From Gemmatimonadota bacterium (lineage in GTDB: Bacteria; Gemmatimonadota; Gemmatimonadetes; Gemmatimonadales; Gemmatimonadaceae), in NCBI GenBank assembly GCA_027622655.1, contig JAQBYI010000024.1, positions 1 to 50,426 on the forward strand: a stretch of 50,426 nt of DNA, in the 5' to 3' direction. The notes beneath the pieces are model-generated. The model was not told the DNA's origin and searched no databases. It saw only the letters and a program-made list of their open reading frames with translations. Made by a program: the position numbers and the translations under genes. Shown here piece after piece: positions 1-50,426 of this stretch (positions are counted from its first letter, which is position 1; every line of letters begins with the position of its first letter).

Positions 1-1
1 T

Positions 2-76
2 CATACGTCTACGGCCAAGACGTGCGCCATCGCAGTTGGCGGCACCGCCACGAACGAAGGCGAGCCGGTTTGCTAA
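2..76 (+). CDS. 3' end of a pilin-like protein (partial)
   Basis: An open frame enters from the left edge and stops with TAA at 74-76. Its last 24 residues include AKTCAIAVGG and end in Val-Cys. Two cysteines near the C terminus of a Gly/Thr-rich end resemble minor or type IV pilins, and a terminator-like hairpin follows 38 bases later. The pilin reading is inference and rests on very few residues. It gains some weight from the secretin (PilQ) fragment about 1 kb downstream. Confidence 0.4.
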   Translation, partial: HTSTAKTCAIAVGGTATNEGEPVC

Positions 77-113
77 GGTCGGCTTGATCCGATTCAATCA
101 GCTTTGAAGGTAC

Positions 114-140
114 GGGCCGGGCGACTCAGTCGCCCGGCCC
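114..140 (+). terminator. Hairpin after the pilin-like 3' end
   Basis: A perfect 12-bp GC-rich stem (114-125 pairing with 129-140) closes a 3-base loop. No T-run follows, so this is a strong hairpin without a classical intrinsic-terminator tail. It separates the upstream frame from the kinase starting at 157. Confidence 0.6.
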
Positions 141-156
141 GCACTATCTTCCAGAC

Positions 157-1197
157 ATGAAAACGCCGAAAGGTGAGCGCGCGGCTGGAGACTCTGCCAG
201 CGACGCAGCCAGCGATCCGGCTGCCGAAGTAGAGCGACTGCGGGTTGAGATCAAGGTCCAGCGTGAGCAGCTCGAGCGGCTAGCTGGTGGCGGGCGTCTG
301 GTGGCCATGCTGCTGCACGAGCTTGGCAATCCGGTATCTGCGATCATCAACTACGCGCATTCGCTGGAGCAGAAAGTGGCGCCCGATCTCAGGGGCACCG
401 TTGCGTCACTGCAGCGCGAGGCGTTCAGGGTAGTGAAGCTGCGCGACGGGTTCCTCGACTTTGTTCGTCCGAAGGATGCGTCCGAAACAGGTGCCGATCT
501 GAACGCAGCCGTGCGCGAAACGCTCGGCTTCCTCGACGATCAGGGCGCACTCAGGCGAATCGAGGTCGACCTCCAGATGTCCGCGGCGCCGAAGCCGACG
601 CGCGGTACGGCGCTCGAGCTTGAGCAGGCCATCGCGAATCTGGTGTTGAACGCGGCCGCAGCGATGCCGGAGGGTGGACGGCTCGTGATTTGGGCCGAGC
701 GGTACAACCGCCAGGCGCTTATTGAGGCTTCAGCGCGTCGTACCGACGGCGAAGACGGTCGCATCGTTCACCCGCGTCGTGCCGATGACAAGTTGTCCAC
801 GTGGCTCGAGTCGCTAGACGTAGAAGAGGTCGTGAAGATCGTTGTCGCCGACTCCGGACACGGGTTCCACCACGGCAACCTCGAAAAGGTTTTCGAACCG
901 TTTTTCAGTTCGAAGGAGCCCGACGATGGTGTGGGACTCGGGTTGACAGTGGTGCGACGGGTTGTGGACTCGATGGGCGGCATCGTCTGGGCCCAGAAAT
1001 CGCGTGAGGGCGGCGCTGCATTCCACATCGTTCTTCCCGTGCATCCCGATCCTGATGGACCTCCCGATCATCGGCCGGCTCTTCTCGCAGACCGACGTGA
1101 TCGAGCGCAAGCAGGACCTGCTGATCCTGGTCACGCCGCACATCGTGGACGAAGGCGAAGTAGTACGGCGCCAGCGCCCCCCCCCGGCAGCCCGTGA
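157..1197 (+). CDS. Sensor histidine kinase, 3' end replaced (chimeric)
   Basis: Cytoplasmic two-component histidine kinase without an obvious membrane segment. A short coiled-coil-like N terminus (residues 23-45) precedes the phosphoacceptor box LLHELGNPV with His54. Asn165 lies in the N box (LVLNAAAAMPEGG), and the ATP-binding domain continues with DSGHGF, FEPFFSSK and GVGLGL. The kinase is coherent up to about residue 296 (FHIVLPV). Beyond base ~1040 the frame is meaningless Pro/Arg/His-rich sequence, because from there another frame encodes a secretin C terminus. The native stop of the kinase is therefore lost and the last ~50 residues are an artefact of the junction. There is no receiver or partner regulator nearby. 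Confidence 0.8.
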   Translation: MKTPKGERAAGDSASDAASDPAAEVERLRVEIKVQREQLERLAGGGRLVAMLLHELGNPVSAIINYAHSLEQKVAPDLRGTVASLQREAFRVVKLRDGFLDFVRPKDASETGADLNAAVRETLGFLDDQGALRRIEVDLQMSAAPKPTRGTALELEQAIANLVLNAAAAMPEGGRLVIWAERYNRQALIEASARRTDGEDGRIVHPRRADDKLSTWLESLDVEEVVKIVVADSGHGFHHGNLEKVFEPFFSSKEPDDGVGLGLTVVRRVVDSMGGIVWAQKSREGGAAFHIVLPVHPDPDGPPDHRPALLADRRDRAQAGPADPGHAAHRGRRRSSTAPAPPPGSP

Positions 1198-1219
1198 CCG
1201 CGCTGACAGACTGACCTGA
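1043..1219 (+). pseudogene. pilQ: C-terminal fragment of a PilQ/GspD-type secretin
   Basis: In the frame +1 relative to the kinase, about 58 codons read through the signature end of type II/IV secretins: IPILMDLPIIGRLFS, then ERKQDLLILVTPHIVDEG, then a Pro/Arg tail ending at TGA 1217-1219. The family pattern is vPxLxDIPilGrLF followed by xxxxLlIlITPrIV. Everything upstream (N domains and most of the secretin domain) is missing, and kinase sequence abuts it directly. PilQ normally forms the outer-membrane pore of type IV pili, and pilQ often lies just before aro genes, as here. A run of nine C residues occurs at 1177-1185. It is either a natural deletion remnant or an assembly join. Confidence 0.8.
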
Positions 1220-1223
1220 ACGC

Positions 1224-1258
1224 GCCCGGCGCTGAATTCCACCGCCGGGCCCGTTTTT
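1224..1258 (+). terminator. Intrinsic terminator after the secretin fragment
   Basis: An 8-bp perfect stem (GCCCGGCG at 1224-1231 with its complement at 1243-1250) is followed after CCG by five T residues (1254-1258). It starts 5 bases after the secretin stop, which fits the end of a former pil operon, and it isolates aroC at 1277. Confidence 0.75.
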
Positions 1259-1276
1259 GGCTCTTGAAACTGACCA

Positions 1277-2476
1277 ATGTCCCACATTCGTTTTTCCACT
1301 GCCGGTGAGTCGCACGGGCCCGCCCTAGTGGCCATCATCGAGGGGCTGCCGGCCGGAGTGCCGTTGCTCGCGGCCGACGTCGACGGCGAACTGGCCAGGC
1401 GCCAGAAGGGCTACGGACGCGGCAGGCGCATGCAGATCGAGCAGGACGCGATTGAGCTCCTGAGCGGAGTACGCGCCGGCGAAACGCTCGGTTCGCCGAT
1501 CGCCATGCTGATTCGAAACCGCGACTGGAAGAACTGGTCGGAGATCATGGACCCCGGCTTGCGAGACGAAGATGCCGGCGCAGGCCGCAAGCGACAGCTC
1601 ACACGCGTCAGGCCTGGCCACGCCGACCTTTCGGGTATGCTCAAATACGACCGGCGCGATGCGCGCGACATTCTTGAACGCGCGTCGGCGCGCGAGACAA
1701 CCGCGCGAGTGGCCGCCGGTGCGGTGGCGCGTGTCCTGCTCGCCCAGCTTGGCATCACCATCGGGTCACATGTCGTTCACCTCGGTGGTATCGACGCTGC
1801 CTCGCCAACCACTCTTCCCGACGATCTCAACGCCGCCGCCGACGCTTCACCGCTGCGAACGCTCGACGCGGCCGCAGACCAGCTCATGATTGCGCGGATA
1901 GACGAACTCAAGGCCTCCGGTGACACCGCTGGTGGAATCGCCGAAGTCGTCGTGCGCGGCCTGCCGGTGGGACTCGGCAGCCACGTAAGCTGGGACCGCA
2001 AACTCGATGGCCGACTCGCGCGTGCGATTCTCTCGATTCCAGCCGTGAAGGGAATGGAGATAGGCGCCGGATTCGACGCGGCCCGAAAGAGCGGATCGGA
2101 AGTGCACGACGAGATCGAGCCGGCCCCCGGAACGCCGCGCACTGGCAACGTGCGCCGTCGCACCAATCGCGCCGGTGGACTCGAAGGCGGAATCACGACC
2201 GGCGAACCGCTCGTGTTGCGCGCGGCCATGAAGCCCATCTCGACGCTCATGACTCCGTTGGCCACGATCGACGCAGCCACAGGCGCCGCGGCGCTCGCCG
2301 CCGCGGAGCGGTCCGATGTAACGGCCGTGCCAGCAATGGCGGTCATCGCCGAATCAATGACGGCGTTGGTTCTTGCCGACGCTGTGATGGAGAAGTTTGG
2401 TGGGGACTCACTCGGCGAGCTACGCCGGAATCTCGATGGCTACCTTTCGGACGTCGCGGCCCGTTTCGGTCGCTGA
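1277..2476 (+). CDS. aroC: Chorismate synthase
   Basis: Converts 5-enolpyruvylshikimate-3-phosphate to chorismate using reduced FMN, the last step of the shikimate pathway. The 399-residue protein starts RFSTAGESHGP, the classical N-terminal signature with the catalytic His. It continues with QKGYGRGRRM and ends in the conserved Ala-rich region (VTAVPAMAVIAE, DAVMEKFGGDSLGE). Length matches the family of 360-400 residues. It overlaps the start of the shikimate kinase gene by about 40 bases, indicating co-transcription and likely translational coupling of the two shikimate-pathway genes. Confidence 0.97.
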   Translation: MSHIRFSTAGESHGPALVAIIEGLPAGVPLLAADVDGELARRQKGYGRGRRMQIEQDAIELLSGVRAGETLGSPIAMLIRNRDWKNWSEIMDPGLRDEDAGAGRKRQLTRVRPGHADLSGMLKYDRRDARDILERASARETTARVAAGAVARVLLAQLGITIGSHVVHLGGIDAASPTTLPDDLNAAADASPLRTLDAAADQLMIARIDELKASGDTAGGIAEVVVRGLPVGLGSHVSWDRKLDGRLARAILSIPAVKGMEIGAGFDAARKSGSEVHDEIEPAPGTPRTGNVRRRTNRAGGLEGGITTGEPLVLRAAMKPISTLMTPLATIDAATGAAALAAAERSDVTAVPAMAVIAESMTALVLADAVMEKFGGDSLGELRRNLDGYLSDVAARFGR

Positions 2477-2990
2477 CGTTACCAAGCCCAGCATCCTGCT
2501 TGTTGGCCTGCCTGGCTCGGGCAAGTCGACCGTAGGACGTGCCGTTGCCGAAGGATTGGGTCGCGAGTTCCTCGACTTCGACGCCGAGATTGAGCGCCGC
2601 GAGGGAGCGACGGTGGCCGAGATCTTTGCCGCCAGTGGCGAGCCGCGTTTCAGGGCGCTCGAGCGGAAGCTCACGGAAGAGCTCGTCGAGGTCCGCAACT
2701 TCGTGCTGGCGCCCGGTGGCGGATGGGTGTCGAATCCCGGCTGTCTGGAGCTGCTACGGCCCGTGGCGACGGTCATTTATCTGCAGGTCGAACCGTCGCG
2801 CGCGCTGACCCGGATGGCCGCCGGAGCGGCGTCGCGCCCTCTATTACGTCGGCCAGACCCTCTTTCGGAATTGAAAACATTGCTCGCCGCGAGGGAGTCT
2901 ATGTATCTCCTTGCAGATCATACAGTTAGGGTTGATTTTGTGCGTGAAAATGAGGTCGTTGCAACTATAACAGCGCTTGCGGGGCTGTAA
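2436..2990 (+). CDS. aroK: Shikimate kinase
   Basis: Phosphorylates shikimate at the 3-hydroxyl with ATP. Residue numbers are from ATG 2436: Walker A GLPGSGKS at 24-31, the shikimate-binding DFDAEIE at 48-54, the GGG motif at 94-96 and the lid Arg134 in ASRPLL. The protein is 184 residues long. An ATG 39 bases upstream (2397) is also in frame, but it would add 13 residues absent from the family, so 2436 is preferred with some doubt. The last ~120 bases (2866-2990) are clearly more AT-rich than the neighbourhood. aroB, a frequent partner, is not next. Confidence 0.93.
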   Translation: MATFRTSRPVSVADVTKPSILLVGLPGSGKSTVGRAVAEGLGREFLDFDAEIERREGATVAEIFAASGEPRFRALERKLTEELVEVRNFVLAPGGGWVSNPGCLELLRPVATVIYLQVEPSRALTRMAAGAASRPLLRRPDPLSELKTLLAARESMYLLADHTVRVDFVRENEVVATITALAGL

Positions 2991-3107
2991 CGACCGGACT
3001 AGGATAGCGGTCTTCAGTGAGCGTACAACCATAAAGCGACCGGATTGGCCCGGATGCGACGCATTCGTCGGCGCAGCGACCGTTCGGACTCGAATTCGAA
3101 GAGAGAG

Positions 3108-5624
3108 ATGGTAACCAAGAAGAAGACCGCCAAGAAGCCAACTGCGACTACAGCAGCCGACACTACGTCAGCCGAAACCCCCAAGGCGGCGGCGAAGCCC
3201 AAGGCTGCGCCAAAGGCAAAGGTGGCGGCGAAGCCCAAAGCCGCGGCGAAGGCAAAGGCGGCGGCCAAATCTGCGGCGCGCAAGCGTGTGGCTGCGCTTG
3301 AGGACACCGGGTCGTATCTGGCACCTGGCGTCGCTGCGGCCATGACCGGTCGTTCACTTGTGATCGTCGAGTCGCCCGCAAAAGCGAAGACGATTGGCAA
3401 GTACCTGGGGTCGGCGTACGCGGTAAAGGCCACCGTCGGCCACATCCGCGACCTGCCGACCAAGACACTCGGCATTGACCTGACAGATGGTTTCGAGCCC
3501 GAGTACGTGACGATCCCGGGAAAGGAAAAGATCGTCGCAGAACTCAAGCAGGCAGCGAAAGGCGCGAAGGCTGTGTACATCGCGACCGATCCGGACCGCG
3601 AAGGCGAGGCCATTGCGTGGCACGTCCAGTCCCAGATCAAGGGCAAAGGCACGGGTGTGATCAGCCGCGTGCTGTTCCACGAAATCACGAAGGAAGCAGT
3701 CACAAAGGCAATTGAAAGCGCCGGTGAGATAGACACGCGCAAGGTCGATGCGCAGCAGGCTCGCCGTGTGCTCGACCGACTGGTGGGATACAAGGCCAGT
3801 CCGGTTCTCTGGAAAACCGTGAAGAAGGGTCTCTCCGCGGGACGCGTGCAGACCGTGGCGCTGCGGTTGCTCGTCGAGCGCGAGCGTGAAATACGTGCGT
3901 TCAACGCCGTGGAGTACTGGTCCATCGCGGCGACGCTGATGCACGACGGCCAGGAGTTCACGGCCAAGCTCCATCACGTGGACGGCAAGAAGCCGGAGAT
4001 CCCCACGGCCGATGCCGCCGACCGAATCGTCAATGACGTTGGCGCCCGCAAGACGTTTGACGTCACGGATATCAAGCGACGCGAACGTCGCAAGAATCCG
4101 GCTGAACCGTTCAAGACGAGCACGCTTCAGCAGGAAGCGGCCAAGAAGCTCGGGTTCGGTTCCAAGCGGACCATGCGGTTGGCCCAGAATCTGTACGAAG
4201 GTATCGAGCTCGGGCGCGCCGAGGGCGCGGTCGGCCTCATTACATATATGCGAACGCCGGATACGCGCGTGGCGCTGAGCGCAGTCACGGCCGCGCGCGA
4301 GTTTCTGGTGACCCAGTACCCGAAGGAATTTCTCGCGCCGAAGCCAATGCTCTATGGGGCGCCGGGCGATGCCGATTCACCGCACGAGGGCGTTCGCCCG
4401 ACCGATCCCGCTCGCACGCCGGAGTCGGTGCAGCAGCATCTCTCTCCCGAACAGTTCAAGCTGTACACACTCATCTGGCAGCGGTTCATGGCGAGCCAGA
4501 TGGCGCCGGCGGTATTCGACACGACCACTGTGGACTTCGATATCGAGGCTACGAGGCGCTACCTGTTCCGCGCCACCGGATCTGTGGTGAAGTTTCTGGG
4601 ATACCAGGCGCTCTACAAGGAGACGCGCGAAGAGGGCGAAGGGAAGGCGCTCGAAGATGAGCAGGCACTACCGGCGATCGAGCCGGGCGAGCACGCTCCC
4701 GTCGTTGCCGTCACGCCGGCGCAGCACTTTACGCAGCCACCGCCGCGCTTTTCCGAAGCGAGCCTCGTGAAGGAGCTCGAGCGCCTCGGCATCGGTCGGC
4801 CGTCCACGTACGCGTCAATCATCTCGACGCTCACCGATCGCCACTACGCCGAACTCGAACAGCGGCGCTTCTTTCCGACGGCGATGGGCGAGTCCGTCGA
4901 GAAGGTGATGGTCAAACAATTCCCGAATGAATTCAATGTCGGTTTCACGGCTGGCATGGAAGCCGAGTTGGACAAGGTCGAGGAAGGAAAGCTCGGCTGG
5001 CAGAGCGTACTCAAGGAGTTCTGGGGTCCGTTCGACACGGCGCTGTCGACAGTGGACTACGAAGGGCTTATTCAGGCGGCCCACGACCTCTCCGCCCTCG
5101 CGACCGAGAAGTGTCCGACGTGTGCGGGCAAGCTCGTCGCCAAGGGCGGGTTTTTTGGGCCGTTCGTCGCGTGCGAGAACCATCCCAAGACGTGCAAGTA
5201 CACTCGCCCGCTCAAGGGCGAGTGCGTACCGCCGACGCTTACCGAGCACATCTGCCCGCTGTGCGCCAAGCAGATGGTGACTCGACGAGGCCGGTCTGGC
5301 GAATTCCTCGGCTGCTCGGCGTTTCCGAAGTGCCGTGGGACACGATCGATGCCGACCGGCGTGAAGTGCCCCAAGGATGGCGGCGACATTGCGGCGCGCC
5401 GGTCCAAAAAGCGCGGGAAGGCGTTCTACGGTTGCGAGAACTACCCGAAGTGTGATTTTGTGTGCTGGGACAAACCAGTTCTGGAGAAGTGTCCGGAGTG
5501 TGGCAACATCGGCGCGGAGTCAAAGTCGAATCGCACCCGCGGAACGTTCCGTCGCTGCCTGAAGTGCGCAAACGAATGGTCGGTGACGGAGCCGGCCGAG
5601 ACAGCGGACATGACAGGTGGTTGA
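3108..5624 (+). CDS. topA: DNA topoisomerase I (type IA) with N-terminal Lys/Ala tail
   Basis: Relaxes negative supercoils through a 5'-phosphotyrosyl intermediate. ATG 3108 follows the purine-rich GAAGAGAGAG and gives 838 residues; TTG 3045 is also in frame upstream. Residues 3-65 form a Lys/Ala/Pro-rich, histone-H1-like extension before the Toprim domain (LVIVESPAKAKTIGKYLG). The catalytic region reads ITYMRTPDTR with Tyr380; the usual family sequence is YMRTDS, so the Asp after Thr is Pro here. Three or four C-terminal zinc ribbons follow (CPTC, CPLC, CPKD, CPEC), the third lacking its second Cys. It opens the topA-trmFO-xerC-hslVU block, and trmFO starts 30 bases after its stop. Confidence 0.97.
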   Translation: MVTKKKTAKKPTATTAADTTSAETPKAAAKPKAAPKAKVAAKPKAAAKAKAAAKSAARKRVAALEDTGSYLAPGVAAAMTGRSLVIVESPAKAKTIGKYLGSAYAVKATVGHIRDLPTKTLGIDLTDGFEPEYVTIPGKEKIVAELKQAAKGAKAVYIATDPDREGEAIAWHVQSQIKGKGTGVISRVLFHEITKEAVTKAIESAGEIDTRKVDAQQARRVLDRLVGYKASPVLWKTVKKGLSAGRVQTVALRLLVEREREIRAFNAVEYWSIAATLMHDGQEFTAKLHHVDGKKPEIPTADAADRIVNDVGARKTFDVTDIKRRERRKNPAEPFKTSTLQQEAAKKLGFGSKRTMRLAQNLYEGIELGRAEGAVGLITYMRTPDTRVALSAVTAAREFLVTQYPKEFLAPKPMLYGAPGDADSPHEGVRPTDPARTPESVQQHLSPEQFKLYTLIWQRFMASQMAPAVFDTTTVDFDIEATRRYLFRATGSVVKFLGYQALYKETREEGEGKALEDEQALPAIEPGEHAPVVAVTPAQHFTQPPPRFSEASLVKELERLGIGRPSTYASIISTLTDRHYAELEQRRFFPTAMGESVEKVMVKQFPNEFNVGFTAGMEAELDKVEEGKLGWQSVLKEFWGPFDTALSTVDYEGLIQAAHDLSALATEKCPTCAGKLVAKGGFFGPFVACENHPKTCKYTRPLKGECVPPTLTEHICPLCAKQMVTRRGRSGEFLGCSAFPKCRGTRSMPTGVKCPKDGGDIAARRSKKRGKAFYGCENYPKCDFVCWDKPVLEKCPECGNIGAESKSNRTRGTFRRCLKCANEWSVTEPAETADMTGG

Positions 5625-5654
5625 GTTGGACGACAGGAAATAGGCGAGAGACGG

Positions 5655-7067
5655 ATGGGCAACGCGGTACACATCATCGGCGGTGGATTGGCGGGCTCGG
5701 AGGCGGCGTTCCAGCTCGCCGAGCGTGGGCACCACGTCGTCATCCACGAAATGCGGCCGGTGCGTTCAACGGCGGCGCACAAGACCGACCGCCTCGCTGA
5801 GCTGGTCTGTTCGAACACCTTCAAGAGCACCGAAGTCACGAATGCGCATGGCCTCCTGAAGGCCGAGATGCGACTCCTCGGCTGTGCGGTGCTCGAAGCG
5901 GCCGACGGCGCGCGGGTGCCGGGCGGCACAGCGCTCGCGGTTGACCGCGACGTGTTTTCACTGGCCGTTCACGAGCGCGTGACGTCGCACCCGCTCGTGC
6001 GCGTGGAACGGGGTGAAATCACCGAACTGCCGACGCCGGGCATCATTGCCACGGGGCCGCTCACAAGCGACGCGCTCGCCGAGTGCGTCCGTGCCCGGCT
6101 TGGCGTCGAGTCCCTCGCGTTCTACGACGCCATCGCGCCAATCGTGGCGGCGGAATCGATTGACGAGGCGATTGTCTTTCGCGCGTCGCGCTACGGCAAG
6201 GAAACGATGCAACGCGATGTCAGCGGTGCAGCCGATGGCTTGGCAGCCACAGACGACGCAACGGAGGCAGCGTACATCAATTGCCCGATGACGCGCGATC
6301 AGTACGAGGCGTTCATTACGGCGCTCTCCGAGGCCGACCAGTTCACCTCCCACGAATTCGACAAAGTGCCGTATTTCGACGGGTGCATGCCGGTCGAGGA
6401 AATCGCGCGGCGTGGACGCGAATCGCTCCGGTTCGGACCGATGAAGCCGGTGGGTCTCGACGATCCGCGTACGGGACGCTGGCCATACGCCGTCGTGCAG
6501 CTTCGCGCCGAGGACCGGGCCGGCCGTATGCGCAACCTGGTCGGGTTCCAGACGCGCCTCAGGATTCCAGAGCAACAGCGCGTATTTCGCATGATTCCCG
6601 GGCTCGAAAACGCAGAGTTTTTGCGATTTGGTTCAATCCACCGGAACGCATACGTCAACTCGCCGGCCGCGCTCACGCCGCATCTATCGTTGCGCGATGA
6701 CCCGCAGGTGCTGTTCGCCGGACAGTTGACCGGCGTCGAGGGCTATTCCGAGAGTACCGCAACGGGTCTGGTGGCGGCCATCAATCTCGACCGGATCCTT
6801 CGCGGTGAATCGCCGACGCTACCGCCGCCGACCACAATGCTCGGCGCGATCTATCGATATCTGCGCGAGGCCGACCCAAAGCACTTCCAGCCCATGAACG
6901 CCAATTTCGGGTTGCTCGAGGAACTCGCTGACCCGCCGCGCGACAAGGCGAAGAAAAAGGCGCTCTACGCTGAACGCGCGCTGCGCGATCTGCGGGTCTG
7001 GGCCGCCGAGGTCGGTGTGGCGCCGGGCCCGGGCGGTGTGGTCGGCGCAGGCCACAACTCGGTCTGA
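5655..7067 (+). CDS. trmFO: tRNA m5U54 methyltransferase, folate/FAD dependent
   Basis: Uses methylene-tetrahydrofolate and FAD to methylate U54 of the tRNA T-loop. The 470-residue protein opens with the FAD-binding GGGLAGSE (residues 9-16). It carries the conserved Cys52 in VCSNTFKS and Cys210 in INCPMTRDQ, and the later family sequences GPMKPVGL and GQLTGVEGY. It is probably co-transcribed with topA, an order shared with Bacillus. Its last 103 bases overlap the 3' end of the convergent kinase gene on the other strand. Confidence 0.96.
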   Translation: MGNAVHIIGGGLAGSEAAFQLAERGHHVVIHEMRPVRSTAAHKTDRLAELVCSNTFKSTEVTNAHGLLKAEMRLLGCAVLEAADGARVPGGTALAVDRDVFSLAVHERVTSHPLVRVERGEITELPTPGIIATGPLTSDALAECVRARLGVESLAFYDAIAPIVAAESIDEAIVFRASRYGKETMQRDVSGAADGLAATDDATEAAYINCPMTRDQYEAFITALSEADQFTSHEFDKVPYFDGCMPVEEIARRGRESLRFGPMKPVGLDDPRTGRWPYAVVQLRAEDRAGRMRNLVGFQTRLRIPEQQRVFRMIPGLENAEFLRFGSIHRNAYVNSPAALTPHLSLRDDPQVLFAGQLTGVEGYSESTATGLVAAINLDRILRGESPTLPPPTTMLGAIYRYLREADPKHFQPMNANFGLLEELADPPRDKAKKKALYAERALRDLRVWAAEVGVAPGPGGVVGAGHNSV

Positions 7068-7699
7068 GGGAGCTCGCCCTCGAGTTGCTTGCGTACGCGT
7101 CCGACAATTTCTTCGGCTGCGTTCGGATCCCCAATCACATCGTATTCGCGCACGTCGAGGCGCAATACCGGGCACTTTCGGAACGCTGAAATCCAGCGAA
7201 CGTACCGGTCGTGGAGGGCGGAAAAGTATTCGGGATCGGCATCGCGTTCGCCCGGGCGCCCGCGGGTCGCAATCCTTTCGAGGATCGTGTCTAGCGGCCC
7301 TTCCAGGTAGAGCAGCATTCGCGGCGGCCTCGCGGCCGGTGCGTGGAGCAGCTCAGCGTACAACTGTTCGTACAACTTCCAGTCGGCTTCGCTAATATAG
7401 CCCTGCTCGAACAGCCCGCGGGCGAAGATCTCGGCGTCTTCGTACCAGGTGCGGTCGAGGACCCAGCTTCCGCCCATTGACCGCATTCGACGCATGGCCT
7501 TGAACCGTGTCGAGAGGAAGTGCAACTGGAGGTGGAGGCCGTAGTCCCGCATTCCCTCGGTGCCCGAGTAGAACTGGTCGAGCCACGGGTTGTCGTCGTC
7601 GACGCTCTCCAGGGCCAGCTGGAGGCCGAACCGCTGGGCCAGAACGCGGGAAAGCGTGGTCTTGCCACATCCGATCATGCCCGCGACGCCGAGGATCAT
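6965..7699 (-). CDS. Deoxynucleoside kinase
   Basis: Salvage kinase of the deoxynucleoside kinase family, transferring phosphate to deoxynucleosides. P-loop GMIGCGKTT sits at residues 7-15; the acidic DDDNPWL, the DRTWYEDAEIF motif (counterpart of the ERS/DR motif) and the lid RIATRGRPGE follow. Length is 244 residues. The last ~30 residues are Pro/Thr/Arg-rich and overlap trmFO antisense, which is unusual and may be a lost original stop. Substrate cannot be told from sequence. Two more members of the family lie at 21.2-23.0 kb. It interrupts the trmFO-xerC order on the opposite strand. Confidence 0.9.
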   Translation of the reverse strand: MILGVAGMIGCGKTTLSRVLAQRFGLQLALESVDDDNPWLDQFYSGTEGMRDYGLHLQLHFLSTRFKAMRRMRSMGGSWVLDRTWYEDAEIFARGLFEQGYISEADWKLYEQLYAELLHAPAARPPRMLLYLEGPLDTILERIATRGRPGERDADPEYFSALHDRYVRWISAFRKCPVLRLDVREYDVIGDPNAAEEIVGRVRKQLEGELPQTELWPAPTTPPGPGATPTSAAQTRRSRSARSA

Positions 7700-7753
7700 C
7701 TTCGTATTCTATAGGGGCCGCTGGCCGGGGGCGAGCCGCGCTAAGTTGTGCGC

Positions 7754-8671
7754 ATGGCCGACCGCGTCGCGGAATTCCTCGAACACCTGGCGAAAGAGCG
7801 CGACGTGTCGCCGAATACGGTCAAGGCGTACAGCCGCGACCTCGCGGAATTCACGGAATTTCTCGGTCCGTACTTTGGGGAAGGCGAGTGGGGCTGGGAG
7901 CGCGTAGACCGACTCGCCATGCGAGCGTTCCTGGCGCACCTCTCGAGACGTGGACTTGCCCGGCGCAGCGCCGCGCGCGCTCTCTCCGCGGTGCGGTCGT
8001 TCTACTCGTGGATGAACCGACAGGATCTGGTCGCCGACAATCCGGCCGCAACCGTGGGGACGCCAAAGCTCGAGCGGTATCTCCCCGGCCATCTCGACCG
8101 TGGGCAGATCGAAATGTTGTTCAGCGCGCTCCAGACTCGCGCGGCCGGCGGGCGATATCAGGACGTACGCAACCTCGCCATTCTTGAGCTGTTCTATTCG
8201 GCCGGACTGCGTGTATCGGAGCTGCGCGGAATCAGCCGGCCCGACCTCGACCTTCTTGCGGGGATGGTGAAGGTTCGTGGCAAGGGACGCAAGGAGCGCA
8301 TCGTGCCGGTCGGCGATCACGCGCAGCGCGCTCTGCGCGAATACGAGCGCGTTCGTGACCAGCTCTGTGCCCGGCTTGGCCCTGGCGTGGATCGCACGGC
8401 GGTGTTTCTGAGCGCGCGGGGAAAACGCATGAGCGTCCGGTCGATTCAGGTGAGCGTCACGAAATGGCTCAGCCAGGTGGACGAAGGCGCCGGGCTGTCG
8501 ACCCACTCGCTTCGGCACTCGTTTGCCACTCACCTCCTGGACGCCGGCGCCGACCTTCGGGCCGTACAGGAACTGCTAGGGCATGCATCGATTTCAACGA
8601 CGCAGATCTACACGCACACGAGCGTGGAGCGGCTAAAGCGAGTGCACAGGCAGGCGCACCCACGGGCGTAA
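7754..8671 (+). CDS. xerC: Tyrosine recombinase XerC
   Basis: Site-specific recombinase for resolving chromosome dimers at dif, working with XerD and FtsK. Residues 1-90 form the SAM-like core-binding domain (VSPNTVKAYSRDL). The catalytic domain has all expected residues: Arg in GLRVSELRG, Lys in GKGRKERIVP, His-Ser-Leu-Arg-His, His in LLGHASI and nucleophile Tyr in TQIYTH. It is 305 residues from ATG 7754; GTG 7748 is a second possible start. The neighbourhood (topA, trmFO, hslVU) supports XerC rather than a phage integrase, and no att repeats flank it. Confidence 0.93.
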   Translation: MADRVAEFLEHLAKERDVSPNTVKAYSRDLAEFTEFLGPYFGEGEWGWERVDRLAMRAFLAHLSRRGLARRSAARALSAVRSFYSWMNRQDLVADNPAATVGTPKLERYLPGHLDRGQIEMLFSALQTRAAGGRYQDVRNLAILELFYSAGLRVSELRGISRPDLDLLAGMVKVRGKGRKERIVPVGDHAQRALREYERVRDQLCARLGPGVDRTAVFLSARGKRMSVRSIQVSVTKWLSQVDEGAGLSTHSLRHSFATHLLDAGADLRAVQELLGHASISTTQIYTHTSVERLKRVHRQAHPRA

Positions 8672-8691
8672 CGGCAACGACAACAGCAGGT

Positions 8692-8776
8692 GGACGGCTT
8701 ACGGTTAACGGCTTACGGTTGCCGGTTGTGCGCACGACCTACAGCCGTCAGCCGTGAACTGTCAGCCGTCAACTCG
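8692..8776. repeat. Two facing arrays of CCGTNAR heptamers
   Basis: The gap between the convergent ends of xerC and the dehydratase holds degenerate 7-base repeats. At 8696-8730 five units are in register (GGCTTAC, GGTTAAC, GGCTTAC, GGTTGCC, GGTTGTG). At 8742-8776 five more run in the opposite orientation (CAGCCGT, CAGCCGT, GAACTGT, CAGCCGT, CAACTCG). Read on one strand both reduce to CCGT plus three bases, mostly NAA or NAG. The facing arrangement allows an imperfect hairpin that could terminate both genes. Related arrays occur at 9830 and 27778. Confidence 0.75.
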
Positions 8777-8791
8777 AAGTCGCTGTTCAGG

Positions 8792-9760
8792 TCACCCGGA
8801 TAGCGCGCGTTTCAGATCAGTCATCGCCAGGTTTCCCCCGCACATCACGATGGCTACGCGCTTGCCAGCCAGCTGAGGTGCCAGTTTCCGAAGTCCGGCC
8901 AGTCCCGCTGCGCCGGCCCCCTCGGGAACGTTGTGCGTGATTCGAATCAGGTCGCGCACCGCACCGTACATCGCGTCCTCGGTCACCGTGACGAAGTCGG
9001 CGAGCCCGGCTTTCAGTGCGTCGAACGTGAATTCGTATGCCGACCCGGTGCCGATCCCTTCGGCAAACGTGTTGATTGGCAAGCCCGACAGCAGCGTTCC
9101 CTGGCGCCACGACTCGTACTGCGCCGGGGCACCCTCCGCGCCTGCCGCGTACACCTTCACGTGTGGCGCGCGTTCGCCTACCACGGTGAGCGCGCCAACT
9201 GCCTGCGAGCCGCCGCCCAGCGCGATGATGATCGCGTCGATGGACGGCTCCTGCTCGATGATCTCCAGTGTCATCGTCCCGGCACCGGCGATCACGTTGA
9301 CGTTGTTAGTCGAGTGTACGAGCGTCATTCCGCGTTCGTCGCGAATTCGCCCACAGTCGACGACCGTCGCGTCATAGTTCACGCCGGTTTCGATAAGTTC
9401 GGCGCCGAGTGCGCGCATCGCCGCGTTCTTTTCCGGGTTGTTCCTCTCGGGAACGCAAATCGCGACGGGAATGCCCAGCAGTTTTCCGGCGTACGCAACT
9501 CCCTGGCCGTGGTTCCCGGTGCTCGCGCCGATGGCTCCTCTTGCGCGCTCGGCCGCCGTGAGCGCCGTGACCGCCGAAAGTCCGTTGCGAATCTTGAAGC
9601 TCTGGGTGGGGTGGTGGTTCTCATGCTTGACCCAGACACGAATATCGTGGCCAACGAGTTCGTTGAGCTGCGGATACTCCCGCAACGGCGTCGGTACGAG
9701 GTACGGTGCCAGTCGCTCACGGGCGGCGAGAACGTCGGCAAAAGCGATGGGAGAGGGCAT
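8792..9760 (-). CDS. Threonine/serine dehydratase (PLP enzyme)
   Basis: PLP-dependent fold-type II lyase of the threonine dehydratase/serine racemase group. The ATG at 9760 gives MPSPIAFADV and 322 residues; longer upstream starts add low-complexity sequence without homology. Lys56 in SFKIRNG binds PLP, STGNHGQG binds the phosphate and GGGSQ closes the cofactor pocket. No C-terminal regulatory ACT domain is present, so it is a short, catabolic-type enzyme. It could also act on threo-hydroxyaspartate or racemise serine; sequence alone does not decide. It lies between xerC and hslV on the other strand. Confidence 0.9.
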   Translation of the reverse strand: MPSPIAFADVLAARERLAPYLVPTPLREYPQLNELVGHDIRVWVKHENHHPTQSFKIRNGLSAVTALTAAERARGAIGASTGNHGQGVAYAGKLLGIPVAICVPERNNPEKNAAMRALGAELIETGVNYDATVVDCGRIRDERGMTLVHSTNNVNVIAGAGTMTLEIIEQEPSIDAIIIALGGGSQAVGALTVVGERAPHVKVYAAGAEGAPAQYESWRQGTLLSGLPINTFAEGIGTGSAYEFTFDALKAGLADFVTVTEDAMYGAVRDLIRITHNVPEGAGAAGLAGLRKLAPQLAGKRVAIVMCGGNLAMTDLKRALSG

Positions 9761-9829
9761 TGCGGCAGTCTCGCCGTTGCGGGCCGTGCGGTCAACTGCT
9801 GGTATCAGCGTCCGGGCAGTCGGTAGTCT

Positions 9830-9869
9830 CCGTTGGCCGTTAGCCGCCGGGCGAACCGTCGGCCGTCGA
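9830..9869. repeat. CCGTNNR heptamer array upstream of hslV
   Basis: Units CCGTTGG, CCGTTAG and CCGCCGG run in tandem (9830-9850), then five spacer bases, then CCGTCGG and CCGTCGA (9856-9869). The array occupies the divergent gap between the dehydratase (starts 9760) and hslV (starts 9890), so it lies where both promoters should be. Same unit and period as the arrays at 8692 and 27778. Confidence 0.65.
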
Positions 9870-9889
9870 CCCGTATTAGCTTTTCCACC

Positions 9890-10429
9890 ATGCAGCAATT
9901 CCACGCCACCACCATCCTATGCGTCCGCCACGACGGCAAGGTCGCCATCGGCGGCGACGGCCAGGTTACGCTGGGCGACACGGTAGTCAAGTCGAATGCA
10001 ACGAAGGTGCGTGTGCTCAAAGGCGGAACGGTAGTTGCCGGATTCGCCGGTGCGGTTGCTGACGCTTTTACCCTGTTCGACAAGTTCGAAGAGAAGATTG
10101 ACCGATTTCCCGACAACCTTCCGCGCGCAGCCGTTGAGCTGACGAAGGAATGGCGGTCCGACCGCGTCCTCCGCCGGCTCGAGGCGCAGCTCATCGCTGC
10201 CAACACGATGCACGGATTTGTGCTGTCGGGGAGCGGCGAGGTGATCGAATCAGAGGACGGCGTGCTGGCGATTGGCTCGGGCGGTCCGTACGCGCAGGCT
10301 GCCGCGCGTGCGCTCCTTCGCGAAACGAAACTGACGCCGCGCGAGATCGTGCAGAAGGCGCTCACCATTGCCGGCGAGATCTGCATCTATTCCAACACGA
10401 ACATCACGATACTCGAGCCCGAGCGCTGA
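9890..10429 (+). CDS. hslV: HslV proteasome-like peptidase
   Basis: Threonine peptidase of the HslUV (ClpQY) protease, a cytoplasmic double hexamer capped by HslU. ATG 9890 gives 179 residues. A short propeptide MQQFHA precedes Thr7, which aligns with the N-terminal nucleophile ([10 protein letters not shown]), followed by [17 protein letters not shown] and the conserved end [10 protein letters not shown]. The usual immediate downstream partner hslU is not adjacent: a convergent membrane-protein gene sits between them, so the two subunits probably have separate promoters here. Confidence 0.96.
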
Positions 10430-10440
10430 CGCGCCGGCTC

Positions 10441-10875
10441 CTACCTCGCGCGGGCAATCGCGTCCGCAATACTCCGTGATTCGCGCTCCCACATGCTGGC
10501 GAGCCGTCGCCGCCGCCGAATGACGTAATCACCGGCTGCGCCGCCGAGCGCGATCACGGCGATCACTGCCAGCCAAACATGCAGTTCCAGTCCCAGTTCG
10601 GTCATTCGGACGTTTCCGGTCGGCCCAATGCGCGCCATTGGGCCGATGACAAACACGACGGCGCCAACCGCAAGAAACCCGACAGTCAGCAGCACTCCGA
10701 CGACGTGTGCGCGAACGGCCCGCCGATGAGCGCGCACCAGCTTCTGCTTCAGCGCCTCGAGCACGATCGCCCGCTCGCTCGCAGTCAGGTCGTCGAAGGT
10801 GAGTTCCGCCACTCTGTTGCCGCGCAACAGCAACTCTGCGCGTTCCATTCCGTGCGTCAGGTGCGGCCCATCCAT
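10441..10875 (-). CDS. Small two-helix membrane protein, function unknown
   Basis: A 144-residue protein from ATG 10875. The N-terminal ~55 residues are charged and helical (LTFDDLTASERAIVLEALKQ), followed by membrane helices at about 58-79 (VVGVLLTVGFLAVGAVVFVIG) and 100-119, and a strongly basic end (VIRRRRRL). An in-frame start further upstream would run into the hslU promoter region. It lies convergent to hslV (12 bases) and divergent from hslU (119 bases). I do not recognise a family. Confidence 0.7.
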   Translation of the reverse strand: MDGPHLTHGMERAELLLRGNRVAELTFDDLTASERAIVLEALKQKLVRAHRRAVRAHVVGVLLTVGFLAVGAVVFVIGPMARIGPTGNVRMTELGLELHVWLAVIAVIALGGAAGDYVIRRRRRLASMWERESRSIADAIARAR

Positions 10876-10994
10876 AAGCAGCGGTCTCCTTGCGGTTTTG
10901 GGGCGCGGTTCCGGTGGCTGCCCGGTGGCTGCCCCGTGGATCCGATCCTTGATGGGCCCGGGGCGGCCTGTTCGCAATAGTATCTTTCCTTACG

Positions 10995-12446
10995 ATGCCA
11001 ACCAACCGAACAGAGCAGGCGCTCGCCCGCCTGGCCGACCTCACCCCGCGAAAAATCGTCGCGGAACTTGACCGATACATCATCGGCCAGGCCGACGCCA
11101 AGAAAGCGGTGGCCATCGCGCTGCGCAACCGGTGGCGGCGTCAGCGCGCGCCGGAATCGATTCGCGAGGAAATCGCGCCGAACAACATCATCCTCATCGG
11201 CCCGACCGGCGTCGGCAAGACGGAAATCGCCAGACGGCTCGCCAAGCTGACCGGCGCGCCATTCATCAAGGTCGAGGCGTCGAAGTTCACCGAAGTCGGC
11301 TACGTCGGGCGCGACGTGGAGAGCATGGTGCGCGACCTCGTCGAGAGTGCAATCGACCTCGTGCGCACGGAACGCGAGCAGGAAATGGAAGACCTCGCGC
11401 ACGACCGCGTGGACGAACGGCTGCTCGACCTGCTGCTTCCGACTCCTGCCGACGCCGCACCGGGCGCCCCTCAAAGTGCGGGTGCGGTGCCTGATGCCGA
11501 GCGCGTTTTCGTTATTTCGCCCGAAGGGAGTGTGACGGCGGAGCAGGACGCAGTACGCGATCGCCACAAGCGCACGCGCGACAAGTTGCGGCAGCTTCTG
11601 ATTGACGGGCAACTCGAGCAGCGTGAGATCGAGGTCGAGGTAACACAGCGTGGACCGCAGATTGACGTGGCGGGGCAGCCGGGCGCGCCCGACGCGATGT
11701 CGAACATTGGTGATATGCTCTCTGAGCTGATGCCGAAGCGGAAGAAGAAACGGACTGTGACGGTCGCCGACGCGCGTCGCATTCTCGCGGACGAGGAGTT
11801 CGACAAGCTCATCAACCACGACGAGGTCGTGGCGGACGCGATGGACCGCGTCGAGAAGCTGGGGATCATCTTCCTCGACGAGATCGACAAGATTGCCGGT
11901 TCGCGGGGCGAAATGGGTGGCCCGGACGTATCGCGCGAAGGCGTGCAGCGAGACCTGTTGCCGATCGTTGAGGGGTCCAACGTGCCAACGAAATACGGCA
12001 TGGTGAAGACGGACCACGTCCTCTTTGTCGCCGCAGGTGCGTTCCACGTCTCCAAGCCGAGCGACCTGATTCCAGAGTTGCAGGGCCGTTTCCCGATTCG
12101 CGTGGAACTCAAGCCGCTCACCGAGGCTGACTTCGTGCGGATCATGACGGAGCCCGAGAATGCCCTCACCAAGCAGTACGCGGCGCTGGTTGCCGCCGAA
12201 GGCGCGACGCTGGAGTTCGCCGACGACGCAATCAAAGAGATCGCACGCACCGCGGCGCACGTAAACCAGAAGATGGAGAACATCGGCGCGCGACGGCTGC
12301 ACACGGTGATGACGACGCTGCTCGAAGACGTGCTCTACGAGCTTCCGGATCGAGGCACCGCACCGATCAAAGTTGACGCCAAGGTTGTTCGCGACCGGCT
12401 GAAAGCCATCGCCGAAGATGAGGATCTGCGGCGCTACATTCTCTAG
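10995..12446 (+). CDS. hslU: HslU ATPase subunit of the HslUV protease
   Basis: AAA+ unfoldase that feeds substrates to HslV. The 483-residue protein carries Walker A GPTGVGKTE (69-77), pore loop sequence VGYVGRD, a Pro/Ala-rich I-domain (about 150-260), Walker B IIFLDEIDKI, sensor II GARRLHTV and the C-terminal RRYIL that docks into HslV. TAGTAT at 10978-10983 could serve as a -10 element, but no convincing -35 is visible. An aminotransferase gene with its own strong ribosome-binding site starts 38 bases later. Confidence 0.97.
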   Translation: MPTNRTEQALARLADLTPRKIVAELDRYIIGQADAKKAVAIALRNRWRRQRAPESIREEIAPNNIILIGPTGVGKTEIARRLAKLTGAPFIKVEASKFTEVGYVGRDVESMVRDLVESAIDLVRTEREQEMEDLAHDRVDERLLDLLLPTPADAAPGAPQSAGAVPDAERVFVISPEGSVTAEQDAVRDRHKRTRDKLRQLLIDGQLEQREIEVEVTQRGPQIDVAGQPGAPDAMSNIGDMLSELMPKRKKKRTVTVADARRILADEEFDKLINHDEVVADAMDRVEKLGIIFLDEIDKIAGSRGEMGGPDVSREGVQRDLLPIVEGSNVPTKYGMVKTDHVLFVAAGAFHVSKPSDLIPELQGRFPIRVELKPLTEADFVRIMTEPENALTKQYAALVAAEGATLEFADDAIKEIARTAAHVNQKMENIGARRLHTVMTTLLEDVLYELPDRGTAPIKVDAKVVRDRLKAIAEDEDLRRYIL

Positions 12447-12484
12447 GACGACCGAAGAAAAAAAACCGAAAGGAGCCCCCCGCG

Positions 12485-13798
12485 ATGACCGGAACCGCCG
12501 CCCCACACACCTCGCCGTCAGCATTGCCCACATCGTCCGCCAGCCGGCTCTCCACGCTTTCCGACACGCTCAAGCCGTCGCTGATTCTCACGATTGCTGC
12601 CGAGACGCGCGAGGTAATTGCGAGCGGCCAACCGGTCTGCAATCTCACAGTTGGCGATTTTGACCCGGCGCATTTCCCGATTCCTGAGCGCCTCGCGCAA
12701 AACCTTGCGCGACTCGTGCAACAGGGCGAGACGAACTATCCGCCGTCTGCGGGCATGCCGGCGCTTCGAACGGCCGTCGCGAAGTTCTACAAGGACTGGC
12801 TCGGACTCGACTACACCGATTCGAACGTCCTGGTCGTTTCCGGTGGGCGCCCGGTGATCTACGGTGCGTACCGCGCGGTCGTGAACCCGGGCGACCGCGT
12901 CGTGTACCCCACGCCCAGCTGGAGCAACGAGTACTACACTCCGATCGTCGGCGCGCAGGCGGTGGAAGTTCCCTGCACGGCTGAAACCGGCTTCCTCCCT
13001 ACAGCGGCCCAACTCGCTCCGAGTCTACGCGGTGCGTCACTGCTCGTGCTATGCTCGCCGATGAATCCTTGTGGCACGTTGTTCGATGAACAGCAGTTGG
13101 GCGAAATCTGCGACGCCGTTCTCGCTGAGAATGCGCGCCGTGGCGCGAATGAGCGTCCGCTCTTTTTGCTCTATGATCAGATGTACTGGATGCTCACCTT
13201 TGGTGGTGGAAAACACTTCACGCCGGTTGGCGTTCGTCCCGACATGGCCAAGTACACGATATTCGTGGACGGAATTTCCAAGTCGTTTGCCGCCACCGGG
13301 CTGCGTGTGGGCTGGGCGGTAGGCCCGGCCGACGTCATCAAGACGATGTCCAACCTGCTCACGCACGTTGGAGCGTGGGCGCCGCGAGCAGAGCAGATCG
13401 CGACGGCGGATCTCCTCGGCGCCACGGATGAGATCAAGGCGTTTCACAGGGTGATGCTCCCGGGCCTTGAGGGCCGGCTCAAGTTTCTCGCCGATGGCAT
13501 CGCCGCGCTCAAGGCCGATGGACACGATGTCGACTCCACGCCGCCGCGCGGATCGATCTACCTGAGCGCGCGCTTCGGGCTGAATGGAAAGACGGCGCCG
13601 GGCGGTGAGCGGCTCGTGACCAACGACGATATCCGCCGATATCTTCTACGCTCGTGCGGGCTCGCGGCGGTGCAGTTCCAGGCGTTCAGTGCGCGCGACG
13701 AGACAGGATGGTTCCGGCTCTCGGCGGGAGCGGTAACGCCGGACGACATTCGCGCTCTGATGACGCGCCTGAGGGGTGCGTTGGCCGCGGTGAAATAG
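12485..13798 (+). CDS. Class I/II PLP aminotransferase
   Basis: Fold-type I aminotransferase of 437 residues. AAAGGAG at 12469-12475 is a strong ribosome-binding site that supports ATG 12485. Key elements are the glycine-aromatic GETNYPPSAG, the PLP-phosphate region SGGRPVIYGAY, SPMNPCG (family NPxNPTG with Cys for Thr), YDQMYW and Lys266 in GISKSFAATGLRVGW. The C terminus has the carboxylate-binding Arg in WFRLS. Substrate is unknown; aspartate- and LL-DAP-type enzymes are close in motif. It may be co-transcribed with the carbamoyltransferase that begins 57 bases downstream, which suggests amino-acid metabolism. Confidence 0.88.
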   Translation: MTGTAAPHTSPSALPTSSASRLSTLSDTLKPSLILTIAAETREVIASGQPVCNLTVGDFDPAHFPIPERLAQNLARLVQQGETNYPPSAGMPALRTAVAKFYKDWLGLDYTDSNVLVVSGGRPVIYGAYRAVVNPGDRVVYPTPSWSNEYYTPIVGAQAVEVPCTAETGFLPTAAQLAPSLRGASLLVLCSPMNPCGTLFDEQQLGEICDAVLAENARRGANERPLFLLYDQMYWMLTFGGGKHFTPVGVRPDMAKYTIFVDGISKSFAATGLRVGWAVGPADVIKTMSNLLTHVGAWAPRAEQIATADLLGATDEIKAFHRVMLPGLEGRLKFLADGIAALKADGHDVDSTPPRGSIYLSARFGLNGKTAPGGERLVTNDDIRRYLLRSCGLAAVQFQAFSARDETGWFRLSAGAVTPDDIRALMTRLRGALAAVK

Positions 13799-13854
13799 GC
13801 ACGGGCGAAGGTCCAGCCCAGACGGCTGGTGACGGAGCTACATTTTGTCTCCCC

Positions 13855-14892
13855 ATGCGTCCGCACCGCGACTTCCTGACCATCACGGACTTCACCAAGT
13901 CCGAGATTGACGCGCTCTTCACGCTCGCCGCTCGAATGAAGTCAGGGCGCTACAAGAAGCGTCCGCTCGCCGGCAAGGCGCTGGCGATGATTTTCACGAA
14001 ATCGTCCACGCGCACGCGCGTCTCGTTCGAAGTCGGCGCCTGGCAGCTCGGAGCCCACTCACTCTTTCTCTCGCCGCGCGATGTTCAACTTGGCAGGGGC
14101 GAACCGATTGCTGATACAGCCCGGGTCCTCTCGCGAATGTGCGACGGCATCATGATCCGCACCTTCGCGCACGGCGACATCGAGGAGTTCTCCCGCGCTG
14201 CCGACATTCCGGTGATCAATGGCCTCACCGACGCGCAGCACCCCTGCCAGATCATGGCTGACCTGTTGACCGTGAACGAGTCGCTCGGAACTTACGAGGG
14301 AAAGCGCATCGCCTGGATTGGCGACGGCAACAATATGGCCAACTCGTGGCTCGACGCGGCCCACCGTCTCGGTTTCGAGCTGCGCCTTGCCTGTCCCGAG
14401 GGATATGACCCCGACCCGATCACGCTCCGGCGCGCGCAGAAGCACACCAAGGTGATGCTCACGCGCGACCCGCGCGAGGCCGCCGAGGGTGCGCATGTGG
14501 TGAACACCGACGTGTGGGCATCGATGGGGCACGAGGAGGAGCGGGCGAAGCGGATGAACGCGTTCAGCGGCTTCATCGTGGACAACGCGCTGATGGCACG
14601 CGCGTCGAGGGACGCCATTTTTCTGCACTGCCTCCCGGCACACCGCGGCGAAGAAGTCTCGGCGTCGGTGATCGACGGCCCTCAGAGCAGGGTGTGGGAC
14701 GAAGCAGAGAACCGTCTGCACATTCAGAAAGCAATCATGGCCGCGCTGATGGGTGGGGAATCGCTCGAGACGCCGCGACCGAAAAAGGCGACCGCAAAGG
14801 CGGTGACGAAGGCGGTGACGAAGGCGGTGACGAAGGCGGCGATGACGGCCGCAAAGGCTGCGTCGCAACGGGCCAAATCCCGCCGCCGATGA
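13855..14892 (+). CDS. argF: Ornithine carbamoyltransferase with repetitive basic tail
   Basis: Transfers the carbamoyl group to ornithine in arginine synthesis. ATG 13855 gives 345 residues; sequence further upstream in frame is antisense-like to the aminotransferase. Carbamoyl-phosphate motif SSTRTR (50-55), HPCQIMADL, the domain swivel WIGDGNN and HCLPAHRGEEV (from 258) are all present. The catalytic protein ends near residue 302. The extra ~43 residues are Lys/Ala/Thr-rich (KAVTKAVTKAVTKA), encoded by a 12-bp tandem repeat, and are not part of the family. The stop overlaps the start of a 42-codon gene (ATGA). An acetylornithine or other carbamoyltransferase cannot be excluded. Confidence 0.92.
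   Translation: MRPHRDFLTITDFTKSEIDALFTLAARMKSGRYKKRPLAGKALAMIFTKSSTRTRVSFEVGAWQLGAHSLFLSPRDVQLGRGEPIADTARVLSRMCDGIMIRTFAHGDIEEFSRAADIPVINGLTDAQHPCQIMADLLTVNESLGTYEGKRIAWIGDGNNMANSWLDAAHRLGFELRLACPEGYDPDPITLRRAQKHTKVMLTRDPREAAEGAHVVNTDVWASMGHEEERAKRMNAFSGFIVDNALMARASRDAIFLHCLPAHRGEEVSASVIDGPQSRVWDEAENRLHIQKAIMAALMGGESLETPRPKKATAKAVTKAVTKAVTKAAMTAAKAASQRAKSRRR
14797..14832 (+). repeat. 12-bp tandem repeat in the argF 3' end
   Basis: Three perfect copies of AAGGCGGTGACG (14797-14808, 14809-14820, 14821-14832), with a partial fourth, encode the KAVT units of the ArgF tail. Being a multiple of three, copy changes keep the frame, so tail length could vary between strains. Confidence 0.85.
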
Positions 14893-15017
14893 GTTACGAC
14901 GAACTACTGGCTGAGCGGGGGCTGGCCTATGCAGAGTCGTTGCCTCCCAAGCCTGCAAAGAAATCCGCAAAAAAATCCGCGAAGAAATCCGCTAAGAAGC
15001 CTGCCACGAAGAAGTAG
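14889..15017 (+). CDS. 42-residue Lys-rich small protein
   Basis: ATG 14889 overlaps the argF stop in an ATGA arrangement, a classical sign of translational coupling. The first ~20 residues (MSYDELLAERGLAYAESLPP) are acidic and helix-like. The rest is KPAKKSAKKSAKKSAKKPATKK, similar to histone-H1 C-terminal tails. Codons 24-35 derive from three 12-bp units (14958-14993) with synonymous changes in both Lys and Ala codons (AAA/AAG, GCA/GCG/GCT). That suggests selection for the protein sequence rather than recent slippage. I know no family. A nucleic-acid or polyanion-binding role is a guess. Confidence 0.6.
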   Translation: MSYDELLAERGLAYAESLPPKPAKKSAKKSAKKSAKKPATKK

Positions 15018-15075
15018 CCCGGGCGGTTTCCCGCCGCCTGGAGCAAGTCACCGCACGTAGAGCCTGAGGATTTCC

Positions 15076-16167
15076 ATGCCTTTGAACCTGCAGTCCGCGC
15101 CTCGGAATTCGATGCGCGCCATTGCCGCCATGTGTGCGCTGTTGGGCGCCGCGAAGCTCCCGGCGCAGAATCCGGCGGCTGCCGCGGCTGGCAAGCCTCA
15201 GGTGCACATCGTCGCCACGGGCGGGACGATCGCGTCCACGAATTACTATTCAGCGAATGTCGGCAAGATCGGTGTCGATGCGCTGCTCGCCGCCGTACCA
15301 GCCCTCGCCTCGATCGCGAGCGTTACCGGCCAGCAGTTCTCGAACGTCGCGTCAGGATCAATAACACAGGACATGTGGCTGCGGCTCTCGCGCGGAATCT
15401 CCGACACTCTGCGCGCGCGGCCGGAGCTCTCCGGCGTCGTCGTTACGCATGGCACCGACACGATTGAAGAGACCGCGTACTTCCTGGACCTGACCGTGGC
15501 CGACCCGCGACCCGTGATCGTGACCGGCGCGATGCGGCCGTCGGACGGAATAGGCACTGACGGCCCTGCAAATCTCTACAACTCGGTGCGCGTGGCCGGA
15601 GAGCCGAGCGCTCGCGGGCGCGGGACAATGTTGCTGCTCAACGATGAGATCTTTGCCGGCCGCGACGTAACCAAGATGAACACCGTGCGTCCCGATGCGT
15701 TCGGCGCCCCCTATCGCGGCGCGCTGGGCATCGCCGACCCCGAGCACATCGTCTGGCATCGGTCTGCGACACGCCAGCCGGTGTTCGACATCGCCGGCGT
15801 GCGCGAACTGCCGCGCGTGGACATCGCGTACGTGTACGCGGGCGCGGACGGCGCAGCCATTGACGCCTTCGTGGTCGCCGGGGCGAAGGGGATCGTCGTC
15901 GCGGGCGTCGGCCGTGGTGGCACGTCGCCGGGCATTGGGGCGGCGATGCGCCGCGCAATGGAGAAGGGAGTGGTCGTCGTCATCGGGAGCCGAACCGGCT
16001 CCGGCAGTGTTCCCGTGGGCACAGGCGCATCCCGCGACGGCAAGGGGCCGGCCGCGGTCGGCAGCGGCGATCTTCCCGTGCAGAAGGCGCGGGTTCTGCT
16101 CACACTGGCGCTGCTGCGGAGCACGAACCCTCGCGACGTCGCGAGCGTTTTCGCTGCGCACCAGTAG
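15076..16167 (+). CDS. L-asparaginase, secreted (type II)
   Basis: Hydrolyses asparagine to aspartate and ammonia. The 363-residue protein has an N-terminal signal (MRAIAAMCALLGAAKLPAQ around residues 13-31), so it should act in the periplasm. The first catalytic Thr lies in ATGGTIAST (47-55) and the second in THGTDTIEETA (124-134). GAMRPSD and NVGRGG-like VGVGRGGTSPG follow. GAGG at 15068-15071 favours ATG 15076; an internal ATG 15112 would also leave the signal intact. It leads a likely operon with the peroxiredoxin (31 bases) and a lipoprotein. Confidence 0.92.
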   Translation: MPLNLQSAPRNSMRAIAAMCALLGAAKLPAQNPAAAAAGKPQVHIVATGGTIASTNYYSANVGKIGVDALLAAVPALASIASVTGQQFSNVASGSITQDMWLRLSRGISDTLRARPELSGVVVTHGTDTIEETAYFLDLTVADPRPVIVTGAMRPSDGIGTDGPANLYNSVRVAGEPSARGRGTMLLLNDEIFAGRDVTKMNTVRPDAFGAPYRGALGIADPEHIVWHRSATRQPVFDIAGVRELPRVDIAYVYAGADGAAIDAFVVAGAKGIVVAGVGRGGTSPGIGAAMRRAMEKGVVVVIGSRTGSGSVPVGTGASRDGKGPAAVGSGDLPVQKARVLLTLALLRSTNPRDVASVFAAHQ

Positions 16168-16198
16168 CGCACGACACGTCAACTCGAAGAAAACCAGC

Positions 16199-16669
16199 AT
16201 GCCGACACTCAAACAGGCGGCTCCGAACTTCACGCTGCAAACCGACACGGGCGAAGAACTCGAGCTCTCCAGCCTGAAAGGTCAGACTGTCGTGCTCTAC
16301 TTCTATCCCAAGGACGACACGTCAGGCTGCACGAAGGAAGCGTGCGATTTTCGCGATCTCTTCCCGAAGTTCAAGCGCGGCAAGGCGGTTATCCTCGGCA
16401 TATCGCCCGACAACGTGAAGAGCCACGCCAAGTTCAAAAAGAAGTACGACCTGCCGTTCACGCTGCTGGCCGACGAGGGGCACGTGGTGGCCGAGCAGTA
16501 CGGCCTGTGGATACAGAAGACATTCTACGGGCGGAAGTACATGGGCGTCGAGCGGACGACGTACATCATTGGTGCCGATGGGCGAATCAAGATGATTTTT
16601 CCCAAAGTGAACCCCGAGGGCCACGCCGAGGAAGTGGCCGCGGCGCTTCGCGACCTCGCGAAGGCGTAG
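16199..16669 (+). CDS. bcp: Thioredoxin-dependent peroxiredoxin, BCP type
   Basis: Reduces peroxides with a peroxidatic Cys regenerated by thioredoxin. The 156-residue protein has the motif DDTSGCTKEACDFRD with Cys44 and the resolving Cys49 five residues later, as in the E. coli BCP/PrxQ group. FYPKDDT before it and GVERTTYIIG after it match the family. A cytoplasmic location is expected because no signal is present. It lies 31 bases after the asparaginase and 4-7 bases before the next gene. Confidence 0.95.
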   Translation: MPTLKQAAPNFTLQTDTGEELELSSLKGQTVVLYFYPKDDTSGCTKEACDFRDLFPKFKRGKAVILGISPDNVKSHAKFKKKYDLPFTLLADEGHVVAEQYGLWIQKTFYGRKYMGVERTTYIIGADGRIKMIFPKVNPEGHAEEVAAALRDLAKA

Positions 16670-16676
16670 ACGCGTG

Positions 16677-17633
16677 ATGCGCGCCACAACCGGCGCGTTT
16701 GCGGTCGCGATGCTCGTGGTCGCGGCGTGTTCCAGTGGCGCGACTGCGCCGGCCGAGACACCCAATACCACCACGCCGCCTCCGGGCAATCAGACGCCCG
16801 GCACTCCGCAACCACTCGACGCTTCGGTCTACCCCGAGTTCGCCTTCGGCACGGCCCCGTTGATCATCATCGCGCCGCATGGCGGATCGGTGGCGCCGGA
16901 GAACGTTCCTGATCGCAACTGTGCGGAATGCGTCACGACCAACGACGCCAACACGCAGGATCTCGCGCGCCAGATCGCCGATTCGTTTCAGGCCCGCACG
17001 GGCAAGCGGCCGTCACTCGTGATCAATGTGTTGCACCGTCGCAAGTTCGATGCGAATCGCGAGATCGTCGAAGCAACGGGGGGCTATGCGCCCCTCGAGC
17101 TGGTGTGGATGGCGCTGCACACGGCGATCGACAGCGCGAAGGAACTCATTGGCGCGTCGCCGGGGCGCGGATTGGTGATCGATCTCCATGGCCACGCCCA
17201 CACGGTGCCGCGACTCGAGCTCGGATACCTGCTCTCGGGGACCACGCTTCGGTTGAGCGACTCCACGCTCGACGCGCAAGGAGCGCTTGACGGGTCCAGC
17301 ATCAAGCGGTTGGTGGCTGATCGAGCGGGGTCAATCGCGTCAACCGCTCTGCTGCGCGGTACGGCGAGCCTGGGTGGTCTCATCGCCGCTGCCGGGTACG
17401 CGGCAGTACCGTCGCCGGCCGACCCGGCGCCGCTCGTGGGCGAGTCGTACTTCAACGGTGGATACAATACGCTGAGGCACGGCTCACTCACCGGCGGGCC
17501 GACGGATGCAATCCAGATCGAGTGCAATTTCGCCGGCGTGCGCGACACGGCGCTGAACCGTGCACAGTTCGCCGGCGCGCTCGCAGCCGCGCTCGTTACC
17601 TACCTGGGCGACCAGTACGGCTGGGTGCCCTAG
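16677..17633 (+). CDS. Lipoprotein resembling N-formylglutamate amidohydrolase
   Basis: ATG 16677 (or GTG 16674) gives about 318 residues. The N terminus is a lipoprotein signal with VVAACSSG, then a Thr/Pro-rich linker (residues 24-48). The body has IIAPHGGSVAP, a charged LHRRKFDANRE and LVIDLHGHAH. This pattern of an early His, a central Asn-Arg and DLHGH resembles the metal sites of N-formylglutamate amidohydrolases and related carboxypeptidase-like folds. Assignment to that fold is inference; substrate is unknown and location is likely the envelope. Its last 150 bases overlap the convergent ABC1 kinase gene. Confidence 0.7.
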   Translation: MRATTGAFAVAMLVVAACSSGATAPAETPNTTTPPPGNQTPGTPQPLDASVYPEFAFGTAPLIIIAPHGGSVAPENVPDRNCAECVTTNDANTQDLARQIADSFQARTGKRPSLVINVLHRRKFDANREIVEATGGYAPLELVWMALHTAIDSAKELIGASPGRGLVIDLHGHAHTVPRLELGYLLSGTTLRLSDSTLDAQGALDGSSIKRLVADRAGSIASTALLRGTASLGGLIAAAGYAAVPSPADPAPLVGESYFNGGYNTLRHGSLTGGPTDAIQIECNFAGVRDTALNRAQFAGALAAALVTYLGDQYGWVP

Positions 17634-19184
17634 GCAGCCGCGCACACGTCGATCGGCCTCAGCTTCACCAGTCGCGTCACGCGGAAGGGCACTACATGCC
17701 GAAAGCGTCGTGGCCAATACGAGAACTGCGACTGTTATGACCGCACGCGCGGTCACTCGAGGGGGCTCCGAAGCCGAATCGTCTGTCCCGGCGTCCGGTG
17801 TTGTTTCCGCCGGTGACTTCCGCCCCACGAAGTCTGTCACCCACCGCGCCGCTCGCCCAAGCGCGTAGCCGGCGACCGTGGCGATCTCTTCGACGCTGGG
17901 ATTCACGGACTCCCCAAGCGACCGCAGGATCCTGGACCGCATACGAAGCACGACGGGACTCGCCACCGGCACGATCTGGAAATACGGGTCGTAGCGCGTG
18001 CCGATGCCTTCGATAAGCGCCGCGGCGCGCCCGAAATAGACCGCTTCTTCAGTGAGGACGAGCGGCGAATCGAACAACGCCTTCATCACGCGGTCTGCGA
18101 GCATGGAGTCGATTCGCTCGCGCGCCGTCGTGCGGGAGTAAGCACTCTGAATGAGGAAATCGGAGATCCATCGAATCTCGGCGAGGTCAGTTCCCGGCTG
18201 CACGAGCCCCATATCCACGAAACCCTGTGTCACGGCGTCGGGATCGCGCCGTATGGCCGCCATCGACGTGTGCACGAGCGCCCTGCGCATCTCCATCGGC
18301 ACGCGTACCACCGCGCCGAAGTCCACGAGCACGATCCTGCCGTCGGGCGCGAGCATCACGTTTCCAGGATGCGGGTCCGCGTGGAAGAGTCCGTCAATCA
18401 ACTCCATCTGCACGTACAACTCGACCAACGTCTGAACGATGTGCTTCGCGTTCACCTTGGCCGCGTCGAGTCGGTCGAGTCGCGTGCCTTCGACGAACTC
18501 CATCACCATGACGCGCTGCCGCGTCATGGAAGAATGGACCTTGGGAATGATTACGCGGTCGTTGTTTGCAAAGTTCTCGCGGATCGCAGTTGCATACGCT
18601 GCCTCCTGCCGAAAATCGACTTCCTCGCGGACGCGCACTTCGAACGCGGAGAGTGCGGTGAGTTCGCGCTTGATGTGTGGATGTCCCCACCAGCGGTCAA
18701 GCCAGAGGAGAATGCGGCGGGCGGCGGTTACGTCGGCCGCGACGTGGGCCTCAACGCCCGGCCGCAGAACCTTCACAGCGACCGTTTCACCGTCGAACTG
18801 CGCACGGTGCACCTGAGCGAGCGACGCGGCGGCGACCGGTTCACGCTCGAACGATTCGAACAGTTCGTCTACGTTCTGTCCGTACGCACCTTGAATAGCC
18901 TGTTCGATGACGCTGTACGGCAACGCCGGCACCTGGTCCACGAGCGAACCGAGCGCGCCGATGTACGGCTCCGCAATCAGGTCAGCGCGGGTGGCGAAGA
19001 GTTGGGCGATCTTCACGAAGCTGGGGCCGAGGCCAACGATCGTGCGAAGCAATCGATCAGCGCGGCGTTGATGGAACTCGGGATCGCGCGGCACGGCCGC
19101 ACCCCACCAGAGCCAACGCCGCTGATCGCGCATGAACGAGAGCGCGAGCGGGCCGAGGGCGAGTAAGACGCGGAGTGTGTGCAC
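17484..19184 (-). CDS. ABC1/UbiB-family atypical kinase
   Basis: Member of the ABC1/UbiB/COQ8 family linked to isoprenoid lipid (quinone) metabolism. GTG 19184 gives 566 residues. The sequence shows GLGPSFVKIAQLFATR (family KxGQ region, here KIAQ), the Ala-rich loop VAAASLAQVH replacing the P-loop, Lys in VAVKVLRP, HADPHPGNVM and VDFGAVV. A hydrophobic helix (VITVAVLVLATTLSACSAL) sits near residues 480-500, as expected for a C-terminal membrane anchor. The last ~55 residues lie antisense to the lipoprotein gene and look unselected, so the stop may be a late read-through. It is divergent from the M16 peptidase with only 23 bases between starts. Confidence 0.88.
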   Translation of the reverse strand: MHTLRVLLALGPLALSFMRDQRRWLWWGAAVPRDPEFHQRRADRLLRTIVGLGPSFVKIAQLFATRADLIAEPYIGALGSLVDQVPALPYSVIEQAIQGAYGQNVDELFESFEREPVAAASLAQVHRAQFDGETVAVKVLRPGVEAHVAADVTAARRILLWLDRWWGHPHIKRELTALSAFEVRVREEVDFRQEAAYATAIRENFANNDRVIIPKVHSSMTRQRVMVMEFVEGTRLDRLDAAKVNAKHIVQTLVELYVQMELIDGLFHADPHPGNVMLAPDGRIVLVDFGAVVRVPMEMRRALVHTSMAAIRRDPDAVTQGFVDMGLVQPGTDLAEIRWISDFLIQSAYSRTTARERIDSMLADRVMKALFDSPLVLTEEAVYFGRAAALIEGIGTRYDPYFQIVPVASPVVLRMRSRILRSLGESVNPSVEEIATVAGYALGRAARWVTDFVGRKSPAETTPDAGTDDSASEPPRVTARAVITVAVLVLATTLSACSALPRDATGEAEADRRVRGCLGHPAVLVAQVGNERGCERAGELCTVQRRVAHAGEIALDLDCIRRPAGE

Positions 19185-19207
19185 GGGGGAAATATCGCGC
19201 GGGGTGA

Positions 19208-21253
19208 ATGGGTTGGCACCCGATCTGGCAGATGGCGCCTGTAGCCGGCGAATCGTACTATCAATCGCCTGTCGCTCGGCCCCCGGTTCCTACCCTACAC
19301 CGCATAGCGATTATCCGCCCCCTCACGCTCCTGCTCTGCTCGTCCCTCCTCGGCGCCCAGGATCTTCCTGTCCCGCGCAATGCCTTTGCCGGCGTTGAGA
19401 CGATCGTCCTCGCGAACGGCCTCAAGATCTGGTTCAAGCGGCTGCCGGGTGAGCCGAATGTCTCGGTGAACTTCACGGTCGCCGTTGGCTCAGATCAGGA
19501 CCCTGCCGGGGAAGAGCAACTCGCGCACTTCCTCGAGCACATGCTCTTCGCCGACCATCTGGGCAAGGCGACGCTGGAAATCTGGCGCGAGATTGCCGAT
19601 CGCGGTGGCGCGAGCAACGGCTTCACTTCGTGGGATCGCACCGCATACCTCGTCAACATCGACAAGGCGCACGCACTGCTCGCGATCGACTGGCTCGGCC
19701 GCATTGCCTCGCCGCACGCAATGGACCCAGGGGTAGTGATGAGAGAACGCGAGCCGGTCGCGGTCGAAGTGCGCGCCGTTCCCCGGAAAGCGTCCGACTG
19801 GTTCGTTGCGTGGTATGTTGACCCGCCGTGGCTTCGCCTTCCCGGTTTCTGGCGCCGCGAGTTCGGCATCGCGCCGGCCCGAACCACGGGCGACGTGGAT
19901 TTCTTCCGGAGCCTGAACCGGATCGGGCCGGACCAGCTTCGCGACTTCTACGACCGCTGGTACGCCCCGTCGCGAATGACGCTGACGATCGTAGGCGATG
20001 TTGACCGAGACGCCGCTGTCGCCGCCGCCCGCAAGACTTTTGGCGCGCTTCCGGGCCGCGATCCCGCGCCGTTCACCGATTCCCTCAAGAACCCGGGTCG
20101 CGAGCGCCGGTCCTATGCATGGATCGACCGGTCGAACGTGTCGTATTCCGACCGGTACAAGGTGTATCACCGGTCACCATCCGACGACGTGCGCCTGGAA
20201 TTCATTGCCAGCTTGCTGCAGCAACGGCTGAACAATCGGCTTCGATTTGGCGAACGCAAGGCCGCCTACGGCGTTTCGGCCTATGTCGAGCGACGGCGCC
20301 AGGCAGCAGTACTCGTAATCAGTTCGACCATCAAGGCTGCGGAATTTCAGTGGGCGCGCGATGTGATCGATGAGGAAATCGCCGCGATTCGCGACGGTAC
20401 GCTGAGCGATTCTGTCTTCATGGCTGAACGTGCAAGCGTGGCGCGAACGCTTCGGGTGCAAACAGCGAGCGCGCGAGCCCTCGCCGGCTGGGCGATGAAT
20501 ACGTTCTACGATTCGCGGATCCATCGCGATTTTCCCGACGTGGTGAGTGACTTCGAGTCGGTCACGCAACCCGAGCTGAGCCGGTTTGCGCGCGACGTCT
20601 TTGCGACGGAGCGACGCGTCGTGCAAGTGGCTGCGCCGTTGCCGCTGCCGCAGAGCATTCTGGTGGTCATTCTCGCGTCGATCGTCGCCGGCGTCGTGTT
20701 CGTGGCCCGGCGGGCACTGTTGCGCACGCTCGACATCACGCGGCTCCGTTACGTTGCGCGCTTTCGCCTGCCACTGGTGCATCGCGGGGTGCTGTTCCCA
20801 CTGGCGCTTGCGGTGCTCGCCGTCGGGCTCCGACTGCTCGTGCAGGGCTATCTGGTACTCGCAGACCGGTGGCTCACGGCTATTCCGAACTTCTGGGTGC
20901 AGTGGCCGATCTACGGATCCTTCGCGGCGGCGACGCTGTTCCTCGTGGTCGCAGCGTTCTCACGCTGGCCGCGAAAACTTCTCGTGTTCGAAGACGGGAT
21001 TGCGGTGAAGTATCTGAGCTATCGCTCTGTCGCGGTTCCGACGGCGGAAATCGCCGAGATCACGATGCTGCGCTTCCGCGACGTCTGGCTCTCGCGCCGG
21101 CTCTGGCGGTGCACGCCGCTCGCGTTCGGCCTATTCAAGCCGGCGATCTACCTGCGCTGCACGGACGGCCGTGCGTGGTTTTTCCGTGTGCGCGACACCG
21201 ACGAGTGCCTCCGGGTGCTGGCGCCGCTCCAGCGCGATCCTGCTACGCCCTGA
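19208..21253 (+). CDS. M16 metallopeptidase fused to membrane helices and a PH-like domain
   Basis: Inverzincin-type zinc peptidase. From ATG 19208 the zinc motif HFLEH is at 107-111 and the distal Glu187 lies 76 residues on (ERxxVAVE), so the site looks complete. A hydrophobic segment (residues 32-50) is a likely signal. The start is uncertain, since ATG 19232 is also possible and the divergent gap is tiny. Only about one M16 pair (to residue ~475) is present. Three membrane helices then lie near 482-505, 520-545 and 565-585, and a soluble C-terminal domain with LLVFEDGIAVKYLSYRSV resembles bacterial PH-like domains. This architecture is unusual for M16. The 3' end overlaps the next gene convergently by 11 bases. 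Confidence 0.82.
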   Translation: MGWHPIWQMAPVAGESYYQSPVARPPVPTLHRIAIIRPLTLLLCSSLLGAQDLPVPRNAFAGVETIVLANGLKIWFKRLPGEPNVSVNFTVAVGSDQDPAGEEQLAHFLEHMLFADHLGKATLEIWREIADRGGASNGFTSWDRTAYLVNIDKAHALLAIDWLGRIASPHAMDPGVVMREREPVAVEVRAVPRKASDWFVAWYVDPPWLRLPGFWRREFGIAPARTTGDVDFFRSLNRIGPDQLRDFYDRWYAPSRMTLTIVGDVDRDAAVAAARKTFGALPGRDPAPFTDSLKNPGRERRSYAWIDRSNVSYSDRYKVYHRSPSDDVRLEFIASLLQQRLNNRLRFGERKAAYGVSAYVERRRQAAVLVISSTIKAAEFQWARDVIDEEIAAIRDGTLSDSVFMAERASVARTLRVQTASARALAGWAMNTFYDSRIHRDFPDVVSDFESVTQPELSRFARDVFATERRVVQVAAPLPLPQSILVVILASIVAGVVFVARRALLRTLDITRLRYVARFRLPLVHRGVLFPLALAVLAVGLRLLVQGYLVLADRWLTAIPNFWVQWPIYGSFAAATLFLVVAAFSRWPRKLLVFEDGIAVKYLSYRSVAVPTAEIAEITMLRFRDVWLSRRLWRCTPLAFGLFKPAIYLRCTDGRAWFFRVRDTDECLRVLAPLQRDPATP

Positions 21254-22166
21254 ACTCCTTCGGCACCAGCAGCGCCTCGATCCCCTCGTACACCGCGATC
21301 AGGTGCCGCACGTTCGACACGAAGTCGATCTCTGAAACGTCGATCTCGAGCACGGGGCCGCGGTACCATCCGGTGGCACGCATGTTTGCGACGAACGAGT
21401 CGTAGCGTCCGTTGAGCGCATGCACGAGCCGCGAGAGCCCTTCCGGAATGTCGTCGTCGCCGGCCTGCTCTTCGTCGCGCTGGCGTTCCCGGATGTTCTG
21501 CAGCAGGTAGTCCACCGGGCTCTTGAGCACGATCACGAGTCCGGGGCGGGCGAGTGACCGGAACTCATCCTGTAGCCGCGCGTCGATCACGTCCAGCGCG
21601 TCGGCGGTGAGGTACGGCACGTCCATGTCGCGATGCAGCACTTCGCAAAACGCGTACCGGTCCGCGAGCGGCGACCCATCAATGCACGTGGACGCCTGCA
21701 GGTGCGGCGCGGCCTGCAACTGCATTTTTCGCAAATCGAGATACGCGTGCTGAATGTCGAGAGCCGCGTGTTCGAGGTTCTTTTTGGCCGCCGTCCAGGC
21801 CGCAGAGCCGGCTTTGGCCTTGGCCTGCACGGCAATGAAGTCGTTAATGGCGCCGTAGTAGCGGCCGAGCGTGCGCTTGGCCGAGTGCTTGGCGGTGGCG
21901 AGGAGCGGAAAGAGCGATGGGTTGTTCGCGATGTGATCTTCGAATCCGTCGTCGGGGAGCTCGAAGAGCGCATTCATGCCGGTGCTGTAGGCGAGGAGCT
22001 TGACGAGCGAACTCTTCCCCGCGCCGATGTTGCCGCAGCAGGCAATCAGCGTCTGGTTCTTCGACAGGTAAGTGAGTAGTCGCCGCTCGACCTGCGTGAG
22101 CCGGTTCGCGATCTCGTGCCGCTTGATGGACGGGTCTTCGCGCACGGCAAGGATCGAGTCGGTCAC
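21243..22166 (-). CDS. Deoxynucleoside kinase-like protein (paralogue A)
   Basis: GTG 22166 gives 307 residues. After a ~35-residue helical N terminus comes the P-loop CCGNIGAGKSSLVKLLA. The central motif DGSPLADRYAFCEVLHR corresponds to the substrate/DRY motif of deoxynucleoside kinases (usually ERS...DR). LVIVLKSPVDYLLQNIRERQRDEE provides the lid arginines. It is longer than typical (about 210-240) because of a helical insert (residues 95-145, rich in Ala/Lys). It lies directly downstream of paralogue B on the same strand, 48 bases apart, so the two are probably one transcript and could form a heteromer. Substrate is unknown. Confidence 0.8.
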   Translation of the reverse strand: MTDSILAVREDPSIKRHEIANRLTQVERRLLTYLSKNQTLIACCGNIGAGKSSLVKLLAYSTGMNALFELPDDGFEDHIANNPSLFPLLATAKHSAKRTLGRYYGAINDFIAVQAKAKAGSAAWTAAKKNLEHAALDIQHAYLDLRKMQLQAAPHLQASTCIDGSPLADRYAFCEVLHRDMDVPYLTADALDVIDARLQDEFRSLARPGLVIVLKSPVDYLLQNIRERQRDEEQAGDDDIPEGLSRLVHALNGRYDSFVANMRATGWYRGPVLEIDVSEIDFVSNVRHLIAVYEGIEALLVPKEFRA

Positions 22167-22214
22167 TCCTCACTCCTCGCGAGCGCCCCTCGCTCCTCAC
22201 CACTCACGTCCTCC
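22167..22214. repeat. CTCCTCAC-type short repeats between kinase paralogues
   Basis: The spacer consists of variants of ACTCCTC/GCTCCTCAC (for example at 22167-22180 and 22186-22200), read on the minus strand as GAGGAGTGAGGAGTGA. It contains several GGAG words close to the GTG start at 22166 and so also serves as ribosome-binding region. A similar sequence word fills 26581-26655. Confidence 0.55.
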
Positions 22215-22997
22215 TCACACATCACGCGCCCTCCTCACCCTGGCGGCTATCATCCGCCGTACCCGCTCGCGAATCATCCCCGCGGCGACGTGCACATAGT
22301 CCGGGTGATCGTACATGTCGATTTCCGCCGGGAGGATCACGATGTCGGAGTCCGGCGGCACGATGGTCAGTTCCTGGTACTTCCTGAGCGTCTCGTGCCA
22401 TTTCGCGACGAGCCGTTCGTAGTGGTCGTGGATTTGACTCAGGTAGTCGATAGTGATCGTCTGCGCATACGCGTCGCCCGATTCGGCCCGTTTGGTGCGG
22501 CGCTTCTCGAGGAGCTCGGGTTCCGTCCGCAGGTACACCGTGAGGTCGGGGAGACGAATCCGATCGTGATGCAGTGTCTGGTTAAAGAGGGTGTAGTAAA
22601 GCTCGGCGTGCGCCGCCGGCATTTCGCCCGCGTCGATCATTCGTGGCACGAACACTTCGGGCCCGTCCAGGAACGGCCGGTCCTCGAGCACGATCACGGG
22701 CGACTTGTTCTCGCGCGTCATCAAGTGCCGAATTTCGCGCTGCTGCAGCACCCGCATCTGCAGGAAGGCCACCTCGGTGGCGAAGATGTTCGCGATGCGG
22801 TCTTCGTAGAACAACTTGAGGCAGCGATCGGTGAGCGAATCCTTATCCACCCGCTCGGTGAACGAATACATCTCGGCGCCGCCCATCAGTTGCTGCAGCT
22901 CGCTGCGGTACGGCTCGGCGGTCAGGGCGTCCATGAGCGTCGTCTTCCCGGAGAAGAGGTTGCCCATGATGCCGATGTGGAAATTGCCGATGGCCAT
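22215..22997 (-). CDS. Deoxynucleoside kinase-like protein (paralogue B)
   Basis: ATG 22997 gives 260 residues (MAIGNFHIGIMGNLFSGKTT). The P-loop GNLFSGKTTL has an unusual Asn-Leu-Phe before the Ser-Gly-Lys. VIVLEDRPFLDGPEVFVPRM replaces the usual ERS...DR region, and VYLRTEPELLEKRRTKRAESGD supplies the lid. The order of elements fits the deoxynucleoside kinase / thymidylate-kinase-like fold, but conservation is low. It precedes paralogue A on the same strand. In-frame sequence upstream of 22997 is antisense to the arginase-like gene and was excluded. Confidence 0.78.
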   Translation of the reverse strand: MAIGNFHIGIMGNLFSGKTTLMDALTAEPYRSELQQLMGGAEMYSFTERVDKDSLTDRCLKLFYEDRIANIFATEVAFLQMRVLQQREIRHLMTRENKSPVIVLEDRPFLDGPEVFVPRMIDAGEMPAAHAELYYTLFNQTLHHDRIRLPDLTVYLRTEPELLEKRRTKRAESGDAYAQTITIDYLSQIHDHYERLVAKWHETLRKYQELTIVPPDSDIVILPAEIDMYDHPDYVHVAAGMIRERVRRMIAARVRRARDV

Positions 22998-23140
22998 GCC
23001 TGTTGCCGCGCGCGGTTGGGGTTGCTTGGGGGAATCCGAATATGCCGGTCTGCACGTCGGATTTCCATTCGGCGCGCTGGCTCGCGTGTGCCCATCGGCA
23101 TACGTTTGGCAGCGGACAACCTCAAGGGAGTGCGAACCAT

Positions 23141-24142
23141 ATGGATGCGCTGAACACACTTGCACGCCGCATCGTTCCTCTCGCGGTGCTCCTCGCCTTC
23201 GCTGCACCAACCGCGCGCGCCCAGCGCTATACCGGCGCCGACGGCAAACTCCGCGTCGCGCTTTCCAAGCAACCGTTCTCGCCCAACGGCACGTCACGCG
23301 GCCCCGAGACGATGGCCAATGGCGGCATTCAGGATTCGCTTGCGCGCCTCGGCGCCATCGTGCGGCTCCACGAGTCGCGCCTCGTTCCGCCTCAGGACAC
23401 TGAATACGGCAATTGGAAGAAACTCGGCATGGCGCTCGGTCACTACGCCGACATCGTCTCGAAGAATGAGCGGGACGGCTACTTCACCGTGGGACTACTG
23501 GCGACGTGCCCGTCCATGCCTGGGCTCGTTGCCGGGCTCCAGCATTCGGGGCCAGACGGTCGGCCGCTGCGCATTGGAATGCTCTGGCTCGACGCGCACC
23601 CGGATTTCAATACGCCCGAAACGACGCGCAGCGGTTCGCTTGGCGGAATGCCGGTGGCCGTCGCGACTGGTCGCGCGCTTCAGGTGATGCGGCGCGACGC
23701 GAAACTCGAGCCGCCACTGCGCGACGTGGATGTCGTGATGGGCGGCGTGCGACTCACCGATCCGCTTGAGCAGGAACTTCTGGACGCCTCGCAGATCGAA
23801 CAAGTGAGTGTTGACGATCTTCGCAATGCGGCGCCCGCGGTGTTCGCCCAGCTCGATCGGCTGAATCGCGCAGTGGACGTGCTCTACATCCATATAGACA
23901 TGGACGTGCTCGATCCGCGCGAGGTGATGGCCCACGGCAACAAGGTTCCCAATGGGCCGTCGAGCGAGCAGCTCGCGACGCTCTTCGAGCAGATCTTCCG
24001 GCGTTATCCCAAGGCGTCGGCGATCGGGTTCGCGACCATTCCACCGACAGATGAAGGTGGCCTCTCGATCGCAGCGCTCAACCGGATGATTCTGGGCGCG
24101 GTGCGGGGCGTGCAGGCGCGTGAGGCTGCCCTCCGAAAGTGA
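23141..24142 (+). CDS. Secreted arginase-family protein with altered metal site
   Basis: Ureohydrolase (arginase/agmatinase) fold. AAGGGAG at 23124-23130 supports ATG 23141, giving 333 residues with a signal peptide cut near ARAQ (residue 28). The second and third manganese motifs are intact: DAHPD at 151-155 and HIDMDVLDP with Asp253 and Asp255. The first motif, normally GGDHS, reads GLLATCPS, placing Cys123 where the His ligand should be. A secreted arginase-like protein with a signal and this change is unusual; it may use another metal arrangement, another substrate, or be non-catalytic. Its stop overlaps the GTG start of the aminotransferase (GTGA), so the two are coupled. Confidence 0.85.
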   Translation: MDALNTLARRIVPLAVLLAFAAPTARAQRYTGADGKLRVALSKQPFSPNGTSRGPETMANGGIQDSLARLGAIVRLHESRLVPPQDTEYGNWKKLGMALGHYADIVSKNERDGYFTVGLLATCPSMPGLVAGLQHSGPDGRPLRIGMLWLDAHPDFNTPETTRSGSLGGMPVAVATGRALQVMRRDAKLEPPLRDVDVVMGGVRLTDPLEQELLDASQIEQVSVDDLRNAAPAVFAQLDRLNRAVDVLYIHIDMDVLDPREVMAHGNKVPNGPSSEQLATLFEQIFRRYPKASAIGFATIPPTDEGGLSIAALNRMILGAVRGVQAREAALRK

Positions 24143-25308
24143 CGCTACGCTTTCGCCCGGAACTCGAGGGAGTCACCGAGTCGCCCCTCGTTCAGGTAGC
24201 GACGCTCGCCGAGCGTACTCCGGGATGCATCAAGCTCTGTTACGGCGAGGCTGATCTTCCGACGCCGGAGTTCATCGTGCGCGCCGCCCACGACGCAGCG
24301 CTTGCCGGACACACGTTCTACACGCATACCGCCGGCGTTCCCGAACTGCGCGAAGCGATCGCCGCAAAGGTGCACGAGTTGCACGGCGTCGAACACCGAC
24401 CGTCCGAAATCATCTGCACGGTGGGCGGCTCGATGGCGATCTATCTGGCAATACGCGCGTTCGTCGGATCGGGCGACAACGCCGTGATCGTCTCGCCCGC
24501 GTACGCCATCTACGTGAACGGCGTCGTGATGGCGGGCGGGGAGGCGCGCCAGGTACCGCTCGCGCGCGGCGCCAGCGGCTTCACGCTCGACGTCGAGCGC
24601 ATCGCGAACGCCATCGACGCGCGCACGCGTATGATCGTCGTGAACAGTCCGTCGAATCCCACAGGGTGGATGATCACCGAAACGGAGCAGCGCGCGCTCG
24701 CCGAACTCGCCGCGCAGCACGACCTGGTGATTCTTTCGGACGAAGTCTACGAACGGCTCACGTTCAGTGTGGAAACCGCCCCGAGCTTTTCGCGTGTGAT
24801 GGCCGCGCCGGCCGACCGCGACCGGCTCATCGTGATCAACAGTTTTTCCAAGACCTACAACATGACCGGCTGGCGGCTCGGCTGGGCGCAGGCGAGCGAG
24901 CGCACAATACGCGTGATGTACGCTGCCGCCGAGTTCATGACGTCCAACCCAACAGCGATGGTGCAGCAGGCGGGCATCGTAGCGCTGCGGGGCGGAGAAG
25001 ACTCGATTCGAGAGTTGCGCGCGCATCTTGCCGCGCGGCGCGATCAGGTGATCGCAGCGCTCGGCGCGTTGTCGCGCATCACTCTCCTGCCATCGCAAGG
25101 CGCGTTCTACGCGTTTCTCGGAATCGACGGCCTCACCAACTCGGCTCAGCTGGCCTCGACGCTGGTTCGAGAAGCTGGCGTCGCGCTCGCGCCGGGTGCG
25201 GCGTTCGGGCAGTCGGGCGAAGGGCACATGCGGCTTTGCTTCGCAGCCACCGAAAACACCCTCGCCGAAGCGCTCCAGCGGCTCGGCACACACTCGGCGT
25301 TCGATTGA
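24139..25308 (+). CDS. Class I/II PLP aminotransferase, coupled to the arginase-like gene
   Basis: GTG 24139 overlaps the preceding stop by three bases. The 389-residue fold-type I enzyme carries CYGEADLPTP, the aromatic YTHTAGVPELREAI, NSPSNPTGW (canonical NPTG), SDEVYERL, PLP-binding Lys238 in INSFSKTYNMTGWRLGW and the carboxylate-binding Arg in MRLCFA. It has no signal peptide, in contrast to its coupled partner, so the products act in different compartments unless the partner is retained. It is aspartate/aromatic-type by motif; the substrate cannot be told. Confidence 0.9.
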   Translation: MTLRFRPELEGVTESPLVQVATLAERTPGCIKLCYGEADLPTPEFIVRAAHDAALAGHTFYTHTAGVPELREAIAAKVHELHGVEHRPSEIICTVGGSMAIYLAIRAFVGSGDNAVIVSPAYAIYVNGVVMAGGEARQVPLARGASGFTLDVERIANAIDARTRMIVVNSPSNPTGWMITETEQRALAELAAQHDLVILSDEVYERLTFSVETAPSFSRVMAAPADRDRLIVINSFSKTYNMTGWRLGWAQASERTIRVMYAAAEFMTSNPTAMVQQAGIVALRGGEDSIRELRAHLAARRDQVIAALGALSRITLLPSQGAFYAFLGIDGLTNSAQLASTLVREAGVALAPGAAFGQSGEGHMRLCFAATENTLAEALQRLGTHSAFD

Positions 25309-25357
25309 CACCCGCCGAGTGAATTCGGTACCTCTCAGCACATGCTCAGGAGGTACC

Positions 25358-25738
25358 ATGGACGACATGGGGACGTTTCGAATCGACATCGAGCTGGAAA
25401 ACCCGGCGGTGCGCGGCCCGCGGCGCCGAGTGGAGCAACTCCTCGTGGACACGGGATCGGAGTTGACGTTGGTGCCGGCGCCAGAGCTCGAGGCTCTCGG
25501 CGTTGCTCGCGAGCGCGTGAAACGGTTTCGTCAGGCAAGCGGATCCGTGGTTGAACGCGCAACGGGCACCGTGTGGATCCATGCCAGCGATGCGTTTACG
25601 CCTGACGAGGTGGTGTTCGGCGAGCCGAACGACTTGAGGATACTCGGCTCTCGCACTCTGGAAGGCTTGAACGTCACGATCGATCCGGTGTCAAAGAAGC
25701 TCGTTGACGCGGGTCCTGCGCCGGCAGCCGCTGCCTGA
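25358..25738 (+). CDS. Retropepsin-like aspartic protease domain protein
   Basis: A 126-residue single-domain protein preceded by a perfect AGGAGGT (25348-25354) three bases from ATG 25358. It has the aspartic-protease signature LLVDTGSELTLVP (Asp-Thr-Gly-Ser), a hydrophobic core strand VVERATGTVWIHAS and ILGSRTLEGLNVTID, the second conserved Gly-containing strand of retropepsins. Such bacterial one-domain proteins would act as homodimers. No signal or membrane anchor is present. Its stop is immediately next to the convergent vapC stop. Protease activity is inferred from the family. Confidence 0.8.
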   Translation: MDDMGTFRIDIELENPAVRGPRRRVEQLLVDTGSELTLVPAPELEALGVARERVKRFRQASGSVVERATGTVWIHASDAFTPDEVVFGEPNDLRILGSRTLEGLNVTIDPVSKKLVDAGPAPAAAA

Positions 25739-26170
25739 TCAAGTCAGAGGGTTTCTCACCGTCAAGGCGCGAAACCGGCTGAAGTCGCGGTCCGCAGTCC
25801 AAAGTTCTGCCACGCCATGATGGCGGCAGAGCGCCGCAATCCGCGCGTCGTGAATGGCGCCACCGGCAATCCGTCCCGTTGTGATCGCGTCACGTAGCGC
25901 CGACCAGTAGTCGCCGTCCTCGCCCAGCATCACGAGCGACGGCGACTCGAGCCACGCCTCAACCTGGTCACACGCCTTGTCGCGCGGAGTCGGCGGCGAA
26001 TAAATGCGCGCGTGCGTGACGACCGCCAGAAACTCGTGCACGCACGGCCACGGAATCGCCCACGGCGCACTGGCGTTGGCAAGCTGCTCTACTGCCTTCG
26101 CCGCCGGCGCGTGCCATTCGGAATCGGCGCGGTGCGCGTGCACCAGAATGTTCGTGTCTACGGCAATCAC
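25739..26170 (-). CDS. vapC: VapC-type PIN-domain toxin
   Basis: Predicted ribonuclease toxin of a type II toxin-antitoxin pair. GTG 26170 overlaps the antitoxin stop (GTGA) and gives 143 residues. The PIN acidic residues are all visible: Asp5 in AVDTNILV, Glu in VHEFLAVV, Asp in AIHDARIAA and Asp in TADRDFSRF. The gene directly follows its antitoxin on the same strand, as is usual for VapBC. The GTG start and overlap fit limiting toxin output. The RNA target is unknown. Confidence 0.92.
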   Translation of the reverse strand: MIAVDTNILVHAHRADSEWHAPAAKAVEQLANASAPWAIPWPCVHEFLAVVTHARIYSPPTPRDKACDQVEAWLESPSLVMLGEDGDYWSALRDAITTGRIAGGAIHDARIAALCRHHGVAELWTADRDFSRFRALTVRNPLT

Positions 26171-26427
26171 GCGCCGCGCCCCTCGTAGATCTGGCTCGCA
26201 ATCGCGTCCCAGTCGCGGACGTCCACGCCAGGCTGCACGCCCTTGCCCTTGAAGCTCGCGTCACGAAGGCGAAACCGTTCTGCCTTTCCCTTCCGGGTGC
26301 CAAGCACGGTGCGCAGGCCCTCTTCCACGAGCGCGCGAAAGGTCGTGCCCTCGCGGGCTGCCGCCGTTCGGGTCGCCTCAAAGAGCGAGTCGGCAATATC
26401 TATGGTCGTCTTCATATGGGTAACCAT
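26167..26427 (-). CDS. vapB: VapB-type antitoxin
   Basis: An 86-residue antitoxin. AAGGAG at 26435-26440 (minus strand) lies seven bases before ATG 26427, which favours this start over ATG 26415. The N terminus (MKTTIDIADSLFEATRTAAAREG) is a ribbon-helix-helix DNA-binding domain. The C-terminal part (DVRDWDAIASQIYEGRGA) would wrap the toxin. Such antitoxins repress their own promoter together with the toxin. Confidence 0.88.
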   Translation of the reverse strand: MVTHMKTTIDIADSLFEATRTAAAREGTTFRALVEEGLRTVLGTRKGKAERFRLRDASFKGKGVQPGVDVRDWDAIASQIYEGRGA

Positions 26428-26437
26428 ATACGATCTC

Positions 26438-26452
26438 CTTGAGCGAGTCAAG
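26438..26452. promoter_or_regulatory. Possible VapB operator
   Basis: The inverted repeat CTTGA-GCGAG-TCAAG lies just upstream of the vapB start and overlaps its ribosome-binding site. Ribbon-helix-helix antitoxins bind short inverted repeats in this position, so an autoregulatory operator is plausible. Five base pairs per arm is weak evidence. Confidence 0.3.
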
Positions 26453-26588
26453 ATCCGTCGGCGCACGAATGGTTGCCCCGCTGGTGCGGGTCCAGCGGTA
26501 CCGGAATGCTGCGGGGATTATCGTTACTCTCCTATCCGCCACCACTGCCACTTCGGCATATTGCCAAGGGAGCCGAGCGAGCTCCTGG

Positions 26589-26638
26589 CTCCTGACGCCT
26601 CGCGTACTCCTCACTCCTGACGCCTCGCGTACTCCTCA
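26589..26638. repeat. 25-bp perfect tandem duplication upstream of gcvT
   Basis: Two identical 25-bp units (26589-26613 and 26614-26638), each built from CTCCTGACGCC and CGCGTACTCCTCA, with flanking partial copies up to about 26655. The block lies 26-75 bases before the gcvT ATG, within its leader. The CTCCTCAC words resemble the spacer at 22167-22214. The rest of the 236-base vapB-gcvT gap shows no gene. Confidence 0.85.
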
Positions 26639-26663
26639 CTCTTCGCTCGCCCTCCTCGCCAAA

Positions 26664-27761
26664 ATGTCTGCCCTCAAACGCACCCCGCTCCACGACATCC
26701 ACCTCGCACTCGGCGGCAAGATCGTCCCTTTTGCCGGCTTTGAAATGCCGGTCCAGTACCCCACCGGCATTACGGCCGAGCATAATGCAGTGCGCAATGC
26801 GTGCGGCCTGTTCGACGTGAGCCATATGGGTGAGTTCATCATCACCGGTCCACAGGCCGTGGACTTCGTGAATGCCGTCACGACGAACAACGTCGCGGCG
26901 CTCGGCGTCGGGCAAGTGCACTACTCGGGCATTCTCAACGAGCGCGGAACGTTCGAGGACGACTGCCTCGTCTATCGTTCGGACGACCACGTGATGATGG
27001 TCGTGAACGCGTCCAACAAGGACAAGGATTTCGCGCACATCTCGCAGCAGGTCTCGCGCTTCGATTGCAAGCTCGAAGACATCAGCGACGACGTCGCGCT
27101 GCTCGCATTGCAGGGCCCCAAGGCGCAGGAGATTCTTTCGCGACACACCGACGTGGACCTGGGCGCGATCAAGTACTACTGGTTCACGCGCGGCACCGTA
27201 GGTGGGTTCAAGAACGTGATCGTCGCGCGCACCGGATACACGGGCGAAGACGGGTTCGAGCTGTACTTCGATCCGCAGCACGCGCCGGCCATGTGGGAAC
27301 TGCTCACGGCCAAGGGCGACGTGACGCCAACGGGGCTCGGTTGCCGCGATTCGTTGCGCCTCGAGATGGGCATGGCGCTCTACGGCAACGACATCGACGA
27401 CACTACTACGCCGCTCGAAGCCGGACTGCAGTGGCTCGTGAAAATGAAGAAGGGCGAGTTCACCGGCCGGGCCGCACTGGAAGCGCAGAAGGCGGCAGGA
27501 CTGTCTCGCAAGCTCGTCGGATTCACCATCGCCGAGCGCGCCTTCCCTCGTCACGGCTATCCGGTATTCGTGAACGGCGAAGCCAGCGGTGAAGTGCGCA
27601 GCGGCACGATGAGCCCATCGCTTGGGCACGGGATCGGCACCGCCTATGTGCCCGCCGCGCATGCGACCGTCGGCAACACTCTCGAAGTGGACGTCCGCGG
27701 CAAACGCGTCGTCGGCACGATCTGCGAAACACCGTTCTGGAAACATGGCACCCACAAGTAG
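26664..27761 (+). CDS. gcvT: Aminomethyltransferase, glycine cleavage T protein
   Basis: T protein of the glycine cleavage system, moving the aminomethyl carbon from lipoylated H protein to tetrahydrofolate. ATG 26664 gives 365 residues (MSALKRTPLHDIHLALGGK). Family signatures include VPFAGFEMPVQY, GLFDVSHMGEF, the folate-binding ARTGYTGEDGFELY, GLGCRDSLRLEMGMALYG and GEVRSGTMSPSLG. The genes gcvH and gcvP are not in the window, so the system is dispersed or further away. The downstream gap holds a heptamer array and then a sigma-54 activator. Confidence 0.96.
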   Translation: MSALKRTPLHDIHLALGGKIVPFAGFEMPVQYPTGITAEHNAVRNACGLFDVSHMGEFIITGPQAVDFVNAVTTNNVAALGVGQVHYSGILNERGTFEDDCLVYRSDDHVMMVVNASNKDKDFAHISQQVSRFDCKLEDISDDVALLALQGPKAQEILSRHTDVDLGAIKYYWFTRGTVGGFKNVIVARTGYTGEDGFELYFDPQHAPAMWELLTAKGDVTPTGLGCRDSLRLEMGMALYGNDIDDTTTPLEAGLQWLVKMKKGEFTGRAALEAQKAAGLSRKLVGFTIAERAFPRHGYPVFVNGEASGEVRSGTMSPSLGHGIGTAYVPAAHATVGNTLEVDVRGKRVVGTICETPFWKHGTHK

Positions 27762-27777
27762 CCGTCGTCGCGCACGA

Positions 27778-27812
27778 CCGTCGGCCGTAAGCCGCCAACC
27801 GTCAACCGTTCA
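27778..27812. repeat. CCGTNAR heptamer array downstream of gcvT
   Basis: Five tandem 7-base units without spacer: CCGTCGG, CCGTAAG, CCGCCAA, CCGTCAA, CCGTTCA. The array fills most of the 66-base gap between gcvT and the sigma-54 activator, ending 15 bases before the latter's ATG, and may carry leader or termination signals. Same family as the arrays at 8692-8776 and 9830-9869. Confidence 0.75.
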
Positions 27813-27827
27813 CTCGCGGTTGTCGTA

Positions 27828-29405
27828 ATGAAGGTCTTAATAACGTTGACCGACGTGGAGCCCGCCGTCCGCCTCAACGCCCTCTTGGAGGGCGCCGGAA
27901 TTGCGACCGCCGTCGTGTCGCCCATGGACGACCTCCCGTCCACGGTGAAGCGCGAGCATCCTGACGTCATCGTCGTAACCGGGAATCTTCTCGACCCGAC
28001 TACGCAGGCGCTGGTGCGCCAGCAACTCTGGGACGGTGCCGCGGTGCTTGGCCTCGCCGACATCGGCGACCGCGACGTCCAGAATCGGCTTCGATCGTCC
28101 GGGTTCAGTGAAGTCGTTACCAAGCCCGTCGCGCCCGAGGACGTTTTCGATCTCGTAAAGGCGCTGCTCGACCGCCGCGCGCTCGCCGAGCGTACCGGGT
28201 TGTACGGCGAGAGCGATGCGGTGCGCGAAGTGCTCGTGAAAGTGGAGCAGATCGCGCCCGTAACGAGTACGGTGCTGGTCGAAGGCGAGAGCGGTACCGG
28301 CAAGGAGCTGGTCGCGCGCGCGATTCACCATCTCAGTCCGCGGCGCAACAAGCCGTTCATCGCGGTGAATGTTGGTGCGCTCCCCGAAACACTGCTCGAA
28401 AGCGAACTCTTCGGTCACGAGAAGGGGTCGTTCACCGGCGCCGCCGAGCGTCGTCTCGGTCGGTTTGAGTTGGCCCACGGTGGGACGATTTTCCTCGATG
28501 AAATCGGCGATGTGCCGCACTCGACGCAGGTGAAGTTGCTTCGGGTTCTCGAGGAGCGGGCCGTAACACGCGTGGGCGGGACGCACGCGATTCCCGTGGA
28601 TGTGCGTGTGGTGACGGCGACGAACCGGTCGCTCAAGGCGAGCGTCGAGCGGGGCTCGTTCCGCAGCGACCTGTTCTACCGTCTCAACGTGCTTTCGATC
28701 TATCTCCCACCACTCCGCGACCGGCGGAGCGACATCGTATTGCTCGTGCGGCGATTCGTGCAGGAGTTCAGCAAGCAGCACGAACGCGAGTTCCGCGGCA
28801 TCACGCCCGAGGCGATGCAGGCACTGGTTGACTACTACTGGCCCGGCAACGTGCGTGAACTTCGGAACCTCGTCGAGTCGATGGTGGTGCTGTCGCAGGA
28901 GCGGGCGATTGGCCTGGAGGATATTCCGCAGGCGATTCGCGATCAGGGGCCGGGGCGGATGCTTCCGGTGCACGTCGGTCCCGTGCTGCGCGAAGGTGAG
29001 CGGGCCGGCGGACGGGAACTGGAGTTCATCGTCCGGTCGTTGGTGGAACTCAAGCTGCAGGTCGAAGAGCTGCGCCGGCGGGTGGACGACGACCGGGCGA
29101 TCCTTGCTCAGATTGGGGCGCACGGATGGCCAGCCGGAGTGTCGGTGGGCGCGGGGGAGGTATTGTCCGGGCACCGAGCCATCTCCGCAGTGGGTGGCCT
29201 GGAGCCGCCGGCTGCTGTCGTGGCGCACAACGTGGTTACCGTGTCGCCGGGGATGACTATGGCTCAGATCGAGCGCGCTTCTATAGAAGCGGCGTTGCGA
29301 GAGACGCGAGGGAATCGCCGAAAGGCTGCCGAGCTTCTCGATATCGGAGAGCGGACTCTCTATAGAAAGCTGAAGGAGTACGATATCTCGGTTGGCGACG
29401 ACTGA
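27828..29405 (+). CDS. Sigma-54 activator with degenerate receiver domain (NtrC/AtoC type)
   Basis: A 525-residue transcription activator. Residues 1-115 form a receiver-like domain, but the position of the phosphoacceptor Asp (strand VIVVTGN) is Thr51. The later Lys-Pro (TKP, 98-100) is kept, so it is a pseudo-receiver. The AAA+ domain has Walker A GESGTGKE (153-160), GSFTGA (200-205, usually GAFTGA) and Walker [10 protein letters not shown] coiled-coil linker (about 400-440) precedes a Fis-type helix-turn-helix ([23 protein letters not shown]). The domains should let it open sigma-54 promoters without phosphorylation. No sensor kinase is adjacent. Targets are unknown. Confidence 0.92.
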
Positions 29406-29424
29406 CGCTGCGTCCACCGCCTGC

Positions 29425-29658
29425 CTAGCGGCGCTTGCGCACCATGTCGAGGTACATCGCCTCTACCTTATCGCGCGCCCATGGCGTCTTGCGCAGGAAC
29501 TTGAGGCTCGAGCTCACGCTCGGGTCGCTCAGGAAGCACGCAATGCGCACGCGCCGGCCCATGCGTTCCCAGCCCATCTGCTCCACCAGTTCGGTGACCA
29601 CGCGCTCAAGCGTGATGCCGTGGAGCGGGTTCCCGGATTGCGCTGGCGGCATCGTCAT
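29425..29658 (-). CDS. VF530-family small protein (DUF2132)
   Basis: A 77-residue protein with the family signature [48 protein letters not shown] and KVEAMYL. The family is small, widespread and often described as DNA-binding on structural grounds; its biological role is unclear. It lies convergent to the sigma-54 activator (19 bases between stops) and divergent from the DUF188 gene (72 bases). Confidence 0.88.
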
Positions 29659-29730
29659 GGTCAGAACGATTGCCGGGCGAGGCGCGATGCGCCAGACCGT
29701 GCGCCAGCGCGCGCGGCTAAGTTCTCAGCG

Positions 29731-30213
29731 ATGAAGCTCTGGATCGACGCCGACGCCGCCCCGGCCGCTGTGAAGGAGGTCTGCTTCCGCGCGTCGGACC
29801 GGCTCAAGCTCGACACTGTGCTCGTCGCGAACCAGCGCGTCCAGCTGCCCGCCGGGTACACGCACCTCTCGAGCGTCCGCGTAGACTCGGGCGCCGATGA
29901 AGCCGATCGCTACATCGCCGAACACGCCGAGGCGGGCGACGTCGCCGTCACGGCCGACATCCCGCTCGCCGCGCTGCTCGTGCCGAAGGGTGTCGTGGTG
30001 ATCGACCCGCGCGGCGAGGAATACACGCCCGAGATCATCGGTGAGCGGCTGTCCGTGCGGAACTTCATGGACGGGCTCCGTTCCTCCGGCGTCGAAACCG
30101 GCGGCCAAGCGGCCTATGGCGCCAAGGAGAAGCAGGCGTTCTCGAATGCGCTCGATCGGGCGCTTACGAGCGCGCTCACGAGCGCGCTCAAGAGGGCTCG
30201 GCGTCGGGGTTGA
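29731..30213 (+). CDS. YaiI/YqxD family protein (DUF188)
   Basis: A 160-residue protein of the UPF0178 family, distantly PIN/NYN-like. It starts [17 protein letters not shown] with the acidic cluster of the family. [28 protein letters not shown] and [23 protein letters not shown] follow. Its cellular role is unknown; nuclease activity is only suggested by fold. The C terminus ends in [17 protein letters not shown], encoded by two and a half 12-bp repeats (30160-30192), a feature not typical of the family. Confidence 0.9.
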
Positions 30214-30276
30214 CCGCTGTCACCCAAGTCTTAGCGGGCCTTACGGACCAGCCAAACCTGAACTGCGAAGGAAATT

Positions 30277-30438
30277 ATGGCGGAGACCGCGAAAACATGT
30301 GGCTTCAGCACCGCCAAAGACTATCAGCCCTGCTCCAGGCCACAGTGCCCAATCCAGAATACTCATCGAACGCTCCGACGCCCTATGGCGTCGGAGCCGC
30401 GGGCAGCAGCATCACTTTCACATACCGTTGAAGGTTGA
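30277..30438 (+). CDS. Possible 53-residue Cys-containing small protein
   Basis: ATG 30277 has a fair ribosome-binding site (GAAGGAAATT). The first 35 codons encode a Lys/Gln/Pro-rich peptide with three cysteines (MAETAKTCGF, then PCSRPQCP), and the region is less GC-rich than average. The last ~18 codons run antisense into the 3' end of the minus-strand lipoprotein chimera, so at least part of the frame may be chance. No family is recognised. The rest of the 30214-30382 gap holds only the hairpin at 30372. Confidence 0.25.
   Translation: MAETAKTCGFSTAKDYQPCSRPQCPIQNTHRTLRRPMASEPRAAASLSHTVEG
30372..30397 (-). terminator. Hairpin at the 3' end of the chimeric lipoprotein gene
   Basis: An 11-bp perfect stem (30372-30382 with 30387-30397) closes a CTAT loop. 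It overlaps the last codons and stop of the minus-strand gene ending at 30383. No clear T-run follows on the minus strand, so termination is plausible but not certain. Confidence 0.5.
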
Positions 30439-31045
30439 AGTAGAGTTTCGCCGCATCCTGTATCTGCTTGGCCGTGAGGCCCGTCGCCATTTCGTCGTAC
30501 GCCCCAAGCAGTCCGCCAATGTCTTCGCCGTTCCTGTCGCGCGAGGCGATGTTGCTGGCCCAGTACCCGTTGGTCCTGGTCGTCGTTTCGCGCCCGCGGA
30601 TGATCGTTTCCTTCACCTTAGTGACGTCCGCGTCCGTCGGCGCATAGGTCTTGAGCGAGTCGATCATGCGGAACATGCGCGCGGACAACTTGGCCACTGC
30701 GAACGTGAGCGTCTTGCCGTGCACTACGCCGCTGAACTGAGCCGGAAGCGACGGGCCGAGCACCACGGGGAACGCGCGTAGGGTGTAGTTGCCGTCCACC
30801 GTAAACCGGCCGTCGGCATTGAGCGCGATCGGGCCCGGCAGGTCGCCAAACGTGCATCCTATATGTATGTGGGCGATGGTGTCGTTGACGATCGCGCCAG
30901 CCATGTCGCCACCCCACGTGCCAACCGTCAGTTCTGTGCCGGGTGACGTGATACGGTCGGCAGAGCTGCAGGTTGCCACGGTGAGCACGAGCATCGCCGC
31001 TATGCACACGGCCCGTATCGCTCTCGCCGGTTGGTTCTGGTTCAT
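30383..31045 (-). CDS. Chimera: lipoprotein N terminus joined to an M16 peptidase C terminus
   Basis: 220 residues. Residues 1-26 are a lipoprotein signal (VLTVATCSS with Cys26). Residues 38-117 form a beta-rich domain (TVGTWGGDMAG, IAHIHIGCTFGDLPGP, GVVHGKTLTFAV), as in a small secreted protein. From about residue 119 the sequence changes to the typical C terminus of M16 zinc peptidases: FRMIDSLK, TKVKETIIRGRE, RTNGYWASNIASRDRNGED and RYVKVMLLPAAP. No zinc motif is present, so it cannot be a peptidase. The join at about base 30690 is in frame. A gene-fusing deletion or an assembly join explains it best. Confidence 0.75.
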   Translation of the reverse strand: MNQNQPARAIRAVCIAAMLVLTVATCSSADRITSPGTELTVGTWGGDMAGAIVNDTIAHIHIGCTFGDLPGPIALNADGRFTVDGNYTLRAFPVVLGPSLPAQFSGVVHGKTLTFAVAKLSARMFRMIDSLKTYAPTDADVTKVKETIIRGRETTTRTNGYWASNIASRDRNGEDIGGLLGAYDEMATGLTAKQIQDAAKLYFNLQRYVKVMLLPAAPTP

Positions 31046-31057
31046 GTCAACTCTACC

Positions 31058-31071
31058 CCGTACTGGTACGG
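31058..31071. promoter_or_regulatory. Palindrome in a divergent promoter gap
   Basis: CCGTAC-TG-GTACGG is a 6-bp inverted repeat with a 2-base centre, located between the divergent lipoprotein chimera and cyanophycinase genes, 13 bases from the former's start. It could be an operator; there is no independent support. Confidence 0.25.
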
Positions 31072-31171
31072 AAAGTCACCATCAGCAAGCCGGAACCGAC
31101 CGCGCCCATTCCGTTCCGTGCCGGCAGGCCGCAACTTGGTGAATCGCCGTTTCCTCCAAACCGCCCTTGCC

Positions 31172-32713
31172 ATGCGCACCGCAATTCTTGCCGCCCTAGC
31201 CTTTCCGTTGAGCCTTGCCGCTCAGGCCACGACTGCGCCGGTCAGGCCGGCTCCCCAGGGTTTTGGCGATCCATTCACGGCGCAGCCGCTCGCCGCCGGA
31301 CCGGTGAAAGTCGGTCCGGCGCGTGGCACCCTCGTTGTTGTCGGCGGCGGCGGAATCGGACCGGACATACGCAAAGCATTTATCGACGCCGCGGGCGGAC
31401 CCGATGCCATCATCCTCAACGTCCCAAACGCCGGGGGCTCCGACACTGTCAGCCCCAACGTCGGCCAGGCGTGGCGCGATGCCGGCGCCAGGAACGTGGT
31501 CGTGTTGTTCACACGAGACCGCAAAATCGCCGACAGCGACTCGTTCACTGCAATCATTAGAAAGGCAGGCGGCGTCTGGTTTGACGGCGGCCGGCAGTTC
31601 CATATCGTGCAGGACTACGGCGGCACGAAGACCGAGGATGAGATCATGGCGGTCCTCGAGCGCGGCGGAGTCGTCGGCGGCTCATCCGCAGGCGCATCCA
31701 TACTCGGCGACTTCATGGTCCGAGGCGCGCCGTCCAACGACAACGCGATCATGGACTATCCCGGGTACCAGAAGGGTTTTGGTTACCTGCGGAACGTCGG
31801 CATCGACCAGCACGTCGTGGCGCGGTCGCGACTGCCCGACATCGCCGACTCCATCGTGCCGCGCTACCCGAGTATGCTCGGGATCTCCGAGGACGAGGGA
31901 ACCGCCTGGGTGATTCGCGGCGATACCGGGTGGATCGTTGGCCGCAACAAGGCATTCGTGTACAACGGAAAGGACGCCAACAACCCGGGCGATCCGTTCC
32001 TCACGCTGCACCCCGGCGACAAGTACAACCTCAATACGCGGCGCGTAATGAGCCGCGCGATTGATCGGTCGCCGGTCAAGCTCGACTTCATTAACTCGAT
32101 GTTCGCCAGGTACAACAATGCCGCCGCCGGCGGAGCGACGGTCCTCGTTGCCATTAATGGTGACGTGTTCATCGACCACGCCTTTGGCGTTTCGCAGCAG
32201 CCCCGCAATATGCCCCGCACGACGCTGCCGCAATTCGATCTTGGCGGAATCGCGAAGGTGCTGACCGAACTGTGTGCTCAGATGCCCGTGCAAGCGGGCC
32301 GCGGAGGTGGGGGCGGAGGCGGAGGCCGCGGGCGCGGCGGACCTGGTGGACCACCGCCGTCACCGCTCCAACAGTGCGTCACACGAATCTCCGGGCCGAT
32401 CGGCGCCCACCAGACCAAGGCGTCCGATTCACTCCGTGTGGAGTCGAGCGTCGATGAACTCTATCGTCTGTCCCTTGGCCTCGAAGTGCCGACCACGTGG
32501 CGCAATGTTGATTACACGCGTGGTTGGACGACCGACACGTACAAAGGGGTGGCGCGCCAGGCGGCGTACGCGACCGCGGACGGGAAGCGTGCAGCGTTCG
32601 TTCGGATTCCGGATCGGCACGCAACGATCATCATCCTGACGAACGATTCGAACGCTGATGCGCGCGGGATGGCGGAAAAGATCCTCGATCAGATTCTCGC
32701 GGCGCCACGGTAG
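31172..32713 (+). CDS. Secreted cyanophycinase-like S51 peptidase with degenerate beta-lactamase-like extension
   Basis: ATG 31172 gives 513 residues with a signal peptide (AILAALAFPLSLAAQ). Residues 50-300 match the cyanophycinase/S51 family: LVVVGGGG, the nucleophile elbow GGSSAGAS with Ser172, and GISEDEGTAWV. This family cleaves cyanophycin or Asp peptides. Residues 318-370 (ATVLVAINGDVFIDHAFGV, then FDLGGIAKVL) resemble the start of serine beta-lactamase/PBP-like domains, but the SxxK serine is Gly359. A Gly/Arg-rich linker (377-397) and a C-terminal part with IIILTND match the end of that fold. The added domain is thus probably non-catalytic and may bind substrate. Confidence 0.82.
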   Translation: MRTAILAALAFPLSLAAQATTAPVRPAPQGFGDPFTAQPLAAGPVKVGPARGTLVVVGGGGIGPDIRKAFIDAAGGPDAIILNVPNAGGSDTVSPNVGQAWRDAGARNVVVLFTRDRKIADSDSFTAIIRKAGGVWFDGGRQFHIVQDYGGTKTEDEIMAVLERGGVVGGSSAGASILGDFMVRGAPSNDNAIMDYPGYQKGFGYLRNVGIDQHVVARSRLPDIADSIVPRYPSMLGISEDEGTAWVIRGDTGWIVGRNKAFVYNGKDANNPGDPFLTLHPGDKYNLNTRRVMSRAIDRSPVKLDFINSMFARYNNAAAGGATVLVAINGDVFIDHAFGVSQQPRNMPRTTLPQFDLGGIAKVLTELCAQMPVQAGRGGGGGGGGRGRGGPGGPPPSPLQQCVTRISGPIGAHQTKASDSLRVESSVDELYRLSLGLEVPTTWRNVDYTRGWTTDTYKGVARQAAYATADGKRAAFVRIPDRHATIIILTNDSNADARGMAEKILDQILAAPR

Positions 32714-32783
32714 GCCGCCGAAGCTGACCAAGCCCTCCTTCATTAAGTTCCGAAATCCACCATTTCCCTACGTCCGCAACTCC

Positions 32784-34217
32784 ATGACTCCTCTACGCCG
32801 CGTCGCCCTCGCCGCGCTCGCCGCCTCCCTGTCGACCGCCGCCTGTACCTCGGCGATTTCCAACGCCGGGGGGCGCTCCTGGGTCGCCGGCGACCACCAC
32901 ATCCATAGCAGGTGGAGTGTTGGTTGGAACACGGATGTGATCCCACCCACTCCCATCATGGGCGGTGACGCGATCTATCCGATCGCCACGAACGCGCTGA
33001 TGGCCAGGAAGTACGGCTTGAGCTGGATGGTCGCGACGGACCACGGGGGACCGAACCACTCGAAGGTGAATCTCGAGATGGCGTATCCGGAATTGGTTGC
33101 GGCGCGCAAGACTGTGCCTGAGGTCATTCAGTTCTACGGCATGGAGTTCGACACTCCAGGCGCGGATCACAGCAGCATCATAGTGCCACACACGCACGAT
33201 GAAGCCGCGAAGCTGCACGAGATCGAATCCGGATTCGCGGCGAGGGAAGCGTGGCCGCCGGACTCGCTCCGAAACACCGAACCGAAGATGCTCGAAGCGC
33301 TCAGCCATATGCGCGACATGGAGCGGCCGCCGGTAGTCATTGCGCACCATCCGTCACGATCGGCCACTGGGATTGGCGTCTACGGTCTGGACGCGCCGGC
33401 CGAACTCAGAGCGTGGAACAATACCGCGCCGAAAGTGGCCGTTGGAATGGAGGGTTCGCCCGGGCATCAGGCGATGGTTTTCCGTGCAGGGGGCGACACG
33501 ATCGCTCCAGGTTCGCGCGGTGGGTACGGCCGGCAGCCTACGATGGGCGGATACGACCAGATGACCGCGAGACTGGGTGGCTTCTGGGATTCAATGCTTG
33601 GTGAGGGGCGTCGCTGGTGGGTGACCGCCAATTCGGACTCGCACGTGAATTGGCGCGAGGGTGGCGCCGATTTCTGGCCGGGTGAGTACTCAAAGACCTA
33701 CGTCTTTGCGGAAAAAGAGCACGACGACATTCTGGACGGTGTGCGAAGCGGACGCATTTTCGTGACGACTGGCGACCTGATTTCCGAACTGTGGGTCGCG
33801 GCCGCGTCCGGCGGTGCCGAGGCTGCGATTGGTGGGGAGCTCGCGGTGGAGTCGGGTGCTGACGTAACGATCACGGTCCGCATCAAGGACCCTGTCGGCC
33901 CGAACTCGCACGGTGATGACCCGACCGTGCGCCGCGTGGACGTGATCGTGGGCGAGGTCAACGGTCATCTGGACGACCCGACCGTGGACACAAATCCGAC
34001 GACAAGGGTGCTCGCTCGGTTTTCGAGCGCGGAGTGGAGCCGTTCGGGCGACTACATCGTCGTCACGACAACCATCCCGGCGCTGGCTCACAACATGTAT
34101 GTACGCATCCGTGGCACAAACACGACCGAACTCGAGCCCCTCGACGACGGCCGTGACGAAGATCCGTGGACAGACCTTTGGTTCTACTCGAACCCGATCT
34201 TCCTCAAGGTGCGGTAG
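32784..34217 (+). CDS. PHP-domain lipoprotein, predicted metal-dependent phosphoesterase
   Basis: 477 residues from ATG 32784. The N terminus is a lipoprotein signal with Cys21 (LSTAACTS). PHP metal ligands begin with GDHHIHS (His39, His41), then WMVATDHGG, a Glu in [17 protein letters not shown], and the final ligands in [10 protein letters not shown]. Residues after ~350 form a beta-rich domain ([25 protein letters not shown]) typical of secreted PHP proteins. It would hydrolyse a phosphoester outside the cytoplasm; the substrate is unknown. It follows the cyanophycinase gene on the same strand by 70 bases. Confidence 0.85.
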
Positions 34218-34311
34218 TCCGTTCCCAGGTAGGCGCTCGACGAGATGTGCCAACAGGCGGGACCGTGTTCGCAGCCGAAAACGGACGCGGTTTCCGCTAA
34301 CTTTCGCGCCT

Positions 34312-35889
34312 ATGCAATACGATCCTGACTTTGTCGCGCGGGTGGCCGCCGCCGCCGAACTTCTCGAAGAACTCGCTGTCGACCGGGCACGCCTCATCGA
34401 AGCACCGGCCGACGTTCGCAATCGATTTCTGCGCGCGGCAGGCGAAGTGTCACGCCCCGATGCGATCCGACGTCGCCAGCTGGTGAAAGAAGCCAAGCGA
34501 CAGAAGAAGGCCGATCGTCGCGAATTCATACAGCAGGCGGAAGTGCAGCTCAGCACGGCCGGCATCCGCGAGCTGCGCCGCCAGACGGTGTTCACGACGC
34601 CGAACTACCGCCTGCCCGCGAGCGACGAACAGGAAACCGTCGATGAACCGGGCTTTCGCGAGGCGATCGAGCCGCAGTTCTGCTACGTCTGCAAGAAGTC
34701 GTTCAGCCAACTTCACCATTTCTACGACCAGCTCTGCCCGACCTGTGCCGCATTCAACTATGCCAAGCGTGGCGAGCTCGCGGACCTGAACGGGCGCGTC
34801 GCGTTGCTCACCGGCGGGCGTGTGAAAATCGGCTATCAGGCCGGCATCAAGCTCCTCCGTGCCGGAGCACACCTGATTGTCACCACGAGATTTCCGCGCG
34901 ACTCGGCGGCGCGATACGCTGCCGAGCTGGATTTCGAGCAGTGGGCGCATCGCCTCGAGATATTCGGCTTGGATCTAAGGCACACGCCGAGTGTTGAAGC
35001 GTTCTGCCATCAACTCTGCGAGACCCACAAGCGTCTCGATTTCATCGTGAACAACGCGTGCCAGACCGTTCGGCGCCCGCCGGAGTTCTACCGACACATG
35101 ATGGAACGCGAAACAGCGTCGTTCAGCACGATGCCCGAGCACGCGCGCAAACTCCTTGGCGCATACGAGGGCGTTCGCGCATACAACATGCTTCCCGACA
35201 GCACGCCCACCGGGCGCTCAGTGGATGGGGAGCCTGGCGCCGCCGGTGCCCTTGCCGCGCGACAGCTCGCAGACGTGACCGGGCTGACCCGCGCGGCCGA
35301 GCTGTCGCAGGTTGCGCTGCTGCCGGACGAAGCTGGCCCGCAGGCGCATCTCTTTCCGCAAGGCAAGCTCGACCAGGACTTGCAGCAGATTGATCTCCGC
35401 GACCGCAACTCGTGGCGGATGCTGATGGCCGAAGTGCCCGCTGTGGAGCTGCTCGAAGTGCATCTCGTGAACGCTGTGGCGCCATTCCTGCTGAATGCGA
35501 GACTCAAGCCGCTGATGCTGCGCACATCGAACCGGGACAAGCACATCGTGAACGTGTCGGCTGTTGAGGGGCAGTTCTATCGCCGTTACAAGACCACGCG
35601 GCATCCGCACACGAACATGGCGAAGGCGGCGCTCAACATGATGACACGCACGTCGGCGGCGGACTACTACACCGATGGCATTCATATGAATGCCGTGGAC
35701 ACTGGCTGGGTGACCGACGAGGACACCGTCGAGATTGCGGCGCGGAAAGTCGTGGACCATCGGTTCCACCCGCCGCTCGACATCGTGGATGGCGCCGCGC
35801 GGATTGTCGATCCCATCATCGCGGGGATCAACACGGGTCAGCATGTGTGGGGCAAGTTCCTCAAGGACTACGAACCGACTGACTGGTAG
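34312..35889 (+). CDS. SDR-family oxidoreductase with N-terminal zinc knuckle
   Basis: 525 residues from ATG 34312. The first ~120 residues are helical and basic. Cys124, Cys127, Cys142 and Cys145 (CYVC...CPTC) form a probable zinc knuckle. The Rossmann motif is [19 protein letters not shown] (167 onward), then DLRH and NNAC. The catalytic segment reads NVSAVEGQF, then HTNMAKAAL: the active-site Lys is kept, but the Tyr of YxxxK is Thr. A long insert (about 265-370) separates NNAC from the active site. Family relatives exist in eukaryotes and bacteria, but no reaction is known to me. Classical SDR chemistry is doubtful. Confidence 0.82.
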
Positions 35890-35902
35890 ACTGCGATAGT
35901 CA

Positions 35903-38293
35903 CTACATGCGGAACAGGTAGCTCAGTTTGACGAAGAATCCGTCGCTCGTTCGCTCGAGATCGGTAGGCCTGAACTGCTCGCTGCCGAGGCTCGCCCCGT
36001 AGCCCATGAACATCACGGTGCCCGGGCTCGGCTGGTACGAAAAGAGCCAGTCGGTGCGTAGCCCGCCGCGGTTCACGGGAGCGGCCGGCCGGTATCCGGT
36101 GGCCGTACGAATCAGGATCGGGCTCTCGGTGCGCGAATCGTCGCGCAACGCGTCAACCTTGAGTCCGTCGTATTGTCCGACGAACCGCACGAAGATCGGG
36201 CGCGAGACCTGGTATTCGAGCTTCACCCGCGGAATGGATCGCAGCCGCACGAGCGACCGGTCGGTCTTGCGATAAACGCGCTGTTCCAGCCAGCGCCCGT
36301 TGACTCGCACCTTGCCTGTGGGGCGCCAGTCGGCTTCGACGGTGGAATAGAGAATCAACGCCGACGACCACTCGTCAAAGTTGTCGTCCTGGCCGGCGGT
36401 CAGGTTTCCGCTTGCCGCGAATGTCTTCCACTGCGGCGTGCCGAGTCGGAGGTCCACGCCGAAATTGGTCAACCGGTCGGTTCCGGTGAAAGGCACGGTG
36501 TCGCGCACCGTGCCATTGGCCAGACGCCGCTCGACATAGTAGTTGGTGTAAAGTGAAGTCGGGTACTTGAACGTTTCGGTCCAGGTATACACCGTGGCAT
36601 TCCAGCCACCGCGAAGCCGCGCCGTCGTTTGCGTATTCACCTTGATATCGTTGGGCTCGGTGCCCTCTACGAATCGATCCCACTCCCACGTGTTGTCAAA
36701 AATCGGTGTGAACTGGATCGATTCGAATACGCTGCTCTTCGGGAACCAGGTGCGTCGCGGAATGAAGACCGCGCGGGCGATTCCGGTACGCGGGAGAAAG
36801 CCGCTCGCGGCCTCGAACTCCGGGTGGATGCCTTCGAACACGAGGTTGAAGCCAGTCTCGCGGCCGGTGCGCGTCAACGTGAAGTCAAACAGCGGGCCTC
36901 CGTTGGCGCTCGATCCGGCGGCGCTCGAAAGGTTTCCCGCCACCTGACTGTTGAGAACGTGGCGCTTGCCGAGCAGGAGCCGCGAGTCGAATCCGAGAAC
37001 ACGGCTATAGTCGGCGCCTTGCATCCGGTCGGTGTACACGAGGCCCACGTTGGACTGCGGGCCCACGTCGCGCCGCAGGCGCAACAGGTTATACGCCGGA
37101 TCCACGCGTCCGGGCGACGCGGTCGCCGCGTCATCAATGGCGGAGAGCACGCCCACGTTCATTCCGCCGAGCTTTCCGCTGAGCTTGGCCGCCGCCTTGG
37201 GTGAGACAATGCGACGCGTGTAGATCAGCGAATTCGGAACCTGGAAATTCTCGTTCGCCTCGAGAAAGAACGGCCGCTTTTCGGGAAAGGAAATCGCCTG
37301 GCGCGGGTCGTAGATCGTCTGGCCGACATCAGATTCGACCTGCGAGAAGTCAGGATTGGCCGTCGCGTTGAGTGACATGTTCGGTGTCACACCCCAGCGA
37401 ACCGTTCCGCCAAACTCAGGATCGTCGCGGCGGTACTGCCACGACCGATCAGTCGTGCTCCTGGGCCCGCCGCGGCTGACAGCCGTCATCACGGGATTCG
37501 CCTCGAGCACGAGGCCACGCTTCAGGCCGGTCAGGCCGGTAAACGTGCCGCTCTGCGTGAGGAACGACGGCGCGCCCCGCTCGGCCGGCGTCCACGATTG
37601 GATGTGACCTGAGTGCGTCACGCGACGGAGCACTTGCACTCCCCACTGCTGAATATCCGTCTGCTGGTAGCGAATGTTCTTGAACGGGATCCGAACCTCG
37701 ATCTCGTAACCGTCCGGCGTCACGCGACCCTTCGACTCAAAGATGAAGTCCGGGCTGAGGTCGGCGCCGTGTTGGCCGTCGGTAAGCGTGCCGTCGGCCT
37801 GCACGCCAAGGGGGTTGGCGGAAAAGACGAGCGCCCGACGACGGTCGTTGAACGTGTCGAGTATCAACTGGATGTGATCGTTGCTGCCGATCTTGTCGCG
37901 ATCGGCCAGCGTCGCGACAACGGTCCCGTGACGCTCGAACGCTCGAATCCCGAAGTAGATCGCGTAGTCTGTGTACAGGACGAGTACTTCAGTTGAGTCA
38001 TCGGCGGGCTGCCGGTCGACGGGCTCGAACTGCGAGAAGCCGGTCAGCATCGAAGCGCCGCTCCACGCTTCCTCGTCGAGGTGTCCGTCAATCTTGAAGT
38101 CGGCTTGCACCTTTGGCACCTGAACGTCCAGCTGGCCAGCGCGCCCGTTGTAGCTGTTTTGGGCGCTCGCAGCGCCGCCGGCGGGCGGATTCGTGCGCGC
38201 GCCGCTGCCGGAGGGCGCACCCGGACTCTGTGCGCTGATTGGTCCGGCGGCTACGGCCGTGGCGAACGCAACGATGAACAGTCTGGCGGTCAT
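35903..38293 (-). CDS. DUF5916 protein: CBM9-like domain plus outer-membrane beta-barrel-like region
   Basis: ATG 38293 gives 796 residues with a signal peptide (LFIVAFATAVAAGPISAQ); TTG 38299 is a poorer start. Residues 65-215 form a carbohydrate-binding-module-9-like domain (FKIDGHLDEEAW, IYFGIRAFE, YEIEVRIPFKNIRY). The rest is the DUF5916 region with FPEKRPFFLEANENF, many alternating aromatic strands and the terminal Phe-containing strand FFVKLSYLFRM, typical of outer-membrane barrels. Such proteins are common in Gemmatimonadota, Bacteroidota and Acidobacteriota. Function is unknown; surface binding of a glycan or peptide is inferred. Confidence 0.87.
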   Translation of the reverse strand: MTARLFIVAFATAVAAGPISAQSPGAPSGSGARTNPPAGGAASAQNSYNGRAGQLDVQVPKVQADFKIDGHLDEEAWSGASMLTGFSQFEPVDRQPADDSTEVLVLYTDYAIYFGIRAFERHGTVVATLADRDKIGSNDHIQLILDTFNDRRRALVFSANPLGVQADGTLTDGQHGADLSPDFIFESKGRVTPDGYEIEVRIPFKNIRYQQTDIQQWGVQVLRRVTHSGHIQSWTPAERGAPSFLTQSGTFTGLTGLKRGLVLEANPVMTAVSRGGPRSTTDRSWQYRRDDPEFGGTVRWGVTPNMSLNATANPDFSQVESDVGQTIYDPRQAISFPEKRPFFLEANENFQVPNSLIYTRRIVSPKAAAKLSGKLGGMNVGVLSAIDDAATASPGRVDPAYNLLRLRRDVGPQSNVGLVYTDRMQGADYSRVLGFDSRLLLGKRHVLNSQVAGNLSSAAGSSANGGPLFDFTLTRTGRETGFNLVFEGIHPEFEAASGFLPRTGIARAVFIPRRTWFPKSSVFESIQFTPIFDNTWEWDRFVEGTEPNDIKVNTQTTARLRGGWNATVYTWTETFKYPTSLYTNYYVERRLANGTVRDTVPFTGTDRLTNFGVDLRLGTPQWKTFAASGNLTAGQDDNFDEWSSALILYSTVEADWRPTGKVRVNGRWLEQRVYRKTDRSLVRLRSIPRVKLEYQVSRPIFVRFVGQYDGLKVDALRDDSRTESPILIRTATGYRPAAPVNRGGLRTDWLFSYQPSPGTVMFMGYGASLGSEQFRPTDLERTSDGFFVKLSYLFRM

Positions 38294-38345
38294 GCGCAAA
38301 GAACCTCAGGTGATGTGAGCAGCAACTGGCACTCGGAATCTCGGC

Positions 38346-38450
38346 CTACGCAAGGAGGACAGCAGCCAAGCGCTCTATGTCGCGCTCGGTGTTGAATATG
38401 GCCGGTGAGATTCGCATCAGGCGTGGTTACACGCCGATTCGATGAGATGT
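38346..38450 (-). pseudogene. C-terminal remnant of a class V aminotransferase
   Basis: On the minus strand, upstream of DUF5916, the codons ending at TAG (38346-38348) read PRLMRISPAIFNTERDI then ERLAAVLLA. This is the classic end of class V aminotransferases / cysteine-desulfurase-like proteins (vRiSPxxFNTexDidrL). An in-frame TAA precedes PRL, and upstream of it only a few plausible residues (HRIGV) are seen. The body of the gene is absent, and the kinase gene begins at 38565 on the other strand. This is a decayed or truncated gene. The remaining 38451-38564 bases show nothing else. Confidence 0.65.
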
Positions 38451-38564
38451 CATTGCCAACTGAGACACCAGGACTGTTTCTGGCGAGCCCATACCCGGCC
38501 GCCTTGCGGTAAGGACAGGCCGGTGGAGTGAAACGACTTCGTTCCCGGTCTCGTAGGGGCGACA

Positions 38565-40022
38565 ATGGACAAGCTTGAAGACCGGCTGCAGTCACATCTC
38601 GGAACGGCATATCGCATCCAGGTCGAGCTTGGCGGTGGCGGGATGTCGCGCGTGTTCGTTGCCGAGGAGGTGGCGCTTGCACGCCCCGTCGTGATCAAGC
38701 TGTTGCACCCCACACTGGCGGCGACGGTTTCTGCCGAACGATTCCAGCGGGAAATCCTGGTCGTCGCCAGCCTGAACCATCCGAACATCGTTCCGGTGCT
38801 GTCGGCTGGAGACGTCGGCGGTCTGCCGTATTTCACCATGCCGTTCATTGAAGGCGAGTCGCTTCGCGCGCGGATCACACGCGGACCGCTCTCCGTACGT
38901 GAAGCCCTCGGCGTGCTGAAAGACGTCGCGCGGGCACTAGCCTACGCACACAACGCGGGCATCGTGCATCGCGACATCAAGCCGGCAAACATTCTTCTTA
39001 CAGGATCGGCTGCCGTGGTGGCAGATTTCGGCGTCGCGAAGGCCGTGTCCGCCGCACGCGATCGCGGTGTAGTCAGCGGTACGGCAATCACCGGTATCGG
39101 GATCTCGCTGGGCACTCCCCAGTACATGGCGCCTGAGCAGGCAGCCGCCGATCCGAACGCCGATCATCGCGTGGACTTGTATGCCCTCGGGATCATCGCG
39201 TATGAAATGCTGACCGGTTCGCCGCCGTTCTACGGCCGCACGCCGCAGGCGCTCCTCGCGGCGCAGCTCACCGAGCTGCCGAAGCCCGTGGCGTCGCGGC
39301 GCAACGATATTCCGGTCGGCTTGGCGAGTCTCGTAATGCAGTGTCTCGAGAAGAATCCAACGGACAGGCCTCGAAACGTCGCTGACGTCGTGCGAATGCT
39401 GGAATCGCCCGATACGATTTCCGGGCCGGTCGCCAGATCGCCGCGGGCTGCGAGCATGCTACTTCGCAGGCGTCTACAGGCGGCGGCGTACGTTGGGATT
39501 CCATCGGCTCTGGCGATCGCGGCCGTGCTGTGGGGGCTGGCCCCGTCAAAAGCGGCCGACGCTGACACCGGCGCACCGGCGGTTCCGGCGGCTTTGGTGG
39601 CTTCGGCGTCTGCTTCGGCGTCTGGAGCGGCGGCTGTGGGGGCTATGGCGGCTGCGGAACTTCGCACGGTTGCGATCGTGACGGACGGAGCGATCGGTGC
39701 CGGCAGTGGTGACGTTGCCGCCGGAATCGTGGCGGCGCTCGAACCGGGATTCTCCGGCGGTGGCTATCGCGTGACCGTGGTGCGGGCTGGCTCCTTGCCG
39801 CCGACAGACAGCACGACGCTCGTCGTGCATCTCACTGTGCAGCGTGAAGGCGACCGGGCACGTGCGACGCTGAGGATGACACGCGGTTCCAGCGCCGACG
39901 CGGTCTGGTCGGATCGATTCGACTTCGCGGTGGCGCAGTCGTTCGAGGCTCAGGATTCGATGGTCGCCCGGGCCATTGGGGCAGCCCAGAGGACAGCGAA
40001 AAGCGCGTCAGGCATGCGCTGA
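38565..40022 (+). CDS. Hanks-type Ser/Thr protein kinase, membrane-anchored
   Basis: 485 residues. The kinase domain (18-285) has the Gly loop LGGGGMSRVF, Lys45, Glu in FQREI, the catalytic HRDIKPAN (135-142), ADFGVAK with Asp154, the activation segment GTPQYMAPEQ and the Asp in DLYALGIIAYEMLTG. One membrane helix lies near 313-331 (AAYVGIPSALAIAAVLWGL), followed by an Ala/Ser-rich linker. The ~140-residue extracytoplasmic part (LRTVAIVTDGAIG, LVVHLTVQREGDRA) resembles a shortened TolB-like or FlgO-like sensor rather than PASTA repeats. All catalytic residues are present. Neighbouring genes do not show the substrate. Confidence 0.93.
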   Translation: MDKLEDRLQSHLGTAYRIQVELGGGGMSRVFVAEEVALARPVVIKLLHPTLAATVSAERFQREILVVASLNHPNIVPVLSAGDVGGLPYFTMPFIEGESLRARITRGPLSVREALGVLKDVARALAYAHNAGIVHRDIKPANILLTGSAAVVADFGVAKAVSAARDRGVVSGTAITGIGISLGTPQYMAPEQAAADPNADHRVDLYALGIIAYEMLTGSPPFYGRTPQALLAAQLTELPKPVASRRNDIPVGLASLVMQCLEKNPTDRPRNVADVVRMLESPDTISGPVARSPRAASMLLRRRLQAAAYVGIPSALAIAAVLWGLAPSKAADADTGAPAVPAALVASASASASGAAAVGAMAAAELRTVAIVTDGAIGAGSGDVAAGIVAALEPGFSGGGYRVTVVRAGSLPPTDSTTLVVHLTVQREGDRARATLRMTRGSSADAVWSDRFDFAVAQSFEAQDSMVARAIGAAQRTAKSASGMR

Positions 40023-40093
40023 GCAGCATCGTCGCTCGCCGGGCCAAGGTGGCACGGATCGTCCGGCGGCCGCGGCGTTAGGTTCCAGTTCCA

Positions 40094-40576
40094 ATGAAAC
40101 CGCGTCCGATCGTCCGGGCAATCTTCGTCGCCGCGTGCGCCTGCGCCTGCGCCGGCGCGTCGGTCGCGGCCACCACGGCCGCCGCGCAAGTTGTCACTCC
40201 CGCCGATTCGGTGTCGCCGCCCGCTCACCTGCTCGGGCGGTTCTCCGACGACTACGGCAGCCGGTACGAGATTTCGCGGACAGAATGGAAGCAGGGCTCA
40301 GGCGCTCGCTATCACATACTTCGGTGGAACATCGCCGAGCGGTATCTCATAGCACAGAACGATTCGGCCAATCCCGGAGACGGCGGGCTCTGGACCCGCA
40401 TCGATTGGGTGGAGCTATCCGGGATGCCGCCCTACCAGTGGGCTTATTGCTACAGCGCCTACAACTCGCCGAGCGCCGCCGTTGCCGATACCGTGAGCCT
40501 TGCAAACCGTGCCGAGCCGCGAACCGGCTGCAACGGGTTCCCGTTCTCGAGGATGCAGCCGGCATCACTCCCATGA
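40094..40576 (+). CDS. Secreted small protein, function unknown
   Basis: 160 residues with a signal peptide (IVRAIFVAACACACAGASVAATTAAAQ). The mature part is short and aromatic-rich: LGRFSDDYGSRYEISRTEW, YHILRWNIAERYLIAQND, TRIDWVELSGMPPYQWAYCYSAY, ending with a second cysteine (TGCNGFPFSRM). Two cysteines could form a disulfide. It sits 71 bases after the kinase and 9 bases before the cysteine-synthase-like gene on the same strand, so it may share their transcript. I do not recognise the family. Confidence 0.75.
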   Translation: MKPRPIVRAIFVAACACACAGASVAATTAAAQVVTPADSVSPPAHLLGRFSDDYGSRYEISRTEWKQGSGARYHILRWNIAERYLIAQNDSANPGDGGLWTRIDWVELSGMPPYQWAYCYSAYNSPSAAVADTVSLANRAEPRTGCNGFPFSRMQPASLP

Positions 40577-40585
40577 GACCGTTTC

Positions 40586-41551
40586 ATGCCTGATCGAGCC
40601 ATCGCCAACAGTGTGCTCGACCTGATCGGCAACACGCCCTGTGTTTCCCTCACTGCGCTTGCCGCCGGTACCGGTTGCCGGATTCTCGTGAAGCTCGAGT
40701 CCGCCAACCCTGGGCTCAGCGTGAAGGACCGTGCGGCAAACCAGATCATCGCCGACGCCGAGCGCACCGGCGTCCTAAAGCCCGGCGCGACGGTGATCGA
40801 GCGCACGAGCGGAAACATGGGCACGGGGCTCGCGCTCGCCTGCCTGCGGCGCGGATACAAGCTCGTGGTCGTGATGTCGAGCGGCAACAGCGTCGAACGC
40901 CGGCAGATGATCGCAGCACTCGGAGCGAAGATCGTCCTGGTGCCTCAGGTCACGGGAGGTCCGGGTGAAGTCACCGGAGCCGATCTCCTGGAGGTCGAGA
41001 AAGTCACGGATGCGCTGACCAAGAAACTGAAGGCCTTTCGCGCCGACCAGTTCAAGAACGTGAGCAGCGTGCGGGCACACGAACTGGGTACCGGCCCCGA
41101 ACTCTGGGCGCAGGCCAAGGGCAAGATCGACGTTTTCGTGTCGGTTGTCGGTTCGTCGGGCACCTTCACGGGGGTTTCTCGATTCCTGAAACGGAAGAAA
41201 CCGACCTTGCGGTGCTATGTAGTCGAGCCCAAGAACGCCGCGATCCTTTCGGGCAAGAAGCGCGTTGCCGGCCGGCACAAGCTGCAGGGCCTCGGTTATA
41301 TGGAAGTCCCGCAGTTGTTCGACCGGTCGCTCGTGGACGGATACCTCACCGTGACTGACACGGAGGCGGTCCGCACCGCCCGGCAGCTCGCGAAGCTCGA
41401 GGGGATTCTCTGCGGCTTTACGTCCGGCGGGAATGTCGCAGCCGCGCTGCGCATTGCGCGCGAAGCCAAGCGTCCGCTTACCATCGCCACGGTGATAACC
41501 GACTCAGGATTGAAATACCTGAGCACAGATCTGTTCCCGATCCCGAGATAA
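40586..41551 (+). CDS. Cysteine-synthase-family PLP enzyme
   Basis: Fold-type II beta-substitution enzyme, 321 residues. PLP-binding Lys47 lies in GLSVKDRAA. The substrate loop reads TSGNMGTG (74-81; canonical TSGNTG), the phosphate-binding loop GSSGTFTG (canonical GTGGT), and Ser/Gly residues close the site in CGFTSGGNVAAAL. It probably makes cysteine from O-acetylserine or O-phosphoserine and sulfide. The Thr-to-Met change in the substrate loop could mean a different acceptor. There is no cysE or sulfate-assimilation gene nearby. It converges on the amidohydrolase (45 bases). Confidence 0.87.
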   Translation: MPDRAIANSVLDLIGNTPCVSLTALAAGTGCRILVKLESANPGLSVKDRAANQIIADAERTGVLKPGATVIERTSGNMGTGLALACLRRGYKLVVVMSSGNSVERRQMIAALGAKIVLVPQVTGGPGEVTGADLLEVEKVTDALTKKLKAFRADQFKNVSSVRAHELGTGPELWAQAKGKIDVFVSVVGSSGTFTGVSRFLKRKKPTLRCYVVEPKNAAILSGKKRVAGRHKLQGLGYMEVPQLFDRSLVDGYLTVTDTEAVRTARQLAKLEGILCGFTSGGNVAAALRIAREAKRPLTIATVITDSGLKYLSTDLFPIPR

Positions 41552-41596
41552 GCGCGGTAGAGGGCGGTGTTTATTTCGTCACGACGTTCGAGCCAC

Positions 41597-42931
41597 TTAC
41601 CTCGATCCGCCGCTCCCACGATTCACGGGCAGATCCAGCTTCGTGCGATCGACGATCTGTCCACCCTTGAACACCATGTCGATCTTCGCCGCGTTCATGA
41701 TGTCCTGAAGCGGATCGGCGGCGAGCAGAACCAGGTCGGCCAGCTTCCCGCGTTCGATTGATCCCAGATCGCGTTCGCGGCCGAGGAAAACCGCGGCGTT
41801 GAGCGTGCCGATCTTGATGGCATCCAACGCGGATATGCCGCCGCTCACCATGAGTTCCAGCTCACGGTGTGACGCCGGGCCGCTGGACTGGTCGGAGCCG
41901 AGCGAAATTATTCCGCCGGCTGCGTGAATCTGCCGCAGATTTTCCTGACAGACCGGTGTCATCACCTTCATCCACGTCGTCCAGCTGCGCGCGGCGTAAC
42001 CGTCGCGTACCGTGGTCTTGAGTCGCTGTATGGCGTCTGGTTCGTACACGTCCTGATAGAGTTTCTGGTCGAGAAACTCGGGATGCTCAACGAGTCGGCT
42101 GTACCCTTCGCCAATCGTGAGCGTCGACGCCATGGGCGTTTGCGTGCTCGCCATCAACTTGATGAAGCCATCGCTGATTGGTCCCTGAATGATGGGATGC
42201 GCCAGTGTCGTGAGTCCGGCGGCGATGGCCTGCGTGGCGCGATACTCGTGCGAGATGTGAACGGTGGTTCTGATTCCGTGATCGTTGAAATACTTCGACG
42301 CCTTGGACATCAGCGCTGAATCGAGCAGCGGAATGAGCGGACGCGTTCCCCATCCGTGCTCATCGAAGGTGAACTTCACCATGTCAGGCTTGCGTGCGAT
42401 GTGAGCGTCGAGCTTGGGAATCGCTTCCGGCCACGAGGTGATCAGAGTGCCGGTGCTGCGGCCGCCGTGGCCGCCGGGTGTGGTGACGAGACCGCCGGTG
42501 GCCAGTATTCGCGGACTGGCGATGGAGCCGGCGCGTTCCCGGTCGCGAAGGCCAAAGATGTAGTCGGGATCGTTGCCCGCGTCGAATACCGTGGTGAAGC
42601 CGCTGTACAAATAGCCGTGCAGCGCGCGCATGCCTGCCTGTTCGTTTCGGCTGTTTCCCGTCAGGTGGATGTGCACGTCGATCAAACCGGGGATCAGAAA
42701 CCTTCCGCGCCCATCGATGCGGGTGGCGCCCTGCGGCGCAGTGATCGGCCCGGCTGCGACCTGAGTGATTCGGTCGCCTTGAATGAGCACCGATGCGCCG
42801 ACCATTGGTGCGCGCCCGGTGCCGTCTATCAAGGTCACGTCGTGAATCAGTATCGCCGACTGCTGCGCAGTGAGCGGCGCGGCGGCGAGCGCCAGCATCG
42901 TCAGCGCAAGTCCGAGGGCAATACGCTTCAC
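41597..42931 (-). CDS. Secreted amidohydrolase (imidazolonepropionase-like)
   Basis: AAAGGAG seven bases before GTG 42931 decides the start, giving 444 residues; earlier in-frame ATGs add sequence before the signal peptide. A signal (IALGLALTMLALAAAPLTAQ) is followed by the small beta domain. The metal-binding GLIDVHIHL has His87 and His89; other ligands fit TVHISHEY and AHPI, and the Asp is in SLGSDQSSG. The end ERGKLADLVLLAADPL is typical of the superfamily. It hydrolyses C-N bonds in an unknown compound, perhaps a cyclic dipeptide or hydantoin-like substrate, in the periplasm. Confidence 0.88.
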   Translation of the reverse strand: MKRIALGLALTMLALAAAPLTAQQSAILIHDVTLIDGTGRAPMVGASVLIQGDRITQVAAGPITAPQGATRIDGRGRFLIPGLIDVHIHLTGNSRNEQAGMRALHGYLYSGFTTVFDAGNDPDYIFGLRDRERAGSIASPRILATGGLVTTPGGHGGRSTGTLITSWPEAIPKLDAHIARKPDMVKFTFDEHGWGTRPLIPLLDSALMSKASKYFNDHGIRTTVHISHEYRATQAIAAGLTTLAHPIIQGPISDGFIKLMASTQTPMASTLTIGEGYSRLVEHPEFLDQKLYQDVYEPDAIQRLKTTVRDGYAARSWTTWMKVMTPVCQENLRQIHAAGGIISLGSDQSSGPASHRELELMVSGGISALDAIKIGTLNAAVFLGRERDLGSIERGKLADLVLLAADPLQDIMNAAKIDMVFKGGQIVDRTKLDLPVNRGSGGSR

Positions 42932-43141
42932 GTTTCGACTCCTTTCCAGGGATTTTTGAGAGTTGGGCCCAGAGGCGGTGGGGCAAGTCGCAAATACAGG
43001 GGTCGTGCACCGCGTTTCCATAAGGTAGAACAAATACAGCGCGTGGGTGCCGCTGCGGCCCAAGGTGAACCAACAGGTATGGGGTGCCGGTCCGCGGCTG
43101 GACTCTTAGGGTAACTTTAGCAGTCGGTTTTGGGAGCCAGA

Positions 43142-43639
43142 ATGCGGATTGCCGTGGTAGTCGCGGGGTTTGCGCTTGGAATGAGCGTCGAGGCGTGGCG
43201 CATGCAACCAAGTGATGCGGGGTGGGGCGCGCGGTACAAGGCAGCGGACGCGACGTTTGCCGGCACCTGGATCCGGGAGACAGCTCGCGGCGAGCTCACC
43301 GAGCGATGGACGCGGGTGAGCGATGAGACGATGGAAGGGCTCGGGTTCGCAGGTGCCGCCGGATCCAAGCGCGTGTCGGAGCACCTTCGCATCGAAATGA
43401 TGGGCGGTGAGATCTTCTACGTGGCCAAGCCGACGGAGAACGCGATGCCGACGCCGTTCAAATTGGGGGCAGCCGGCGATGGGCGTTTCGTGTTCACCAA
43501 TCCGGATCACGATTTCCCACAAACGATCGTCTACACCCGGAGAGGTGAGCGTGGTCTTCTCGTCCGCATTGAGGGGAGCGAGGGCGGCGTGATGCGCTCC
43601 GTTGACTTCAACTTCCTGAAGAAGCCGCCGACGCCGTAA
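43142..43639 (+). CDS. DUF6265-type small secreted protein
   Basis: 165 residues from ATG 43142 (TTG 43130 is also in frame). The N terminus is hydrophobic (IAVVVAGFALGMSVEAW), a possible signal or anchor. The domain pattern W..ar.elTERWTRV, MEGLGF, EHLRIEM, IFYVAKP, FVFTNPDHDFPQTIVYTR and LVRIEG matches DUF6265, a lipocalin-like beta-barrel family of unknown function. It is convergent with the ADOP gene (20 bases between ends). It lies 210 bases from the divergent amidohydrolase; that gap shows no further gene. Confidence 0.78.
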   Translation: MRIAVVVAGFALGMSVEAWRMQPSDAGWGARYKAADATFAGTWIRETARGELTERWTRVSDETMEGLGFAGAAGSKRVSEHLRIEMMGGEIFYVAKPTENAMPTPFKLGAAGDGRFVFTNPDHDFPQTIVYTRRGERGLLVRIEGSEGGVMRSVDFNFLKKPPTP

Positions 43640-43659
43640 TGCCGGTGCGGCCGCGCGCC

Positions 43660-46359
43660 TCAATCCGCCCTCAGCACCTCCGTCGGTGCCGTTCGACTCG
43701 CCCTGAGAGCAGGAATCCACGACGCAGCCAGCGCACTCGCAACGACGAGCAGAGGAACGAGCGCAAACGTCATCGGATCGGCCGGAGTTACCTCATATAG
43801 AAGGGTTCGCAGTGCGCCGGTGAGGGCGAGCGCCGCGCCAACACCAACCACGACCCCAGTGAGCGTGAGTACGAGTCCATGCCGCACGATGAGCCATTGC
43901 ACCTGACGGGCGCCGGCTCCGAGCGCGACGCGAATCCCCATCTCGCGCCTCCGGCGCCGCACGAGCTGCGCGACCACGCCGTACACACCAACGATTCCGA
44001 GCGCTACGCCGACTCCTGCGAAGGCGAGCATCAGGGTGGTGAGAAATCGGTCTCGGGCCAGTGCGGCCGAGCGAACGCTCTCCATCGTTCGAACGGACAC
44101 GATGGCGAGCGCGGGATCGAGTTCGGCCACGATGCGCCGGAGTGCGGGCGTCAACGCCGCCGGATCGCCGCTGGTCCGGACAACAAGCGTCATCCCCTGG
44201 CGCGGCTCCTGTGCGAGCGGTTCGAAGAACTCGGGCACGGGCGCCACGGCCATCGTGCCGAGGCGTTCGTCACCGACAACCCCGACGATCGTGCGCCAGA
44301 CGCTGGTGGCGTCCGGAACACGATCAAACGAAATGGTCAATCCGATCGGGTTCTCGTCCGGAAAGTGTTTGCGGGCGAACGCTTCGTTGATCAGCACGAC
44401 ATTTCGGCTCCCCACGCCATCGGTGCTGGCGAGAAGTCGGCCGCTGCGGAGCGGCACGCGCATCACTTCGTGGTACCGTGGCGTGACTTCGCGATGGCGC
44501 ACCTGCTCCGTTGACGGCGGCGCATTGCGCGCCAGCACCGAAAACTGGCTCGACCACGCCGGCGTTGTGAGCGGCAGCTGCGAAACTGACGCCGTGGCCA
44601 CAACGCCGGGGAGCGCGGCGGTGCGCTGTTCGAGTCCGTTGAAAAACTGCTCGACCTTGAACGCACTGTCGTAGCGCGTGCCGGGAAGGTTTATCGTCGC
44701 GGCAAGAACCCCGGCCGACTCGAAGCCCGGATGCACCAGTCGTAGTTCAGAGTAACTCCGCACGAGCAGGCCGGCGCCGAGCGCGAGCGTGACTGAGAGT
44801 GCCACCTCACCGACGAGGAGCAACTCGCCCCAGCGGCGCGCGCGAACGCTTCCTGTGGTGCTGCGTCCGTCGTCCTTGAGCACATCCGCCGGAACGCGGC
44901 GTGTCATCCAGAGGGCAGGGGCCACGCCGAAAGCCACGGCGCTGACCGCGGTCACAGCCGATACGTAGCCGAGCACCGTCCAGCTCATCGCGATGTCACG
45001 AACCGGAATGAGTCCCGGTGGCTGCAGTGCAACGAAGACGCGTGTTCCCCACCAACCGAGCGCGATGCCCGCCAGGCCGCCTGCCAGCGCGAGTACCGCG
45101 CTCTCGGTGAATGCCTGCCGGGCAAGTCGGCCCCGGCCCGCGCCGAGTGCAAGCCGCAATGCCGCTTCACGCTGGCGGCCAGCGGCGCGCACCAGAAGGA
45201 GGTTCGCGATGTTGGCGCATGCGATGAGCAGGAGCACTCCGACGGCGGCAAACATGACGAGCAGCGGTTCGCGTGTGTTGCCGACGAGGAAGTCGTGCAA
45301 CGGCTTGAACCCGGCTCCCATGTGCGTGTTCGTCTCCGGGTACTGACTCTGGAGTCGAGTGACGACGGTCTGGAGTTCGGCATCGGCCTGCTCTCGCGTC
45401 GCGCCGGGCTTGAGGCGCGCGACGGGTCGTACGAAATGCGCGCGGCGGAAGAACACCGCGGCGCGGTCCTCGCGCGGCCAGTTCACCGATGAATAAATAT
45501 CGGAATCGAGTCCGGGTATGGTGAACGATTCGGGAACCACACCAGCCACGCTCAGCGATCGGCCGTTGAGCACGATGGAGCGATTGACGATACCGCTGTC
45601 GCCGCCGAACACGTCGCGCCACACTCGGTAGCTGAGCACGACCGGGAACTGAGCCCCGCTGCGCCACGTCTCCGTCGAATCGAGCGTGCGTCCGATCACC
45701 GCGCGCACGCCGAGCACGGAAAAGAGATTTCCGGTCACCGACACGGCGTTGAGCAACCGCGGTTCCCCATAGCCAGTCAGCGTCGCGGCGCCGTTGAAGT
45801 TGTTCCACGCTGCGACGTCTTCAAACGACGACACCTGCTCGCGCCAGTCGAGGTAGTTGGCCGGCGCCACCTCGGCCTCGGTCCAGCCAAAGTCCGGATT
45901 CGTCTCGTATAAGCTGACGAGCCGGTCGGGCGCCGCGTACCGGAGCGGCCTGAGAATAACCGCACTGACTGCCGAGAATATTGCGGTGTTGGCGCCGATG
46001 GCCAGGGCGAGTGTCAGTATGGCGGCGATCGAGAAACTCGGACTCCGGCGTAGCGTCCGGATGCCGTAGCGCGCGTCAGCAAAGAATTCGCGGACCGCCT
46101 CGCGCCACCACAGAGTCCGCTCGCGGTGTGCAGCAGAGCTACGCACGCCGGACCGCGCGCCGAGAGTGGAATCGCCAAGCGCACGCAGCGCCTCGGCGCG
46201 CGCGGCGGCAGGATCCGCTCCACGGGCCACGAGGTGCTCCACGTGCTCGGTGATCATGGATTCCAGTTCGGCGTCGGCGCCCGGAACTGACGCGCCAGGA
46301 CGACGCAGGGCAAGGCCGAAGACGCGCCTGACGCCGGAGCGAATCTCGCGCGGGTTCAC
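43660..46359 (-). CDS. ADOP-type (duplicated orphan) ABC permease
   Basis: 899 residues from GTG 46359, which overlaps the PadR stop (GTGA). A cytoplasmic N terminus (VEHLVARGADPAAARAEALRALG, the permease-prefix domain) precedes two MacB-PCD/FtsX units. Helices occur at about 105-130 and four-helix blocks at ~370-480 (LLLIACANIANLLLVRAAGRQREAALRLALGAGRGRL) and ~780-890 (VVAQLVRRRRREMGIRVALGAGARQVQWL). The duplicated REx(4)RxALGAG signature is typical of MacB-like permeases. No ATPase is encoded beside it, as is usual in this family, which is expanded in Acidobacteria and Gemmatimonadota. The substrate is unknown, perhaps peptides or drugs. Confidence 0.93.
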   Translation of the reverse strand: MNPREIRSGVRRVFGLALRRPGASVPGADAELESMITEHVEHLVARGADPAAARAEALRALGDSTLGARSGVRSSAAHRERTLWWREAVREFFADARYGIRTLRRSPSFSIAAILTLALAIGANTAIFSAVSAVILRPLRYAAPDRLVSLYETNPDFGWTEAEVAPANYLDWREQVSSFEDVAAWNNFNGAATLTGYGEPRLLNAVSVTGNLFSVLGVRAVIGRTLDSTETWRSGAQFPVVLSYRVWRDVFGGDSGIVNRSIVLNGRSLSVAGVVPESFTIPGLDSDIYSSVNWPREDRAAVFFRRAHFVRPVARLKPGATREQADAELQTVVTRLQSQYPETNTHMGAGFKPLHDFLVGNTREPLLVMFAAVGVLLLIACANIANLLLVRAAGRQREAALRLALGAGRGRLARQAFTESAVLALAGGLAGIALGWWGTRVFVALQPPGLIPVRDIAMSWTVLGYVSAVTAVSAVAFGVAPALWMTRRVPADVLKDDGRSTTGSVRARRWGELLLVGEVALSVTLALGAGLLVRSYSELRLVHPGFESAGVLAATINLPGTRYDSAFKVEQFFNGLEQRTAALPGVVATASVSQLPLTTPAWSSQFSVLARNAPPSTEQVRHREVTPRYHEVMRVPLRSGRLLASTDGVGSRNVVLINEAFARKHFPDENPIGLTISFDRVPDATSVWRTIVGVVGDERLGTMAVAPVPEFFEPLAQEPRQGMTLVVRTSGDPAALTPALRRIVAELDPALAIVSVRTMESVRSAALARDRFLTTLMLAFAGVGVALGIVGVYGVVAQLVRRRRREMGIRVALGAGARQVQWLIVRHGLVLTLTGVVVGVGAALALTGALRTLLYEVTPADPMTFALVPLLVVASALAASWIPALRASRTAPTEVLRAD

Positions 46360-46697
46360 AGTGCACCTCTCAATCCCGGTGACCGTGCGTCGAGAATCGT
46401 CGCGAGTGCCGCGACTGACTGGCGCACGGACACTGAGTCGGCGCGCAGCTGTGTGCGCCCGGTTGTGGTCAGCGTGTAGTAGCGTGCGTTGCGATTGTTC
46501 TCGGTGACGCCCCACTCACCGGCGAGGAGTTCGCGTTCCTCGAGTCGGTGCAGCGCCTGAAGCAGGGCAGCGTTCTCTATTTGGAACTGGCCTTCCGACC
46601 GGTCAGCCAACCAGCGGGTGATCTCGAATCCGTGCATCGGGCCCCAAGACACGGCCTTGAGTACGAGAACGTCCAGCGTGCCTCTGATGAGTGCCAC
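46356..46697 (-). CDS. PadR-family transcriptional regulator
   Basis: 113 residues from GTG 46697, the typical short PadR length; no in-frame ATG gives a natural start. The winged helix reads IRGTLDVLVLKAVSWGPMHGFEITRWL, the recognition region NAALLQALHRLEERELLAGEW and the wing NNRNARYYTLTTTG. The gene is translationally coupled to the ADOP permease, so it likely represses that operon in response to a ligand. No clear ATGTAT-type operator is visible in the 121 bases upstream. Confidence 0.92.
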   Translation of the reverse strand: MALIRGTLDVLVLKAVSWGPMHGFEITRWLADRSEGQFQIENAALLQALHRLEERELLAGEWGVTENNRNARYYTLTTTGRTQLRADSVSVRQSVAALATILDARSPGLRGAL

Positions 46698-46818
46698 GGC
46701 GCCTCTGCCGATCCAAGGGACTCCTGTAAGACACTTGGAGGAGCGAAAGGGTTGGCGAGGTGGGAATGGATCGGCACGGGGGCCGTCCCGAGGCTCGGCC
46801 CACGGGCACCCTGCTACA

Positions 46819-48267
46819 TCACGGCGAGGGCCCACCGCCTGGCGTAGCGAGCGGCACGTACCCCGATTCCTGCTGCAGCCGCACCAGCTCGGCCTGCACG
46901 GCAGGCAGCGCTGCCCGCCCGGCCGATGACCCGATGATGTTTTCCATCTCGAACGGATCGGTCTCGAGGTCGTAGAACTCGTCCATACCGCTGAGGTCGT
47001 TGTACTTGATGTACTTGTACCGGTCGGTCCGCACCGCCTGATAGCCCATCGTCAGCATTCGCGGAAAGACGCGGTCGCTGTAGTACTCAATGAGAATGGA
47101 CGACCGCCAGCCCGGCGCATTTCCGTTGAGAACCGGCACCAGCGATTTCCCCTGGCGCGCCACGGTGTCACTCACACCGGCCAGGGCCAGAATCGTCGGA
47201 GCGAAATCGATGGCCTGAACCATCTCGGCGGGCGTCGAACCGGCGCTCGCGGCCTTGGGGTACCGAATGATGAGCGGAATGCGCGCCGTTTCTTCGTACG
47301 CCATGCGCCGCTCCGGGTCGAGCCCGTGCTCACCGTAGAAGTAGCCGTGGTCGCTCGTGAAGACGATGATCGTATTGTCGAGCTGGCCAATCTCCCTGAG
47401 CGTGGCAACAATCCTGCCGAGGCTTTCATCCACGCCGAGCACCATCTCGAGTCGCGCGCGGATGTCGGCGTCACTCGTTGCGGTGCTGCGGCCCAGCGGC
47501 GGCAACCCCGCGATCCGCCGCATCAGCGCCGGCTTATCCGTAGGGGCGACTCCGAAGTTCGCTCGGCGCGGCAACAATGCGTTGGCGTAGCGTCCCTTGT
47601 GCCGCTCGGCGGGAATGAATCCGGACGGCTGATCGCCGGTCAGCGCCGCCGTGCTCCCGTCGTCGCGCTGCATGACGTTGCGATGGAGCGCCTTGTGCGC
47701 GACAAAAAGCATAAACGGCGTGTCGCGCGAACCCTTGATGAAGTCCGTAGCGTAGTCAGTCAGGATGTCCGTGACGTAGCCCTTCACCTCCATGCGCTCG
47801 CCGTCAATGTTGAGATTGGGATCGACGGCCTCACCCTGACCCTTCATAGCGACCCAGCGTGTCCATCCGGGGCGCCGCGTGTCGTCGTTCCCCATGTGCC
47901 ACTTGCCCATGAAGGCCGTCTGGTAACCCGCGTTGGCGAGCGGAATAGCAAAAGTCTGCAGTCGATGCGTCGCCGAGTCGCGCGCAGTGTTGTCGGTAAT
48001 GCCGTTCGTGTGCGCGTACATCCCAGTGAGGATGCTGGCGCGGCTCGGGCTGCAGAGCGGTGTAGTCGAGAACACATTCAGGAACCGCGCGCCCTCGCGC
48101 GCGAGCTGGTCAACATTCGGCGTCTCGACAAACGGATGCCCGGCGATGCCGATGTCGTCCCAACGAAGGTCGTCCACGAGGATGAAGACAACGTTGGGCC
48201 GCGCCGATTCACCGGCCGGGCTGCACGCCAACGCGGCGAACACCGCAAACGTGATGAGTCGTCGCAT
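46819..48267 (-). CDS. Sulfatase (formylglycine-dependent), lipoprotein-like
   Basis: ATG 48267 gives 482 residues; ATG 48273 and GTG 48294 are alternatives. The N terminus (FAVFAALACSPAG) looks like a lipoprotein signal. The type I sulfatase site is CSPSRASILTG with Cys72, which must be converted to formylglycine by an FGE enzyme not present here. Metal ligands fit VDDLRWDD near 31-38 and FTSDHGYFYGEHG. MGKWHMG provides the conserved Lys-His. Substrate is perhaps a sulfated glycan. It lies 121 bases upstream of padR on the same strand, possibly one transcript. Confidence 0.93.
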   Translation of the reverse strand: MRRLITFAVFAALACSPAGESARPNVVFILVDDLRWDDIGIAGHPFVETPNVDQLAREGARFLNVFSTTPLCSPSRASILTGMYAHTNGITDNTARDSATHRLQTFAIPLANAGYQTAFMGKWHMGNDDTRRPGWTRWVAMKGQGEAVDPNLNIDGERMEVKGYVTDILTDYATDFIKGSRDTPFMLFVAHKALHRNVMQRDDGSTAALTGDQPSGFIPAERHKGRYANALLPRRANFGVAPTDKPALMRRIAGLPPLGRSTATSDADIRARLEMVLGVDESLGRIVATLREIGQLDNTIIVFTSDHGYFYGEHGLDPERRMAYEETARIPLIIRYPKAASAGSTPAEMVQAIDFAPTILALAGVSDTVARQGKSLVPVLNGNAPGWRSSILIEYYSDRVFPRMLTMGYQAVRTDRYKYIKYNDLSGMDEFYDLETDPFEMENIIGSSAGRAALPAVQAELVRLQQESGYVPLATPGGGPSP

Positions 48268-48429
48268 TAGCATTTGTCGGTTACCGGTGCACACGGAGTC
48301 ATTTCGCTACCTACGGGTGGGGGTGCAACGGCCGACTAGCGCTCGGGGTGGCGTCTCAGCCGATGAACTATGGAGGTAACCGGCGTGCAGCGCCATAGGC
48401 TGTGAGTTCTTGCAACACGACGGCCGGTC

Positions 48430-50193
48430 GTGCACCCTTCGCAAGTGAACGATCTCAGGCGACTACACGACGCGCGCCGGCGCTATTCGGCCGCCGATAC
48501 GGCGCTCAAGTGCGCCGTACTGCGATCGATCGTCTCGCGTGGCGTGAGGGTGAGGTCATGGGCAGCACTGGACCGGGTGCACGACGACCTGCTCTTCCTC
48601 TGTGCGTTTCCCGACTCGCCCGACGTTCTGGCGCTCGCCAAACGCGCGCTGGGCAAGATTGAACCGGCCCTGAGGACTCTCCGTGCCCGGCAGCGCGGGC
48701 TGGCAGACGATTCCGGCATCGCCGGCTCGGTGTCACGCAACGTCTACGACTACGCGGCCGCGCGTTGGCTCGCGACGAAATTTCCCGATGAAGTTGAGAT
48801 CGACTGGAAGGCGATCGACGATGTCGATCCGCTCGACACGCTGGTTGCCGCCGGCGTGCTGCGGGCCGAAGACGACGCCCTCGACGACGGTGAAACCGGC
48901 GCACGCGAGCTGCTGCGGATGGCCAGCCTGGCGTCGGGCGCAAACGATCTGGCGTGCCTCTTGGCGCTCGCTCCGCCCGCCCGTGACGCCGAAGAATTGT
49001 TCGGCAGGATGTATGACGCAACGGGGGTTCCGCTGCGCTGGAACCTGGCGGGGTCGCGCGGTTCGACCACGCACAACGCGCTCGCCGCTCGCCCGGCGTT
49101 TCGTACGGCATTGCGGCGCCCGTCCTCCGTTCCGGCGCGGGACATCGCCGTGCTGCTCCCGGGGATTCGGCTCGCCGGGAATAGTGAAGCGACGCGTATC
49201 ATCGATGCGGCGCGCGCGACGCTCGCCGCCCGCTGCCGCGACGTGTTCGCCACTTCGTGCGCGAATCCGGCGGAAGTATGGATAGCGCCGCTCGGTGAGG
49301 GCGCGGAGTTGGCGATTCTGGGGTTGCTCCCGCATCAGCGGGTGAGCATCGAGGCCAACTATGGATACGTGCTCTTCATTAATGGGGTTCCGGCGGCGTA
49401 CGGGGGCGTTTCGCCTTTGTATCGTCAGGCCAACACAGGGATAAATATTTTCGCGCCGTTTCGCGGATCGGAGGGTGCATTTCTGTGGACGCAGATGCTG
49501 CGAGCGTTTGCGTCGCTTTTCGGAATCACCCGGTTCGTCGTAAACGCATTTCAGTTCGGCGAGGAGAATGAAGACGCAGTCGCAAGCGGTGCCTACTGGT
49601 TCTACTGGCGGCTTGGCTTCCGCCCGGATTCCGCCAAGCTCCGCGCGCTCGCGATAGCCGAGTCACGGAGGCTGGCCGCGGCTGAGGCGCGTAGGCTCGC
49701 GGGGGGCAAGGGAGGGGCCGCAAAAGCGCGAACGAGTGCGCGTACGCTTCGCCGGCTCGCCGTCGGCGACCTGCACCTCACACTTCCAGGCGCGGCGCGA
49801 GCCGATCTATTCGACGAGCGCTGGCTGTCGACTTGCTCGCAGCTGGTCACGCGCATGCTCAGCGCCGCATATCCTCTGTCGCGCGATCGTTCAGCGCGAA
49901 AGGTCGCGGCGGAGGTGGCGAAGACCCTGGGCGCGCGCATCGCGCGATGGCCCCGGGCGGAACGGGCTGCGTTTGTTCGGTTGGCGCCCGTGGTGGCGCT
50001 GCTGCCGTCGTTGCGGCGCTGGAGTGCGCAGGACAAGCGCGCACTCACAGCGCTGATGCGGGCTAAGGGCGGACGGGTCGAACGGGACTTCGTGCTGCGC
50101 GCGGCCGCCCATCCCCGGTTCTTTCCGGAACTGATGGGCGTGGTGGAACAACACCGAAGCAACGATTCCCGCGCCAAAGGCATCCAAGACTGA
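48430..50193 (+). CDS. Large conserved-looking protein, function unknown
   Basis: 587 residues from GTG 48430 (GTG 48445 is a second option). A long frame with good GC-rich codon bias and no signal. The N-terminal half is helical with Arg/Ala-rich parts. The segment around residues 305-400 (EANYGYVLFINGVPAAYGG, GINIFAPFRGSEGAFLWTQML, FVVNAFQFGEENEDAVASGAYWFYWRLGFRP) has the look of a GNAT-like acyltransferase fold, with an end like the usual xxFYxxxGF. The C-terminal part is a helical Arg/Ala-rich domain. I do not recognise a named family. A stem (48416-48421 with 48427-48432) covers the GTG start. Confidence 0.75.
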   Translation: MHPSQVNDLRRLHDARRRYSAADTALKCAVLRSIVSRGVRVRSWAALDRVHDDLLFLCAFPDSPDVLALAKRALGKIEPALRTLRARQRGLADDSGIAGSVSRNVYDYAAARWLATKFPDEVEIDWKAIDDVDPLDTLVAAGVLRAEDDALDDGETGARELLRMASLASGANDLACLLALAPPARDAEELFGRMYDATGVPLRWNLAGSRGSTTHNALAARPAFRTALRRPSSVPARDIAVLLPGIRLAGNSEATRIIDAARATLAARCRDVFATSCANPAEVWIAPLGEGAELAILGLLPHQRVSIEANYGYVLFINGVPAAYGGVSPLYRQANTGINIFAPFRGSEGAFLWTQMLRAFASLFGITRFVVNAFQFGEENEDAVASGAYWFYWRLGFRPDSAKLRALAIAESRRLAAAEARRLAGGKGGAAKARTSARTLRRLAVGDLHLTLPGAARADLFDERWLSTCSQLVTRMLSAAYPLSRDRSARKVAAEVAKTLGARIARWPRAERAAFVRLAPVVALLPSLRRWSAQDKRALTALMRAKGGRVERDFVLRAAAHPRFFPELMGVVEQHRSNDSRAKGIQD

Positions 50194-50266
50194 GTACCGG
50201 CCCAACGTTCGGACCAGTACGGCACTACCGGGGTATTCCGGAACATCTCCCACTCTTGGGCCACAT

Positions 50267-50426
50267 ATGCCGATTCGGAAGACGCTGCTGCGCGCGCTGT
50301 TGATGGTTTCGCTAGCCGCCGGAGCCGCTTCGGCTCAAGGCGCAGTCGCTGCCGCAAACGGGTATGTCCCGTTTCTAGTTGAAAGTCAGGTGATGACTCG
50401 GGGGTCAACGGTCACGCAGCAACCTT
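50267..50426 (+). CDS. N-terminal part of a secreted protein (cut by window end)
   Basis: ATG 50267 opens a frame that runs off the window. The first ~24 residues are a clear signal peptide (basic start PIRKTLLRA, hydrophobic core, ASAQ cleavage). The visible mature part (AVAAANGYVPFLVESQ) is too short to classify. Confidence 0.6.
   Translation, partial: MPIRKTLLRALLMVSLAAGAASAQGAVAAANGYVPFLVESQVMTRGSTVTQQP

What the first reader, a model, noticed from the sequence alone, without database searches (positions are those of the whole stretch)
157..1219. Histidine kinase runs directly into the tail of a PilQ secretin in another frame
Kinase motifs continue to base ~1040 (FHIVLPV). From 1043 the frame +1 encodes the diagnostic secretin end (IPILMDLPIIGRLF, LLILVTPHIV) with its own stop and an intrinsic terminator 5 bases later. 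Neither gene is complete. This is a precise breakpoint: a deletion that removed the kinase 3' end plus almost all of pilQ, or a false contig join. If real, this lineage has lost its type IV pilus pore.
Basis: partly seen in the sequence, partly recalled or inferred. Interest (0 to 1): 0.7.

Follow-up and report, generated by a model that had tools for sequence, protein, structure and literature searches.

The report
Scar of a lost pilus operon
A 7-kilobase deletion in a lake bacterium (phylum Gemmatimonadota) removed the pilMNOPQ genes, which build the type IV pilus base and pore, leaving a sensor-kinase gene joined to the last 45 codons of the pore gene; related genomes show the same operon was removed separately in several lineages.

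Summary
Positions 157-1050 encode a complete HisKA/HATPase_c kinase (at most the last few codons replaced). Positions 1043-1176 encode the last ~45 codons of a PilQ secretin, then a frameshift at a C9 run, a terminator and aroC. Eight sister genomes carry both ends on one contig, 6.85-6.98 kb apart, with prepilins and pilM-pilN-pilO-pilP-pilQ between them. That segment exists nowhere else in this 99.7%-complete genome, while the same DNA search hits 16 of 18 genus genomes. The only other secretin is the GspD of a type II secretion cluster. The crossover lies in GCATCCCGAT (1041-1050), an inferred microhomology of up to 10 bp. Three results argue against an assembly artefact: pilB on another contig has two nonsense codons; sister genome G002 has a different deletion ending in the same pilQ tail; two genomes of another genus (G086, G087) have pilA directly before aroC. 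pilA is intact in all four genomes; pilT and pilC are intact in this one. This is an ordinary kind of event (gene loss) in an informative parallel series. Reads were not available.

The parts
2..76 (+). last 24 codons and stop of a major pilin gene (pilA); the contig begins inside it
   Evidence: Translation HTSTAKTCAIAVGGTATNEGEPVC* equals the end of the complete pilA on contig C12 of the same genome; the pilA start lies at the end of contig C108
112..142 (+). strong GC hairpin between pilA and the kinase, conserved in relatives
   Evidence: -33.3 kcal/mol, z -6.9; the equivalent palindrome stands in G004, G001, G005 and G016
157..1197 (+). histidine kinase ORF, 346 aa; homologous to relatives up to about 1050 (298 codons), then 48 out-of-frame codons read from the pilQ remnant
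   Evidence: HisKA + HATPase_c; relatives at 49-84% identity ending 3-10 residues after LPV
1041..1050 (.). deletion junction, GCATCCCGAT: fits both the kinase 3' end (V-H-P-D) and the pilQ sequence (G-I-P-I), inferred microhomology of up to 10 bp
   Evidence: comparison with kinase ends and pilQ tails of relatives
1043..1219 (+). pilQ remnant: last ~45 codons of the secretin (to ~1176), frameshifted near a C9 run at 1177-1185, reading to a TGA at 1217-1219
   Evidence: PF00263 positions 134-169; best relatives 65-82% identical
1219..1260 (+). terminator-like hairpin and U-run that ended the pilMNOPQ transcript in relatives, now behind the kinase
   Evidence: -22.8 kcal/mol, z -3.0; equivalent hairpins after pilQ in G001, G005, G009, G011, G016 (seen in the sequences)
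1277..2476 (+). aroC (chorismate synthase), intact; gene that follows pilQ in relatives
   Evidence: 73-83% identity to the aroC of 16 genus genomes

Best explanation
A deletion of about 6.9 kb removed everything between the last codons of a pilus-associated histidine kinase and the last ~45 codons of pilQ: prepilin-like genes, pilM, pilN, pilO, the gene in the pilP position, and nearly all of pilQ (inferred from the order in sister genomes). It probably arose by joining at a ~10-bp microhomology, GCATCCCGAT (inferred). The kinase was left functionally complete, with a short out-of-frame tail, and it now runs into the old pil-operon terminator. The pilus machine is dead: no PilQ, PilM, PilN or PilO, and pilB has two nonsense codons (shown). 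The leftover pilQ tail is drifting. The event belongs to a parallel series of type IV pilus losses in this family. Relaxed need for pili in small-genome, probably planktonic members is the likely driver (inference).
For: Kinase and pilQ-aroC lie on one contig, 6849-6977 bp apart and in the same orientation, in G001, G005, G006, G007, G008, G012, G013 and G016, with prepilin, pilM, pilN, pilO and pilQ genes between. The deleted segment of G013 as DNA query finds 16 of 18 genus genomes but not G000 or G002. True PilM is missing only in G000 and G002. The only other secretin is a GspD in a T2SS cluster. pilB has TAG and TAA codons inside an otherwise intact frame. G002 keeps the last ~19 pilQ codons joined to a glycosyltransferase end and lacks pilB. 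G086 and G087 have pilA directly before aroC, with pilB-pilT deleted as well. PilM survey: 99 of 108 family genomes over the cut-off.
Against: The genome is a 115-contig draft and no reads could be mapped, so coverage across 1041-1050 is unseen. Its 4.2% contamination estimate leaves room for strain mixtures: an undeleted strain could coexist. The microhomology is inferred from relatives at 75-84% identity, not from an undeleted allele of this species. pilA, pilC and pilT are still open in this genome, so the loss is recent or those genes have another use.
Confidence: 0.9

Rival explanations
1. False join by the assembler: the pil operon is present in the organism but was skipped between kinase and pilQ tail.
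For: Draft metagenome-type assembly; this contig ends in a duplicated pilA; no reads available.
Against: No copy of the 6.9-kb segment anywhere in the assembly, no PilM, no second PilQ. Only ~10 bp are shared at the joint, far shorter than an assembler k-mer. pilB carries two nonsense codons. G002 carries a comparable deletion with different ends.
Confidence: 0.06
2. Strain-level polymorphism: the deletion is one allele in a mixed population and other strains of the same species keep the pilus.
For: In G002 the two contigs flanking its own scar overlap by exactly 127 bp, as at an assembly-graph fork, so alternative sequences may exist at such sites. The pilB damage in G000 is only two nonsense codons, i.e. 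recent.
Against: No pil segment was binned with G000; its pilB assembled only in the broken form.
Confidence: 0.15
3. One ancestral loss shared by G000 and G002, with G002 later eroding further on both sides.
For: Both lack pilMNOPQ; G002's gap is wider on both sides, as nested erosion would give.
Against: The seven-protein tree puts G012, which keeps pilM to pilQ, as sister of G002 (99.5/100), inside the G000+G002 group; G000 still has a pilB gene while G012 and G002 have lost it.
Confidence: 0.1

Closest known systems
Type IVa pilus cluster pilMNOPQ with downstream aroC, as in sister Gemmatimonadota MAGs (e.g. G012 = JAPLKU010000018; split over contigs in G004 = VGVM01000094)
   Same: Same flanking genes, strand and order on both sides; the remnant is the end of that pilQ and its terminator
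   Different: The ~6.9 kb between kinase end and pilQ end is deleted here
Loss of type IV pili and motility on sediment-to-pelagial transition in Methylophilaceae (Salcher et al. 2019, PMC6794327)
   Same: Type IV pili lost in planktonic relatives of piliated ancestors, together with genome reduction
   Different: Different phylum; here the actual scars, intermediate states (broken pilB, kinase pseudogene) and retained pilins are seen
Lineage-specific decay of type IV pilus genes in Francisella (PMC2682660 came up in the search but was not read; content recalled)
   Same: Stepwise inactivation of single pilus genes by nonsense and deletion, as recalled
   Different: Host-adapted pathogen; there the losses are small, here the whole alignment complex and pore go in one event

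Membership tests
Functional type IVa pilus system | PilQ secretin with full C-terminal secretin domain | tested here: not met
   Only profile positions 134-169 of 169 remain at 1043-1150; the other secretin is GspD of the T2SS cluster
Functional type IVa pilus system | PilM-PilN-PilO-PilP alignment complex | tested here: not met
   No PilM over cut-off, only weak FtsA-like hits; DNA of the whole segment absent
Functional type IVa pilus system | PilB extension ATPase | tested here: not met
   pilB on C108 has in-frame TAG (codon ~367) and TAA (~461)
Functional type IVa pilus system | PilT retraction ATPase, PilC platform, PilA major pilin | tested here: met
   PilT 385 aa (TIGR01420, 487 bits), PilC 398 aa, complete pilA on C12
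Functional type IVa pilus system | Prepilin peptidase PilD | not tested
HisKA/HATPase_c histidine kinase | Phospho-accepting His in an H-box and N, G1, F, G2 boxes | tested here: met
   HisKA and HATPase_c over cut-off; LLHELGNP, NLVLNAAAAM, DSGHGF, FEPFF, GVGLGL present by inspection
PilS-type pilus regulator (kinase) | Membrane sensor kinase paired with a PilR response regulator | tested here: inconclusive
   Lies between pilA and the prepilin genes in relatives, but no NCBIfam equivalog reaches its cut-off and no partner regulator was looked for

The most novel reading that the evidence does not exclude
The pilin is kept for a purpose: in the lineages that deleted the pilus base and pore, pilA (and in some pilC and pilT) stays intact because it serves another machine, for example a pseudopilus driven by the resident type II secretion system.
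Probability: 0.12. Interest if true: 0.65.

Novelty: new member of a known kind. Interest (0 to 1): 0.38.

Why it matters
Gene loss is ordinary, but this locus offers a readable series: intact operon (G006, G013), kinase pseudogene and pilB lost with pilMNOPQ kept (G012), pilB broken plus a 6.9-kb deletion (this genome), a wider deletion (G002), and pilA brought next to aroC (G086, G087). It lets one ask which pilus part goes first and why the pilin is the last to go, and it warns that annotation pipelines may count pilA, pilT and pilC as 'type IV pili present' in lineages that cannot make one.

Tried and rejected
The secretin on C28 as a hidden PilQ: it sits with GspE-, GspF- and GspG-like genes and scores higher as GspD (221 vs 173 bits), although neither score reaches its curated cut-off. 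Foreign or contaminant half of the contig: G+C is steady at 0.59-0.67 across 1-6000 and both halves have their best matches in the same genus. Naming the host from genome contigs: only relatives were returned. [quoted passage not shown] no report of this locus was found. The consensus promoter/terminator scan did not list the 1219-1260 hairpin, probably because its loop is too long for that scan; folding found it.

Full report
What is in the sequence. The window is a whole contig (C27, 50,426 bp) of a 3.14-Mb, 115-contig genome estimated 99.67% complete and 4.2% contaminated. It begins inside a pilin gene: bases 2-76 encode HTSTAKTCAIAVGGTATNEGEPVC-stop, identical in protein to the end of a complete pilA on contig C12. 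The first bases of the same pilin lie at the end of contig C108, behind a glycosyltransferase-TPR gene. The near-identical pilA copies explain why the assembly breaks there. A strong hairpin follows (112-142), then the kinase ORF from 157 (HisKA and HATPase_c). FHIVLPV ends at 1041. From 1043, in another frame, stands the end of a secretin (PF00263 positions 134-169), then a run of nine C at 1177-1185, a stop at 1217-1219, a terminator-like hairpin and intact aroC from 1277.

What the sisters show. In eight genomes of the genus the kinase end and the pilQ end lie 6849-6977 bp apart on one contig in the same orientation. Between them are prepilin-like genes, pilM (TIGR01175, 231 bits), pilN, pilO, a gene in the pilP position (no Pfam hit), and a pilQ with AMIN, N0, N1 and secretin domains. 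Their kinases stop 3-10 residues after LPV, so the window's kinase is complete in all but a few codons. Its frame now runs on for 48 codons, through the pilQ remnant, to the TGA at 1195-1197. Comparison of kinase ends (...LPVHPDAVNR...LPVNPDVQ) with pilQ ends (...GIPxLMDLP) places the crossover within GCATCCCGAT at 1041-1050, which fits both. That this is a microhomology of up to 10 bp is inference.

Is it real? The missing segment is not elsewhere. As a DNA query it finds 16 of 18 genus genomes but not this one or G002. PilM is missing in exactly those two. The only other secretin is GspD in a T2SS cluster on C28. On contig C108, pilB has two in-frame nonsense codons in an otherwise open frame, while pilT and pilC are open. 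Two separate lesions in the same pathway are not expected from an assembly error, and a 10-bp overlap is too short for an assembler to join on. Reads could not be examined.

A series of losses. In G002 (2.4 Mb) a glycosyltransferase end is followed by the last ~19 codons of pilQ and then aroC; kinase, prepilins and pilMNOPQ are gone, and pilB is gone from between its neighbours. In G012 pilM to pilQ are present and open in the reading frames inspected, but the kinase has a nonsense codon and frameshifts, and pilB has been removed together with part of the gene before it. A seven-protein tree gives (G000,(G002,G012)) with 99.5/100 support for G002+G012, so the losses in G000 and G002 were most likely separate. 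In another genus, G086 and G087 (2.3 and 2.1 Mb) carry a TPR gene, then an intact pilA, then aroC directly. Their pilB-pilT are deleted too, and in G087 half of pilC. Across 108 family genomes at least 90% complete, 99 pass the PilM cut-off, two have partial hits and seven have none; four of the seven are 2.0-2.4 Mb. For G077 the pilM absence may be missing data, since it keeps a pilQ at a contig edge.

What remains, and how it probably works. pilA, pilC and pilT are open here. Branch lengths give no clear sign of relaxed constraint in PilT or in the kinase of this genome, whereas PilT and PilC are about two to five times faster in G002; pilA keeps the prepilin motif in all. The simplest reading is recent loss here and older loss in G002, with small genes surviving longest. 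The kinase, next to pilA in relatives, is probably a pilus-gene regulator that has lost most of what it served; it is now transcribed, if at all, into the old pil terminator (inference). A kept function for the pilin is possible but unproven.

Verdict. The finding is confirmed as a genuine deletion scar, with the correction that the kinase is essentially whole. It is an ordinary evolutionary event with an unusually legible comparative record. Pelagic loss of type IV pili has been described in Methylophilaceae (PMC6794327); no description of this Gemmatimonadota series was found in the papers searched.

Noticed in passing
G000:C3:10754-13102 (L113:5755-8103, - strand): A PilB/GspE-type ATPase (782 aa: MshEN, T2SSE) carries a C-terminal response-regulator receiver domain (PF00072, 104 bits); similar-length T2SSE proteins (755-826 aa) occur in several genomes of the genus. 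A secretion ATPase possibly gated by phosphorylation.
   Followed up: partly
G000:C12:15323-15694 (L124:1824-2195, - strand) and window 2-76: Two near-identical pilA copies in one genome: the last ~69 bp and the first ~60 bp of the coding sequence are identical between C12 and the C108/C27 copy, flanks differ. Suggests recent duplication or gene conversion between two pilin loci.
   Followed up: partly
G002 contigs C2:1-127 and C6:1-127 (L138, L063): The two contigs that meet at G002's own deletion scar overlap by exactly 127 bp, as expected from an assembler k-mer at a graph fork; a second allele may exist in that sample.
   Followed up: no
G086:C2 and G087:C5 (L140, L141, L145, L148): In both genomes pilA stands directly before aroC and pilB-pilT are deleted between their neighbours, but pilA is intact in both; the pilin outlives its machine.
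   Followed up: partly
G012:C15:71465-72301 (L057): The orthologous kinase in the Lac Pavin genome is a pseudogene (nonsense plus frameshifts) although the pilM-pilQ genes after it are open.
   Followed up: yes
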